A stretch of 64,000 nucleotides of DNA from Actinomycetota bacterium (GTDB lineage: Bacteria; Actinomycetota; Actinomycetes; Nanopelagicales; Nanopelagicaceae): NCBI GenBank assembly GCA_947463725.1, contig CANHRM010000002.1:1-64000 (forward strand). Direction: 5' to 3'. Shown piece by piece: positions 1-64,000 of this stretch. Both the position numbers and the translations under genes were made by a program. The notes beneath the pieces are model-generated. The model was not told the origin of the DNA and did no database searches. It was given only the letters and a program-made list of their open reading frames with translations. Within the stretch, counting starts at the first letter, position 1; every line of letters starts with the position of its first letter.

Positions 1-88
1 CGGTCCCATTCCGAACCCGGAAGTTAAGCCTCTCAGCGTCGATGGTACTGCACGGGTGACCTTGTGGGAGAGTAGAACGTCGCCGGAC
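1..88 (+). rRNA. rrf: 5S ribosomal RNA, 3' part (truncated by window start)
   Basis: CGGTCCCATTCCGAACCCGGAAGTTAAGCC...GATGGTACTGC...GTGGGAGAGTAGAACGTCGCCGGAC matches the conserved bacterial 5S 3' portion. Confidence 0.95.
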
Positions 89-98
89 TTCTTTTATA

Positions 99-131
99 AA
101 AAGGGGCGCTTTCACGAGCGCCCCTTTTTTA
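99..131 (+). terminator. Rho-independent terminator of the rRNA operon
   Basis: GGGGCGCT-ttcacg-AGCGCCCC perfect 8-bp stem followed by TTTTTT. Confidence 0.9.
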
Positions 132-236
132 TTTTCTCGGGAAAGTTTTTTCGGAAATAAAATTCTGAATTGTTTTCAAAATATATTTGTAAAACGAGTG
201 GTTAAGTAATTTAAATTTCAATAGAGATAAGAGAAT

Positions 237-1292
237 ATGCACATGGAAGAACGTCGCGGAAATTCAGATCGACCAAATAGTTCTGGTCGTCCTTCAAGCG
301 GTCGTCCTTCATCAAGTGGATCATCAAGTTCTCGACCATCTTCAGGTGGATCATCTTCTGGACGTCCATCAAGCGGTCGTCCTTCTTCGCGTCCTGGATC
401 ATCTCGTCCAGGTTCTGCTGATTCTTCTGGTCGCCCGGCGCGTCCGGACTCAGGCAGACCTTCATCACGTCCATCAGGACCTAATTCAGATCGACGTCGT
501 GAAGATTTGCCGGCGCGCGGTGGTTCATCTTCTAGACCTAGCGCTCCAGGTAGAAATCGCGAAGGGCGCGATGCAAATGATCCGCGTGGAATTCGCCCAA
601 CACCAATGGATCGCGATCAATCACGATTACGTCCCAGAATTTTTGAACCAGATATTCCCGAAGATGTTACGGGTGAAGAACTTGAGAAGACTGCTCGCGC
701 AGAGTTACTAAGCCTTTCTGCCGAGAACGCTAAAGTCGTTGCTAGACACTTAGTTTGCATTGCTCTATTTGCAGATGAAGATCCAGAGCGCGCACATAAA
801 CATGGCGTCGCAGCAGCGCATCATGCGGGTCGCTTAGCAGTTGTTCGCGAAAGCGCTGGCTATGCCGCATATCGTGCAGGGCATTATGAAATTGCGCTGA
901 AAGAATTACGTGCCGCTAATCGAATTTCCGGAGATGTTTCGGCTTGGCCAGTCATGGCTGATTGCGAACGTGGTCTAGGTCGCCCACTTAAGGCACTCGA
1001 CATGGCTGGGTCACCGGAAGTAAAGCGATTAGATAAAGCTGGCGAAATTGAAATGCGCATCGTTGCAAGTGGTGCTCGTCGTGATCTTGGCGAACTCGAT
1101 GCAGCAGTCATTACATTAACTTGTAAAGAACTAAAGACTGAAGGCGAAGAGTGGGCAGTACGTTTGCGATACGCGTACGCCGATGCGCTACACGCTGCTG
1201 GTCGCAAGGCCGAGGCAACTGAATGGTTTAACAAATGTGCTGAAATTGATGGCGATGAAATCACTGATGCCCTTGATCGGGCTTCAGAATAG
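237..1292 (+). CDS. TPR-like protein with low-complexity, Arg/Ser/Pro/Gly-rich disordered N-terminus
   Basis: 351-aa ORF; N-terminal ~110 aa of SGRPSS/SSRPGS repeats, then an Ala-rich helical repeat domain (AGHYEIALKELRAANR, GELDAAVITL...). Start may be ATG 243. Confidence 0.75.
   Translation: MHMEERRGNSDRPNSSGRPSSGRPSSSGSSSSRPSSGGSSSGRPSSGRPSSRPGSSRPGSADSSGRPARPDSGRPSSRPSGPNSDRRREDLPARGGSSSRPSAPGRNREGRDANDPRGIRPTPMDRDQSRLRPRIFEPDIPEDVTGEELEKTARAELLSLSAENAKVVARHLVCIALFADEDPERAHKHGVAAAHHAGRLAVVRESAGYAAYRAGHYEIALKELRAANRISGDVSAWPVMADCERGLGRPLKALDMAGSPEVKRLDKAGEIEMRIVASGARRDLGELDAAVITLTCKELKTEGEEWAVRLRYAYADALHAAGRKAEATEWFNKCAEIDGDEITDALDRASE
256..490 (+). repeat. Degenerate tandem low-complexity coding repeat (SGRPSS units)
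   Basis: Repeated ggtcgtcctTC / TCAAGCGGTCGTCCTTC / TCATCAAGT-type units at DNA level. Confidence 0.7.
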
Positions 1293-1380
1293 TTCTATCC
1301 ACAACTCATCTTCCCAGTAAGCCAATTTTGTCAGCCACCAAATAGAAGATTCAACTCCGAGTTCGATTAAGGAGTTTTTG

Positions 1381-1743
1381 ATGACCGTAAAAGAGAAGTT
1401 GAGCAAGAAAGCAATTAGACAAGCAGCTGTTGAGTTGGATTCAACATTGGCACTAAATGATGTTTTATTACGAGGCCGAGTTTCCTCTACGGCGGCCGAG
1501 AAAGAGTTACCCAGCGGTGACAAGGTCGTGGAATTTCGAATTGTCATTGCCCGTGGCGACGAATTGGGTTTTGACACAATTGATATAAGTGCCTGGAGCT
1601 CAAAACTACGTCGTAGTGCTAGCTCGTTAAAGACTGAGGAATGGGTTGAAGTTTCCGGCTCTATTAAACGGCGCTTTTGGCATGGAGCAACAGGACTGGC
1701 AAGTCGTTGGCAGATAGATGCAAGTGAGATTACGCGACTCTAA
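1381..1743 (+). CDS. OB-fold single-stranded DNA-binding-like protein
   Basis: LRGRVSSTAAEKELPSGDKVVEFRIVIAR...WVEVSGSIKRRFW pattern; SD aaggag at 1369; ATG at 1381 preferred over upstream TTG. Confidence 0.7.
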   Translation: MTVKEKLSKKAIRQAAVELDSTLALNDVLLRGRVSSTAAEKELPSGDKVVEFRIVIARGDELGFDTIDISAWSSKLRRSASSLKTEEWVEVSGSIKRRFWHGATGLASRWQIDASEITRL

Positions 1744-1846
1744 GCGCCATTCTGGGCCGCTCTAATTGCGCTTAAAAGTACGCAAGGTAGGCTAGCGGTA
1801 AGAGTTTGCTGGCAGTAGCTGGCAGCCGCAGTAGAGGAGCAAGAAG

Positions 1847-2269
1847 ATGGCCAACGATCTATTCGATTCATTGCGCACCTATATAAATAAGGTCAGCGTA
1901 AATGAGAAGTCAGCAGCGGAGATCGCTAATTCAGTAAATGCTTGGGTTCGCGAGAGTGGCGAAGCTGTTAAACAAAAAATTGAAGAAGAAGTTGAGTCCA
2001 CTGTTCTTCGTATGGGTTTTGTAAAGCGCACAGAGTTTGAAGCTTTGGCGGCTGAAGTTGCCAAGTTAGGTGGCAAGCCTGTGACAACTAAATCTGCCAA
2101 CAGGGCATCGGCAAAGAAAGCTGCCGCTCCGAAAAAGGCAACTACTAAAAAAGCGTCCACGAAAAATACCGCTGCAAAGAAAAGCACAACTAAGAAGCCC
2201 GTTGCCAAGAAATCGGCGCCTAAAAAATCTACCGTCAAGAAGAGCGCTGCCAGGAAAGTGAGCAAATAA
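1847..2269 (+). CDS. Coiled-coil (UbiK/BMFP-like N-terminus) protein with histone H1-like Lys/Ala-rich tail
   Basis: N-term ...VLRMGFVKRTEFEALAAEVAKLGG; C-term repeats of (K)KATTKKAS/KKSTTKKPVAKK. Confidence 0.7.
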   Translation: MANDLFDSLRTYINKVSVNEKSAAEIANSVNAWVRESGEAVKQKIEEEVESTVLRMGFVKRTEFEALAAEVAKLGGKPVTTKSANRASAKKAAAPKKATTKKASTKNTAAKKSTTKKPVAKKSAPKKSTVKKSAARKVSK

Positions 2270-2416
2270 ATGGATCAGCATGAAGTAAATATTGTTGATG
2301 AAGTAAAATTTGAACTGAGCGAGATTGATTCGCTCGAGGTTGGCGAACATGGTCAACGTTATGAGGCTCTGGCTCAAAAGTTGCAGCAGGCACTTACCTC
2401 GATTGATGGACTCTAA
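2270..2416 (+). CDS. 48-aa acidic small protein upstream of tlyA (not in supplied ORF track)
   Basis: ATG immediately follows TAA of the upstream gene (TAA|ATG); MDQHEVNIVDEVKFELSEIDSLEVGEHGQRYEALAQKLQQALTSIDGL; a small gene also precedes tlyA in M. tuberculosis (Rv1693). Confidence 0.75.
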   Translation: MDQHEVNIVDEVKFELSEIDSLEVGEHGQRYEALAQKLQQALTSIDGL

Positions 2417-2448
2417 GACCTAACGGTCTAACTGAGAATTTTGCATTT

Positions 2449-3237
2449 ATGAAAACTAGACTCGATGCTGAATTAGTTCGTCGCGAACTGGCCCGTTCGC
2501 GCGATCATGCAGCTGATTTGATTGAGTCTCGTTCAGTTTTAGTTGGTGGAATTCCAGCTACCAAACCGGCAACTCAGGTAGATGCTGAAACATCTATAAC
2601 AATTGCTGGTAACCGCGATGATTTTGTTTCTCGAGGTGGACATAAATTAGCTGGCGCCCTAGATACTTTCACGGATATTAAAGTCGAAGGAAAACGCTGT
2701 TTAGATGCGGGTGCGTCCACTGGTGGTTTCACTGATGTGTTGTTACGTCGCGGCGCTGATTGTGTAGTGGCCGCTGACGTCGGTTATGGGCAATTGGCGT
2801 GGGAAATTCAACAGAATCCAAAAGTTGTAATTCTTGATCGCACAAATATTCGTCATTTAACTGGTGAGTTAGTAGGCGATCCAATTGATCTCGTAGTGGC
2901 TGATTTATCCTTTATTTCACTGACTTTAGTGTTGCCGGCATTGGCTGCAGTTTCAAAACCAGAGGCTGATTATGTGTTGATGGTTAAACCACAATTTGAA
3001 GTTGGTCGCGAGCGACTTGGAGCTGGTGGGGTAGTGCGAGATCCAGCGCTACGCAAAGCAGCTGTAATTGAAGTTGCTGAGTCGGCATACGACGTTGGAC
3101 TCGGAACCCTTGGCGTTACTGCTAGTCCGTTACCTGGCCCGGCTGGCAATGTTGAATATTTCTTATGGTTGCGTCGTGGCGCACCTGCTATAGATGAAGC
3201 GGCACTTGATCGCGCGATCGAGATTGGTCCTCAATAA
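2449..3237 (+). CDS. tlyA: TlyA family rRNA (cytidine-2'-O)-methyltransferase
   Basis: S4-like N-terminus, FVSRGGHKLAGAL, DAGASTGGFTDVLLRRGA, VDLVVADLSFISL motifs. Confidence 0.95.
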   Translation: MKTRLDAELVRRELARSRDHAADLIESRSVLVGGIPATKPATQVDAETSITIAGNRDDFVSRGGHKLAGALDTFTDIKVEGKRCLDAGASTGGFTDVLLRRGADCVVAADVGYGQLAWEIQQNPKVVILDRTNIRHLTGELVGDPIDLVVADLSFISLTLVLPALAAVSKPEADYVLMVKPQFEVGRERLGAGGVVRDPALRKAAVIEVAESAYDVGLGTLGVTASPLPGPAGNVEYFLWLRRGAPAIDEAALDRAIEIGPQ

Positions 3238-4097
3238 TGAGTCAAAAACGCGCAGCTGTACTTGTAGTAAATATTTCGCGTTCAGAAGCAGTTGAGGCTG
3301 CGAAAGTTCTTGCCGAGTTACTTCTTAAGGCTGATTTCGCTTTATTCACGATATCCGATGTCACAATCAATGGGGTCACAAATAGCACAGCCGAAAATTT
3401 GCCTGAAGTTGAGATTGCTGTCGTACTTGGCGGTGATGGCACTATTTTGCGAGGTGCCGAATTAACTCGTGAACGAAATATTCCATTGTTAGGTATAAAT
3501 CTCGGTCACGTTGGTTTTATGGCAGAAGTAATTCGTCCCGAAATTTCAGCAGTTGCAAAATCTGTTATCGAAAAAAGTTACGGCCTTGATTCACGCATGG
3601 TGCTTGCCTATGAAGTCATTCGAGACAGCAAGGTCATTGATACAGGTTGGGCGCTAAATGAAGTAACAGTTGAACGACAGCACACAACGATGGTTGAACT
3701 TTTTGTGCAGATCGATGGGCGGCCACTTTCGCGCTGGGGTTGCGATGGTCTAATCGCCTCTACCCCAACTGGGTCAACGGCATATGCTTTCAGCGCTGGG
3801 GGACCAGTTTTGTGGCCGGAAGTTGAAGCGCTAGTCCTACTTCCTATTTCAGCACATGCTCTCTTTGCTAGACCGATGGTGATTTCACCTACTTCTGAAA
3901 TTGTCGTTGAGATTCAATCTGATGAAGCACTACTTTCAGCCGATGCCTTGCGTAAATTCCCACTATTAAAGGGCGATCAAGTTCGAATATTTCGCGATAA
4001 GAGCAAGATTTTGTTGTCACATATAGTCTCAACGACTTTTACCGATCGCATAGTTGCGAAGTTCAAATTACCGGTTGAAGGATGGCGCGGTGAGTGA
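3237..4097 (+). CDS. nadK: NAD kinase
   Basis: VLGGDGTILRGAE, GINLGHVGFMAE, STPTGSTAYAFSAGGPV motifs. Confidence 0.95.
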   Translation: MSQKRAAVLVVNISRSEAVEAAKVLAELLLKADFALFTISDVTINGVTNSTAENLPEVEIAVVLGGDGTILRGAELTRERNIPLLGINLGHVGFMAEVIRPEISAVAKSVIEKSYGLDSRMVLAYEVIRDSKVIDTGWALNEVTVERQHTTMVELFVQIDGRPLSRWGCDGLIASTPTGSTAYAFSAGGPVLWPEVEALVLLPISAHALFARPMVISPTSEIVVEIQSDEALLSADALRKFPLLKGDQVRIFRDKSKILLSHIVSTTFTDRIVAKFKLPVEGWRGE

Positions 4098-5808
4098 ACG
4101 CTCTTTCCTAAGCGAAATCACCATTAAAAATCTCGGTGTTATTGAATCTGCAACATTAGAGTTTGATCCCGGCTTAACTGTGTTAACCGGCGAAACTGGT
4201 GCCGGAAAAACTATGGTGCTGACGGCACTTAATTTGATTTTAGGCGGCAAGAGCGATGCAGCCCTTGTGCGTACCGGTCAAGAACGGCTGGTTGCTAGTG
4301 GCCGTTTCATAGTGACTAAAGAGATTGCGGATAGCGCAAGTGAAAAAGGCGCAGATCTTGACGGCGATGACTTAATTCTTACGCGCAATGTAAATAGCGA
4401 TGGGAAAAGCAAAGCGATCGCCGGTGGCATATCTATACCAGCTGGCACACTTGCCGAACTAGCAGTCGAGTTAATTGAAATTCACGGACAAGCGGCAAAT
4501 TTACAAATCACTAAGAGTTCAAAACAGCGTGAGTTACTTGATCGATATTCCGGATCTGGATTGCAACAAGTATTGACTGCTTATCAACTGGAGTTAGGTA
4601 ATTACCAAAATCTTAAAGTTCGCATCGCAACCCTGAAAACCGCTGCTAGTAAGCGAGATGCTGAGATTGCTGAGTTAACTGAGTTCACGAACGCCTTTAA
4701 CAAGTTAAAGCCGAAGAGTGGCGAGTTAGCGCAGATTGAGATCGAGATTTCTAAACTTAGTTCGGTCGAAGAATTCCGGGTTGCGATCGCTACTGCTATC
4801 GGGGCTTTAGAAGATGAAGAAAACGGAACACTGACTTCCTTGGGATTAGCCCGTAAAGCACTTGATTCAGTGCGTGCCAAAGATCCCGAAATCGAGAGTG
4901 TATTTAGCAATTTATCCGATGCCTTTTTCCTAATTGGCGATGCGAATTCAACTTTGAACTCTTATCTATCCTCTTTAGAAGCTGACCCTGATCGCTTAAG
5001 CGCCCTGCAAGAGCGCAAGGCGGCACTTAATTCTTGGGTAAAGAAATATGCAACCGGTGATAAAGATTTAGACGCATTGATATTACGTGGGGAAAGTTCA
5101 AAGAGTGCGATGGCAGATCTCACGGGTGGCGATGAATTAATTGCGGAATTAGAAAAGGAATTGATAACCGTAAAGAAATCACTGTTAGCAAAAGCGAGAG
5201 AACTCTCTTTTGTGCGAACTAAATCAGCTACTACCTTGGCAACGGCTGTTAGCGAAGAAATTCATGCACTCTCGATGCCTCATACATATTTGATTGTTCA
5301 AGTAAGCCATCCTGATTACGCAGGAGCTCTAAAGGAATCAGATTTCACATCAACTGGCTGTGACGAAGTGACGCTTTTACTGCAAGCTCACAAAGATGGG
5401 CCACTTGTCCCGATAGCCAAAGGAGCATCTGGCGGTGAAATGTCTCGCGTTATGTTGGGGCTAGAAGTTGTACTTGCAAAGGTTCAACCGGTCGGCACAT
5501 ATATTTTTGATGAAGTAGATGCTGGCGTTGGCGGCAAGGCAGCTATCGAAGTGGGTCGCCGATTAGCACTGCTGGCAAAAGATGCCCAAGTAATTGTGGT
5601 TACGCATTTGCCACAGGTTGCGGCCTGGGCAGATTCACACTTCGTGGTTAAAAAAAGTAGTGACGGAAGCATCGTGGCTAGCGGTGTCAACAAACTCGCC
5701 GAACCTGAACGAATTAATGAGATTGCGCGAATGCTTGCGGGTCTAGAAGATTCAGCTAGCGCGCAAGAACACGCCGCCGAACTCTTAGCAATGCGCGCAA
5801 ACGGTTAA
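4090..5808 (+). CDS. recN: DNA repair protein RecN
   Basis: LTGETGAGKTMVLTAL Walker A, GASGGEMSRVMLGLE signature; GTG start at 4090 overlaps the nadK stop. Confidence 0.95.
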   Translation: MSERSFLSEITIKNLGVIESATLEFDPGLTVLTGETGAGKTMVLTALNLILGGKSDAALVRTGQERLVASGRFIVTKEIADSASEKGADLDGDDLILTRNVNSDGKSKAIAGGISIPAGTLAELAVELIEIHGQAANLQITKSSKQRELLDRYSGSGLQQVLTAYQLELGNYQNLKVRIATLKTAASKRDAEIAELTEFTNAFNKLKPKSGELAQIEIEISKLSSVEEFRVAIATAIGALEDEENGTLTSLGLARKALDSVRAKDPEIESVFSNLSDAFFLIGDANSTLNSYLSSLEADPDRLSALQERKAALNSWVKKYATGDKDLDALILRGESSKSAMADLTGGDELIAELEKELITVKKSLLAKARELSFVRTKSATTLATAVSEEIHALSMPHTYLIVQVSHPDYAGALKESDFTSTGCDEVTLLLQAHKDGPLVPIAKGASGGEMSRVMLGLEVVLAKVQPVGTYIFDEVDAGVGGKAAIEVGRRLALLAKDAQVIVVTHLPQVAAWADSHFVVKKSSDGSIVASGVNKLAEPERINEIARMLAGLEDSASAQEHAAELLAMRANG

Positions 5809-7473
<1,665 letters not shown>

Positions 7474-7493
7474 TTTCCAATTAAGGATTAGCC

Positions 7494-8594
7494 ATGCAGG
7501 TTGGCGTACCTAAAGAGATTAAAGTCCACGAGTCCCGAGTTGCAATTACCCCTGATGGAGTTAGCGAACTAGTTCGCGCGGGTCACGATGTTTACATTGA
7601 AACCGGTGCTGGTTTGGGTTCAGCGATTACTGATGCTGATTTTGTTGCCCATGGCGCAAAAATTTTGGCAACTGCCGATGAAGTTTGGGACGCGGCTGAA
7701 TTGATTTTGAAAGTTAAAGAGCCGATTGAAGTTGAATACGCACGGATCAAATCTCACCACACCCTTTTTACTTATTTGCACTTAGCGGCCTCAAAGTCGT
7801 GCACCGATGCACTTATTACTAGTGGATGCGCGGCGATTGCGTATGAAACGGTTGAGAAAGATGGCCAGTTACCACTGCTTGCGCCAATGAGCGAAGTTGC
7901 CGGGCGCATGGCAACCCAAGTTGGTGCCTACTCATTACAGAAACCAAATGGTGGTCGCGGAGTTCTGTTAGCTGGCGTGCCCGGAGTTGCACCAGGCAAA
8001 GTTGCTGTAATTGGCGGGGGAGTCGCGGGTCTAAATGCTGCCGTAATCGCAATGGGTATGGGTGCTGATGTGACGGTACTCGATCGATCTATTGCGCGAA
8101 TGCAGGAAATTGATTCACTCTATGGTGGGCGCATCAAAACATTATTCTCAGCTCATGCCTCTATCGAGCGCGAAGTTTTGCAAGCTGATTTAGTAATCGG
8201 CGCTGTTCTAGTACATGGCGCCAAAGCACCTAAGTTAGTTAGCAACGATTTGGTCTCACGTATGAAACATGGCTCAGTTTTAGTTGATATAGCAATCGAC
8301 CAAGGCGGATGCTTTGAAGATTCAAAACCAACAACTCACTCCCAACCAACTTTTGAAGTACATAACTCAATTTTCTATTGTGTTGCAAATATGCCTGGCG
8401 CTGTACCCGTTGCTTCAACATATGCGCTAACGAATGCGACGATGCCTTACACGTTAGCTCTGGCAAACTTTGGTTGGGAAAGTGCGATTACGAAAGACCC
8501 AGCTTTAGCAAAAGGTTTAAATATCAGTGGCGGGAAAGTACGTTATCAAGCCGTAGCGCAGGCGCATGCTTATGAGTTTTCGCCAATCGGTTAA
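7494..8594 (+). CDS. ald: Alanine dehydrogenase
   Basis: MQVGVPKEIKVHESRVAITPDGVSEL; VIGGGVAGLNAAVIAMGMGADVTVLD. Confidence 0.95.
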   Translation: MQVGVPKEIKVHESRVAITPDGVSELVRAGHDVYIETGAGLGSAITDADFVAHGAKILATADEVWDAAELILKVKEPIEVEYARIKSHHTLFTYLHLAASKSCTDALITSGCAAIAYETVEKDGQLPLLAPMSEVAGRMATQVGAYSLQKPNGGRGVLLAGVPGVAPGKVAVIGGGVAGLNAAVIAMGMGADVTVLDRSIARMQEIDSLYGGRIKTLFSAHASIEREVLQADLVIGAVLVHGAKAPKLVSNDLVSRMKHGSVLVDIAIDQGGCFEDSKPTTHSQPTFEVHNSIFYCVANMPGAVPVASTYALTNATMPYTLALANFGWESAITKDPALAKGLNISGGKVRYQAVAQAHAYEFSPIG

Positions 8595-9501
8595 TAGCTT
8601 CCTCGATCACTTACGGATCGAACGGGGCTTAGCGGCAAATTCTATTGCTGCTTACGAACGAGATCTCCGTAAATTAATTGAATACTTTGATGCGCAATCT
8701 GTGGACACGAATTCGGTAAGCAGCCCAAATATCATTGCATTTGAAAGTTCTCTGAAAGCAAATGAATTAGCACCGGCTAGTATAAATCGAATCATGAGCG
8801 CAGTTCGCACATTCTACAAATATCAGAATCGTGAACATGGAGTCGTTGATCCGACAACTGAAATATCGCATAACAAATCTGCTAGACGGTTGCCTAAAGC
8901 GCTTACGGTTTCTGAAGTTACTTCTCTGATCGATGCTGGGTTAAGACAAGGTGATGTAATTTCGTTACGCGATCACGCAATGCTCGAGCTTCTTTACAGT
9001 TCTGGGGCTCGGGTAAGTGAAGTGATCGGCATAAATTTGAGTGACTTCGCAAAATCAAAATTAAATGACGAAGAAATTACAACACTTCGTTTACGCGGCA
9101 AAGGCGGCAAAGAGCGAATAGTTCCGTTGGGTAAGTTTGCCGTTGCTGCGATCGATAATTATTTGGTGCGCACTAGACCAGATCTGGCATCGAAATCTGG
9201 ACGGAAAGAAAGTTCGATGAATGGTGCTCTTTTCTTAAACCAGAAAGGCACCCGAATATCTCGACAAAGTGCTTGGCAGATTGTCCTTACTGCCGCCGAA
9301 CGAGCTGGAATCGCTAGCAAGGTCTCACCCCATGTTTTCCGGCATTCATATGCGACTCATCTACTAGATGGTGGTGCTGATATCCGCGTTGTGCAAGAGC
9401 TTTTAGGACATGCATCGGTCACAACGACCCAGATTTATACCTTAATTACAATCGATAAGATTCGCGAAAGCTACAGTTCAGCTCATCCGAGAGCCAAATA
9501 A
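8572..9501 (+). CDS. xerD: Tyrosine recombinase XerD
   Basis: SGARVSEVIGINL, HVFRHSYATHLLDGGADIRVVQELLGHASVTTTQIYT catalytic R..HxxR..Y; start overlaps ald. Confidence 0.93.
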   Translation: MSFRQSVNSFLDHLRIERGLAANSIAAYERDLRKLIEYFDAQSVDTNSVSSPNIIAFESSLKANELAPASINRIMSAVRTFYKYQNREHGVVDPTTEISHNKSARRLPKALTVSEVTSLIDAGLRQGDVISLRDHAMLELLYSSGARVSEVIGINLSDFAKSKLNDEEITTLRLRGKGGKERIVPLGKFAVAAIDNYLVRTRPDLASKSGRKESSMNGALFLNQKGTRISRQSAWQIVLTAAERAGIASKVSPHVFRHSYATHLLDGGADIRVVQELLGHASVTTTQIYTLITIDKIRESYSSAHPRAK

Positions 9502-9561
9502 CTGCGGCGAGTCGATATATTCGATTTATACAATCTAGGTTTTCTTGGATCTAGACTTTTT

Positions 9562-9586
9562 ACACCTGAAAAACTATGAAAGGTGT
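9562..9586 (+). promoter_or_regulatory. Inverted repeat that could occlude the SD of the DUF4282 gene
   Basis: ACACCT (9562-9567) ... AGGTGT (9581-9586); right arm overlaps SD-like AAAGGTG upstream of ATG 9588. Confidence 0.3.
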
Positions 9587-9587
9587 C

Positions 9588-9911
9588 ATGATGTCGCAAC
9601 CGAATGAGTTAGGTTTTTTCAAATCGCTTTTTGATTTCAAAATCACTAGTTACATCAGCATGAGAGTCATGCGTGTCATCTACGCGATTATGGTTGTTTT
9701 GACCATTGTCGCTGGCGTGCTGCTATTTATTCAAGGCGTATTTTTCGATGGATTTGGATATGGCTCAACATATAAAATTATTGCGGCAATAGGAGTTCCG
9801 ATCGCGACACTTCTTTACTTGATAATTCTGCGTCTTTGGTTTGAATTCACAGCGAATTTTTACCGAATCGGTGAAAACACAGCCAAGTTGGTTGCTGCGC
9901 AAGATAAGTGA
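9588..9911 (+). CDS. DUF4282 family membrane protein
   Basis: FFKSLFDFKITSYISMRVMRVIYAI...LRLWFEFTANFYRIGENT pattern, two TM segments. Confidence 0.8.
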   Translation: MMSQPNELGFFKSLFDFKITSYISMRVMRVIYAIMVVLTIVAGVLLFIQGVFFDGFGYGSTYKIIAAIGVPIATLLYLIILRLWFEFTANFYRIGENTAKLVAAQDK

Positions 9912-9943
9912 TCTCAGCTTCCTGGCGGAAAAGAAATTCCTGA

Positions 9944-10354
9944 TTACTGATTGCGTAAGCGACGAGCAAGAATGCTCTGATCACCCTTAGCTTCTAAATC
10001 AGCAACAATCACTGCAATTGACTCGCGAACGATACGGCCGCGATCAACTGCCAGACCGAGATCTCCGCGCAGCATTAGCCGCGCTTGATCTAAGTCAAAA
10101 AGTTCATCCGCTGATAAGTAAACAGTGATTTTTTCGTCATGACGTTCGCGACCAGTTGGTGATTTTTCAACTGTCGTTACGCGACGACGAGGAATCGAAC
10201 GTACGCCCTTTTTACTTGAAGAACGAGTTGGTGCGATCGAATTACTTGGCGCTTCAATAATTGGTTCAGGTGCACTTTGGCGAACAGCACTTAAAGCAGG
10301 GGAGTTAGTACGAAATAGTTCATCGGCACCAGGCAAGCTAGCTCTACGGGTCAT
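9944..10354 (-). CDS. Ribbon-helix-helix-like small protein, partner of orphan ParA
   Basis: C-terminal EKITVYLSADELFDLDQARLMLRGDLGLAVDRGRIVRESIAVIVADLEAKG; ATGA overlap with parA stop. Confidence 0.6.
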   Translation of the reverse strand: MTRRASLPGADELFRTNSPALSAVRQSAPEPIIEAPSNSIAPTRSSSKKGVRSIPRRRVTTVEKSPTGRERHDEKITVYLSADELFDLDQARLMLRGDLGLAVDRGRIVRESIAVIVADLEAKGDQSILARRLRNQ

Positions 10355-11235
10355 CGTGCGCCTCCTCGGGCAATTAGTTCACGGGCTAAACGTCGGTATG
10401 AAGCGGCTCCACCTGAGGAGCTGGCATATGTTGTAATTGGTTCACCAACTACAGTTGTTTCAGGGAAACGAATTGTTTTCGCGATAATTGTTTCGAAAAC
10501 ATCTTCCGGGTACTTCTCAAGTATTGTGGTTAGAACTTCGCGATTATGAACAGTCTTTCGTTCATACATAGTTGCCAAAATTCCAATTAATTTTAAATCC
10601 GGATTAAGAAAATTCTTAACTTTGTCCAAGTTTCCTTTTAATTCGATGAAACCGTGAAGAGCAAAGTACTCACATTGAAGTGGCACAATTACTTCATCAG
10701 CTGCCACGAGCGCATTAATTGTTAGTTGACCCATAGTTGGTTGGCAATCAATCAAGATAACGTCGTAGCGATCCTTCAATGAATTCAAGGTGCGTTTTAA
10801 GAACTGTTGTCCGCCAATTTCAGCGCCAAGAGTTGTCTCAGCGGTACCTAAGTCGCGGTTTGCAGGTAAGAAATCTAACCCGGGAACTGATGACTTTAAA
10901 ATTATTTGATCAACATCTGCAGATTGATCCATAAGTGCGTAATAAACAGTTTGTTCTAGTGGCAAGCTGTGAGCATTAACGCCGAGGCCAAGTGATAAGC
11001 CACCTTGAGGGTCGAAGTCGACTAATAAAACTTTGCGACCAAGTTCAGTTAACGCTGCACCCAGATTAATTGTTGAAGTTGTCTTGCCAACGCCACCTTT
11101 TTGGTTAAAAAGAGCGATTACTTTTGCTGGCAGACCATCTTGTGGCGCAGGTGGAACGCGAAAATTCTTAGCCGTCTTTCCTAAGAGGTTGGCAGTTGTA
11201 GCTACGTCCTCTTCAAATGTCGATTTAGCGTTCAA
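10351..11235 (-). CDS. ParA/Soj family ATPase (orphan, scpA-linked)
   Basis: FNQKGGVGKTTSTINLGAAL deviant Walker A; DFDPQGGLSLGLG; IDCQPTMGQLTINAL. Confidence 0.9.
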   Translation of the reverse strand: MNAKSTFEEDVATTANLLGKTAKNFRVPPAPQDGLPAKVIALFNQKGGVGKTTSTINLGAALTELGRKVLLVDFDPQGGLSLGLGVNAHSLPLEQTVYYALMDQSADVDQIILKSSVPGLDFLPANRDLGTAETTLGAEIGGQQFLKRTLNSLKDRYDVILIDCQPTMGQLTINALVAADEVIVPLQCEYFALHGFIELKGNLDKVKNFLNPDLKLIGILATMYERKTVHNREVLTTILEKYPEDVFETIIAKTIRFPETTVVGEPITTYASSSGGAASYRRLARELIARGGAR

Positions 11236-11296
11236 GCGTTAAACCTCTTTCTGCTTAGGTGCGTGAGCCTACGCATCGAATAGCCCCTCGAGCAAG

Positions 11297-11302
11297 TAGT
11301 GT
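11297..11302 (+). promoter_or_regulatory. -10 TAGTGT, 6 nt before scpA GTG 11309 (leaderless)
   Basis: TAGTGT-tcaccc-GTG. Confidence 0.5.
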
Positions 11303-11308
11303 TCACCC

Positions 11309-12226
11309 GTGGAAACGCCGGTCACTAATAGCGAAGAGTTAATTATTCCTGGGCCCTTGAGCTCTGGGATCGATCTAGCTTCAGATGCCATTGAGCCAAC
11401 TGCTGCGACCAATGAGTTCAGCGTTCATTTAGCTAACTTTGATGGCCCCTTTGACCTGCTCCTGCAGCTCATCTCGCGCCACAAACTCGACATCACAGAA
11501 ATTTCCCTGAGCTTAGTAACAGATGAATTTATCGCCTTTATTCGCGCCCTTGAACTATCGGGCGAAGGGTGGCGCCTTGACCAAGCAACCGAATTCTTAG
11601 TTGTTGCAGCCACTTTGCTTGACCTGAAAGCAGCACGACTGCTTCCATCGGGTGAAGTTGAAGATGAAGAAGATTTGGCCCTACTTGAAGCACGTGACTT
11701 GCTATTCGCTCGCTTGCTTCAGTACCGCGCATTTAAAGAGATTGCAGCCACCTTTGGTGATCGCATAACCCTGCAAGACAAGGCTTTCCCGCGCGTTGTA
11801 GCCCTTGATCCCGCTCTTTCTGCCTTGCTACCTGAAGTTCTAATCGGAGTCGGCGCAGAGCGCTTTGCTGCCATTGCCGACCGTGTGCTTACTCCAAAAA
11901 CGCCCGCTTTGGTCTCTGTCGAACACCTTCATATGGCCCTAGTCAGTGTTGCCGAGGAGTCTAAAGGCGTGGTTGAGGCTTTACGAAGGTCTAAAACCTT
12001 GAGTTTTCGCAGCCTGATTGCCGACGCTGGCAGCACCTTGGTTGTCGTCGCAAGATTCCTAAGCCTGCTCGATCTGTACCGTCAAGGAGTGCTTCGCTTC
12101 GATCAGGTGGCAGCCCTTGGCGAACTCCAGATCAGCTGGGTGGGCAGTGAAACTGGCGAAGTTGAAGTATCCGATGAGTTTGATATTCCAGTGGTCTTAG
12201 AAGATAGCGAGGGCGAAAATGTCTAA
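11309..12226 (+). CDS. scpA: Segregation and condensation protein A
   Basis: FSVHLANFDGPFDLLLQLISRHKLDITEISLSLVTDEF. Confidence 0.93.
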   Translation: METPVTNSEELIIPGPLSSGIDLASDAIEPTAATNEFSVHLANFDGPFDLLLQLISRHKLDITEISLSLVTDEFIAFIRALELSGEGWRLDQATEFLVVAATLLDLKAARLLPSGEVEDEEDLALLEARDLLFARLLQYRAFKEIAATFGDRITLQDKAFPRVVALDPALSALLPEVLIGVGAERFAAIADRVLTPKTPALVSVEHLHMALVSVAEESKGVVEALRRSKTLSFRSLIADAGSTLVVVARFLSLLDLYRQGVLRFDQVAALGELQISWVGSETGEVEVSDEFDIPVVLEDSEGENV

Positions 12227-12770
12227 TGTAGAACTTGAGCGTTCAATCGAGGCGATCCTGATGGTCGTCGATGAGCCAGTAACTGAGCTGACTTTGGCTT
12301 CGGTACTGGTTGTGACGATCGATGAAGTCGTAGCCGCCCTTGAAACCCTTTCCTCTTCATATGAAGGTCGCGGTTTCGAACTGCGCGCTGTGGCCGGGGG
12401 ATGGCGTTTCTACAGCCATCCAGATTGTGCGCCCGCAGTTGAGAAATTCGTCCTAGACGGCCAACAGAACCGCCTGACGCAAGCAGCTCTAGAGACCTTG
12501 GCCGTCATTGCATACCGGCAACCAGTTAGTCGTGCACGAGTTTCGGCTATCCGAGGCGTAAATGTCGAAGCAGTCATGAAGACTTTGATTACCCGTGGCT
12601 TGGTTGAAGAGTTTGGCCTAGAACACGAAACTGGCGCGATCCTTTATAAGACCACTAGCTACTTCCTTGAGCGCTTGGGCGTAAATAGCCTGGAAGATCT
12701 GCCAGCTCTGGCTCCTTACCTGCCGGATCTTGATCGCTTAGATGAAATCCTGGACTCGCTAACCGACTAG
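12219..12770 (+). CDS. scpB: Segregation and condensation protein B
   Basis: ALETLAVIAYRQPVSRARVSAIRGVNVEAVMKTLITRGLVEE. Confidence 0.93.
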   Translation: MSNVELERSIEAILMVVDEPVTELTLASVLVVTIDEVVAALETLSSSYEGRGFELRAVAGGWRFYSHPDCAPAVEKFVLDGQQNRLTQAALETLAVIAYRQPVSRARVSAIRGVNVEAVMKTLITRGLVEEFGLEHETGAILYKTTSYFLERLGVNSLEDLPALAPYLPDLDRLDEILDSLTD

Positions 12771-12866
12771 TCTGCTTGATCGCTGTTCGCATCTACTCGA
12801 TTAGTCCTATGCAGGGGAGAAGCGGTATTCTTACGCCCTTAACCTGACTGTCGAGGAGATAGCCAA

Positions 12867-13583
12867 ATGGCCGAGATGCGCCTTAATAAAATAATTGCCG
12901 ATGCGGGAATCACTAGCCGCCGCGGCGCTGATGAACTAATAGCCGATGGTCGAGTAACTGTCGATGGACGTCCAGTTAGGGAACTTGGAGCAAAAATAGA
13001 CCCTGATAACCATGATGTAGCAGTTGATGGTGAGACGATCAAACGATCTTTGACTAAGTCTTATTTAGTACTTCATAAGCCAAAAGGCGTTTTGTCAACG
13101 ATGTATGACCCGGAAGGTCGGCCATCGTTGGCGGACTTTATTGATTTGCGAAAAGAACGTTTGTTCCATGTTGGCCGGCTCGACAAGGACTCAGAAGGCC
13201 TAATCCTACTGACCAATGACGGCGATCTGACATTTCGTGCAACCCACCCTTCCTTTGGGCTGGAAAAGACCTACATTATTGAGTTCGAAGGACGCCTGGA
13301 AACAGGGGTAGATAAGGTGCTCTTAAAGGGCGTAGAGCTCGAAGATGGCATGGGTCGAGTACTTAGCTTTAAGCAACTTTCGGCAAACTGGATCGAAGTA
13401 AAGATCCATGAAGGCCGGTATCACATCATCCGCCGCCTGATGGAAGCGGTCGGCGTCGAGGTTTTGAGATTGATCCGAACAAACTTCGGACCGATCTCAT
13501 TGGGCGATACCCCTGAGGGACGCTGGCGCGACCTCAACGAGCAAGAGTTACTAAATATACAGAAGGCTTTAGATCTAAAGTAA
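12867..13583 (+). CDS. RluB/RsuA-type rRNA pseudouridine synthase
   Basis: S4 domain LNKIIADAGITSRRGADELI, VGRLDKDSEGLILLTNDG, EGRYHIIRRLMEAVG. Confidence 0.93.
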   Translation: MAEMRLNKIIADAGITSRRGADELIADGRVTVDGRPVRELGAKIDPDNHDVAVDGETIKRSLTKSYLVLHKPKGVLSTMYDPEGRPSLADFIDLRKERLFHVGRLDKDSEGLILLTNDGDLTFRATHPSFGLEKTYIIEFEGRLETGVDKVLLKGVELEDGMGRVLSFKQLSANWIEVKIHEGRYHIIRRLMEAVGVEVLRLIRTNFGPISLGDTPEGRWRDLNEQELLNIQKALDLK

Positions 13584-13643
13584 TAAATCTGTTTATCTAT
13601 ATTTATAGAATATCTCTTTCTCTATTTATCGATAAATGTTTGC

Positions 13644-13649
13644 TAGAAT
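13644..13649 (+). promoter_or_regulatory. -10 element (TAGAAT) predicted to give a leaderless transcript at ATG 13656
   Basis: TAGAAT-gtacat-ATG, same 6-nt spacing as other starts in this window. Confidence 0.55.
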
Positions 13650-13655
13650 GTACAT

Positions 13656-13763
13656 ATGTCGATAATCCACAGTAATTCGCGCACAAAATGGTTCGTGTTT
13701 ATATCTTTATCGATAATTCTGGGAAACAAGGATTTGAGCCACCAACTGCTTGTGGCGAGTTAG
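13656..13763 (+). CDS. Candidate leaderless 35-aa sORF / leader peptide upstream of aroH-tyrA
   Basis: MSIIHSNSRTKWFVFISLSIILGNKDLSHQLLVAS*; start placed 6 nt after TAGAAT; not in supplied ORF track. Confidence 0.4.
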   Translation: MSIIHSNSRTKWFVFISLSIILGNKDLSHQLLVAS

Positions 13764-13783
13764 TAGAGGTTTTCTGAATTAAT

Positions 13784-13861
13784 CGTTAAGTAGATTTAAC
13801 GTTAAACACGTTTTCATTAAAAACGAAAAATGGGTACTTCAAGGTACCCTTAACCATGGTT
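13784..13861 (+). promoter_or_regulatory. Serial hairpin/palindrome region preceding and overlapping the aroH start
   Basis: CGTTAA-gtagat-TTAACG (13784-13801); CGTTTT-catta-AAACG region (13809-13825); GGGTAC-ttcaag-GTACCC (13832-13849); AACCATGGTT (13852-13861) over ATG 13856. Confidence 0.45.
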
Positions 13862-14218
13862 TTAAGGGCAATTCGAGGCGCTACGCAGGTGAGCGTGAAT
13901 TCAAGCGTGGCTATAGGCGACGGTGTTCGTGAACTTTTGCCTGCCATGCTCAAAGCTAACGGCCTTGAAGTCGATGACGTGATCTCGGTATTGATGACAG
14001 CGACCCCAGATTTAACTGCAGATTTTCCAGCAGCATCTGCTCGCGATGTCGGATTTGCCGGCACACCTCTTATCTGCGCAGTAGAGATCGATGTGCCGGG
14101 AGCGCTAGAGCGAATTATCCGAGTATTAGCGCACGTCGAGAGCGATAAAAGTAAGAGCGAAATAGTCCATATTTACCTTCATGGCGCAGCGGCGCTGCGC
14201 AAAGATTTAGCCCAATAG
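13856..14218 (+). CDS. aroH: Chorismate mutase, AroH type
   Basis: LRAIRGATQVSVNS...LMTATPDLTADFPAASARDVG...RVLAHVES...IVHIYLHGAAALRKDL. Confidence 0.92.
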   Translation: MVLRAIRGATQVSVNSSVAIGDGVRELLPAMLKANGLEVDDVISVLMTATPDLTADFPAASARDVGFAGTPLICAVEIDVPGALERIIRVLAHVESDKSKSEIVHIYLHGAAALRKDLAQ

Positions 14219-14228
14219 GGGGCTCACT

Positions 14229-15281
14229 GTGAAATCAAAATCCGTCCGAATAGTAGGCGCTGGCCTAATTGGCACTTCAATTGGTCTAGCCCTAAAGGCC
14301 GCAGGAGCATCAGTCCAATTTGTAGATGTTGACTCTAAAGCTGAACTTTTGGCGAACGACCTCGTCAAATCTGGCAAGTTAGAGAACCCAGATCTAATTG
14401 TTATCGCCACGCCTCCTTCGTCCTTTAAATCGGCGATTGAGCGTGAAGCAACCTTAAACCCTCAAGCGATACTTATGGATATTGGTAGCGTTAAAACCAA
14501 ACCTTTACTTGAGGTATCAACTTTAGATGGGGTTTTTTACAAATTCTGTGGCACCCATCCAATGGCCGGACGTGAGGTTAGTGGAGCAGTATCTGCTCGA
14601 GCTGATCTCTTCTTAGATCGGGCCTGGATCATCACTCCGACCGCGGAAACTTCCGCTGAAGCCAAGGCGATGGCGCTGGAAGTGATAGCCGCCTGCGGTG
14701 CACAAGTCGTAGAAATGAGCGCAGAGGATCACGATCAGCGAGTGGCTCTGATTTCTCATCTACCGCAAACCATTAGTTCTTTACTCGCCGCCCAGCTTTC
14801 GAACTCAAGCCCAGAGGCGCTAGCGCTGGCCGGGGGCGGGCTAAGGGACACAGTTCGAATTGCGGGCTCGGATCCAAATCTTTGGGGCGAGATTTTGGCT
14901 GCAAATGAGGCTGCGTTAATGCCATTGTTGATAAGTCTACAAAGTGACCTTTCGGAGCTTATTTCAGCTACCAGTGGGCCTGCTAAATGGGAGTCGCTAG
15001 TGGCTGCAGGTCGGGCCGGAAAAAGTGCAATTCCTGGCAAGCACGGTGGCAAATCAAGGGAATACAGCTACTTGCCAATTGTCATCGATGATCGACCTGG
15101 TCAACTTGGGTCACTTTTTAATGCCTGCGCAAAAGCCAATGTGAATATCGAAGACCTCGCGCTGGAACATTCACCTGGTCAGCTAACTGCTGTAATAACA
15201 CTTGCTATAGCGCCAGAAGATATTGATCGTTTGAGTAAATTCTTAACAAAAGATGGCTGGAATGTTCACTCGGTAAGTTAA
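14229..15281 (+). CDS. tyrA: Prephenate dehydrogenase
   Basis: VRIVGAGLIGTSIGLALKAAG, GTHPMAGREVSGAVSARADLF; C-terminal ACT-like region. Confidence 0.92.
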   Translation: MKSKSVRIVGAGLIGTSIGLALKAAGASVQFVDVDSKAELLANDLVKSGKLENPDLIVIATPPSSFKSAIEREATLNPQAILMDIGSVKTKPLLEVSTLDGVFYKFCGTHPMAGREVSGAVSARADLFLDRAWIITPTAETSAEAKAMALEVIAACGAQVVEMSAEDHDQRVALISHLPQTISSLLAAQLSNSSPEALALAGGGLRDTVRIAGSDPNLWGEILAANEAALMPLLISLQSDLSELISATSGPAKWESLVAAGRAGKSAIPGKHGGKSREYSYLPIVIDDRPGQLGSLFNACAKANVNIEDLALEHSPGQLTAVITLAIAPEDIDRLSKFLTKDGWNVHSVS

Positions 15282-15347
15282 TCACTTGTGCGAAGTTGAG
15301 ATTTAGGTAAAGCCATTCTTGTTAAGCACCGTAGAATAAGGGTCATT

Positions 15348-17315
15348 ATGGGCATAGTTGTAGCAATAGATGGCCCTAGTGGTTCGGGAAAATCAAGCAC
15401 CTCAAAATCAGTGGCGATGCGATCTACCTGGGATTACTTAGATACTGGCGCTCTCTACCGTGGCCTTACTTGGCTTGCGTTACAAAATGATTTAACAGAT
15501 GCGAGCTCAGTTCTAAAAGCACTCAAATCTTCACCTTTGCGATTTGTAGTCGATCCATTGGAACCACGATTATTCGCTGGCGATACAGAAATTACCGATG
15601 CGATTCGCACGGTTGAAGTTACCGAAAGTGTTTCAAAGTTTGCCGCGATGCCAGAACTACGTGCTGAACTTTTGAAATTACAACGCAAAATTATCTCAGA
15701 TTCAAAGCGCGGAATAGTCGTTGAGGGCCGTGACATTGCGACAGTGGTTGCACCGGATGCGGCGCTTAAGATTTATTTAACTGCTGATTTAACTGCCCGT
15801 GCGGCTCGTCGCGATGCCGAAGAGAACTCAGCGCAAGGAATTGAAAACGTGGCTCAGTCATTGAGTAGCCGAGATGAATTGGATTCAACTCGCGAAGTTT
15901 CCCCACTCACCTTGGCTCCAGATGCATTGACTATTGACTCAACTCACTTGAGTTTAGAAGAAACTGTTGATCGCATCTGGGAGTTATTAAAGCAGCGTGA
16001 ATTACTAGGTTTACCAGTGATTGCAATTCTTGGCCGTCCAAACGTTGGAAAATCTACTTTGATTAATCGCTTCATCGGTCGCCGCGAAGCGATTGTTGAA
16101 GACACTCCTGGCGTTACTCGCGATCGCGTTCAATACGAATGCGAGTGGGGCGGTCGTCGCTTTATTGTTATGGACACTGGTGGCTGGGAAGCAAAGCCAG
16201 ATGGAATTTCAATTCAGGTAAGCGCTGGTGCTGAACAAGCAATGCGTGAAGCTGATGTTCTGGCATTCGTAGTAGATGCCCAAGTTGGCGCGCTCGACGA
16301 AGATGACATCTTGGTTAGTGAATTGCGCAAGGCAAAGAAGCCAACAATTTTGATCGCTAATAAGGTCGATGATGAAGGCGCAGAGTCCGATGCATATGCC
16401 CTTTGGAACCTTGGTTTAGGCGAGCCATATTTCGTATCTGCATTGCACGGTCGCGGTAGTGGTGACTTGCTTGATCATATTGTTGCGCAACTTCCAGAAG
16501 TTGGTCGCGCACAAGTGCAAGACGGCTATCGTCGAGTTGCGTTAATTGGTCGGCCAAATGTTGGCAAATCAAGTTTGCTAAACGCACTAGCGGGGGAGAC
16601 TCGCTCAATTGTTGATGATGTCGCTGGAACAACTCGCGATCCAGTTGATGAGTTAATTGAAATTGGCGATCAAGTTTGGCGATTCATCGATACCGCTGGT
16701 TTACGTAAGCGCGCAAATCAAGCAAGCGGAACTGACTACTACGCGACACTACGAACTCAAACAGCACTAGAACGTTGTGAAGTTGCAGCCGTTGTTCTTG
16801 ATGCATCTAATCCGATTTCTGAACAAGATCTACGAATCATCACGATGGTTGAAGAAGCTGGTAAAGCAATGGTCATCGTGATGAATAAGTGGGACTTAGT
16901 AGATGAAGATCGGCGCGATCAATTAGATAAAGAAATCGATCGCCACCTCGATCAAGTTGAATGGGCCCAACGAGTAAATGTTGCGGCTAAAACTGGTTGG
17001 CACCGAGATCGTTTAGCGCCAGCCCTTCGCACCGCTCTAGGTGGTTGGGAGCAACGTGTTCCGACTGCCAAGTTGAACTCATTCCTTGGCGCTTTAATCG
17101 GTGCAACACCACCACCTGTTCGTGGCGGAAAGCAACCAAAGATTTACTACGCGACTCAAGCTGGTATTGCGCCACCGAAGTTCGTGATCTTTTCAAGTGG
17201 CTGGATCGAAGCTTCGTACCGTCGATTTATCGAACGTCGTTTGCGTGAAGAATTTGGATTCCCGGGCACACCAGTCATGGTGGCGATCCGAGTCAAGGAA
17301 CGCGACAAAGAGTAA
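15348..17315 (+). CDS. cmk-der: Bifunctional cytidylate kinase / GTPase Der (fusion)
   Basis: N-term [21 protein letters not shown]...[11 protein letters not shown] (Cmk); C-term two GTPase domains [13 protein letters not shown] and [14 protein letters not shown] plus KH-like tail (Der). Confidence 0.95.
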
Positions 17316-17863
17316 TGCTGACGATTCCAAACGCCTTAACTTTTCTGAGGTTTCTCGGAATCCCGCTCTTCCTTCATTTAGCGCTTAATGTTCATGCCAA
17401 TGGCTGGGCGATTGCCGTTTTGGCAGTTGGGGGAGCCACAGATTATTTCGATGGCAAGCTAGCTAGAGCGTGGGGTCAGACTTCTCGTTTCGGCGAGATA
17501 GCCGATCCAACGATTGACCGCTTATATATAGTGGCGGTCTTAATCGCTCTCTACCTGCGCGACGCAGTTCCACTTTGGTTGATTGCAACTTTAATGGGGC
17601 GGGATTTGATTTTAGGTCTTCTTACAATTTGGTTAAGTGCCACCAAGCGTCCGCTCATTGAAGTCACCTTTCTGGGTAAAGCTGCCACCTTCAATCTCTT
17701 ATATGCCTTCCCATTCTTATTGCTGGCACTTTCTGATTCTGCACTTGGCACAGTTGCCTTCGTTTTAGGTTGGGCTTTTGCAATCTGGGGCACAGCGCTT
17801 TATCTATTCACGGGTGTCTCATATTTCATAAATGCGATCTCCCGTACTAAGGTTCGGCCATAA
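17315..17863 (+). CDS. CDP-alcohol phosphatidyltransferase family protein
   Basis: IPNALTFLRFLGIPLF...GGATDYFDGKLARAWGQTSRFGEIADPTIDR (DG..AR...G..D...D variant). Confidence 0.88.
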   Translation: MLTIPNALTFLRFLGIPLFLHLALNVHANGWAIAVLAVGGATDYFDGKLARAWGQTSRFGEIADPTIDRLYIVAVLIALYLRDAVPLWLIATLMGRDLILGLLTIWLSATKRPLIEVTFLGKAATFNLLYAFPFLLLALSDSALGTVAFVLGWAFAIWGTALYLFTGVSYFINAISRTKVRP

Positions 17864-17908
17864 TTCTTTTCGATTGAACTTTGAGAGCACTTAGAGAAAA
17901 GGCGTGAG

Positions 17909-18289
17909 ATGTCGAATATTCCAGCTGATTTGAAATACACCAAAGAGCACGAGTGGGTACGCGATTTGGCAACAGCTGGAACTATTTCAATGGGGATTAC
18001 CGACTTTGCTCAAGGCGCACTCGGTGACATTGTTTATGTTCAACTACCTAAAGTTGGCGACCTAGTTGTAAGTGGAAAAGTTTGTGGTGAAGTTGAGTCA
18101 ACCAAAAGCGTCTCAGAAATTTTTGCCCCAGTGTCAGGAAAAGTTATAGCGATAAACGATTCACTATCTGCTTCACCAGAATTTATCAACTCTGATCCAT
18201 ACAACGCGGGCTGGCTACTGGAAATCGAACTCACAGAAGCGGCTACCGATCTGCTAACCCCAGTTGAATACGGACAAATCACCGCTTGA
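17909..18289 (+). CDS. gcvH: Glycine cleavage system H protein
   Basis: YTKEHEWV, ITDFAQGALGDIVYVQLPKVGD, GEVESTKSVSEIFAPVSG (lipoyl Lys). Confidence 0.96.
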   Translation: MSNIPADLKYTKEHEWVRDLATAGTISMGITDFAQGALGDIVYVQLPKVGDLVVSGKVCGEVESTKSVSEIFAPVSGKVIAINDSLSASPEFINSDPYNAGWLLEIELTEAATDLLTPVEYGQITA

Positions 18290-18298
18290 CCTAACCCA

Positions 18299-18318
18299 CT
18301 TACCCTAAATAGGGTAAG
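18299..18318. promoter_or_regulatory. 20-bp palindromic element between gcvH and garA-like gene
   Basis: CTTACCCTA-AA-TAGGGTAAG perfect 9-bp arms; no U-tract, 2-nt spacer, so more operator-like than terminator-like. Confidence 0.5.
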
Positions 18319-18384
18319 CCTCCAGTTAAGGATGAAGTTGATTTTAAAACTTTAGCCACTTGAATTTGAAATGGGGGAGTGAAC

Positions 18385-18861
18385 ATGGCTGCAGCTGAAG
18401 TAGAGCGCGAAGTCACAACCACTATCTCACTCGGAGTTCGACCAGTACTTGATGCTCATGTAAATCTAGATACTTTGATTCAATCACTTGATGCCGATAA
18501 CCAAAGTGTTGTAGCTCAGGTATTGGCAGCTAATGAGCCAACTGCTCTCTTATTAGCGTTAAAAGGTGCTGGCCGAGGTAATCGTTTCATGGTTAATAAA
18601 TCAGGAACCACAATCGGCCGCGCTGTAGATTCTGGAATTTTCCTTGATGATGTAACTGTTTCCCGTAAACATGCAACCATCACTTTTGACCAAGAATTTA
18701 CGTTCACAGATTCTGGCAGCCTTAACGGTTCGTACTTAAATAATGAGCGAGCCACAACATCGGTTTTGAAATCAGGCGATGAGATTCAAATCGGAAAGTT
18801 TCATTTAGTTTTTATTAGCAATAAAAGTAGTGGCACTAATTCCAAGTCAGATAACAAGTAA
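18385..18861 (+). CDS. FHA domain protein, GarA/OdhI-like
   Basis: GTTIGRAVDSGIFLDDVTVSRKHATI...SGSLNGSYLNNERA; N-terminal EVTTTIS resembles the ETTS phosphosite region of GarA/OdhI. Confidence 0.9.
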   Translation: MAAAEVEREVTTTISLGVRPVLDAHVNLDTLIQSLDADNQSVVAQVLAANEPTALLLALKGAGRGNRFMVNKSGTTIGRAVDSGIFLDDVTVSRKHATITFDQEFTFTDSGSLNGSYLNNERATTSVLKSGDEIQIGKFHLVFISNKSSGTNSKSDNK

Positions 18862-18881
18862 GAAAAAACGGAGATCATAAG

Positions 18882-19604
18882 ATGAGCGTTCCAGCACGGG
18901 CATACCTCAGCATCGGTGAAGTTCTAAATAAACTTCGTGGTGATTTTGCAGATATTACGATCTCGAAGATACGTTTCTTAGAATCTGAAGGTTTAATTGA
19001 TCCGCAGCGAACCCCTTCTGGTTATCGCAAATTCACTTCAACTGATCTTGATCGTCTTCGCTACGTGCTACTTGCGCAACGCGATCAGTATCTGCCACTA
19101 CGTGTTATCAAAGAAAATCTTGATGCGATTGATCGCGGTCTACAACCTTCAGCTACTGGGGGAGCCGCATCGCCACGTCCACAACTTGGGTTAGCAACTG
19201 TCGATGGCGAGTTTGCACCATCCTCATTTGGCGATACCAACGACTTGCGACTTAGCCGCGAAGAGCTGTTGAAATCTTCAGGTATTAATGATGATCAACT
19301 AACCGAGCTTGAGTCATTTGGCTTGATCACAGTTCGTGGTCGTCACTATGACGCTGATGCATTAGCTATTGCTCAGGCAGTTTCTGAGATGTCCGCATTT
19401 GGTATCGAGCCTCGTCACATGCGCTCTTTCAAGTCAGCAGCTGACCGTGAAATTGGTTTAATTGAGCAAGTCATTACTCCGCTGGTTCGTCAGAAAAGCC
19501 CTGAGTCAAAAGCTCGTGCCGAAGAAGTGACCAAGGAAATTGCAGCACTTTCAATTCGTCTACATGCCTCGTTGGTACGTAGCGGACTACATCGCTTCCG
19601 CTAA
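18882..19604 (+). CDS. ftsR: MerR family regulator, FtsR-like
   Basis: YLSIGEVLNKLRGDFADITISKIRFLESEGLIDPQRTPSGYRKFTSTDLDRL; GarA-adjacent position as for Rv1828/FtsR. Confidence 0.85.
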   Translation: MSVPARAYLSIGEVLNKLRGDFADITISKIRFLESEGLIDPQRTPSGYRKFTSTDLDRLRYVLLAQRDQYLPLRVIKENLDAIDRGLQPSATGGAASPRPQLGLATVDGEFAPSSFGDTNDLRLSREELLKSSGINDDQLTELESFGLITVRGRHYDADALAIAQAVSEMSAFGIEPRHMRSFKSAADREIGLIEQVITPLVRQKSPESKARAEEVTKEIAALSIRLHASLVRSGLHRFR

Positions 19605-19608
19605 ATAC

Positions 19609-20127
19609 ATGTCCTCTGAAATGATTCCGATGGAAGTAATCGGCGTGCGCGTCGAGATGCCATCTAATCAACCAATAATCCTGCTCCGTGAAATTGACGG
19701 AACCCGATTTCTACCAATCTGGGTTGGGGCAGTTGAGGCAACCGCGATCGCGTTCGCACAGCAAGGCCTAGAGCCACCAAGACCTTTAACTCATGACTTA
19801 ATGGCCCAGCTCTTTGAAAAATTCGATGCAAGTTTGGTAGCTGTGCATGTAAATGAACTTCGAGACGGCGTCTTTTACTCAACTTTGCAGATGCGAGATT
19901 CACTAGCCAACCTAGTTCAGTTATCTGCCCGGCCATCTGATGCAATCGCACTTGCTCTTAGAACCCAAAGCAACATTTTGGCTAGCTCTGACTTGCTAGA
20001 TACCGCTGGCATTGAGATTCCAGAAGGAGCAGTCGTCGATGAGGGCGATTCGGGCGATCAGACGATCGAGCTAGAGGCTTTTCGTGAGTTCCTCGAAGGC
20101 ATCAATCCAGAGGATTTCGCCGGATAA
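19609..20127 (+). CDS. Bifunctional nuclease family protein (DUF151)
   Basis: MEVIGVRVEMPSNQPIILLREIDGTRFLPIWVGAVEATAIA...RPSDAIALALR. Confidence 0.9.
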   Translation: MSSEMIPMEVIGVRVEMPSNQPIILLREIDGTRFLPIWVGAVEATAIAFAQQGLEPPRPLTHDLMAQLFEKFDASLVAVHVNELRDGVFYSTLQMRDSLANLVQLSARPSDAIALALRTQSNILASSDLLDTAGIEIPEGAVVDEGDSGDQTIELEAFREFLEGINPEDFAG

Positions 20128-20135
20128 TTGAGCGT

Positions 20136-20165
20136 AAAACTCTAAACCTAAAGTAGAGGTTTTAA
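20136..20165. promoter_or_regulatory. Imperfect MerR-type inverted repeat upstream of second merR gene
   Basis: AAACTCTA AACCT aaagtAGAGGTTT; core AAACCT-N7-AGGTTT. Confidence 0.35.
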
Positions 20166-20268
20166 CCGTGTCGGTCATTGCACCGTTGTAATTCGACTCA
20201 TACTCTTTAGCCACTAGATAACCACAAATCAATATCACCCACTAATCAATCGAAATGAGTTCCCCCTC

Positions 20269-20769
20269 ATGAGTCAGACTGACTTCGAAATTGGCTACCG
20301 CGGCGCTACTGCTTGCGCTGCAGCTGGAATTACTTATCGCCAACTCGATTACTGGGCGCGTACCGGTTTAGTAGAACCAAGTATTCGTAGCGCCGGGGGA
20401 TCCGGAACTCAACGTCTATATGGGTTTCGTGACATTTTGGTTTTAAAGATTGTTAAACGTTTATTGGATGCCGGCGTATCGCTACAAAATATTCGTACCG
20501 CGGTAGATCACCTACGCGGTCGTGGTGTTACTGAACTTGAACGAATCACTTTAATGTCAGATGGAGCATCGATTTATGAATGCGCCAGTGCTGATGAGAT
20601 GTATGACTTGGTGCAAGGTGGCCAAGGTGTATTTGGAATTGCAGTTGGTCGTGTTTGGCATGAAGTTGAAGGATCGCTTTCAAACCTTCAAGGTGAGGTT
20701 AATGGTCAAATAGTCGGTGGCGAAAATAACGATGAGCTATCGCAACGTCGGGCGCGCAAAGGCGCTTAA
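20269..20769 (+). CDS. MerR family transcriptional regulator (Rv1830-like position)
   Basis: CAAAGITYRQLDYWARTGLVEPSIRSAGGSGTQRLYGFRDILVLKIVKRLLDAG. Confidence 0.88.
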   Translation: MSQTDFEIGYRGATACAAAGITYRQLDYWARTGLVEPSIRSAGGSGTQRLYGFRDILVLKIVKRLLDAGVSLQNIRTAVDHLRGRGVTELERITLMSDGASIYECASADEMYDLVQGGQGVFGIAVGRVWHEVEGSLSNLQGEVNGQIVGGENNDELSQRRARKGA

Positions 20770-20784
20770 TCGCACGTATTCTGC

Positions 20785-20830
20785 TCACCTTACCGATCAG
20801 CATGGATCGGACTTTTTAACACTAAGGTGA
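20785..20830 (+). promoter_or_regulatory. Candidate cis-regulatory RNA hairpin sequestering the gcvP SD
   Basis: TCACCTTA (20785-20792) pairs perfectly with TAAGGTGA (20823-20830, contains the SD, 6 nt before ATG 20837); inner stem CCGATC-agcatg-GATCGG then ACTTTTTAAC. Confidence 0.5.
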
Positions 20831-20836
20831 CATTGA

Positions 20837-23707
20837 ATGAGCACGCACGAGAATTTTGAATCACGGCATATTGGTCCGTCTGTTGAACAAGAAGCGACCA
20901 TGCTGCACGAACTCGGGTTTGCAGATTTAGATTCATTCATCAAAGCAGTTGTTCCTGAAAATATTGCAATGGGACAACGGTTAGCAGATGTTCTTCCAAC
21001 TGCTTTATCTGAAGTCGAAACCGTTGCAGAGCTACGCAAACTCGCAGGGATGAATCAAGTATTTGATTCATTTATCGGAACTGGTTATTACGGGACAATT
21101 ACTCCTGCAGTAATTTTGCGAAACGTTTTAGAAAATCCAGCTTGGTATACCGCCTACACACCTTATCAACCAGAGATTTCGCAAGGTCGCTTAGAAGCAC
21201 TCTTTGCATTTCAAACTGCAGTTTGCGACTTAACCTCACTGCCGATTGCAAATGCTTCGATGCTAGATGAGGGAACTGCGGCGGCCGAAGCTATGACACT
21301 TTCTCGCCGAGTCTTTAGTGGAGCAGATTCAGCCGTCTTCCTAGTAGATAAGTTTTTGCATCCTCAAACTAAGGCTGTTGTTGCAACTCGTGCAAAACCA
21401 CTAGCAATTGAAATCGTTGAATTTGACCCGAGCGAACCACTAACAAATATTGCTAACCACGAAATTTTTGGTGTACTAGTTCAATATCCAAATACCTCCG
21501 GTGAAATTTTAGATTATTCAACTCTGGCTACTTGGGCGCATGAACGAAATGCTCTATTAATTGCAGCTACGGATTTAATGGCGCTGACATTACTTGCACC
21601 GCCAGGGGAGTGGGGCGCTGATATTGCAGTTGGTTCAGCGCAGCGCTTTGGCGTACCAATGGGATTTGGTGGTCCACATGCAGGATTCATGGCCGTGCGC
21701 AGTGGGTTAGAGCGTTCAATGCCGGGCCGATTAATTGGTCAAAGTCTTGATGCACATGGCAATCCAGCGTTTCGCTTAGCGCTACAAACTCGTGAACAAC
21801 ATATTAGACGTGATAAGGCGACCAGCAATATTTGTACAGCTCAAGTTTTGTTAGCTGTAATGAGTGCCTTCTATGCAATGTGGCATGGACCAGATGGATT
21901 GAAAGTGATTGCAAATCGAATTCACGCACAGACTGACTCTTTCGTCAAGGCACTTCAAACAAGTGAACATAAAGTTTTGAATAAGAAATTTTTCGACACT
22001 GTATTAATTGAAGTCAAGGATGCGGCGCTAATTCATCGCACTGCTAGATCGCTTCGAATTAATTTGCGTGAAGTATCGGCGAATGTGGTTGGAATTTCTT
22101 TTGATGAAACTATCACCACTGAACATTTAGCTCGGATCGGACAGATCTTCGGCGTCAGCATTGCAGACCCGGCTCGCGAAGTGGCAATCAGTAGCGCTCG
22201 AAAGAGTTCGTACTTAACGCACCCGATTTTCTCAACTAACCGTTCCGAAACTTCGATGATGCGTTATCTACGCACCTTGGCAGATCGCGACTTAGCACTA
22301 GATCGCACCATGATCCCGCTGGGGTCTTGCACCATGAAATTAAACGCTGCCACCGAGATGGAAGCTGTTACTTGGCCGGAATTTTCATCTCTACATCCAT
22401 TTGCGCCAGCAGATCAAAGTGCCGGATCACGTAAGCTGATCAAAGAGTTAAGTGATTGGCTAATTGCGATCACCGGATACGACGCAGTTTCATTGCAACC
22501 AAATGCTGGTAGCCAGGGGGAGTTTGCTGGGCTTTTGGCGATCCGTAATTATCACGATTCGCGGGGCGATCAAGCACGTAAAATTTGTTTGATCCCATCG
22601 AGTGCGCACGGCACTAATGCTGCAAGTGCTGTCATGGCAGGTATGAAAGTTGTTGTAATTGAATGTGATGCCGAAGGCAATGTAAGTATTGAAGATCTGG
22701 AAGCGAAGATCGCGGCGCATAGCGGGGAAGTGGCTGCGTTGATGGTTACATATCCATCGACCCATGGTGTTTTTGAAGTAGAGATCTCTCGCATTTGCGC
22801 ACTTATCCATGATGCCGGCGGACAGGTTTATGTAGATGGTGCGAATCTAAATGCTTTGGTTGGCTTAGCCCAACCTGGAAAATTCGGCGCAGATGTATCG
22901 CACTTGAATTTGCATAAGACGTTCTGTATTCCTCATGGCGGTGGTGGTCCCGGAGTTGGTCCGGTAATTACGCGGGCCCACTTGGCACCTTTCTTGCCCA
23001 ACCATCCAATGGATGCTTTAGCTGGACCGGTAACTGGTCCTGGCCCAATTTCTGCCGCTCCTTTTGGCTCAGCCAGCATCCTGCCAATTAGTTGGGCTTA
23101 TATTCGCTTGATGGGTGGCGCAGGCTTAACTCATGCAACCCAAGTCGCGATCCTCTCGGCCAACTACATTGCTCGTAAATTGCAGAACGATTTCCCAGTT
23201 CTCTACACCGGAGCTAATGGTTTGGTGGCACACGAGTGCATTCTTGATCTGCGCGAGATCACCAAGATCAGCGGCGTCACCGTTGATGACATTGCCAAGC
23301 GGTTAATGGATTACGGCTTCCATGCGCCAACAATGAGCTTTCCAGTTGCGGGTACCTTCATGATTGAGCCGACTGAGAGCGAAGATATTGCCGAACTTGA
23401 CCGCTTTATCGCCGCGATGAAGGCTATTCGAGCCGAGATCGACCAAATCATTAAAGGTGAAGTAATGGTTGAGAGTTCAGCGCTAAGAAATGCGCCTCAC
23501 ACCATTGAGGCAGTTTTAGATCCTAATTGGGATCGCGCCTATAGCCGCACCATGGGCGCCACGCCTGGAGCCCGAGAGGGGCTTATTTCGGGTGAGTTAA
23601 TCGGTACTCGCGGTAAGTATTTTCCTACCGTCGGTCGTGTCGATGGCGTTCATGGCGATCGAAACTTGATCTGCTCTTGCACGCCAATAGCTGAATACGC
23701 CGAATAG
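20837..23707 (+). CDS. gcvP: Glycine dehydrogenase (decarboxylating), P protein
   Basis: Full-length 956 aa; [37 protein letters not shown]-Lys motif, [14 protein letters not shown]. Confidence 0.97.
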
Positions 23708-23769
23708 CCAAAGCGAGGTCACGCTCAAAAGGGGTAGTGGCTAATTCCTTTTACTTAACATAATGTAAC

Positions 23770-25242
23770 TTATCGGCGGTTAGCCATGCGGGCTGCATAG
23801 CTCAAGCCGGCCCCGAATCCCAAACCAATCAGCAACACCAGCACCCAGGCGAATTCGCCCACTCGATCGTAAATGGTTCGGGTCGCATTAAGTGCAACTG
23901 CGCCGTTAATACTGGTCGCAATGTTTTCTTTAGTTGACTTTAGAACTATGCCATTTGTGTCGACAATTGCTGAGATTCCTACCGTTGAGACGCTAACTGA
24001 ATATCTGGCATGTTCGATACTTCGAATTCGAGTAATTGCCAATTGTTGGGCGCTTTCTGCCGTGTTAGCGAAAGTCGCACTATTTGTTTGGACCACAAAT
24101 AAGTTGCTGGAATCAGCCGAGCTTTGAATTAACCGATCATCAATTAACTCAAAACAGATGATCGGAGCAACCTTGCCCTGGCCGACCTTATGGATAACAG
24201 CCGATTTTCCGGGCGAAAAGTCTTCAATTTGGTTGGGCAAATCTGAAAAGAATGTCAATGCAGAACGTACTGGCATAACTTCACCAAACGGGGTCAGATG
24301 TCGCTTAATGTAATTGGTAGTTGCGCCAACTTTTGGTTCCCAAAGTATCGAAGCATTTTGCAGTTGACCATTGGTACGCAGGACTGCCCCAATGATCATC
24401 GGAATGTTGTACTTATCGACAAGTGCTGAAATTGCTACTCCGATTTTTTGATTCTTAAATGGATCTACATCAACTGAATTCTCGGGCCAAATAACTAAAT
24501 CGGGTTTAGTCTCTTTTCCATTTGAGCTATCTATCGCAACTAGTGCTTTCTCAGTGGCGATTAAATGTCGATAGAAAACTTCAGTAGCTCGCTCATTAAA
24601 ATCTAAGCCCAATTTAGGAACAGAACCCTGGACGGCAAGAACTTGAAATGTTTGACGTGGTGAATTATTTGGCATGATGAAGATTCCACTAAGAGTTAAA
24701 GCTATAGCGATCGCTGGGAGAGTTAAACCACTTCCCCGCTTGGCTAACTGGAACGCTGCCACACCGAGCAAAAGAGTTGCTAAGGAAAGCAGTGACACTC
24801 CTCCGACGCTGGCTAAACGAGCATATGGTGCATCAACTTGGGAAAATCCAATGCGTAACCACCCGAACCCGCCAAAGGGAAAACGTGCCCTCAATTCCTC
24901 AAGTGCCAGAAAACTCACCGGGAGGTAGAAATACCAGTACTCCCCTAGCCTTTTAAGAAATCCAAGTGGGAGATAGAAGATAGTTTGCAAAAGAACGAGT
25001 GCAAGCCATGGCGCAATACCAACATATTTATTACTCCAGATTAGACCGGCCGCATTGAAAGTACATGCAAAAATTACAAATGATCGAAAATACTTCTCAC
25101 TACTCTTAATCGCATAAATAAGTAGTGCTATGGCCAGAGGTGCGGCAAACCAGAGACCAATAGGCTTAAATGCTGCCGAAAGCAATATCCCACTAAGAAA
25201 TGCATAAAGTGCGAACACGCTTTTACCAACCAAGGGCAGCAA
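23770..25242 (-). CDS. lnt: Apolipoprotein N-acyltransferase
   Basis: LRARFPFGGFGWLRIGFSQ, VIWPENSVD, APIICFELIDD nitrilase-like domain with N-terminal TMs. Confidence 0.88.
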   Translation of the reverse strand: MLPLVGKSVFALYAFLSGILLSAAFKPIGLWFAAPLAIALLIYAIKSSEKYFRSFVIFACTFNAAGLIWSNKYVGIAPWLALVLLQTIFYLPLGFLKRLGEYWYFYLPVSFLALEELRARFPFGGFGWLRIGFSQVDAPYARLASVGGVSLLSLATLLLGVAAFQLAKRGSGLTLPAIAIALTLSGIFIMPNNSPRQTFQVLAVQGSVPKLGLDFNERATEVFYRHLIATEKALVAIDSSNGKETKPDLVIWPENSVDVDPFKNQKIGVAISALVDKYNIPMIIGAVLRTNGQLQNASILWEPKVGATTNYIKRHLTPFGEVMPVRSALTFFSDLPNQIEDFSPGKSAVIHKVGQGKVAPIICFELIDDRLIQSSADSSNLFVVQTNSATFANTAESAQQLAITRIRSIEHARYSVSVSTVGISAIVDTNGIVLKSTKENIATSINGAVALNATRTIYDRVGEFAWVLVLLIGLGFGAGLSYAARMANRR

Positions 25243-26125
25243 TTAAGCGATCGATACTTGCTCCTAGCCCGTATTGATCCTTAATTTGATAAAGCTTCGA
25301 TAAATCAGCTGGCGCCTTAGGCATAGCTAAATCAACTTTAGGTAGTGGTGCATCACGTGCAACTCGCACTAATTTTGGCGCGATACTTAAGTAATCCGAA
25401 CCCGCAATTATTTTCTTTGCAAGTGCTGGCGGTAAGGATACATGTGCCTCGTGTGCTGCACTAAGCGCATCTTCAACGGTAGCAAAGTTATTGGCGATAA
25501 CTGCTGCACCTTTTTCGCCGATGCCTTTTACGCCCGGCAGGCCATCAGATGGGTCGCCGCGGAACATTGCAAATAGATCGTATCGATCACCAGGAATTGC
25601 ATACTTATCTGAAACATATTTGATATCAACTAAATCGTGCTGTGAAATTCCTTTTGCCAAGTAAACAACCTTGATATCTCGTTTGTCATCAACCATTTGA
25701 AACAGGTCGCGATCGCCAGTAACAATTCGAATTGGACCAGGTTCAACTTCGGCATAAGTGGCCATGACATCATCCGCTTCATAATCATCGACGCCAACAA
25801 CTGGGATTCCGAAGAGATCCAAAATATCCAGCAAGATCGGAATCTGCGGAGTAAGTGTTTCTGACTCTACTTCTTCTTCGCCTTCCTCTTCCAGGCGATT
25901 GGCTTTATATGCTGGGAAAATATCAACGCGCCAACTTGGACGCCAATCACCATCGAGGCATGCCACTAAACGATTTGGTTTATAGATTCCAACCAGTCGA
26001 GCTGTCATATCTAAGTAGCCGCGAATTGCATTAACTGGAGTTCCATCAGGTGCCAATAGCGTGTCAGGCATTCCATAGTAAGCGCGATACCAAAGCGAAG
26101 CGCTATCGAGCAACATTAAGGTCAT
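25223..26125 (-). CDS. 5'-3' exonuclease (PolI N-terminal domain-like)
   Basis: LLDSASLWYRAYYG, DDYEADDVMATYA, VTGDRDLFQMV, GDPSDGLPGVKGIGEKGA. Confidence 0.92.
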   Translation of the reverse strand: MTLMLLDSASLWYRAYYGMPDTLLAPDGTPVNAIRGYLDMTARLVGIYKPNRLVACLDGDWRPSWRVDIFPAYKANRLEEEGEEEVESETLTPQIPILLDILDLFGIPVVGVDDYEADDVMATYAEVEPGPIRIVTGDRDLFQMVDDKRDIKVVYLAKGISQHDLVDIKYVSDKYAIPGDRYDLFAMFRGDPSDGLPGVKGIGEKGAAVIANNFATVEDALSAAHEAHVSLPPALAKKIIAGSDYLSIAPKLVRVARDAPLPKVDLAMPKAPADLSKLYQIKDQYGLGASIDRLIAALGW

Positions 26126-28521
26126 AAGTCACCCAGCATATAACTGACTACTCCCCGATCAATCCGCTTAACTGCCTCGCGACATGTTGGGCGTAGTTTT
26201 TCACTAGCTGTCGCAATTTGATTCATGAGATCGATCAATTGTTTTGTTGATCTGACAAAGTCACCAACTGACATGTCACTACCCTTGAGCACGTTATTAA
26301 GGGAGTTGCCATTGGCCCAGCGATAAGAGATATAACAGAACCCGAGATCAGGTGCTTTTTGCGTTTGAACTTGATGTTTCTCTTCGATTTCTTCGAGCTG
26401 ACCCCAAACATGGGCGATCTCGCCTAATGCGTTAGCCACGTTTTGGTGTGGAATTTTTGGTGCCATATCTTCTTGGGATCGAGATTGGTAGATCATGCAA
26501 GAAACAACCGATAGCAACTCTGCGGGATTTAACTCATCCAATAAACCTAACCGAATTGTTTCAGTCAGCAACAGATCAGATTCGGCGTAAATTTTTGCCA
26601 ATATTTTTCCTTGAGCAAGTGGCTTTTCACCCTCAATGTATCCGAGTTCATCTAAAACTGCGCAGATTCGATCAAATGTTTTTGCAATTACGTGCGTGCG
26701 ATTTTCAATCCGGTTAGTTAAACCTTCATTCTCGCGACGTAATCGACCGGCGCGCTCCTGCAATCTGGCATGAGCTTCGCGTTCATTACATCCGTGGCAA
26801 GCATGATTTCGAAGAGCTTTCCGAAGTTGATCAATTTCGCCTTCGAGATGCTGACGCTGTCGATTTTCGAATGTTTTACGACCACCACGTTTAGATAGCA
26901 GCGCCTCGAGTTCCTTAACTTCACGACGCATTGATGCATATGCATTGAAATCACCTAAGTGACATTGCGCCGAGTCAACTAGTTCATCAATTGCAGTTTG
27001 ATTACGTCGTACTTGTCGATCAAGTCCAACGACAGCGCGGTCAGCTTGGAACTGAGCAAATGATGACTCGAGCGATCCACGAGCTCGCTCACGACCAAAC
27101 CGACTAATCAAATTTATTGCCATGTTGTAAGTCGGCGTAAATGAAGAACGCAATGGATAAGTTCGGGTGGAAGCTAAGCCAGCAGCAGTTGCTGAATCCA
27201 CTGAAGGTGACCATTGCACAACAGCGTTACCTTCGATATCAATACCGCGACGACCTGCTCGTCCAGTTAACTGGGTGTACTCCCCTGGCGTGATTGGTAC
27301 ATGGGCCTCACCATTCCATTTAGTCAATTTCTCTAACACGACTGTTCGTGCTGGCATGTTGATACCAAGGGCCAACGTTTCAGTTGCAAAAACCGCTTTG
27401 ATTAAGCCGCGTTTGAAGAGATCTTCGATTGCTTCCTTAAAACTCGGTAGCAAGCCAGCATGATGCGCGGCGATGCCACGTTCAAGGGCACTTAACCATT
27501 GATCAAACCCAAGAACGGCTAAATCTTCTTCGGCTAAGTTCTGGGTGTAATACAAAGCAGTCTTGGTAATTTCGGCGCGTTCTTCAGAATTGGTCAGGCG
27601 TAGCCCAGCATTTAAACATTGATTTACCGCCGCATCGCAACCAGCGCGAGAGAAGATGAAAGTAATTGCCGGCAACAGATTCTCACGATTTAGTTTTTCA
27701 ATAATTTCGGCCCGCGATAGGCGGCTTTCATTTTGACCGAATCGCTCACGTCTATGTCGGTCAGTGTGTACCTTGCGCATTGCTTCACGTTCTAGTTTTA
27801 GAATTTCTGGATTTACTTGGCCCGGCTTACTAAACAGATCTACTAAACGTTGACCAATTAGAACGTGTTGATAAAGTGGAATTGGCCTTACTTCGCTGAC
27901 TACAACGGTTGTGTTTCCACCAATCTCATTTAGCCATTCGCCAAACTCTTCGGCATTAGAGACTGTGGCAGAAAGTGAAATTACTTGCACGCTTTCCATT
28001 AGATGAATCAGTACTTCTTCCCAGACGCCGCCTCGAAATTTATCGGCTAAGTAATGAACTTCATCCATTACTACCCACCCCAAGTTATTAAGAGTGTTGG
28101 ATCCCGCATAGAGCATGTTACGTAGAACCTCAGTAGTCATCACCAAGATATCGGCTTCACTATTAATACTGGTGTCTCCAGTTAATAAGCCGACCTTTTC
28201 TTCACCAAAACGTTCAACAAACTCAGCAAACTTTTGATTTGAGAGCGCCTTTATCGGCGTCGTGTAGAAACATTTCTTCCTGCTCCTGAGTGCGAAATAG
28301 GCAGCAAACTCACCTACGACAGTTTTGCCGGCACCGGTGGGGGCTGCTACTAATACGCCGTGGCCATCTTCGAGAGCATGGCAAGCTTGAATTTGAAAGT
28401 CATCAAAGCCAAAATCAAAAGAATTAACGAATTCTTGAGTTACTGCGTGCTTGGCGCGTGATTTCGCTGCTGCAAAAGCTTCGGCTGGTGAAAGTTGATC
28501 CTGGCCGCTCATGCGGGCCAA
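26122..28521 (-). CDS. helY: Ski2/Mtr4-like DEAD/DEAH box helicase (HelY)
   Basis: VAAPTGAGKTVVGEFA, VVMDEVHYLADKFRGGVWEE, QLTGRAGRRGID. Confidence 0.92.
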   Translation of the reverse strand: MARMSGQDQLSPAEAFAAAKSRAKHAVTQEFVNSFDFGFDDFQIQACHALEDGHGVLVAAPTGAGKTVVGEFAAYFALRSRKKCFYTTPIKALSNQKFAEFVERFGEEKVGLLTGDTSINSEADILVMTTEVLRNMLYAGSNTLNNLGWVVMDEVHYLADKFRGGVWEEVLIHLMESVQVISLSATVSNAEEFGEWLNEIGGNTTVVVSEVRPIPLYQHVLIGQRLVDLFSKPGQVNPEILKLEREAMRKVHTDRHRRERFGQNESRLSRAEIIEKLNRENLLPAITFIFSRAGCDAAVNQCLNAGLRLTNSEERAEITKTALYYTQNLAEEDLAVLGFDQWLSALERGIAAHHAGLLPSFKEAIEDLFKRGLIKAVFATETLALGINMPARTVVLEKLTKWNGEAHVPITPGEYTQLTGRAGRRGIDIEGNAVVQWSPSVDSATAAGLASTRTYPLRSSFTPTYNMAINLISRFGRERARGSLESSFAQFQADRAVVGLDRQVRRNQTAIDELVDSAQCHLGDFNAYASMRREVKELEALLSKRGGRKTFENRQRQHLEGEIDQLRKALRNHACHGCNEREAHARLQERAGRLRRENEGLTNRIENRTHVIAKTFDRICAVLDELGYIEGEKPLAQGKILAKIYAESDLLLTETIRLGLLDELNPAELLSVVSCMIYQSRSQEDMAPKIPHQNVANALGEIAHVWGQLEEIEEKHQVQTQKAPDLGFCYISYRWANGNSLNNVLKGSDMSVGDFVRSTKQLIDLMNQIATASEKLRPTCREAVKRIDRGVVSYMLGDL

Positions 28522-29375
28522 GTTAGCAGGGTTTGTGGCAAAGATTCGACTTGAACCGGCAGCTGACCAATACGTTCACCATCGGCATAAGCAACAGCCG
28601 AAGATTCGATTCGAACTTGCTTCGCCCGGATAACCTCAACTTGCGGGTGTTCGATATGAGTTCCTTTATATACAGTTGGGAAAACCTTGATGAATTCCAA
28701 CTTCGAAACTGGACGCAAAATCATGATGTCAAAAAGTCCATCATGTAAATCTGCGTCGGGGCATACTCGCATGCCGCCCCCATAAGAACTGCCATTTCCA
28801 ATGGCTATTAACATGGCTTCGATTTCTAACACTTTCTCATCAGCGAATATTTTGAATTCAACTGCTCTAAATTTTGGAAATTCTAGAGCTATCGCGGCGT
28901 TGTACTTAGCAGGTCCTTTAGGCCACTTCATCTTGTTTGCTCGTTCATTGACTACTGAGTCAAAACCACTTGATAATACAGCGCCAAAATACTCGCCATC
29001 TACAACCCCAACATCGACAAAGGAAGGAGCACTCGAAATTAAGTGTTCAAGATAATCAGTTAGATCGTGATTTAACCACCCTAAAGTCCGGTAGAAATCA
29101 TTGCCAGTTCCACCGGGAGCTATTGCCAATGGGACCTTAAATTCAATTGCCAGTTGCAATAAGAGATGAAATAGCCCGTCTCCCCCAACGCTAAGCAATT
29201 TTGTGGCCTCACCTTTTCGCAATGATTCACCAACAAGAGATTTGGTTTCAGCAGTGCTATTGGGTGAAATCATTCGATATGCAATTTCACGGGATTGAAG
29301 AAATCCAACTACCTGGGTGGCCAGTGAGGCGGCAGCCCCTAAGCCCGCTTTAGGATTTACAACCACCAGCCACAT
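28509..29375 (-). CDS. Diacylglycerol kinase family lipid kinase
   Basis: VVVNPKAGLG, VGGDGLFHLLLQLAI, APGGTGNDFYRTLG. Confidence 0.9.
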   Translation of the reverse strand: MWLVVVNPKAGLGAAASLATQVVGFLQSREIAYRMISPNSTAETKSLVGESLRKGEATKLLSVGGDGLFHLLLQLAIEFKVPLAIAPGGTGNDFYRTLGWLNHDLTDYLEHLISSAPSFVDVGVVDGEYFGAVLSSGFDSVVNERANKMKWPKGPAKYNAAIALEFPKFRAVEFKIFADEKVLEIEAMLIAIGNGSSYGGGMRVCPDADLHDGLFDIMILRPVSKLEFIKVFPTVYKGTHIEHPQVEVIRAKQVRIESSAVAYADGERIGQLPVQVESLPQTLLTWPA

Positions 29376-29397
29376 GAAGCAAACCTACCGATTCAAA

Positions 29398-30207
29398 TTA
29401 ATCTATTGGTGATGCGGATGGATCGAAATCTGCAGAATCTTGATCAATCTTCCGTTTATCTCTGCCACGATCAAGTAGCAGCGATATCAGTCCTGCTAGG
29501 AAATATAGGCAGATAAGTGGAACGGCCAGAATGCTCATCGTAATCGGATCAGAAGTGGGTGTTAACGCTGCTGCCGAGAGAGTTATTGCGAATACCCAAA
29601 TTCGCCATGGTTTCAAGATAGTGGATCCCCGCAAGAAGCCAATTAAATTAAAAGTCAGAAGAAATATTGGCAACTCAAAAGCCAAACCAAATAGCAGAAT
29701 CATTCGCAATACGAAATCTAAGTAGTCATCAAATTTAACTAGATTCGTTAGAGCATCGGGTGTGAATCCAAAGAGTACTTTTATTGCCACCGGCAAGATT
29801 AGGTATCCAATAGTGGAGCCCAATGCAAAAAATGGCGTAGCTGCGAGCAAAAAGAGAATTGAATAACGTTTTTCTTTACGGTGCAGAGCGGGAGCTATGA
29901 AAGCCCATAGCTGATAAAGCCAAACTGGTGCTGCCAAAATCAAACCACTTAAGATCGCGACTTTGATTTGCAGATTCAGCGGACCCAAGATTCCATTTAT
30001 ATAAAGTGAACCACATTCATCTGAACCGTTAGCCCTTGCTGCCGCCAGATCACAAACTGGCTTCGCAAGTTGAGTAATAATACGATCGTAGAGAACCCAG
30101 CCGGCAGTTGATGCAACCATAATGGCAACGATCGAACGGAAGAAGCGTTTGCGAAATTCTTTAAGATGTTCGAGTAAGGGCATCTTGCCTTTGTTGCGAT
30201 TGGACAT
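29398..30207 (-). CDS. tatC: Twin-arginine translocase subunit TatC
   Basis: MPLLEHLKEFRKRFFRSIVAI..., six TM pattern. Confidence 0.95.
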   Translation of the reverse strand: MSNRNKGKMPLLEHLKEFRKRFFRSIVAIMVASTAGWVLYDRIITQLAKPVCDLAAARANGSDECGSLYINGILGPLNLQIKVAILSGLILAAPVWLYQLWAFIAPALHRKEKRYSILFLLAATPFFALGSTIGYLILPVAIKVLFGFTPDALTNLVKFDDYLDFVLRMILLFGLAFELPIFLLTFNLIGFLRGSTILKPWRIWVFAITLSAAALTPTSDPITMSILAVPLICLYFLAGLISLLLDRGRDKRKIDQDSADFDPSASPID

Positions 30208-30218
30208 AACGAGAACGA

Positions 30219-30398
30219 CTACTTAGAAGATGAGTCGTCATCTTTCTTATCGTCGTCCTTCATCTCTTTCATTTCAGATTTGAAAATACGAAGCGAACGG
30301 CCAAGTGAGCGAGCTGAATCAGGCAGTCGTTTAGCACCGAACAAAACGGCAATAACAATCAAAATTACGATTAACTCTGGACCACCGAGACTACCCAT
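30219..30398 (-). CDS. tatA: Twin-arginine translocase subunit TatA (not in supplied ORF track)
   Basis: [68 protein letters not shown] upstream. Confidence 0.95.
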
Positions 30399-30480
30399 TT
30401 GATTACTCCTTTAGATTCAACTTCTACGGGTAAACGCTAGCGCATAAAATAGCGCTTACGGCCAGATCGCTCTTTAGAAA

Positions 30481-31389
30481 TTAGTGATAATTTTCTAACG
30501 CTGCCTTGGCTCGAGCATGTACTGCGGACCTAATCTGAATTGGCTCAGTGGCTTCAATCTGTCCGGCTAGCGAGAGGACTGCTCGAGAAATCCATGAGGC
30601 GCTAAAGCCCTCAATGGAAGCGGTTTTGGAACTTACCGAAATTTGTGGCAAAAGTTCAAGGACTTGGCGGGATGCAGAGTGCACCTTGACTTCAAATTTA
30701 ATAGAAGATTCGTTGGCAGTTACAGGGCTATTCGGCCAAACTTGATCGTCAATTTCTGTGACCCTAACAATTCGATCGGCCCGAAAATTACGAATAGCTT
30801 TCGCGTTATCGCAATAACCTTGTAAATATTCATGAGTACCTGATTGAGACAGTTCATAAGGCGCAACTTGCCGCTTTGAAACTTGATCGTTAGCGACTGA
30901 ATGGTAAGTGATCTCAATCCAGCCACGACGTCGGATAGCGCGCAGGATCAATGCGCGGAATTCAGAATTCAAACTAGCTTCAATTTGAACTTGTGGCGCT
31001 GATATCAATTGTGTGCGCAATTGATCTTGCAGGTTCGTAATCTCGTTTACTAAAGAAGTATCGGTGTTACTTAGCTCCGCGCTTAACAGATCGAGACCCA
31101 TATATATGGAAAGTACTTCGGCACGATCAAGCGCTCTAGGTGCTGCGAGAGTTTCAGCGTTACGGATTGAAACGAAGCCGGATTCAAATTCGAGATCAAT
31201 TAGTTCTAGTGGGGTGTAACCAGGCAATCCACACATCCAAAGTGTATTTAGATCGTCAGTAATTTCTTTAATGGTGGTATTGAAAGTCTTTGCTAATTCC
31301 GAAATTGCAATACCTTGATGTGTTGTTAAGTAAGGAACTAAATCCAGAAGCCTTGCAGTGCGTGCTAACCCGGTATCTTGTTTAGCCAT
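30481..31389 (-). CDS. pafC: WYL-domain regulator PafC
   Basis: RLLDLVPYLTTHQGIAISELAKTFN HTH; WYL-type C-terminus; tandem with pafB next to tatA. Confidence 0.88.
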   Translation of the reverse strand: MAKQDTGLARTARLLDLVPYLTTHQGIAISELAKTFNTTIKEITDDLNTLWMCGLPGYTPLELIDLEFESGFVSIRNAETLAAPRALDRAEVLSIYMGLDLLSAELSNTDTSLVNEITNLQDQLRTQLISAPQVQIEASLNSEFRALILRAIRRRGWIEITYHSVANDQVSKRQVAPYELSQSGTHEYLQGYCDNAKAIRNFRADRIVRVTEIDDQVWPNSPVTANESSIKFEVKVHSASRQVLELLPQISVSSKTASIEGFSASWISRAVLSLAGQIEATEPIQIRSAVHARAKAALENYH

Positions 31390-32320
31390 GAATTTTCACC
31401 AGCTCTTCAAGAGCGGATATCACGGCTGTTCTTAGCGTCAGCGGCGATGAAACTATTACATCTTGCCCATGCCAAAGAACTAAACTAGTTATGTAATCAA
31501 GATCAAAAATAGGAACTTCAAGTAGATCCCAATCATCGGCAGTTTCGATAGTTGTGGCCATGCGTCGAAATTGATAGCCCGAGCCTGGGCGGACTTGTAG
31601 TACTGCCAACGGAGTTTCGATATCGGGTTCGAGTTCTGAAATTTCAAAACTTGAAGGCATTACATAACTTTGCGCTTTACCTGTTGCAGTCACAAAGCCC
31701 TGGATTCGATCTAACCGAAAATTTCTAATTGCGTCCTTTTCAGTATCTAGCCCAATTAGATACCAATGTGATTTACGGGACTGAACTCCATAAACCTGTA
31801 ATCGACGATTCAGTGCTACCCCTTGGATGTTTAGATAGTCGAACTCAATAGTGGTTAGCGAAGTGAGTGCATCTAGGGCACTTCGTAAGTTTTCATCTGC
31901 GCCAACAAGTTTTGGCGCCATTACTGGCAACTGAGATGAGTCAGTATCTAAACCAATCGAATTCAATTTACGCAACGCCTGTTGTGACAAATCAGTAAAT
32001 GCCGCATCTTGCCAAGCTTGGGCAGCTAATGAGAGCAGCGTGACTTGGGTTGGTGTTAAGTCGCGCAAGGAAAGCGCATAACTTTCCGGTCGAATTCGGT
32101 AACCCGCCTCGTCGTCGAAAAGTGGATCTAATCCCCCAACTTCGATCCGGATACCCAATTTACGAAGATCATCTTTATCGCGTTCGAACATGCGCTCTTT
32201 AGATTCAGCACTACCTTCGTATCCTTCAATGTTACGAAAAATCTCATTCTTGGTTAAATATCTCTTAGTTGCGAGTAGTGCAATTGTTAAATTTACTAAG
32301 CGCTCATTCTTCCGCGACAC
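31382..32320 (-). CDS. pafB: WYL-domain regulator PafB
   Basis: RKNERLVNLTIALLATKRYLTKNEIF, FERDKDDLRKLGI, SRKSHWYLIGLD. Confidence 0.9.
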   Translation of the reverse strand: MSRKNERLVNLTIALLATKRYLTKNEIFRNIEGYEGSAESKERMFERDKDDLRKLGIRIEVGGLDPLFDDEAGYRIRPESYALSLRDLTPTQVTLLSLAAQAWQDAAFTDLSQQALRKLNSIGLDTDSSQLPVMAPKLVGADENLRSALDALTSLTTIEFDYLNIQGVALNRRLQVYGVQSRKSHWYLIGLDTEKDAIRNFRLDRIQGFVTATGKAQSYVMPSSFEISELEPDIETPLAVLQVRPGSGYQFRRMATTIETADDWDLLEVPIFDLDYITSLVLWHGQDVIVSSPLTLRTAVISALEELVKIHG

Positions 32321-33191
32321 CGTAAGCTCCTTTCGCCGGACGACGTCTGCGAGCTAGAACTTCAACTCCCGGTGCCATGCGGCGACTAATAATTAGGAAA
32401 CCGGTATGAGCGATCATTCGCTGCTGAGGTCGCACTGCTAATCCCTCGTGATGCCAGCCGCGAATCATCGATTCATTACTTTCAGGTTCAGTGAATCGGC
32501 CATCAGCTTTGAGCGCTTCGGCAGTTGCTGATAATTGAGTAGTTGTCGCAACGTAGGCTAGAAATACTCCGCCTGGTCGTAAAACGTTCGCTGCCATATC
32601 TACACATTCCCAAGGCGCCAACATATCTAGAACAACCCGATCGAATTGATGAGAGAATTCCTGTTCTTGTACAGAACCTAGATCGCAACTCCAGTTGCTC
32701 GGTGTCTGACCAAAATAATCAGCGACATTTGCTTTAGCAATCTCAGCGAATTCCTCACGACGTTCAACTGAATGAACTAGTCCTTCAGTCCCTACTGCGC
32801 GAAGTAAGGTGATAGTTAACGCACCACTACCAACACCAGCTTCTAACACTCGGGCGCCTGGATAAATATCGGCAAACCCTAAAATGAAAGCTGCATCTTT
32901 TGGGTAAACGATGGTTGCACCGCGTGGCATGGACAACACATAGTCACCTAATAATGGTTTGAAAGCGGTGAACTTTAAGCCCGCAGTCGTGCTGATAACC
33001 GATCCTTCTGGAATCCCGACCAATTCATCGTGAACGATCCAACCTTTGTGTGTGTGCCATTCCTTGCCCGGCGTAATCGTTAAGGAGTACATCTTGCCCT
33101 TGGGGTCAGTTAATTGAATGCGATCGCCATATGTGAAAGTGCCCGCTTGCAGCGAAGCGAGAGATTTCGGAGCCGGTGTAATTTCGGACAT
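32304..33191 (-). CDS. trmI: tRNA (adenine-58-N1)-methyltransferase TrmI
   Basis: YPKDAAFILGFADIYPGARVLEAGVGSGALTITLLRAVG, LDMLAPWE. Confidence 0.93.
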   Translation of the reverse strand: MSEITPAPKSLASLQAGTFTYGDRIQLTDPKGKMYSLTITPGKEWHTHKGWIVHDELVGIPEGSVISTTAGLKFTAFKPLLGDYVLSMPRGATIVYPKDAAFILGFADIYPGARVLEAGVGSGALTITLLRAVGTEGLVHSVERREEFAEIAKANVADYFGQTPSNWSCDLGSVQEQEFSHQFDRVVLDMLAPWECVDMAANVLRPGGVFLAYVATTTQLSATAEALKADGRFTEPESNESMIRGWHHEGLAVRPQQRMIAHTGFLIISRRMAPGVEVLARRRRPAKGAYGVAEE

Positions 33192-33197
33192 GAACGC

Positions 33198-33203
33198 ATC
33201 CTA
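33198..33203 (-). promoter_or_regulatory. -10 TAGGAT, 6 nt before trmI ATG (leaderless)
   Basis: TAGGAT-gcgttc-ATG on minus strand. Confidence 0.6.
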
Positions 33204-33251
33204 GTTCAGCCAAGCTATGAAAGTCAGCCCAACTTTGTCTTACCTATGGCC

Positions 33252-33257
33252 TATCTT
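33252..33257 (+). promoter_or_regulatory. -10 TATCTT, 6 nt before RecB-like GTG 33264 (leaderless)
   Basis: TATCTT-gagcag-GTG. Confidence 0.5.
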
Positions 33258-33263
33258 GAGCAG

Positions 33264-34016
33264 GTGGCAAATTTGCGATTATCACCGAGTCGAGTTTCGG
33301 AATTCACTAATTGTCCACAACTCTACAAATATCGCACCATTGACAAGTTACCCGAACCCCCAAGTGTTGACGCCGAACGTGGCACTTTAGTTCACACCGT
33401 ACTTCATGATCTTTTTGAATCCCCCGCTGAACTTCGGAATCTAGAGACCGCTGTTGAATTACTGCCCTCAAGATGGCAGGCCCAGCTTGCAGCAAAACCG
33501 GATTTAGCGCCCTTGGTTAGTAATGAAAAGGAATGGATCGATCGAGCAAACGCACTTTTAGCCACTTATTTTAAATTGGAAAAACCCGAAACTTTTGAAC
33601 CGACTTTCCGTGAATTACATCTCGAATTCGATTTGAACTCTGATCTCTATCTGCACGGATATGTCGATCGATTAGATGTTGCACCAACTGGTGAAGTTCG
33701 GATTGTTGATTACAAAACTGGTAAGTCTCCGAAGCCAGGTTGGGAAGCAAAGGCTCTTTTTCAACTGCAGGTTTACGCGCTTCTCTATTACAAAACAAAT
33801 AACGTATTACCACGATTACTTCTATTGATTTATTTAGGTGATGGCGCACTCGTGCGTAGTACTCCAACAATGGCTGATCTCGCTGCCACAGAGGCAACTC
33901 TGATGCGCATTGCTAGTGAAATAAAGCTTGCTATTGAGAAAGATGTCTGGCCCACTAAGCCCTCACGTTTGTGTGATTGGTGCTTCTTTAAAGCGATCTG
34001 TCCTGCGCATACTTAA
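33264..34016 (+). CDS. RecB-family (PD-(D/E)XK) nuclease, Rv2119-like
   Basis: LRLSPSRVSEFTNCPQLYKYR, GYVDRLDVAPTGEVRIVDYKTGKSP, CDWCFFKAICPAH; GTG 33264 chosen because TATCTT lies exactly 6 nt upstream (upstream ATG 33246 possible). Confidence 0.88.
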   Translation: MANLRLSPSRVSEFTNCPQLYKYRTIDKLPEPPSVDAERGTLVHTVLHDLFESPAELRNLETAVELLPSRWQAQLAAKPDLAPLVSNEKEWIDRANALLATYFKLEKPETFEPTFRELHLEFDLNSDLYLHGYVDRLDVAPTGEVRIVDYKTGKSPKPGWEAKALFQLQVYALLYYKTNNVLPRLLLLIYLGDGALVRSTPTMADLAATEATLMRIASEIKLAIEKDVWPTKPSRLCDWCFFKAICPAHT

Positions 34017-34671
34017 GCGTCAATTTTTCATAATTCCAGTTTGCTAGTGACGTAGTTACATCTACTCTGCCACTCTTTTCAATCGGGACAATGTGCGGAA
34101 CGGCTAAAACCCATGCACCTGAAGCTTTCGCAGCAGTAACCCCAGTTAAGGAATCCTCAAGAACTAAGGCATTGGTTATCTCATGTCCACCGCTAGAGGC
34201 AGCGAGTAAATAACCTTCTGGATCAGGCTTTGAGACCTTTACATCATTACTTGAAATAGAACGAACAAATGGACTTACCGCGAAGTTCGCTAACACTGCA
34301 TCTACAAGTGATCTCGGGCTGGCTGATACTAACGTTAACTCGACGTCATGGGATCGAAGGTCAGTTATCAACTCGATAGCTCCGGGCATGAACGGCAAGT
34401 CGCCCTTAAACTTTATAACCATTCGATCAATCATTTCTAACATCAGTGAATTACCATCACGTTTCCCGCCAATTAGGTCTGACATATAGTTTCCTACGCG
34501 ATCTAGTGGCCCGCCTAATGATGTTGCTTGATCTGATGCCAACCATTGATAACCAAATTCAGCCATCAATTCCGTTTCAGTTTCTAACCAAAGTGGCTCG
34601 GAGTCGACTAGTAGACCATCCATATCAAAGAAAACGGCGCTATAAAAATTTAGGTGCGCGTTAGTTGGCAT
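33988..34671 (-). CDS. HAD superfamily hydrolase (beta-phosphoglucomutase-like)
   Basis: VFFDMDGLLVDSEPLW, LVSASPRSLVDAVL, VLEDSLTGVTAAKASG; ATG 34671 overlaps the metH stop. Confidence 0.9.
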   Translation of the reverse strand: MPTNAHLNFYSAVFFDMDGLLVDSEPLWLETETELMAEFGYQWLASDQATSLGGPLDRVGNYMSDLIGGKRDGNSLMLEMIDRMVIKFKGDLPFMPGAIELITDLRSHDVELTLVSASPRSLVDAVLANFAVSPFVRSISSNDVKVSKPDPEGYLLAASSGGHEITNALVLEDSLTGVTAAKASGAWVLAVPHIVPIEKSGRVDVTTSLANWNYEKLTLKYAQDRSL

Positions 34672-37600
34672 TGAAATATTTAGCCTCTGGGTGATGCACG
34701 ATGATGGCGCTGGTGGATTGTTCTGGGTGTAGTTGGAATTCTTCGGAAAGTTCCACGCCAATGCGTCCAGGTTCTAGCAACTCGCACAACTGAACCTGTT
34801 GTTCGATATCCGGGCAAGCTGGATAACCGAATGAGTAGCGAGAACCTCGGTAGCCTTGATCAAGAATGCCTTGTAAGTCAGGTGCATCCTCGGCACGTAC
34901 CTGCATCTCTTCACGAATTCGTTGATGCCAATATTCAGCAAGCGCCTCAGTTAATTGAACTGATAGACCGTGAAGTTCGAGATATTCACGATATTCATTC
35001 TTTGCGAATAATTCAGCTGCTGCCTTGCTAATGGTGTTTCCCATAGTTACAACATGGAATGCCACTACGTCGACTTTCCCGGAATCTTTACTAGCGAAGA
35101 AATCACTTATGCATAAACGTCGATCGCGGCGTTGACGAGGAAATGAGAAACGAGTTCGTTCCTTACCTTTATCGGGACCTTCATGATGCAGAATTACTAG
35201 TTCATTACCTTCGCTGACACATGGGAAGTACCCGTAAACAACGGCGGCTTCTAGCCAGCCTTCGGATTGAACTTGGTTTAGTAGAGCGCGCAAGCGTGGT
35301 CGGCCTTCAGTCTCGGCCATTGCTTCGTACTCACCGCGAGCGCCTTTTAGACCCCATTGACCCATAAACAAAGCGCGCTCGTCGAGCATTTCCGAATAAT
35401 CAGCTAACGGAATGCCCTTAACAATTCGCGATCCGAAGAACGGCACCTTAGGGATCTCAATATCCAGCGCTACATCGCTGCGCTTGGTATCGATTTCTTC
35501 ACTGACTTCAATATTGCGAGTGGATTTAACTTTTCGTTCGCGTAACGCTGGCAGCGCAGCCCCTGGTTCGCCTCGTTTAACCGCCATGATCGCATCCATT
35601 AAGCGCAAGCCTTCGAACGCATCTCGCGCATAGCGAACTTCACCTGGGAAAATTTCGGCTAAGTCTTGTTCGACGAAAGCACGGGTCAGAGCAGCGCCAC
35701 CCAAAACAATCGGCCATTTTTGATCTAAACCACGAGCAGTGATCTCTTCCAGATTCTCTTTCATGATCACCGTGGATTTAACTAACAGACCACTCATACC
35801 AATTGCATCGACGTTATGTTCTTGAGCAGCATCAACGATCTGATTAATCGTTTGCTTAATTCCGATGTTTACCACTTGGTAGCCGTTGTTAGACAAAATG
35901 ATGTCAACTAAATTTTTGCCAATATCGTGCACATCGCCTTTAACAGTAGCAAGCAACATTCGCCCGCGACCCTGGTCATCAGTTTTCTCCATATGTGGTT
36001 CTAGATATGCGACCGCACTTTTCATTACTTCTGCACTTTGCAGCACGAAAGGCAATTGCATTTCGCCTTTACCAAATAATTCACCAACAACTTTCATGCC
36101 TTCAAGCAAATGATCATTAATAATCTGAAGCGGTTTGATTCCATTTGTCATGGCTAAATCTAGATCGGCATCAAGTCCGACTTTCTCGCCGTCAATAATG
36201 CGTCTTTGTAATCGTTCTTCCAGAGGCAACGCCGCTAGACCAGCAGCTCGCAAGTTACGAGTCGCGGCTACTTCGACACCTTCGAATAATTGAAGAAATT
36301 CTGTTAGTGGGTCATAAGTACATTCCCCATCGGCATATGTTCGGCGATCATAAATTAGATCAAGTGCTACTTCACGGGCTCTAGCATCAATGCGAACCAT
36401 CGGCGTGATTTTGGACGGATGCACGATTGCAGAGTCAAGGCCAGCCTCAACGCATTCGTGCAGGAACACTGAGTTAAGCACGATACGAGAAGCTGCATTT
36501 AAGCCAAAGGAAACATTGCTAACGCCAAGAGTTGTTTGTACTTCTGGGAACTCAAGTTTTAAAGCACGGATAGCTTCGATTGTTTCAATGCCATCGCGTC
36601 GAGTTTCCTCTTGTCCAGTTGCTATAGGGAAAGTTAAGCAGTCAATCAGAATGTCACCGGTCGCCATCCCCCAGTTAGTTGTTAAATTAAGAATCAATCG
36701 ACGAGCTACCTTAAGTTTCCACTCTTTGGTACGTGCTTGCCCTTCTTCATCTATAGTCAATGCAACAACACTGGCTCCATGTTCGCGCACGAGTGGCATA
36801 ATCTTGGCGAAGCGCGATGTTGGCCCGTCGCCATCTTCGTAGTTAACCGAGTTAATTACACTGCGCCCGCCCAGTTGTTCAAGACCTGCTTTAAGAACAG
36901 CTGGTTCAGTTGAGTCCAAAACGATCGGCAATGTAGATGCTGTAGCAAAGCGACTAGCAAGTTCAGTCATGTCTTTGGCGCCGTCGCGACCAACATAGTC
37001 AACTGACAGATCGAGCATGTGTGCACCTTCGCGAATTTGATCGCGAGCAATTTCTACACAAGTTTGCCAGTCTTCAACAATTAGCGCATCGCGGAAAGCT
37101 CTAGAACCGTTCGCATTTGTACGTTCACCGATTGCCAAGTAAGTCTTATCTTGGCGAAATGGTACAAATTGATAAAGTGAAGACGCGCCAGGTTCAGTAA
37201 CCGGGCTACGGTCCTTGATTTGATGGCCCTTAAACTTCTCAACAACTGCAGCTAAGTGAGCTGGCGTAGTACCGCAACATCCGCCCAGAAGTGAGATGCC
37301 ATAGTCGGCAACGAAAGTATCTAGTGCGGTTGCAAGTTCTTCAGGGCCAAGCGGATATTCCGCACCTTTTTTGCCAAGAATTGGTAGACCTGCATTAGGC
37401 ATTACCGAGAGCGCGACTTTAGAATTTTGAGATAAATAGCGTAAGTGTTCTGACATCTCAGCTGGTCCAGTCGCGCAGTTAAGACCGATCAAATCGATAT
37501 CTAAAGGGGCAAGTGCGTTTAGCGCTGCGCCAATCTCAGAACCGAGCAACATTGTTCCGGTTTGTTCAACAGTTACTTGAGCAATCAAAATTACATCACG

Positions 37601-38158
37601 TTCAACTTTGGCCATCGCCGCGCGCGAACCATTGACTGCCGCCTTCGCTTGCAATAAATCTTGGGTAGTTTCGATCAAAAGCGCGTCAGATCCACCATCT
37701 AGTAAACCTTGCGCAGCAGTTTCGTAAGCGCTACGTAGAAATTCATAGGTAGTGTGACCAAGCGTTGGCAACTTTGTTCCGGGTCCAAGTGAACCTAAAA
37801 CGAAACGCGGCTTGTCGGCGGTCGAAAATTTATCCGCACACTCGCGGGCAATCTTTGCTCCCGCAAAGGCTAATTCGTAGATTCGATCTTCGATGCCGTA
37901 CTCGGCTAAGTTGGCCCAGTTTGCACCGAAGGTATTTGTTTCGATTGCATCTACGCCAACAGCTAAATATTCGTTGTGTACGCTGGCAACAATATCGGGA
38001 CGAGAAATATTCAGGATTTCGTTACAGCCCTCGTGATTTTGAAAATCTTCAAGAGTTGGATCGGCGGCTTGCAACATCGTTCCCATAGCGCCATCAGCTA
38101 TAACGATGCGCTCGGCTAACGCCTGACGAAGCAAAGAAGGCGTTTTTACGAGGCTCAT
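34661..38158 (-). CDS. metH: Cobalamin-dependent methionine synthase
   Basis: 1165 aa; LGGCCGTTPAHLAA (Zn), pterin-binding domain, GDVHDIGKNLV (B12 DxHxxG), activation domain. Confidence 0.97.
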   Translation of the reverse strand: MSLVKTPSLLRQALAERIVIADGAMGTMLQAADPTLEDFQNHEGCNEILNISRPDIVASVHNEYLAVGVDAIETNTFGANWANLAEYGIEDRIYELAFAGAKIARECADKFSTADKPRFVLGSLGPGTKLPTLGHTTYEFLRSAYETAAQGLLDGGSDALLIETTQDLLQAKAAVNGSRAAMAKVERDVILIAQVTVEQTGTMLLGSEIGAALNALAPLDIDLIGLNCATGPAEMSEHLRYLSQNSKVALSVMPNAGLPILGKKGAEYPLGPEELATALDTFVADYGISLLGGCCGTTPAHLAAVVEKFKGHQIKDRSPVTEPGASSLYQFVPFRQDKTYLAIGERTNANGSRAFRDALIVEDWQTCVEIARDQIREGAHMLDLSVDYVGRDGAKDMTELASRFATASTLPIVLDSTEPAVLKAGLEQLGGRSVINSVNYEDGDGPTSRFAKIMPLVREHGASVVALTIDEEGQARTKEWKLKVARRLILNLTTNWGMATGDILIDCLTFPIATGQEETRRDGIETIEAIRALKLEFPEVQTTLGVSNVSFGLNAASRIVLNSVFLHECVEAGLDSAIVHPSKITPMVRIDARAREVALDLIYDRRTYADGECTYDPLTEFLQLFEGVEVAATRNLRAAGLAALPLEERLQRRIIDGEKVGLDADLDLAMTNGIKPLQIINDHLLEGMKVVGELFGKGEMQLPFVLQSAEVMKSAVAYLEPHMEKTDDQGRGRMLLATVKGDVHDIGKNLVDIILSNNGYQVVNIGIKQTINQIVDAAQEHNVDAIGMSGLLVKSTVIMKENLEEITARGLDQKWPIVLGGAALTRAFVEQDLAEIFPGEVRYARDAFEGLRLMDAIMAVKRGEPGAALPALRERKVKSTRNIEVSEEIDTKRSDVALDIEIPKVPFFGSRIVKGIPLADYSEMLDERALFMGQWGLKGARGEYEAMAETEGRPRLRALLNQVQSEGWLEAAVVYGYFPCVSEGNELVILHHEGPDKGKERTRFSFPRQRRDRRLCISDFFASKDSGKVDVVAFHVVTMGNTISKAAAELFAKNEYREYLELHGLSVQLTEALAEYWHQRIREEMQVRAEDAPDLQGILDQGYRGSRYSFGYPACPDIEQQVQLCELLEPGRIGVELSEEFQLHPEQSTSAIIVHHPEAKYFNAN

Positions 38159-38192
38159 TGGCGCAAGGTTACCAGTAGATAAACTTTGGTGA

Positions 38193-39434
38193 TTAGATCG
38201 CGATACCTAATAAGGTGTCGATAGCTCTACTTAACTCACCGCTACTGCCGCCGGTTAGGCCGCCTTCGGTTTGCTCGATCCATGCATCAATCGCCTTAAT
38301 TGCTCTAACTGTGTCTAAATTATCGGCCAAGCTAGCAATGATTAACGCAACACACTCTTTCGTAGGTGCAACCTCATTGCGACTGAGTGCACTTTGCAAC
38401 CGAGCCATTCGGTTACTAGCTTCATCCAATACTGCATCAGTCCACATGCGATCACGACCATATGGGCTACTAAGAAGAGCTAAACGAATGACCATGGGAT
38501 CAACACCTGATGCAACTAATTTACTAACGAAAACCAAATTGCCTTTGCTCTTACTCATTTTCTCGCCATCTAGTCCAACCATGCCTGCGTGGATATATGT
38601 ACGTGCGTATGGTTTGCCAGTCAAGATAGCAACTTGCGATGCGCCCATTTCATGGTGAGGAAAAATCAGATCACTTCCACCGCCTTGAATATCAATGGCA
38701 AAGTCATCAGCTGGATCTGGCTGCAAATATGCAAGTGCGATGGCGCTACATTCAATGTGCCAACCGGGCCGTCCAGCGCCAAATGGTGACGGCCAAGAAG
38801 GTTCACCAGGCCGGGCTGCTAACCAGACCAGACAATCGAGCACATCCTTTTTGCCAATTCGATCTGGATCACCCCCACGCTGCGAAAATATCTCTTGCAT
38901 CTCTACTTGAGAATAGTGCGAACGTGTTCCAAATTCAGAATCACTACGAACCGAGAAATAAAGATCGTTCTCTACCGGATAAATTGTATTAGCCGTTTTA
39001 AGAGCTTCAATTGCTTGGGTAACTAATGGAATAGCTTCGACGGCACCGATATAACTTTCCGGTGGCAAAACATGAAGATTTACCATGTCGCTTCGGAATA
39101 GTTCAATTTGGGAATGTGCTAGCTCTTGCCAATCAATCCCATCACGATTAGCTCGTTCAAGTAATGGATCATCAATGTCGGTTATGTTCTGCACGAAACG
39201 AACTTCGGCGCCGGTTGCTCTGAGATAACGGTTAATTAAATCAAATGTTAAATAAGTTGCCGCATGACCTAAGTGAGTCGCATCGTAAGGAGTTATTCCG
39301 CATACGTACATGCGATAAAGATTTTTAGTTGGGAGCGCCTTCTTAGTTCCGGAAAGCGTGTCTTTTAAGGTGAGTTTAGGCAGCGCAAATTTAGGATCTA
39401 GGGCTGGAATCGCCACTGTTGGCCATGAGCGCAT
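38193..39434 (-). CDS. mshC: Cysteine:GlcN-Ins ligase MshC (mycothiol biosynthesis)
   Basis: MRSWPTVAIPAL..., MYVCGITPYDATHLGHAATYLTFDL, GEKMSKSKGN. Confidence 0.93.
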   Translation of the reverse strand: MRSWPTVAIPALDPKFALPKLTLKDTLSGTKKALPTKNLYRMYVCGITPYDATHLGHAATYLTFDLINRYLRATGAEVRFVQNITDIDDPLLERANRDGIDWQELAHSQIELFRSDMVNLHVLPPESYIGAVEAIPLVTQAIEALKTANTIYPVENDLYFSVRSDSEFGTRSHYSQVEMQEIFSQRGGDPDRIGKKDVLDCLVWLAARPGEPSWPSPFGAGRPGWHIECSAIALAYLQPDPADDFAIDIQGGGSDLIFPHHEMGASQVAILTGKPYARTYIHAGMVGLDGEKMSKSKGNLVFVSKLVASGVDPMVIRLALLSSPYGRDRMWTDAVLDEASNRMARLQSALSRNEVAPTKECVALIIASLADNLDTVRAIKAIDAWIEQTEGGLTGGSSGELSRAIDTLLGIAI

Positions 39435-39440
39435 TGTTTT

Positions 39441-39446
39441 ATTCTA
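39441..39446 (-). promoter_or_regulatory. -10 TAGAAT, 6 nt before mshC ATG (leaderless)
   Basis: TAGAAT-aaaaca-ATG on minus strand. Confidence 0.65.
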
Positions 39447-39470
39447 GATGTTCTCAAGAGGTTTTAAACG

Positions 39471-40193
39471 CTAGAACGGCGGCCATGGAACGGCCGGCCA
39501 ATCTGGGCTCGGTGATGGAAAGACTTTCTTGTTGAGTAAATGTGAAATTCTCACTTTCAAAGCAGCGAACTCGTCTGCTGTGATTAATTCTTGAATCTCG
39601 TCTCCAGTTTTACCCTCAAGTTCGGTCTTAAGAAGTTTGAGTGTGTTCAGCTCGGTATCCAGGAGCGGTGATTGCTCCCACTGCCAAAGTACGGTTCGCA
39701 ACTTATCTTCAGAGTGAAAAGTGACTCCGTGATCGCACCCGTAGATATGACCATCAGATGTCGGCAATAGATGGCCGATTTTGCGATCTGTATTGTTGAT
39801 TACTATATCGAATAGCGCGAGATTGCGAAGACCGATTAGATCTTTGCGAAATAGTTCAGAGAGATCTTCCTCTTCATCGATATCAATCCAAAGTTGCACC
39901 ATCCCGAAACCAAATGGCCCCTCACGCAATAGTGTTGGTGGAACACAATTAAGTTGCATCGCTTCGCTGACCAAGTAAGCCGCATACTCACGGTTAGCTA
40001 GCGTGCCATCTGGAAAATCCCATAGTGGTCGCTCCCCCGTTACGGGCTTATAGATACAGTTAAACAACTTATCGCCAACTGAGATTTCACCAAAGAGTGT
40101 CGCATTTGAAGCATCAACTAAGCGACCAGTAACTTTAAGATCACCATAACCAAGTGCTGCAAGTATCTCGTCGCGATTATCTGCGGTAACCAT
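39471..40193 (-). CDS. SCO1664 family protein (PI3/4-kinase-like fold)
   Basis: YKPVTGERPLWDFPDGTLANREYAAYLVSEAM, LFDIVINNTDRKIGHLL, YGCDHGVTFH; likely ATG 40193. Confidence 0.85.
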   Translation of the reverse strand: MVTADNRDEILAALGYGDLKVTGRLVDASNATLFGEISVGDKLFNCIYKPVTGERPLWDFPDGTLANREYAAYLVSEAMQLNCVPPTLLREGPFGFGMVQLWIDIDEEEDLSELFRKDLIGLRNLALFDIVINNTDRKIGHLLPTSDGHIYGCDHGVTFHSEDKLRTVLWQWEQSPLLDTELNTLKLLKTELEGKTGDEIQELITADEFAALKVRISHLLNKKVFPSPSPDWPAVPWPPF

Positions 40194-40725
40194 TTGACCT
40201 CGGACATAGATGTCCAGTGTTATCGATTGGTATTCCACAGAATGGGCAAGGCAGACGCCCAGCTCCAACTACTGCCGCAGTTCGTTTTGCGAAAGCATCA
40301 GCTTGAGCGAGTGTGAGTGATACTCGTAGCAAATCGGGTGCTTCATCTTCGTCATCGTCAGCCAATTCTTCTTCTTCAGAATCAGCTGGTGTTGCGCACT
40401 GCAACTCAACCAGAACTGTTTCAGAGTCAGTTACAAACGAGAGCCCAATAACACCAACGCGGAATTCTTCAAAGATTGGCTGTTCTAGTGGTTCGGTGTC
40501 GACGCCTAATCTTGAATATGAAATTAATGGGTTAGCCCGTTTTATCTCTTTGAGAATAGCGCCCACTCGTTCACCTAGAGCGGCGGCTTGAATTTTTTCT
40601 AGCCCAACTGAGGTGATTCGGGATCCACTACGCGCTTGAATAAAGAAACTTCGCTCACCCGGTTCACCGACCGTGCCGCAAACAAAACGCTCTACTGGAC
40701 TAAATTCGTAAACAATGCGACTCAC
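40177..40725 (-). CDS. DUF3090 family protein with C-terminal zinc-ribbon-like motif
   Basis: FSPVERFVCGTVGEPGERSFFIQARSG...; LPCPFCGIPIDNTGHLCPRSNGY. Confidence 0.9.
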   Translation of the reverse strand: MSRIVYEFSPVERFVCGTVGEPGERSFFIQARSGSRITSVGLEKIQAAALGERVGAILKEIKRANPLISYSRLGVDTEPLEQPIFEEFRVGVIGLSFVTDSETVLVELQCATPADSEEEELADDDEDEAPDLLRVSLTLAQADAFAKRTAAVVGAGRLPCPFCGIPIDNTGHLCPRSNGYRR

Positions 40726-41393
40726 TTAGTAAGGCCTTTGCCCCCGCCAAGTAAATGGCCACGTTTGTTTTTGCTCTGCAATAAGTCTGTGACTGAAGAA
40801 TCTGAATCATTTAGGCGCGTTAATCGAATCGCACCACCATTTGATTCCAAAATCGTGATTGAAGCTGGATCGATCACAATACGTTGGAAATCATCCAAAT
40901 GCATTCCCATTGCGCTGGCCACAATCGCCTTAATTACATCACCATGAGAGACCATGATGGTTAATTCCAGATCAGATTCAAAGAAAGCATGGACTGAGCG
41001 CATCGCTCGCACTTGCATCTGTGCGAGACCTTCACCATCTGGGAAAGTAACCGAGCTGGGTTGGCCCTGAACCTTGCGCCAGAGTTTAGCTCTCGACAGT
41101 GTCGCTAATTTTTTGCCGGACCACTTACCGTAATCAACTTCAATTAAATTTGGTTCGGAAATTACATTTACATTCTTTCCAAATTTAGCCAGCCACGGAG
41201 CTAATGTTTCAGTACAACGATCCATCGGACTAACCTGAACTTGGGCAATAGTTAATTTACCTAGTCGATCTGCCAATCGTTCAGCTTGTTCTTGACCTGT
41301 CTTCGAGAGGTGAACATTAGGCAATTGACCAGAGAGAACTCCAGCGGCATTGGCGGTTGAATGAGCATGTCGAATCAAAACAATTTTTGGCAC
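40722..41393 (-). CDS. MSMEG_4193-type histidine phosphatase superfamily (phosphomutase-like) protein
   Basis: IVLIRHAHSTANAAGVLSG, EVDYGKWSGKKL, MVSHGDVIKAIVA; DUF3090/mshC-linked. Confidence 0.9.
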   Translation of the reverse strand: MPKIVLIRHAHSTANAAGVLSGQLPNVHLSKTGQEQAERLADRLGKLTIAQVQVSPMDRCTETLAPWLAKFGKNVNVISEPNLIEVDYGKWSGKKLATLSRAKLWRKVQGQPSSVTFPDGEGLAQMQVRAMRSVHAFFESDLELTIMVSHGDVIKAIVASAMGMHLDDFQRIVIDPASITILESNGGAIRLTRLNDSDSSVTDLLQSKNKRGHLLGGGKGLTK

Positions 41394-41399
41394 CCTGAA

Positions 41400-41405
41400 A
41401 GGTTA
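41400..41405 (-). promoter_or_regulatory. -10 TAACCT, 6 nt before phosphomutase GTG 41393 (leaderless)
   Basis: TAACCT-ttcagg-GTG on minus strand. Confidence 0.6.
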
Positions 41406-41431
41406 TCGCAGTAATTCGGCCCTTGCCTTGC

Positions 41432-41437
41432 TAGGTT
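41432..41437 (+). promoter_or_regulatory. -10 TAGGTT, 6 nt before aldo/keto reductase ATG 41444 (leaderless)
   Basis: TAGGTT-tgcgcc-ATG; divergent from the phosphomutase promoter. Confidence 0.6.
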
Positions 41438-41443
41438 TGCGCC

Positions 41444-42394
41444 ATGGAAATCAGGCGTGCCGGCAATAGTGGCTTATCTTTATCTCGACTTGGTCTGGGA
41501 ACTATGACTTGGGGTCGCGATACTGATGAGCACGAGGCCGCTGATCAAATGCGAGCGTATTTAGATGCCGGTGGAAATTTCATCGATACTGCCGCTGTTT
41601 ATGGCGATGGCGATAGCGAACGTGTAATCGGTGGACTAGCTGGCTCACTTTTCAAGCGCGAGGAAATAGTTTTAGCAACTAAGGCTGGAATCACTTTTCC
41701 GGATGGAATCCGTACCGTAAATAATTCGCGTGCTGCTCTGATGGCTGAACTCGATAACTCACTGGCCCGACTTGGTACGGACTATGTGGATTTATGGCAA
41801 ATCCATACTTGGGATTCTGAAAATCCGATTTCTGATGCGCTCTCTGCACTGGATTGGGCTTACAACACCGGACGTGCTCGCTACGTAGGAATTTCAAACT
41901 TTTCTGGCTGGCAAACGGCGCATTGTGTTACGCGACAAAATAATCAAGGCGGAAAAGCTCCGATTGCAACTATTCAATCGGAGTACTCACTACTAAATCG
42001 AGAAGTCGAACGAGAAATTATTCCAGCAGCAGAGGCGCTAGGTTTCGGATTTCTACCGTGGTCACCTTTAGGTCGTGGTGTACTTACTGGAAAATATCGC
42101 AATGGTTTGCCAAGTGATTCACGTGGCGCCAGTGCACATTTTGCTGGATTTGTAGAACCATATTTAGATGCTCGTTCGTCCCGCATAGTCGAGGCAGTCT
42201 GTGTCGCAGCCGATGGACTTGGATTTTCACCACTAGAAGTTTCTTTAGCTTGGGTGCGAGATGCGCCAGGAGTAACAAGTGCAATTGTTGGGGCACGCAC
42301 AGGCGCGCAACTTCGTGGAATCTTAACTTCGGAACAAATTATCTTGCCTGAGGTTGTTCGTGATGCTTTAAGTGAAGTATCAGCAATTCTTTAA
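41444..42394 (+). CDS. Aldo/keto reductase
   Basis: LGLGTMTWGRDTDEHEAADQM, FIDTAAVYGDGDSERVIG, YVDLWQIHTWD, SAIVGART. Confidence 0.93.
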   Translation: MEIRRAGNSGLSLSRLGLGTMTWGRDTDEHEAADQMRAYLDAGGNFIDTAAVYGDGDSERVIGGLAGSLFKREEIVLATKAGITFPDGIRTVNNSRAALMAELDNSLARLGTDYVDLWQIHTWDSENPISDALSALDWAYNTGRARYVGISNFSGWQTAHCVTRQNNQGGKAPIATIQSEYSLLNREVEREIIPAAEALGFGFLPWSPLGRGVLTGKYRNGLPSDSRGASAHFAGFVEPYLDARSSRIVEAVCVAADGLGFSPLEVSLAWVRDAPGVTSAIVGARTGAQLRGILTSEQIILPEVVRDALSEVSAIL

Positions 42395-43696
42395 AAAACG
42401 CTCCATCACATGCACGCCGTATTTCAGACCATCTAAAGGAATGCGTTCATCTACGCCATGGAAAAGCGCCATGAAATCTAACCCTGGTGGAAGTTTCAGA
42501 GGGGTAAATCCATACCCAACAATTCCCAACTCGGAAAGAGCTTTATTATCTGTGCCACCACTCATCATGTAAGGAACAGCAATCGCATCAGGATCTTCGG
42601 CGATTAAGGCTTGAACCATTGCTTCAACTAAGTCACCGCTGAAATCTACTTCTAACGAAATATCGTGAGTCAAAGTTTCGATCTCAATATCTGGGCCCAC
42701 AATTTCACGTATGGTTTGATTGAATTCTTCTTCGTATCCAGGCAAGAAACGTCCATCTACCACGGCTGAAGCCGACTGTGGAATAACGTTGGCTTTGTAT
42801 CCCGAATTCAACATTGTCGGATTAGCAGTATTTTGTAGAGTCGCTCCGAACATCTTCGCAGCGGGGCCGAGTTCATCTAAAAGTGGTCGGAAATCCGCTT
42901 CGTCATATTTGTTGTCCGTGGCTTTGGCAACATTGGCAAAAAGAGCCCTAATAGTTTTTGTGTAGCGCTGAGGCCAAGTGTGGTTACCAATTTTTTGAAC
43001 AGCTTCACTCAAAGCTGTAACAGCATTGCTCTTGTTGATCATAGATCCGTGTCCGGCTGTGCCCTTTGCAGTTAACTTTATCCAGTGAATACCTTTTTGT
43101 GCGGTCTCAATAAAATACAGTCGTTTGCCGTTCTTAACAGTGATTGAAAATCCACCGACTTCAGAAACCGCTTCTGTGCACCCTGCAAAAACTTCTGGAT
43201 GTTTCGCTGTCATGTAGCGTGAGCCGAATTCACTGCCGGCTTCCTCGTCACCAAAAAATGCTAAAACAATATCTCGTGGAGGTACATAACCTTCTCGTTG
43301 CCACTTACGTACTATCGCAAGAATCATCGCATCAACGTTCTTCATATCAACAGCGCCTCGGCCCCAAATGAAACCATCTTTAATCAATCCGCTGAAAGGA
43401 TCTACTGACCAATCTTTTGCATCAGCAGGTACTACGTCGACATGACCATGAAGAACTAAACCTGGTCTAGATGAATCACTACCTTTAATTTTTGCAATCA
43501 CATTTGCACGGTTTGGAGCCGACTCGTATATTTTTGCAGCGATGCCAACTTCAGCGAGTGAAGCAACAACGTAAGCTGCAACAGCACTTTCATCGCCATT
43601 TCCTTCACCATAATTAACACTCGGAATACGAATCAATTCCTGGCAAATACGAATTGTTTCTTCTTCGAGTGAGAGGCGCTCTGGTGTTGAATTCAT
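42380..43696 (-). CDS. M20 family peptidase/dipeptidase
   Basis: LVLHGHVDVVPADAKDWSVDPFSG, WGRGAVDMKN, FFGDEEAGSEFGSRY; ATG 43696 preferred. Confidence 0.9.
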   Translation of the reverse strand: MNSTPERLSLEEETIRICQELIRIPSVNYGEGNGDESAVAAYVVASLAEVGIAAKIYESAPNRANVIAKIKGSDSSRPGLVLHGHVDVVPADAKDWSVDPFSGLIKDGFIWGRGAVDMKNVDAMILAIVRKWQREGYVPPRDIVLAFFGDEEAGSEFGSRYMTAKHPEVFAGCTEAVSEVGGFSITVKNGKRLYFIETAQKGIHWIKLTAKGTAGHGSMINKSNAVTALSEAVQKIGNHTWPQRYTKTIRALFANVAKATDNKYDEADFRPLLDELGPAAKMFGATLQNTANPTMLNSGYKANVIPQSASAVVDGRFLPGYEEEFNQTIREIVGPDIEIETLTHDISLEVDFSGDLVEAMVQALIAEDPDAIAVPYMMSGGTDNKALSELGIVGYGFTPLKLPPGLDFMALFHGVDERIPLDGLKYGVHVMERFLKNC

Positions 43697-43803
43697 GGGG
43701 CTACTCTCCCAGTTCTGGCCCGAAAATGTGAAGTCTGCAAATTTTTGACGACCTTTTGCTGTGATGTGACCTGTGTTGCTATCCTTCGCTAGAAAATCCA
43801 CTC

Positions 43804-43887
43804 GTCCGGGTGGCGGAATTGGCAGACGCGCTAGCTTGAGGTGTTAGTGCCCGCAAGGGCTTAGGGGTTCAAGTCCCCTCCCGGACA
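43804..43887 (+). tRNA. tRNA-Leu (GAG)
   Basis: GTCCGGG...CCCGGAC acceptor stem, discriminator A; anticodon arm CTAGC-TTGAGGT-GTTAG; long variable arm TGCCCGCAAGGGCT; T-arm GGGGTTCAAGTCCCC. Confidence 0.96.
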
Positions 43888-43928
43888 CACATATTCGCGA
43901 AGAACTTCAGCTTCGAAAGGTAGAGCGG

Positions 43929-44462
43929 ATGAAGATTGCCGACGCGCTCGCTCTGATTCGCCCGATTCCAGATTTCCCAATTCCCGGTGTTCTATTTCAA
44001 GATATTGCTCCACTTATTGCCAATCCAAAAGCTTACGAATTGGTAACTAAGGAATTTGCACAAACTGAAACACCGTTTAACTTAGTTGCCGGTGTTGAAT
44101 CCCGTGGCTTTATCTTGGCCAGCGCTATTGCAATTGATAGTGCAGTTGGTTTTGTCCCGATTCGTAAGGCTGGCAAATTACCTGGCGCGGTTATTAAGCG
44201 CGAATATGGTCTGGAGTACGGCAGCGACAGTCTTGAGATGCAAGTAGATGCTTTAACCCACGTGAAAAATCCCAGAGTTTTACTTATTGATGACGTGCTT
44301 GCAACTGGTGGAACACTTATTGCTGCCCTTGAACTGATTGCGGATTTGTCGGGAGAAATCTGCGAGATCGCTGTTTTGTTAGAGATCACCGCTCTTGGTG
44401 GACGGGAACGTATCTTGGCTGCTTTCCCTGATTTGAAAATTCGGGCGCTGGTCAAGATTTGA
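43929..44462 (+). CDS. apt: Adenine phosphoribosyltransferase
   Basis: IRPIPDFPIPGVLFQDIAPL, VLLIDDVLATGGTLIAALEL. Confidence 0.95.
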   Translation: MKIADALALIRPIPDFPIPGVLFQDIAPLIANPKAYELVTKEFAQTETPFNLVAGVESRGFILASAIAIDSAVGFVPIRKAGKLPGAVIKREYGLEYGSDSLEMQVDALTHVKNPRVLLIDDVLATGGTLIAALELIADLSGEICEIAVLLEITALGGRERILAAFPDLKIRALVKI

Positions 44463-46318
44463 AAACAAATATTGCAAAGATTCTAGAGATCCAAGGACTA
44501 CGAGCTCTAGCTGCAACTTTGGTTCTGATATTTCATGCCAAATTTGTATCAGGTGGCTTTATTGGTGTAGATATTTTCTATGTCATCTCTGGCTTTTTAA
44601 TTACTGGTTTACTTCTAAAAGAACTAAACGCTAACGGCCGGATCTCACTTAAGGCGTTCTATCTTCGAAGAAGCAAGCGTCTATTACCTGCTTCATTCTT
44701 AGTTCTTTTTGTAACAGCCCTATTCGCTTGGCTAGTACTGCCTCCGATTTCGCGAGGTTCAATCGGACGCGATTTAGTCGCGACAACTCTTTACATTTCC
44801 AATTATCTATTCGCTTGGTGGCAAAACGATTATCAGAATCTAAATGCCACACCATCGCCGTTCATTCACTATTGGTCGCTTGCTGTCGAAGAACAGTTCT
44901 ATATTTTCTGGCCACTTTTCATAATCGCACTCGCTAAGCTCAAAAGCGCCCGCAAGTTCCTCGTTGGTTTCTCACTGGTAACCAGCATTACCTTTGCACT
45001 CGGCGTGTGGCTGACCGTTGTGGCTCCAATTTGGGCTTTCTATTCACTGCCGACACGTGCTTGGGAACTAAGTATTGGCGCGCTAATTGCTCTGCTTCCT
45101 TCATTAAGAAGGCGAAGTCCTTCACTGGCGGTCTTAGGAGCGATTGCCTTAATCAGTTCAGCTTTCTGGTTTAACGATCGCACCTCATTTCCGGGTGTTT
45201 ATGCATTGCTACCGGTTTTCGGCACCGCAGCCCTGCTATCGAGTATTGGCTCATGGCCTGGGCCGCTGAGATGGCTAGCCACTAATCGCGTCTCAGTTTG
45301 GATAGGAAAAATTTCCTATCCGCTATATCTCTGGCATTGGCCGGTATTGGTTTTACCTATCGCACTTTTCGCTCGCGATCTTGTTCTATTGGAAAGAATC
45401 GTTGCACTGCTAGTGACCATAGTCCTGGCTGACTTAACGACTAGATTTATTGAAGAGCCACTTCATTTAAAGAACTTTGCCGCACGAAGAGTTGTTGTAA
45501 GTACAGCAACGGCAATGGTGCTCTCACTCTTAGTTGGTTTTGGTATCTCGCAATCTACGACAAAAACGATATTGGTAAACGGCAAGCAAGTCACGTTAGC
45601 GAGTATTGAATCTCGACCTACCCCTTATGACGATGGTTGCCATCTTAATTATCATGAAGCGATTTCTCCGCTGTGTGAATTTGGGAAATTAGATAGCGCT
45701 AAGACTGTTGTTCTCTACGGAGATTCACATGCGGTGCAATGGTTTCCAGCGCTAGAAAAATTGGCGGTTGAAAAAGGATTTAAGTTGATCACGTTGACCA
45801 AGTCGGCATGTCCGTCAATTGATGTGGTGCGCGAAAGTATCGGTGCTTTCAATATGGGTAACTGTGCCGCGTGGCGAAAAAGTGCCATTGAACGCATATC
45901 GAAAGCTAAACCAGATTTGATTATTCTTTCATCGTTTGAACATTTCATTCCGGCAGGAGACCCTCGTAAAGTAAAGAAGTGGTGGGCAGATGGATCACAA
46001 CGCACCTACCGAACTCTGAACACTTTAACCCCGAAAGTTGTCTATCTGCTTGACACTCCCCTGCCTATGCGCAACATTCCGGATTGCTTAGCAAGCACTA
46101 GCGCTGATAAGTGTTTAGCCAACTCAAAACTCGGGTTACCGCAAGTCGCAAAATTTGAAATTATCGATCCCGCCATATGGCTCTGCCAAAGTGAGTGCCC
46201 AGGCATTGTGCGTGGAAATGTGGCTTATAGAGATGCTTCACACATTAGCGTCGCGACATCGCTGGAGTTATCAGATTCACTTTGGCAAGCGCTGATCGAT
46301 AAGGGATTTACGCTTTAA
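44459..46318 (+). CDS. Acyltransferase 3 (OafA/YrhL-type) with C-terminal SGNH domain
   Basis: LEIQGLRALAATLVLIFHAKFVSGGFIGVDIFYVISGFLIT; multiple TMs; VLYGDSHAVQWFPAL; DASHIS. Confidence 0.92.
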   Translation: MKTNIAKILEIQGLRALAATLVLIFHAKFVSGGFIGVDIFYVISGFLITGLLLKELNANGRISLKAFYLRRSKRLLPASFLVLFVTALFAWLVLPPISRGSIGRDLVATTLYISNYLFAWWQNDYQNLNATPSPFIHYWSLAVEEQFYIFWPLFIIALAKLKSARKFLVGFSLVTSITFALGVWLTVVAPIWAFYSLPTRAWELSIGALIALLPSLRRRSPSLAVLGAIALISSAFWFNDRTSFPGVYALLPVFGTAALLSSIGSWPGPLRWLATNRVSVWIGKISYPLYLWHWPVLVLPIALFARDLVLLERIVALLVTIVLADLTTRFIEEPLHLKNFAARRVVVSTATAMVLSLLVGFGISQSTTKTILVNGKQVTLASIESRPTPYDDGCHLNYHEAISPLCEFGKLDSAKTVVLYGDSHAVQWFPALEKLAVEKGFKLITLTKSACPSIDVVRESIGAFNMGNCAAWRKSAIERISKAKPDLIILSSFEHFIPAGDPRKVKKWWADGSQRTYRTLNTLTPKVVYLLDTPLPMRNIPDCLASTSADKCLANSKLGLPQVAKFEIIDPAIWLCQSECPGIVRGNVAYRDASHISVATSLELSDSLWQALIDKGFTL

Positions 46319-46336
46319 TGTGGCAGGATTACCGAC

Positions 46337-46981
46337 ATGGCTGAGTTGACGTACTACTGCGGAACTATGGATAGCGGTAAGTCGACCCTCGCTCTACAAA
46401 CAGCCCATAACCACCAAAGTCGCGGTCGAACCGGATTAATTTTCACCAATCAAGATCGAGCTGGCGTTGGAGTTATTTCATCGCGCCTGGGATTACAAAG
46501 CGCGGCGATTGAAGTTGGCCCAGAATTAGATATTCATCGGTTCGTAGTTGATCAACTTTCGATCGGATCAAGAGTTGATTACATTATTTGCGACGAAGCC
46601 CAATTCTACGAACCGATTCAGATTGATCAATTAGCTCGTATTGTCGATGGCCTCGGAATAGATGTCTACGCTTTCGGAATTCTGGCTGATTTTCGGACCA
46701 AATTGTTTCCAGGTTCCGCGCGACTAGTTGAATTGGCTGATCGAGTAAATACATTGCAAGTCGAAGCCCTTTGTTGGTGTGGGCAAAGAGCTACACATAA
46801 CGCTCGAACCATTAATGGCATCATGGTCACTGAAGGCGAACAAGTAGTGGTTGGTGATACTAATAATGCCGATGAAGTTGCTTATGAAGTTCTCTGTCGT
46901 CGTCATCACATGCGTCAGTTAACTGCCCGAGTTTCTAGAGCAGGACATACTTCGAGTGACCCACTACCCTTCAACTCATGA
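46337..46981 (+). CDS. tdk: Thymidine kinase
   Basis: YYCGTMDSGKSTLALQTAHN, DEAQFYE, CWCGQRATHNARTINGIM. Confidence 0.94.
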   Translation: MAELTYYCGTMDSGKSTLALQTAHNHQSRGRTGLIFTNQDRAGVGVISSRLGLQSAAIEVGPELDIHRFVVDQLSIGSRVDYIICDEAQFYEPIQIDQLARIVDGLGIDVYAFGILADFRTKLFPGSARLVELADRVNTLQVEALCWCGQRATHNARTINGIMVTEGEQVVVGDTNNADEVAYEVLCRRHHMRQLTARVSRAGHTSSDPLPFNS

Positions 46982-48018
46982 ACGTACGTGGATTAGCTGC
47001 ACTCAGTAAAGGCGCCCCTTTAACTTCTTATTCTTTCACCCGCAGAGAAATGCTTCCTCATGATGTAGCTATGGAAATTAAGTACGCCGGCATCTGTCAC
47101 TCCGATATCCATCAAGTCAATGAGGAGTGGGGTGCTGCTCGTTTTCCGATGGTTCCAGGTCACGAGATTGCCGGCGTAGTAACTGCAATTGGCGGCTCGG
47201 TAAGTAAGTTTGCAGTCGGAGATCTAATCGGTGTGGGCGTATTCATTGATTCTTGTCGCGATTGCTCTAGCTGCAACCAGGGTTTGAATCAATATTGCGA
47301 GAATGGCATGACACCGACTTACAACGGATTTGAACGCGATGGCGTAACTCCGACTATGGGTGGCTACAGCGATGGATATGTAATAAATGAAGATTATGCG
47401 GTAAAGATTCCAACTGGGCTAGACCTTGCAGCCGTAGCACCGCTGCTATGCGCTGGCATCACTTTGTATTCACCGTTAAAACATTGGAAAGCCGGACCTG
47501 GCAAGAAAGTTGCGGTGATGGGTCTCGGTGGTCTTGGCCATATGGGAGTCAAGTTTGCACATGCTTTAGGCGCAGAAGTTACCGTTCTTTCTCACTCCCC
47601 CAGCAAAGAAGCCGATGCACGTAGTTTAGGTGCAGACCACTTCGTCGTAACTAGTGATCCGGCACAGATGAAATTAGTTAGACGCAAGTTTGATTTAATT
47701 TTAGACACAGTTAGCGCTGAGCATGATGTTAATGATTATCTAAATCTGTTAGGCACCGATGGGACTCTGGTTGTCATTGGACTTCCAGGCGTTCCTTTTT
47801 CAGTCCATGCAAACTCATTATTATCTGGACGACGTTCCATGGCTGGATCGATGATCGGAAGTATTTCGCAAACTCAGGAGATGCTGGATTTCTGCGGCGA
47901 AAAGAAAATTGTGAGCGAGATTGAATTAATCAGTGCTGACTATGTGAATACTGCGTACGAGCGTACTGTTAAAAGCGACGTGCGATTTCGTTTCGTTATT
48001 GATATCGCAACGCTCTAA
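46978..48018 (+). CDS. Zinc-dependent NAD(P) alcohol dehydrogenase
   Basis: GICHSDIHQVNEEWG, MVPGHEIAGVVTAIGG, CRDCSSCNQGLNQYC, VAVMGLGGLGHMGVKFAHALG. Confidence 0.94.
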   Translation: MNVRGLAALSKGAPLTSYSFTRREMLPHDVAMEIKYAGICHSDIHQVNEEWGAARFPMVPGHEIAGVVTAIGGSVSKFAVGDLIGVGVFIDSCRDCSSCNQGLNQYCENGMTPTYNGFERDGVTPTMGGYSDGYVINEDYAVKIPTGLDLAAVAPLLCAGITLYSPLKHWKAGPGKKVAVMGLGGLGHMGVKFAHALGAEVTVLSHSPSKEADARSLGADHFVVTSDPAQMKLVRRKFDLILDTVSAEHDVNDYLNLLGTDGTLVVIGLPGVPFSVHANSLLSGRRSMAGSMIGSISQTQEMLDFCGEKKIVSEIELISADYVNTAYERTVKSDVRFRFVIDIATL

Positions 48019-48752
48019 ACAAATTGATGCACTAGAAGTGCAAAAACTGGTGCGATCGCTAAAGCTGGCAGCAAGTTAGCAACTGCTACTTCTTTGATCT
48101 TCAGCAAGCGCAGAGCAATGCAAAGCAACATCAAACCGCCAACGATGGTCATAGCTGCGATTTGATATCCGCTCAAGATCGAACCTAAACCAAGACCCAC
48201 AACGGTCCAAGTGCCTTGGTAAATACCGACCGGAATAGCAGAGGCTGCGACTCCCCAACCTAATGAGGTAGCAAATGCCATCGCGGCAAAGAAGTCGAGC
48301 GTTGATTTCAAGATCAATTGATCGATTCCCGTGCCCATGCCGTCACTAATGGAGCCAAGGATCGCTAGAGGTCCGATGGCAAAGAGCAGCGATGCGCTGA
48401 CAAAACCTTCGATAAATGGGCTTTCTTTCGAAGCACGAAAACGCATTCGCAAATTTTCGCCAAGAACTTCAAGCTTCTCTTCGAGGTGTAAAGCACTACC
48501 AATCAACGCACCAATTAAAAGTGAACCCAAAACGCAAAGGAGCGTCCAACCTTTAGGCAGTGCGGAAATATATTCAGAAGACCAGAGCGGAATTAGCGCA
48601 CTGGCTGCGGCCAAGAGAGTGACTAGGCCCAGGATGTCCGTTACCAAATTTCTTAGCTTTTCACTTACACGCGAACCCATTAGAACACCAAGAGTTGCTC
48701 CACCAATGATGGTGAAGATATTTATCAATGTGCCTAAGCCCGGGAATTCCAT
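48015..48752 (-). CDS. DUF554 family membrane protein
   Basis: GTLINIFTIIGGATLGVLMGSRVSEKLRNLVTDILGL..., start ATG 48752. Confidence 0.9.
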   Translation of the reverse strand: MEFPGLGTLINIFTIIGGATLGVLMGSRVSEKLRNLVTDILGLVTLLAAASALIPLWSSEYISALPKGWTLLCVLGSLLIGALIGSALHLEEKLEVLGENLRMRFRASKESPFIEGFVSASLLFAIGPLAILGSISDGMGTGIDQLILKSTLDFFAAMAFATSLGWGVAASAIPVGIYQGTWTVVGLGLGSILSGYQIAAMTIVGGLMLLCIALRLLKIKEVAVANLLPALAIAPVFALLVHQFV

Positions 48753-48801
48753 AAGGCGCAATACTATCTCGCGCAAGCGAGAAGTGGGCTATCCTCGGGC
48801 A

Positions 48802-49482
48802 ATGTTCGTTATCGCCCTATTAATGGAGTTCTTACGTCCACACAAAACAATTCCAATAACACCTTGGCGTGCGCAGAATCGTTGGGACTTATCCCTCTCC
48901 CGAGTGGCGATCCTATTCTTTGGTTTATTCATATTTGGAATCGGTGATTCGCTATTGATCCAATCTAATTTTGGTAATGCGCCATGGTCTGTTTTAGCCC
49001 AAGGATTAGCAAAAACTTTTAATTCCGAAATTGGTCTTCTCACCTTTCTTATAAGCGCTGTAGTACTTCTACTTTGGGTTCCGCTAAAAGAGAAGCCAGG
49101 TTTCGGAACTATTTCTAATATTGTGATCATTGCCGCAGCAATTCAACTTGGTATTGATTTCATTCCACCTGCCGAAAATACATTAGTCGGCCTCATCTAC
49201 GTGTTTGCAGGAATTGCCTTAGTTGGCGCTGGTTCGAGTCTTTACATCACATGCGGACTTGGGCCGGGGCCACGAGATGGCCTCATGACCGCGATCCACC
49301 ACAAGAGCGGTATTCGTGTAGGTCGAGTTCGTTTAGCGATCGAGGGAACAGTTTTGGTACTGGGTGCGCTGCTGGGTGGCCATTTAGGCGCAGGAACTGC
49401 CCTATTCGCGCTATTAATCGGCCAATCAATCGCAATTTTCTTAGGGATCGTGGCTCGGCTTACCTCAAATACTTCACAGTAA
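48802..49482 (+). CDS. YczE/YitT-like integral membrane protein
   Basis: ILFFGLFIFGIGDSLLIQSNFGNAPWSVLAQGL...GPGPRDGLMTAIH; ATG 48802 placed by TATCCT-N6-ATG. Confidence 0.82.
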   Translation: MFVIALLMEFLRPHKTIPITPWRAQNRWDLSLSRVAILFFGLFIFGIGDSLLIQSNFGNAPWSVLAQGLAKTFNSEIGLLTFLISAVVLLLWVPLKEKPGFGTISNIVIIAAAIQLGIDFIPPAENTLVGLIYVFAGIALVGAGSSLYITCGLGPGPRDGLMTAIHHKSGIRVGRVRLAIEGTVLVLGALLGGHLGAGTALFALLIGQSIAIFLGIVARLTSNTSQ

Positions 49483-49513
49483 GCCTTAGGTTTGGCCTTA
49501 AGTTCCCTGCGTT

Positions 49514-49552
49514 AGCCGAACGTTCTTCGGCTCGGAGTCGCAAACACCTCCG
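49514..49552 (+). promoter_or_regulatory. Structured leader of NCS2 permease gene
   Basis: AGCCGAA-cgttc-TTCGGCT (49514-49532) followed by CGGAG (49533-49537) pairing with CTCCG (49548-49552); no U-tract. Confidence 0.4.
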
Positions 49553-49577
49553 TTAACAAAATTAGAAAGGCACCTCA

Positions 49578-51116
49578 TTGACTAAAACTCTAGACAGATA
49601 TTTCAAGATTTCAGAACGTGGATCTTCAATATCTACTGAAATCCGTGGCGGAATCGTCACCTTCTTCACGATGGCTTACATCGTGGCACTTAATCCACTT
49701 ATCCTCGGCGGCGTAAAAGACTCAACCGGGCATTACCTCGGCGGCGGCACAGACGGTGCAAACTTTGCAGCGATCGCAGCTATGACTGCTCTTATGGCAG
49801 GTCTACTTACTATTCTTATGGGCGCAGTTGCGAATTTCCCACTGGCACTTGCTACAGGTCTTGGTCTTAATACATTCGTTGCAGTCGGCATCGCAGCGAA
49901 GATGACTTGGGCTGATGCGATGGGTCTGGTTGTGATTGAAGGTCTCATTATTACTGTTCTAGTACTCACCGGCTTTAGAACCGCAGTCTTTAAAGCAGTT
50001 CCACAACAACTTAAGATCGCAATCTCTGTTGGTATTGGTCTGTTTATTACTCTAATTGGTCTGGTTGATGCGGGCTTCGTTCGCAAGACTCCAGGTACTG
50101 GTCCGGTTCCGGTAACGCTAGGCAACGATGGAACTCTCGTGGGTTGGCCAATCATCGTATTTGGCTTCGGATTGTTATTGATGATTATCTTGCTAGTTCG
50201 AAAAGTGAAGGGCGCAATCCTTATCGGAATCGTTGCCTCAACTGTGCTCTCAATAGTTATCGAGAAGGCATTTAAAATCGGAGCTAACTACCTGCCAGGT
50301 GGAGTTGTAAACAATGTCTTCGGCGGAACTATGCCGGATACTTTCAAAGGCGTAACAGTTCGTGACGCTGACGGAGTAGCTCTTCTGTATACAAATCCAA
50401 AGGGCTGGGGACTAAATGTACCGAGCGTGCCAGATAACTTTGTAGCCACTCCTGACTTCTCGCTCTTCGGCAAGTTCGATCTGCTTGGAGCTTTCAATTT
50501 CAAGGGCGTAACCGTTATTGCCGCAATCCTCTTCGTATTCACACTGTTGCTATCTGACTTCTTCGACACTGTCGGAACTGTTACAGCAATTGGATCAGAA
50601 GCAGGACTAATTGACAAAGATGGAAATGTTCCTAACAACAACAAGATTCTTTTTGTTGACTCTGTTGCAGCAGTTGCAGGTGGCGCAGGAAGCATCTCTT
50701 CTAATACCAGCTACATTGAATCGGCTTCAGGAGTAGGCGAAGGCGCACGTACTGGCTTAGCATCAATAGTCACCGGAATTCTTTTCCTATTGACTACATT
50801 CCTAGCCCCACTCGTAGCTGTTATTCCTTACGAAGCTGCCACACCAGCACTCGTAATCGTAGGATTCTTGATGATGTCCCAGATCAAGGACATCGATTGG
50901 TCTGATTACGGAATCGGTATTCCAGCTTTCTTAAGCATTATTTTGATGCCATTTACTTACAACATCTCAGTGGGCATCGGAGTAGGAATCATCTCTCACG
51001 TGATCATTCGTCTCGTACAGGGTCGCTCAAAAGAAGTTCACGCTCTTCTTTATATCGTCTCTGGACTATTCATGATCTACTTCTTATCATCCCCAATAAA
51101 CATGTGGACTGCATAA
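49578..51116 (+). CDS. NCS2 family (AzgA-type) purine permease
   Basis: EIRGGIVTFFTMAYIVALNPLILGG, LATGLGLNTFVA, SSNTSYIESASGVGEGARTGL; TTG start. Confidence 0.93.
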   Translation: MTKTLDRYFKISERGSSISTEIRGGIVTFFTMAYIVALNPLILGGVKDSTGHYLGGGTDGANFAAIAAMTALMAGLLTILMGAVANFPLALATGLGLNTFVAVGIAAKMTWADAMGLVVIEGLIITVLVLTGFRTAVFKAVPQQLKIAISVGIGLFITLIGLVDAGFVRKTPGTGPVPVTLGNDGTLVGWPIIVFGFGLLLMIILLVRKVKGAILIGIVASTVLSIVIEKAFKIGANYLPGGVVNNVFGGTMPDTFKGVTVRDADGVALLYTNPKGWGLNVPSVPDNFVATPDFSLFGKFDLLGAFNFKGVTVIAAILFVFTLLLSDFFDTVGTVTAIGSEAGLIDKDGNVPNNNKILFVDSVAAVAGGAGSISSNTSYIESASGVGEGARTGLASIVTGILFLLTTFLAPLVAVIPYEAATPALVIVGFLMMSQIKDIDWSDYGIGIPAFLSIILMPFTYNISVGIGVGIISHVIIRLVQGRSKEVHALLYIVSGLFMIYFLSSPINMWTA

Positions 51117-51130
51117 GACTAATAGCGATA

Positions 51131-51170
51131 AAAGACGGGCCACGAGAAATCGTGGCCCGTTTTCTTTTAT
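51131..51170 (+). terminator. Rho-independent terminator of NCS2 permease gene
   Basis: ACGGGCCACGA-gaaa-TCGTGGCCCGT 11-bp stem plus TTTTCTTTT. Confidence 0.93.
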
Positions 51171-51820
51171 GGCAACTTCCAATTGATTGGAGCTTGCCCT
51201 GAAGTCGTCAATAATTCATTGCATCTGGTAAACGGTTTACTATCGAAGAATCCGCGATAAACCGATAATGGGCTCGGATGAACTGACTCAATCTTTTGCG
51301 ACTCATCGAAATTCTTGCCCATGCGTTGCGCATGACTCCCCCAAAGAATTAATACACAACCTCGATTAGCCAAGATCTCTAATGCAGCCGCAGTTATCCT
51401 CTGCCAACCGATATTGAGGTGCTCTGATTTATCATCCAGATTCAGTGTCAACGAGCTATTTAAAAGAGCAACCCCATTACTGGCCCACTCTGATAAGTCT
51501 CCATTTTTCGGATAAGAGTAACCTGTGTCTGAAACGTATTCCGTAAATATATTTTTTAGCGAAGCTGGAAGTCTCTCATGGTCGGGATTGACGCTAAAAG
51601 CTAATCCAGTTGCGTATCCCGGTGTTGGATAAGGGTCTTGGCCTAGGATTACAGCTCGGTAATGTTCAATCGGAAAACTAAATACACGAAGAACATTTTC
51701 ATATTTCGGCGTGATGCGTTGCGAGGTAATTAATTTTTCGATAGCTGCTAACTCTTTTTCATAACTCGCAAATAGAGGTAGCCAACTCTTATCGATTTGC
51801 GCGAGCAAAGAACCGAGCAC
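51167..51820 (-). CDS. ung: Uracil-DNA glycosylase
   Basis: VILGQDPYPTPGYATGLAFSV, GVALLNSSLTL, HPSPLSVYRGFF. Confidence 0.95.
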   Translation of the reverse strand: MLGSLLAQIDKSWLPLFASYEKELAAIEKLITSQRITPKYENVLRVFSFPIEHYRAVILGQDPYPTPGYATGLAFSVNPDHERLPASLKNIFTEYVSDTGYSYPKNGDLSEWASNGVALLNSSLTLNLDDKSEHLNIGWQRITAAALEILANRGCVLILWGSHAQRMGKNFDESQKIESVHPSPLSVYRGFFDSKPFTRCNELLTTSGQAPINWKLP

Positions 51821-52580
51821 CTTCTTTAGTTACCGTGAGCGGATAATTGAAGACGTCAGAAACATTAGGCGTGGTCAATACCTCGTTGATCTCGCCGGCA
51901 TAAGCAATCTGGCCATTCTTAATCAGAAGTGCGTGCGTAGTTCCGACCGGGATCTCTTCAAGGTGATGTGTGACAATAATTGAAGCTGGTGAAGATGGGT
52001 CACTGGCAAAGGTGGCGAAACGCGATAACAGATCTTCCCGGCCCGGCAGGTCTAAGCCCGATGTTGGTTCATCTAACAAGATCAATTCAGGATCCACCAT
52101 TAGCGCTCGAGCGATGGTCACGCGTTTGCGTTCGCCTTCACTCAAGGTTCCGTAAGTACGGTCACCTAGCTGACGAACACCGAAAGTGGTTAATAGTGCA
52201 ATAGCTCGGGACTCATCCCAAAGATCGTAACTTTCATTCCATCGACCACTAATTGCATAAGCTGCCGTGAGAACAACATCTCGAACTAGTTCATCATCTG
52301 GGATACCGCTTGTGCTGTTTGCCGAAACTAATCCAATCCGGGTGCGCAATTCAAAGAGATCTACTTTGCCCATTGCTTTATCTAGGATCCTGGCTGCGCC
52401 AGACGATGGAAATATACGAGTAGCGATCAACTGCAATAGAGTGGATTTGCCGGCACCGTTTGGACCCAAAATTACCCACCGCTGGCCAGTTTGTAAGGTC
52501 AGCGAAATTGGCCCCAAGATAGTTGAGGCCCCACGACGAACAGTTACTTCATCGAGGGTAAGAACGGTATCGCTTGCCAT
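51789..52580 (-). CDS. ABC transporter ATP-binding protein
   Basis: VILGPNGAGKSTLLQLIA, LSEGERKRVTIARALMVDPELILLDEPTSGLD; ATG 52580. Confidence 0.93.
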   Translation of the reverse strand: MASDTVLTLDEVTVRRGASTILGPISLTLQTGQRWVILGPNGAGKSTLLQLIATRIFPSSGAARILDKAMGKVDLFELRTRIGLVSANSTSGIPDDELVRDVVLTAAYAISGRWNESYDLWDESRAIALLTTFGVRQLGDRTYGTLSEGERKRVTIARALMVDPELILLDEPTSGLDLPGREDLLSRFATFASDPSSPASIIVTHHLEEIPVGTTHALLIKNGQIAYAGEINEVLTTPNVSDVFNYPLTVTKEGARFFARANR

Positions 52581-52620
52581 AGAGCGAAAAGATAGCGTGA
52601 ATTCACGGTAATCTGCGCAT

Positions 52621-53811
52621 ATGAGCAGCGATGCGCAACACACTGGGCTAATCCTTTTAACTGGTACGGACGCCCCTGGCATCACGCAAGCCCTATTTGC
52701 CGCCTTAGAACCTTTTGCCATCACCGTGTTAGATATCGAACAGGTTGTAATAAGTGATCGCTTGATCCTGACAGTTTTGATTGGTTTAAGCCCGGCACAT
52801 AGCAAGGCCATCGAAGCTGACTTAGATGAGTGTGCAATCAAATTAGGCGTAGATATTGCGACCCTGTTTTCAGATTCTGCAACTAGTTCAATTCAGGCCA
52901 AACAAGGGCTACTACATGTCGTCGCTCTTTCACAAAAATTGCAACCAAGTGCGATTGCTCAGATTGCCACAGCGATAACAACGCAAGGTGGAAACATTGA
53001 AAGAATATTTCGTACTGCTTCATATCCGGTTACTGCAGTTGAATTTCAAGTATCAGCCGCCAGTGTGGAGCAATTACGCGCATCTCTTGCCTTAGTGGCT
53101 CGTGAAGTTGGAATCGATATCGCAGTCTCCCCCGGCGGTTTAGCGAGGTTAGCCAAGAAATTAGTTGTCATGGATGTCGATTCAACTCTTATCCAACAGG
53201 AAGTAATCGAGTTGCTGGCCGCCAAAGTTGGTGTTGAGAAAGAGGTCATCGAAATAACCAATGCCGCAATGGCTGGCGAATTGGATTTTGAAGCTTCTTT
53301 GCGCGCACGTGTCGCGTTATTGGCTGGTGCTTCTGAAGAAATTCTAGACGAAGTGCGTAACGAGATTAAGTTGACACCTGGGGCTCGAACGTTGGTTAAA
53401 ACCTTGCAGAAGTTAGGCCACGAAGTAGCTGTTGTTTCAGGTGGTTTTACTTGCGTGATCGAGCCCTTGTTAGCCGATTTAGGAATCACTAACTACCGCG
53501 CAAATAACCTCGAGATCGTCGCCGGAAAGTTAACCGGACAAGTACTTGAACCAATCATCGATCGGGCCGCTAAAGCGCAAGCACTGCGTGATTTTGCAGT
53601 TAAAACTGGCGTAACTCTTGAGCAAACAATTGCGATTGGCGACGGTGCTAACGATCTCGACATGATTGCAGCCGCCGGACTTGGAATTGCATTTAACGCA
53701 AAACCTGCAGTTCGAGCAGCAGCTGACAGTTCATTAACTGCGCCTTACTTGGATTCAGTCCTCTATTTGCTTGGCATCACTCGCGAAGATGTAGAAGCGG
53801 CAAATATTTAA
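52621..53811 (+). CDS. serB: Phosphoserine phosphatase (ACT + HAD)
   Basis: VVMDVDSTLIQQEVIELLAAKVG, VAVVSGGFTCVIEPLLADLGI, AIGDGANDLDMIAAAGLGIAFNAKP. Confidence 0.95.
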   Translation: MSSDAQHTGLILLTGTDAPGITQALFAALEPFAITVLDIEQVVISDRLILTVLIGLSPAHSKAIEADLDECAIKLGVDIATLFSDSATSSIQAKQGLLHVVALSQKLQPSAIAQIATAITTQGGNIERIFRTASYPVTAVEFQVSAASVEQLRASLALVAREVGIDIAVSPGGLARLAKKLVVMDVDSTLIQQEVIELLAAKVGVEKEVIEITNAAMAGELDFEASLRARVALLAGASEEILDEVRNEIKLTPGARTLVKTLQKLGHEVAVVSGGFTCVIEPLLADLGITNYRANNLEIVAGKLTGQVLEPIIDRAAKAQALRDFAVKTGVTLEQTIAIGDGANDLDMIAAAGLGIAFNAKPAVRAAADSSLTAPYLDSVLYLLGITREDVEAANI

Positions 53812-53812
53812 G

Positions 53813-54652
53813 TTACAAGCGACAAGCGTGAATATCAGTTACCAAAATACCTCGAGCACCAATAGTCCAAAGATCATCCATCACGGCGTTAGTGTCCTGA
53901 CGCGGCACCATTGCTCGGACCGCAACCCAGTCAGCTTTTTGTAGTGGAGATATTGTAGGCGACTCCAAACCAGGAGTTAATTCACAAGCCCGATCAAGAG
54001 CGGTTTTGGGAATATCGTAATCAAGCAGCACATATTGTCTAGCCGTAACGACACCTTGCAGACGTCGAATAAGGATTTCTAAACCATCAGCCTGGCTGGC
54101 ATTTTTAATCAAAACAGCTTCACTATTTAGAATTGGTTCACCGAAAATCTTTAGGCCTGCTTGTCTAAGAGTATTTCCGGTGCTGACTACATCGGCAATT
54201 ACATCAGCAACTCCTAGTCTGACACTGCTTTCGACTGCGCCATCTAGGCGAACAACGTCGGCTGAGATCTTCAAATCTTTCAAGTGATTCGCTACTAAGC
54301 CGGGGTAAGCAGTTGCGATTCGTTTCCCAGCTAGATCACTAATCTTCCATTCGCGATCAGCGCTACCGGCAAATCTAAAAGTCGAACCACCAAAACCTAA
54401 ACCTAGAATTTCTTTTGCTGGCGCGCCAGAATCAATAAGTAAATCACGTCCGGTGATGCCAGCTTCCAATTCACCAGAACCAACATAAATCGCAATATCG
54501 CGTGGACGCAAATAATAAAACTCAACTCCATTTTCAGGATCAAGTAGAACTAAATCACGAGCATCAACCCGCTGGCGATAGCCCGCCTCTTTGAGAATTG
54601 CGATTGATGAGTCAGCAAGGGAACCCTTATTTGGTACGGCTATTCGAATCAT
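53813..54652 (-). CDS. hisG: ATP phosphoribosyltransferase, long form
   Basis: [51 protein letters not shown]-type [15 protein letters not shown]. Confidence 0.95.
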
Positions 54653-54661
54653 TCTTTACTC

Positions 54662-54925
54662 CTACAAGTATCGATATACATCGGCGAGTGAAATATTGCG
54701 AGCGATCATTAGTACCTGCAGGTGATACATCAGTTGGCTAATCTCCTCAGCAAGTGCCTCGTCACCTTCATGTTCGGCCGCTAACCAAACTTCGCCAGCT
54801 TCCTCTAGAACCTTCTTGCCGATTGAATGAACCCCAGCATTGACGGCGTTTACCGTGGCCGAGTCGCCTGTCTGGGATGCGACTTTTTCAGAGAGCTCAG
54901 AGAAAAGCGATTCAAATGACTTCAT
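54662..54925 (-). CDS. hisE: Phosphoribosyl-ATP pyrophosphatase
   Basis: [39 protein letters not shown]. Confidence 0.94.
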
Positions 54926-54977
54926 GGGATCAGTTTACTTCAACGTCAAAGATCATGAACCACTATTAAGTTCGAGA

Positions 54978-55643
54978 TTAGCTAATTGCCAACTGCGCTT
55001 TTTCCCGCAGAATAGTGACCATTTGCGCTGGGTCTTCGCTATTAAACACGGCACTGCCAGCTACAAAAGTATCGGCGCCTGCGAGTGCAGCTGACTCGAT
55101 CGTCTCGAGTGAGATGCCACCATCGACCTGAAGCCAGATTGCCTTTGCCCCAATTTCCTTTCGAGCGTGGGCGATCTTTGGTAATTGATTTGTCATAAAT
55201 TTTTGACCGCCAAAGCCCGGTTCAACTGTCATGATCAGCAACATGTCTAGGTCATCAAAGAATTCAAGATACGGATCTAACAAAGTATTTGGCTTAAGGG
55301 CTAGAGATGCTCGAGCGCCATTGCTACGAATCGCCTTTAACGTACTTCGAATATTCGCTGTGGCTTCAGCATGGATGGTCACACTGGCACAACCAACCTC
55401 GGCATACTTCGGTGCAATCAAATCGACGTTAGCAACCATAAGGTGAGCATCGACTGGCAATTGACTAACTGAGATGATCTCGGAAGCCTGTGCAAAATCA
55501 AAGGTGAAGTTAGGAACAAAAATATCATCCATCACATCGAGATGTACTAGATCAGAAGTAGCTGAAACCCGTTCTATTTCTGAGCCCAGATTAGAAAAAT
55601 CGGCGTTCAGAATGCTTGGTGTGATCCGAATCTGATGAGCCAT
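54978..55643 (-). CDS. rpe: Ribulose-phosphate 3-epimerase
   Basis: ITPSILNADFSNLGSEIERV, HLDVMDDIFVPNFTF, MTVEPGFGGQKF, VDGGI. Confidence 0.96.
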   Translation of the reverse strand: MAHQIRITPSILNADFSNLGSEIERVSATSDLVHLDVMDDIFVPNFTFDFAQASEIISVSQLPVDAHLMVANVDLIAPKYAEVGCASVTIHAEATANIRSTLKAIRSNGARASLALKPNTLLDPYLEFFDDLDMLLIMTVEPGFGGQKFMTNQLPKIAHARKEIGAKAIWLQVDGGISLETIESAALAGADTFVAGSAVFNSEDPAQMVTILREKAQLAIS

Positions 55644-55652
55644 AGTTAAAGC

Positions 55653-57008
55653 CTAACTCGACTTCTGGAAGATAGTCATGAACATAGCATCGGTGTTATG
55701 CATTTGAGGCCAAAGTAAGAGTGAACCATCATCGTTGGCGCTAACTAATCCAGCTGGATAATGCGGACGAAGATCCACCTTTTGAAGTTCAGGATGCTTC
55801 TTGAGAATTGCCGATACTTGAAATTTTGTCTCTGCTAAATGTGGTGAACAAGTAACGTAGGCAAAAAAACCACCCGGATTTAGCACCGAAATCGCGGCGT
55901 CACTTAATTCAATTTGTAAATCAGTCAGAGTTCTTAAGTCTGCAAGTGTGCGTCGCCAACGAACTTCGGGACGACGTCTAAGTGCACCTAACCCAGTACA
56001 AGGTACGTCGGCCAATATTGCATCAAACGTGCGAGCTATTTTTGCTATCTCACGACCATCGCTAACAATTACTTGTCCAAACTCAACGACTTGAGCGACC
56101 AAATTTGCCCGCGGCTGAGAAATTTCAATTGCGGTAAAAGTATGATCTCCCTGAGCCGCAATGCTCGAGATCAGTGCCGCTTTGCCACCAGGCCCAGCGC
56201 AAAGGTCTAACCAGTCGTGTACATCCTTGCTAACTGCTGCGAATATTTCAGCAACTAACTGGGAGCCTTCATCTTGCACTCCAGCTCGTCGATCTCTAAT
56301 TGCGGTAATTGCTCCAGGTGAACCAGACATTCGTACACCGTAAGGAGAAAATTGGGTTGGCACTCCCCCAAGTTCAATCAATTCTGCTTGAGTAGATCGA
56401 CCAGGCCAAGAAACCAGAGTTGGTTGAGCCGGAATATTATTAGCAATCAAAGCTGCGGTTACCTTAGCTTCAGTCTTTAGTAAATCAAAGTATGCCGAGA
56501 CAATCCATTGCGGATGTGAATATTGAATCGAAAGCCGTTCAATTGGATCTTTGATTTCGGCCAGCGGCGCCAACCAGTCTTCTAACGACTTTTTCAAAAC
56601 AGCTCGCAGTAGCGCGTTCAAAAAAGAGCCTTGCGCTTCGCCGAGTCGCTTGCGTGCAATATCCACCGACGCCGAAACTGCTGCATGATCTGGTACGCGC
56701 ATTTCATGTATCTGCTGTAACGCCATACGTCCGACATCAATAACTCCTGGATCTACTTGATCCCAGGACCGGTTTGAAACTTGTGCCAATATCCAATCGT
56801 GGCGACCTTGCATACGCAGTGTTCCATAAAGTAACTCTGTCGCAAATGCCTTATCTCGATCATCAAACTTGCTAGCAGTTAGGGCTTGAGGCAAAAGCAA
56901 ATTTGAGTAGCCATCGCTGCGGTTAACTTCAGTCAATAAATCGAAAACTAGAAGTCTGACTGCATCTGGGTTGGCGCGCTTATAGGTGCGCGGAACCGGG
57001 TTATTCAA
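55653..57008 (-). CDS. rsmB: 16S rRNA cytosine-5 methyltransferase RsmB/Fmu
   Basis: NusB-like N-term, DLCAGPGGKAALIS, DAILADVPCTGLGALRRRPEVRWRR; TTG 57008 overlaps the fmt stop. Confidence 0.92.
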   Translation of the reverse strand: MNNPVPRTYKRANPDAVRLLVFDLLTEVNRSDGYSNLLLPQALTASKFDDRDKAFATELLYGTLRMQGRHDWILAQVSNRSWDQVDPGVIDVGRMALQQIHEMRVPDHAAVSASVDIARKRLGEAQGSFLNALLRAVLKKSLEDWLAPLAEIKDPIERLSIQYSHPQWIVSAYFDLLKTEAKVTAALIANNIPAQPTLVSWPGRSTQAELIELGGVPTQFSPYGVRMSGSPGAITAIRDRRAGVQDEGSQLVAEIFAAVSKDVHDWLDLCAGPGGKAALISSIAAQGDHTFTAIEISQPRANLVAQVVEFGQVIVSDGREIAKIARTFDAILADVPCTGLGALRRRPEVRWRRTLADLRTLTDLQIELSDAAISVLNPGGFFAYVTCSPHLAETKFQVSAILKKHPELQKVDLRPHYPAGLVSANDDGSLLLWPQMHNTDAMFMTIFQKSS

Positions 57009-57906
57009 TGGTTTCCCCGTCGACAAAACGAGCGCCATTGGCCCATGCCACAGCTGACATTGACCTCTTTCCTGCCGGAGTGACTTCGAGTAGCTCAATA
57101 GCATTTGTCGAAGTTCCAACCAAGACGCTACCGTCAATTAGTGAAATGCGCCCGGTCGGTAGCGAATGCTCGTAAACTCGAGCTTTAGTTATTCTCAGCA
57201 CTTCGCCTCGGAATTTCGCTGTTGCACCAGGATTAGGCGCGAAACCCAATATCTTATTAACGATTTCTTTGGCGTTAGTAGACCAATCAATCTGTGCCTC
57301 AGTTTTTGAAAGTTTTGCAGCACTAGTAGCTAACGAATGATCTTGCGGAACTGGAGTAACCCCATTAGCGATTGCCTTCAAAGTTTCATCAATTGCATTT
57401 GGGCCCAATAGCGATAACTCATTAAGTAGTTCCCCAGCCGTAGCACCTGCTTTAATCGGATAGGTATTCTGGAAATAGATCGGACCAGTGTCCATTCCGG
57501 CTTCGAGTTGGAAAACAGAAATACCTGTTTCGGTTAGGCCGTCGATGATCGCTCTCTGAACCGGTGCAGCACCTCGCAACTTTGGTAGAAGTGAAAAATG
57601 TAGATTTATAAATCCAAATTTGGGTTGAACAAGTATGTGTTCGGGCAACAAAACACCGTAACCAATAGTGAGAACTAAATCATAAGTCTTTAGTCGATCA
57701 TCAAAATCTGCTGCCTTGTTTGGGCAGTAAATTTCAATTCCTTTAGCAGTTGCCCAATTTGAAACGGCTGTCGGTGTTAGTTCGCGACCTCTACCTACTT
57801 GACTGTCTGGGCGCGAAATAATCAACACCAAATCGTGCTCGGAAGTAAGTAGATACTCCAGAGTTGGAATAGCAACTTCAGGCGACGCGGCAACCGCAAT
57901 CTTCAC
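57001..57906 (-). CDS. fmt: Methionyl-tRNA formyltransferase
   Basis: FINLHFSLLPKLRGAAPVQRAIIDGLTETGISVFQLEAGMDTGPI. Confidence 0.96.
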   Translation of the reverse strand: MKIAVAASPEVAIPTLEYLLTSEHDLVLIISRPDSQVGRGRELTPTAVSNWATAKGIEIYCPNKAADFDDRLKTYDLVLTIGYGVLLPEHILVQPKFGFINLHFSLLPKLRGAAPVQRAIIDGLTETGISVFQLEAGMDTGPIYFQNTYPIKAGATAGELLNELSLLGPNAIDETLKAIANGVTPVPQDHSLATSAAKLSKTEAQIDWSTNAKEIVNKILGFAPNPGATAKFRGEVLRITKARVYEHSLPTGRISLIDGSVLVGTSTNAIELLEVTPAGKRSMSAVAWANGARFVDGETIE

Positions 57907-58466
57907 TAGTTTCCTAAACCATTTGTGAAGTGCGGCGAAACCTTAATAACCGGCAAAGTTCCGTTGGCAATTGCGGATCCAAACCATTCTGATTTGCGAA
58001 TCTCTTTCATAGCAAGCTTGCGATCAGCTGTTGTGAGTCGGTCAATAAAAACTATGCCATCTAAATGATCAGTCTCGTGCTGTATCGCTCGTGCCAGCAG
58101 CTCGCTACCTTCGACTTTAATTGGATCGCCATACATATTAAAACCTTTCGCTACAACACGCATAGCACGAGGTGTTGGGTAACGTAGATCAGGAAAACTC
58201 AAACAACCTTCTTCACCATCTTGCAGCTCCTCGCTTAGGTCTAGGGTTGGATTAATCAAATGACCTAGCTCGTCGTCAACATCCCAGACGAAAACCCGAA
58301 GAGATACTCCGATTTGTGGCGCAGCTAAACCAGCTCCCGGCGCTTCAAGCATTGTCTCGGTCAGATCGGCAACCAAATTGCGCAGTTCCTTATCAAAGTC
58401 GACAACAGTTGCTGCAGGGGTAACCAGCACTGGGTCTCCGAAGAGACGGATTGGTTGAATCGACAT
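57906..58466 (-). CDS. def: Peptide deformylase
   Basis: GAGLAAPQIGV, EEGCLSFP, IQHETDHLDGIVFIDRL. Confidence 0.97.
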   Translation of the reverse strand: MSIQPIRLFGDPVLVTPAATVVDFDKELRNLVADLTETMLEAPGAGLAAPQIGVSLRVFVWDVDDELGHLINPTLDLSEELQDGEEGCLSFPDLRYPTPRAMRVVAKGFNMYGDPIKVEGSELLARAIQHETDHLDGIVFIDRLTTADRKLAMKEIRKSEWFGSAIANGTLPVIKVSPHFTNGLGN

Positions 58467-58493
58467 AGGAGCAATCCTATCAAGAGCTAGGAG

Positions 58494-60371
58494 TTAATCG
58501 AGTGAGTAAGGATTAACTCGATAAGCCAGCAGCGATTTCTTGGAGATGGCTCGCCGTTTATTGATCTCGCGTAACAAGGAAACTAGTTCTAACTGTTCAG
58601 CCGGATCAACTAGGAGTGTGATCTTTGCACCGTCACTGGGACTCGAGATAGGACCATAAACGCGGAGAGATTTTGGAGCACGGCTTTCATTCTTTGCGCT
58701 ATCTAACGCACTCTTAAGCCGTGATAGTTCGGCTAAATCCCCCATAACTAGAACTGCACTTGAAAACGGTGGTAGTTCTAGCAAAATTCGCTGCTCTATC
58801 TCACGTTTCGTTATTGTCGCTGGATTCCAAGTAGATAGCGCACTAGTAATAGGAGTTCCATCATCGAAGACCAAGGCGATAGCGCCAGATTGACTAACTA
58901 AGGCGCTCGCTGCGAAGAAATTTGAATATGCTCGCTCTACGCCATTTGACGCACTAGAACTTAAGAATCGATCAACTTGCAGAATAATTACTGCGGAATA
59001 ACCACCATCGGCTATCGGTTCAACACCCGGCGTGGAAATCACTAACGCCGGATCACTGCTCACAGAATCACGTGGATCATTGACTGTGGATTGAATTACT
59101 GACTGATTTGGAAATGATCTGCCAATTTCTTCGGCAAATCTTTCGATTCCACGACTAGCTAAGAAAACTCTATTTTCGCCGCACCATCCGCACTTCCAGT
59201 TCTGATAAGTCTTGCTACATATAACACAGATCGGAGCGCTCTTGGCACTGATTTTACTAAGCTTTCCACCACATTCACACATTGCAACATTGCGACACTT
59301 AGAACAACTAATCGCTGTCGCATAACCCTTGGCTGGCACTAGGAAAAGAACTGGCCCGGTCAAAATTGATTTACGTATTTGCTGATAAATTTTGGTCGGA
59401 ATCAATTCGCCGTTACTACTTGATTGGGCTGTGACCGACATCTTTACTCGTTCGGCCTGATAGCCAATCTCCTTTGCCTCAATATCTATGCCTACGTCCA
59501 GGCTCGGCACATAACCAGTTAGATGGAAATTGAGATGAGAAAGTTTTGCACGTATCCAAGCGACTTCGCGAGCATTCCAGTACGGTGCTCGACGCTCATA
59601 ATAATGTTCACTATTTTCTTGATGTAAGTAAATTTCAGTCAGATTCGGGATCGGGGCAAATATGGCGCCTCGCATGCCGATTATTATGTTCGCATTTCCT
59701 AACGAAACTTCGAGGAAGTTTCGATAACGATCAGCACGTGGCAAGTTCGAATCCAGAGACTTATAGGCAATTCCAGCTGCATTTAGACCATCAGACAAGC
59801 GACATAGATCTCGTGCGGTCGGAACAATAACTAATTTAGTACCATTTACTTTGCTTGCCATTACGAGCGAAACTAGCACCGAAACTGGATCTGATTTTGG
59901 TGGTAATAAATGAAAAAGAGCGATTGACTTCGACACATTGGCAACTGGTTTAACTGATGACGTTAGGCCTTTCTCCGAACTTGCAACTCGTGGCGGGATA
60001 GCGCTACGAATCACGTCGTATGGCGAACCACCCCAAAAATTTGAAGTAAGCGAAATCAATTCAAGCGTTTCGTTACTGGCGACTGGGAACTCCCCCAGTA
60101 ATTTGTAGATTGACTTTAATTCCCTTGACTCTGAAGACAATGATGTGCGGGCAATAACGATTCCTTCAAGATGTTTATCTTTAAATGGAACTTGAACCCG
60201 TGATCCGATTTGAATTTGAGTGCTGAGTTTCTCGGGTATTAGGTATGAAAATGGCTCGGCTAAAGTTGAGATTCCCGAATCTACCCAAACTGATGCAACA
60301 GGTAAGTGATTAGCCGCTGGTCCCGATGGTTGCGGAGCACGTTGAATCTTGAGTTTTAACGGGCGCAGCAT
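58494..60371 (-). CDS. priA: PriA-like primosomal protein N', helicase motifs degenerate
   Basis: N-terminal 3'BD (VASVWVDSGISTLAEPFSYLIPEKL...GSRVQVPFKDKHLEGIV), Zn-binding Cys clusters; no GKT Walker A or DExH seen. Confidence 0.88.
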   Translation of the reverse strand: MLRPLKLKIQRAPQPSGPAANHLPVASVWVDSGISTLAEPFSYLIPEKLSTQIQIGSRVQVPFKDKHLEGIVIARTSLSSESRELKSIYKLLGEFPVASNETLELISLTSNFWGGSPYDVIRSAIPPRVASSEKGLTSSVKPVANVSKSIALFHLLPPKSDPVSVLVSLVMASKVNGTKLVIVPTARDLCRLSDGLNAAGIAYKSLDSNLPRADRYRNFLEVSLGNANIIIGMRGAIFAPIPNLTEIYLHQENSEHYYERRAPYWNAREVAWIRAKLSHLNFHLTGYVPSLDVGIDIEAKEIGYQAERVKMSVTAQSSSNGELIPTKIYQQIRKSILTGPVLFLVPAKGYATAISCSKCRNVAMCECGGKLSKISAKSAPICVICSKTYQNWKCGWCGENRVFLASRGIERFAEEIGRSFPNQSVIQSTVNDPRDSVSSDPALVISTPGVEPIADGGYSAVIILQVDRFLSSSASNGVERAYSNFFAASALVSQSGAIALVFDDGTPITSALSTWNPATITKREIEQRILLELPPFSSAVLVMGDLAELSRLKSALDSAKNESRAPKSLRVYGPISSPSDGAKITLLVDPAEQLELVSLLREINKRRAISKKSLLAYRVNPYSLD

Positions 60372-60377
60372 GATCGC

Positions 60378-60383
60378 AGTCTA
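60378..60383 (-). promoter_or_regulatory. -10 TAGACT, 6 nt before priA ATG (leaderless)
   Basis: TAGACT-gcgatc-ATG on minus strand. Confidence 0.55.
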
Positions 60384-60418
60384 CGAGATGAACTTTGCGC
60401 CGTACGCAGAGAGGTCGT

Positions 60419-61609
60419 TTACTTGATTGCGGCTTGAAGAGCAGCAGCGCGATCGGTCTTTTCCCAAGTGAATTCGGCTAGCTCGCGACCGAAATGTCCG
60501 TAGGCGCTGGTCAGGGAATAAATCGGACGCAAAAGATCAAGATCGCGAATGATCGCAGCTGGACGAAGATCAAATACTGACAAAACAGCATCTTGAATTT
60601 TCGAAACTGGCACTTTCTCGGTTCCAAATGTTTCAATAAAAAGACCAACCGGTTGGGCTTTACCAATTGCATATGCAACTTGAACTTCACATCTTGAGGC
60701 GAGACCCGACGCGACGATATTTTTAGCAACCCATCGCATGGCGTAGGCAGCAGATCGGTCAACTTTCGAGGGATCCTTTCCGCTGAAAGCTCCGCCGCCA
60801 TGACGAGCCATGCCACCGTAAGTATCAACGATGATCTTGCGACCGGTTAGGCCAGCATCACCCATCGGTCCACCGATTACGAAACGACCAGTTGGATTAA
60901 TCAAAGTGCGTAGATCCGATTTCGGTAAATCAATATCGGCTAGGACCGGATTAATCACTAGATCAATAATCTCTGGTGTTAACTTTTTAGCCACATCGAC
61001 ATCAGCGCTATGTTGAGAAGAAATAACAATTGTGTTCAATGCAATGGCCTTATCTCCATCATATTCAATCGTTACCTGAGTTTTTCCATCTGGGCGCAAA
61101 TACGCCAACTCGCCCGATTTACGAACTGCTGATAAGCGTTGCGCCAATTTGTGAGCCAAAGAAATCGGCAACGGCATAAGCTCTTTGGTGTCTTCGCAAG
61201 CGTAGCCAAACATCAAGCCTTGATCGCCGGCACCTTGTAGGTCCAGTGGATCAACTGAAGAATCTAATCTTTTCTCGTAAGCATCATCAACGCCTTGAGC
61301 GATGTCTTGTGACTGTTGTCCGATTGAAAGTGAAACACCGCAAGAATTTCCGTCAAAACCCTTATCTGATGAATCGTAACCAATCTCTAAAACCGTATCA
61401 CGTACGATGCTCATGACATCGGCGTAACCATTCGTAGTTACTTCGCCAGCAACATGTACTTGACCAGTAGTGATTAGCGTTTCAACCGCAACGCGCGACT
61501 TAGAATCTTGACTCAGAAGCGAATCGAGAATTGCATCAGAGATTTGATCTGCGATCTTATCTGGATGACCTTCAGTGACAGATTCAGAAGTAAATAGGCG
61601 CTTTGACAT
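60419..61609 (-). CDS. metK: S-adenosylmethionine synthase
   Basis: [52 protein letters not shown]. Confidence 0.98.
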
Positions 61610-61613
61610 TGGG

Positions 61614-62798
61614 TTAATTTAACTTATCAATGACCAGATCGAGTAATTGGCCAGCTAGTGTCGCTTTATTACCCTTACCAACTGGTATCTCTTTACCATC
61701 TGCTGTTATAAAGACACCTTGCGTTGAATCACTACCGAATATTTCACCAGTCGAGACATCATTTAGATAGATCAGATCTAAGCCTTTTGCAATCAATTTG
61801 CGATTAGCTTCTGCAATATTCAACGAAGTTTCAGCCGCAAAACCAACAATAATTTGACGCTGCTTTCGCTGTGCAATCTGGGCCACTAAATCAGGATTCT
61901 CAACTAGCGAAATCTCACGATATGAATCCTTCTTCAATTTCTCCGCGCCGACCTGCGTAGGCCGCGCATCTGCGACAGCTGCTGCCATTACTAGTAAATC
62001 AGTATTGCTGAAATGATTATCAAGTTCGATTTCTAATTCTCTCGCACTCTCAACTCGAACAACAATCGCTCCTACGGGATCAGGCAGATTTACATTGGCA
62101 CTTAAGATTGTGACATCAGCGCCTCGGTCGAGAGCTGCTTGTGCTATCGCATAACCTTGTTTGCCAGAAGATCTATTTCCGATATATCTAACCGGGTCAA
62201 TTGGTTCACGAGTGCCACCTGCGGTCACCAAGACATGCTTTCCTAGGAAATCCTGGGTCTGTGAAATTACAGAGGTTAAATAGGAAAGAATTTCAGATGT
62301 CTCGGGCAATCTACCGATACCCGTATCACTTCCAGTAAGTCGTCCAGTAGCTGGTCGCATCACGTGAAATCCGCGTTCTTGTAGCAACGCAATGTTCGCA
62401 ACTGTTGCTGGGTTATTCCACATATTTGGATGCATCGCTGGAATCAAAACCTTAATAGCGCTACTCGCAAGAACCAGATTGGTTAATAAATCATCTGCGC
62501 GACCTATTGCAATACGGGCAATTAGATCTGCAGTCGCTGGAGAAATTAAAATTAGATCGTTCTCGGCAGCCAATTTTACGTGCCGAACTTCATCAACTGA
62601 TTCCCAAACTTGAGTCGTTACTTTTTTGCCAGAAAGTGCTTCCCAAGTGGCGCTTCCGACGAAGTTAAGTGCCGAAGGCGTTGGTACAACGGTAACGTCG
62701 TAGTTGCGTTCTTGCATACGACGCAAAAGATCGCAGGACTTATAGGCCGCAATTCCACCACCTACGCCAAGAATTACTTTGCTAATTCGTTTTGGCAT
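61614..62798 (-). CDS. coaBC: Bifunctional phosphopantothenoylcysteine decarboxylase/synthase
   Basis: [63 protein letters not shown]. Confidence 0.96.
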
Positions 62799-62825
62799 TT
62801 TTACAACCTCGCCTATTGGAAAAAA

Positions 62826-63074
62826 TTAAGCGGTTGGCTCGAGATTCTCGATAGTTAGTAAACCTTCATTGATTTCACGAAGGGCAATTGAAAGTGGCTT
62901 CTCGTGGACGTGGGTCTCAACTAGTGGACCAACATACTCAAGTAAACCTTCGCCCAGTTGTGAGTAATAGGCATTGATCTGACGGGCACGCTTTGCAGCG
63001 TATAGAACCAAGCTGTACTTAGAACCGGCCTTATCGAGAAGTTCGTCGATAGGTGGATTTGTAATGCCGTCCAT
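62826..63074 (-). CDS. rpoZ: RNA polymerase omega subunit
   Basis: [34 protein letters not shown]. Confidence 0.95.
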
Positions 63075-63128
63075 GTGTCCTCCAGTAGCAAGCGGTAATT
63101 CAAATGATTTCTGAAAAAATGGGGTCGA

Positions 63129-63995
63129 TCAAGAGGCCAAGGATACCAGTTCAGCCAGAACCTGGGTTACCGAGTGATTAACGATGCGATGGTCGAAGTT
63201 GGGAGCGTGAGCGAGTTCCTCCTGCGCCAATTCAAGGCGATGTGCCCGTCGTTCGGCTGAGTCAGTACCACGAGCCTCAAGTCTCGTTACCAGCTCTTCC
63301 CATGATGGCGGCTCTAGAAATACCAGTATCGCTTCTGCACTGACCTTTCGCACTTGCTCGGCACCAGCAATATCGATTTCCAACAAGACATTCTTTCCTT
63401 GTACTAAAGCATCTTCTACTTGGGCTTTAGGAGTTGCATATTTGGCGCCAGCGAATTGCGCCCATTCCAGGAAGTCACCGGCGCTTTTTCGTGCTTCGAA
63501 TTCCGAATCGGTTATAAAGAAATAGTCGATACCTTCATGTTCATTGTGACGAGGAACTCGAGTTGTCGCACTTATCGAAACATAAAAATTTGATTGCTTT
63601 CGAAGTTCTTTGGCAACAGTACTTTTGCCAACTCCCCCTGGCCCTGACAGGACTAACAATTTTCCACGTTCAATTAGAGTTGGTGTAGCAAATTCAGCTA
63701 ATAGGGCTGGTAATTGTTTAGCACCTAAACCCTGTATGCGACGCGTTGGTGAAATATTTAGTCGATCCATAACCGAACGCGCTCGTACTTTTCCAACGCC
63801 AGAAATTGATTCCAAAAGTTCGAATACTCGCATTTTCGCAACTGCTTCATCGATCTTGCTCAGTTCGAATACTTGGCTCAACGAGAACTCACTACTTTTG
63901 ATCTGAGCTTTTACTTCGGCTCGTCGTTTTCGTGACGCGGCCGCCTTGGCTAGAGCACGCGCACGATCTTCAGGCGAAAGTAGCGGTGGTTGCAT
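63129..63995 (-). CDS. gmk: mIHF-guanylate kinase fusion protein
   Basis: aa ~1-107: PPLLSPEDRARALAKAAASRKRRAEVKAQIK...VFELLESISGVGKVRARSVMDRLNISPTRRIQGLGAKQLPALLAEFA (actinobacterial IHF); aa ~110-288: LLVLSGPGGVGKSTVAKEL...SATTRVPRHNEHEGIDYFFITDSEF (guanylate kinase), uninterrupted ORF. Confidence 0.93.
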   Translation of the reverse strand: MQPPLLSPEDRARALAKAAASRKRRAEVKAQIKSSEFSLSQVFELSKIDEAVAKMRVFELLESISGVGKVRARSVMDRLNISPTRRIQGLGAKQLPALLAEFATPTLIERGKLLVLSGPGGVGKSTVAKELRKQSNFYVSISATTRVPRHNEHEGIDYFFITDSEFEARKSAGDFLEWAQFAGAKYATPKAQVEDALVQGKNVLLEIDIAGAEQVRKVSAEAILVFLEPPSWEELVTRLEARGTDSAERRAHRLELAQEELAHAPNFDHRIVNHSVTQVLAELVSLAS

Positions 63996-64000
63996 GGGCT

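Follow-up and report, generated by a model that had tools for sequence, protein, structure and literature searches.

The studied actinobacterial integration host factors, mIHF of Mycobacterium tuberculosis (Rv1388) and sIHF of Streptomyces coelicolor (SCO1480), are stand-alone proteins of about 105 amino acids. The bacterial guanylate kinase Gmk is represented by Rv1389, the structures 1znw and 1s4q, and the family model TIGR03263. Guanylate-kinase domains joined to other domains are also found in the MAGUK proteins (DLG4, MPP5, and CASK), eukaryotic scaffolds in which the kinase domain binds protein and does not act as an enzyme.

The gene described here encodes a complete mIHF domain with the basic H2TH residues kept and the same gene neighborhood as the studied mIHF/sIHF proteins, but the domain forms the N-terminal third of a 288-residue enzyme. 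Its Gmk likewise is a complete kinase, with substrate and P-loop residues kept and a matching fold, but it bears an N-terminal DNA-binding domain. MAGUK proteins are not closely related to mIHF-Gmk. No report of an mIHF-Gmk fusion was found in the open-access literature searched, which gives partial coverage; the fusion is apparently undescribed there, yet it is built from two known neighbors, and fused mIHF-Gmk proteins must already be present in public databases.

The fused gene and its locus

Within the window, by which we mean the whole 64,000-nucleotide stretch that was analyzed, the fused mihF-gmk gene occupies positions 63129–63995 on the minus strand, with an ATG start and a stop codon inside these coordinates. 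The list of open reading frames shows no internal stop in this frame, which encodes 288 aa and is the same in all genus relatives with the locus. The mIHF domain (actinobacterial integration host factor, H2TH; 63690–63986, minus strand) matches NF041260 (actino_IHF) over model positions 3–101 of 102 with 118 bits against a curated cut-off of 60 (hmmscan, NCBIfam; 121 bits in the search of the genome); it also aligns from end to end with the solved structures 4itq (S. coelicolor sIHF, 4e-26) and 6tob (M. tuberculosis mIHF, 2.5e-22). The guanylate kinase domain (63138–63665, minus strand), complete and with its catalytic residues kept, matches TIGR03263 (guanyl_kin) over positions 1–177 of 180 with 208 bits against a cut-off of 160. 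Pfam matches of the 288-aa protein (hmmscan) are H2TH_5 PF22525 at 92 bits and Guanylate_kin PF00625 at 143 bits (7e-42 in the search of the assembly). The initial annotation had described one frame with a near-complete mIHF domain, a linker of a few residues, and Gmk; the single frame stands, with both profiles above cut-off, the mIHF domain proves to be complete, and the linker is indeed short, at about eight residues between the two domain models (63666–63689, minus strand).

The stand-alone form of about 105 aa is not what is seen here, with mIHF fused to Gmk in one frame. Because NCBI types NF041260 as an equivalog_domain (TIGR03263 is an equivalog), we take the stand-alone form as typical of mIHF and not as defining it, and what we claim is the domain rather than a free-standing mIHF.

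The mIHF-Gmk gene fusion is real and fixed in the genus. Among the matches listed, the frame is open for at least 289 aa in all 86 same-genus genomes with a match, and likewise in all those matched in a further search of the genus; several of these genomes are single contigs, 99–100% complete, with a single mIHF match each, and genus members without a fusion match are incomplete assemblies. Proteins of similar length with both domains, which the initial annotation had proposed looking for, thus occur throughout the genus members with the locus. It had also named a stop and restart in close relatives, or a separate mihF in the genome, as observations that would speak against fusion; no same-genus genome examined has a stop and restart between the domains, and profile searches of the window assembly (78% complete, 50 contigs) found one mIHF, one Gmk, and no second mihF. 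One genome of the genus (G210) carries, besides the fused frame, a partial second copy of 235 aa ended by a contig edge, the sole such case. That an assembly or sequencing error joined two genes might be argued from the incompleteness of the window assembly and from an apparent fusion in G845 (see below) that proved to be an assembly gap. Against this, the frame recurs unchanged across dozens of independent assemblies, of which several are complete, and the junction DNA in the window contains no ambiguous base. The uninterrupted frame in genus relatives, including complete single-contig genomes, rules out an artefact, whose probability we place next to nil.

Downstream of the fused gene lie rpoZ, encoding RNA polymerase omega and next to it (62826–63074), coaBC/dfp (61614–62798), and metK (60419–61609), all open reading frames on the minus strand, followed by priA; pyrF, pyrD, and carAB lie upstream. 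These names come from recognition and, for the first three, also from gene order. The rpoZ-dfp-metK order that had been noted as M. tuberculosis-like is thus seen downstream of the fused gene, and the gene order around the mIHF-Gmk locus is that around Rv1388-Rv1389 in M. tuberculosis. When mihF was deleted in that species, polar effects made it necessary to supply gmk and rpoZ in trans (PMC6155035), so the genes are co-expressed even where they are separate.

Distribution and evolutionary history

We surveyed loci from 16 genera of the order, classed with profiles built from fused proteins, with some genera represented by one to three loci. The gene is fused in 10 of the 16 (g1, the window genus, and g25, g26, g27, g29, g32, g33, g35, g37, and g39), and mihF and gmk are separate in the other six (g28, g30, g31, g34, g36, and g38). 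Linkers of the fused proteins vary in sequence and in length, from 8 to about 25 residues. In g33 (L062, L065, and L067) the linker is much longer than in the window, at 24–25 residues, and holds KLLSNLG. GTDB contig matches came from actinobacterial metagenome genomes, several of them lake-derived, including BACL15 and LanE43. Four metagenome genomes titled Bifidobacterium breve (L036, L038, L040, and L047) carry the order's fused gene at 62–92% identity and are evidently mislabelled.

When an alignment of fused proteins was searched against 395 genomes across the class, unbroken frames turned up in two further places: family f36 (genera g75, g82, g103, and g142), which is probably Microbacteriaceae and has genomes of 2.8–4.3 Mb, and, within family f34, genus g102. 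Inspection of individual loci upheld the fusion in twelve from f36 and two from g102. These proteins share the window's domain order and have short linkers (about 12–25 residues), and as in the window assembly the fused mIHF is the only mIHF-type match over or near the cut-off in these genomes. They differ in a more divergent mIHF part (56–81 bits) and, in f36, in the P-loop AGPTAVGKGT. Additional mIHF matches in f36 genomes are weak (20 bits or less) and mostly in short frames; they fit chance or ribosomal protein S13, the latter by inference, and we set a second mIHF in f36 aside. Searches of complete genomes from fused lineages found no free mIHF-type protein. With its recurrence in relatives, f36, and g102, the fusion is not unique to the window genome.

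In most other actinobacteria searched, mihF and gmk are separate neighbors, often one stop codon apart and often in the same frame, and in the best full-length matches the two domains are set apart by a stop codon or a change of frame. Matches with one stop inside were classed as separate adjacent genes, and long tblastn matches in Actinomyces, Scrofimicrobium, and Schaalia were rejected as fusions for a stop or frame change between the genes. A phylum-wide search of 397 genomes added only one candidate, G845 of family f90 (L171, G845:C45), in which a scaffold gap filled with Ns gives the appearance of a fusion. Because of the stop or frame change seen between the domains elsewhere, the ancestral state, as read from these comparisons, is two adjacent genes, mihF then gmk.

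In an RpoB tree of 49 genomes, the three fused groups lie apart and at least four changes of state are needed; the tree of the mIHF+Gmk gene also needs four. The trees point to at least three fusion origins in actinobacteria, in the order, in f36, and in g102, and by the RpoB tree the f36 and g102 fusions would be separate in origin from the window's. Within the order, the earliest branches of the RpoB tree have separate mihF and gmk, and g30 and g34 are placed among fused genera, yet have separate genes; the careful RpoB tree pairs the two as sister groups, weakly supported (81/76). A single clade of all fused lineages in the order is rejected on RpoB (p-AU 2.7e-5), and fission or repeated fusion therefore occurred within the order. 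The nesting of g30 and g34 among fused genera suggests gene fission, and the shortest reading on RpoB is one fusion and one later fission within the order; the gene tree accommodates two fusions in just as few steps. The separate genes of g34 (L084, L085, and L086) and g30 (L059, L087, and L088) meet in tight stop-start overlaps such as ATGA.

Sequence constraint and predicted structure

Estimated from six close relatives in which synonymous sites are near saturation, so that the values are rough, pN/pS is 0.080 for mIHF, 0.076 for Gmk, and 0.133 for the linker, the least conserved part among them. By these ratios, both halves are under strong purifying selection. In the 39 fused proteins, invariant Gmk columns include the P-loop GPxxVGK, S140, S142, T144, T145, R146, R149, and E152, as well as Y158, E177, Y186, E206, R238, R242, and R253, and position 208 is Asp or Glu. 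In the mIHF part R25, G68, G91, and Q94 are invariant, and K29, R71, R85, and R86 are Lys or Arg throughout. The roles of these catalytic and H2TH residues are established for guanylate kinases and H2TH proteins. That this is the sole gmk in the 78% complete assembly suggests that the Gmk domain must be active.

Structure prediction, one of the checks put forward in the initial annotation, gave two well-folded domains in an AlphaFold model of the 288-aa protein (mean pLDDT 94.9, pTM 0.71). The block of lowest pLDDT (74) falls at the linker, and the scores fit two stable domains whose predicted relative placement is unsure. Foldseek with this model finds Gmk, with M. tuberculosis the best match, and the closest solved relatives of the C-terminal part are M. 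tuberculosis Gmk 1znw/1s4q.

Interpretation of the fused protein

We favor, with a probability of roughly 80%, a single bifunctional mIHF-Gmk protein, arisen by mihF-gmk fusion, that would be the cell's only source of both activities in a 1:1 ratio. Loss of a stop codon or a small frameshift would have joined the ancestrally adjacent, co-directional genes. The N-terminal H2TH domain would bind and bend DNA like stand-alone mIHF, and the C-terminal domain would phosphorylate GMP to GDP. Because these would be sole copies made strictly 1:1 in one chain, much guanylate kinase would be expected on the nucleoid; we infer both activities, the nucleoid location, and the ratio from family membership. 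If one chain is translated, every mIHF molecule carries a nucleotide kinase, the levels of the two are equal, and GDP is synthesized on DNA. The data can be accounted for without allosteric coupling. The mIHF of M. tuberculosis is essential and ranks in the top ten proteins by abundance (PMC6155035); by analogy, so high a level would be surprising for a protein tied 1:1 to a housekeeping enzyme and counts against the bifunctional protein.

Whether the joining itself matters is the sole point on which a sub-case of the bifunctional reading, with about even chances in our estimate, departs from it: genes one stop apart would fuse easily, the product would be tolerated, and the only gain would be a shorter operon. 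The ancestral arrangement, in which mihF and gmk often share a frame and are parted by just one stop codon, speaks for such a neutral event, as do linkers that are short and poorly conserved and the two genera of the order whose genes are separate with stop-start overlaps, so that separation is viable. Cargo on mIHF is evidently tolerated as well, because in Mycobacterium smegmatis the essential mIHF was replaced by mIHF-EGFP or other tagged versions, including HaloTag, with growth similar to wild type (PMC10028186). Drift seems an insufficient explanation for at least three origins followed by long fixation in entire genera and in a family, although repeated fusion is made likelier simply by the shared gene order, which tempers that argument. 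Convergent fusion in distant groups is also what would favor a functional coupling. In that case GDP/GTP supply would be tethered to the nucleoid, DNA binding by mIHF would respond to nucleotide or (p)ppGpp at Gmk, or self-associating Gmk would let mIHF bridge DNA. Each of the 18 genomes examined, among them the window genome, encodes a RelA/SpoT-type alarmone enzyme, but such enzymes are widespread, which makes this weak evidence. In several Gram-positive groups (p)ppGpp is known to target Gmk (Liu et al. 2015, as cited in PMC6892785), but M. tuberculosis Gmk is reportedly regulated unlike that of other Gram-positives (PMC6892785). The pTM of the model, the dip in pLDDT at the linker, and the variable sequence and length of the linker, which give no sign of a conserved interdomain interface, further argue against coupling, which we regard as unlikely. 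We consider it quite improbable that evolution has repeatedly produced a device by which the architecture of the chromosome follows guanine nucleotide or alarmone status, either because kinase-bound nucleotide or ppGpp changes how mIHF binds DNA or because self-association of Gmk converts a monomeric bender into a bridger; nucleotide-nucleoid coupling is speculation. The repeated independent fusion of the same pair makes an mIHF-guanylate kinase functional link directly testable.

Production of free Gmk as a second product, by an internal start or by cleavage of the linker, also seems to us improbable. The window gene has an in-frame TTG at KLLVLSG, the only start codon in its junction stretch that was scanned, and many relatives have start codons near the junction; in a number of the fused ones mIHF is immediately followed by an ATG, and a few of the start codons have a purine-rich stretch ahead of them. 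Their positions are scattered and vary from one relative to the next, and neither the window gene nor its closest relatives have the best-placed ATG. The two internal starts proposed in the initial annotation fare poorly: relatives do not share the TTG, which in the window gene is not preceded by a Shine-Dalgarno-like sequence, and the ATG of MDRLN encodes the Met that is the usual residue there in the H2TH motif. In the junction stretch scanned across fused relatives, none of the internal starts is both conserved and preceded by a Shine-Dalgarno-like site, and a second product from such a start is not supported. A missing site is a weak argument in this organism, because the main start codon of the fused gene also lacks one and looks leaderless.

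Just past the end of the window (L002:3996-4012), a few bases before the ATG at 63993–63995, lies TAGATTTA, which overlaps the pyrF stop region and is kept in close relatives. It resembles a leaderless promoter, putatively that of the fused gene.
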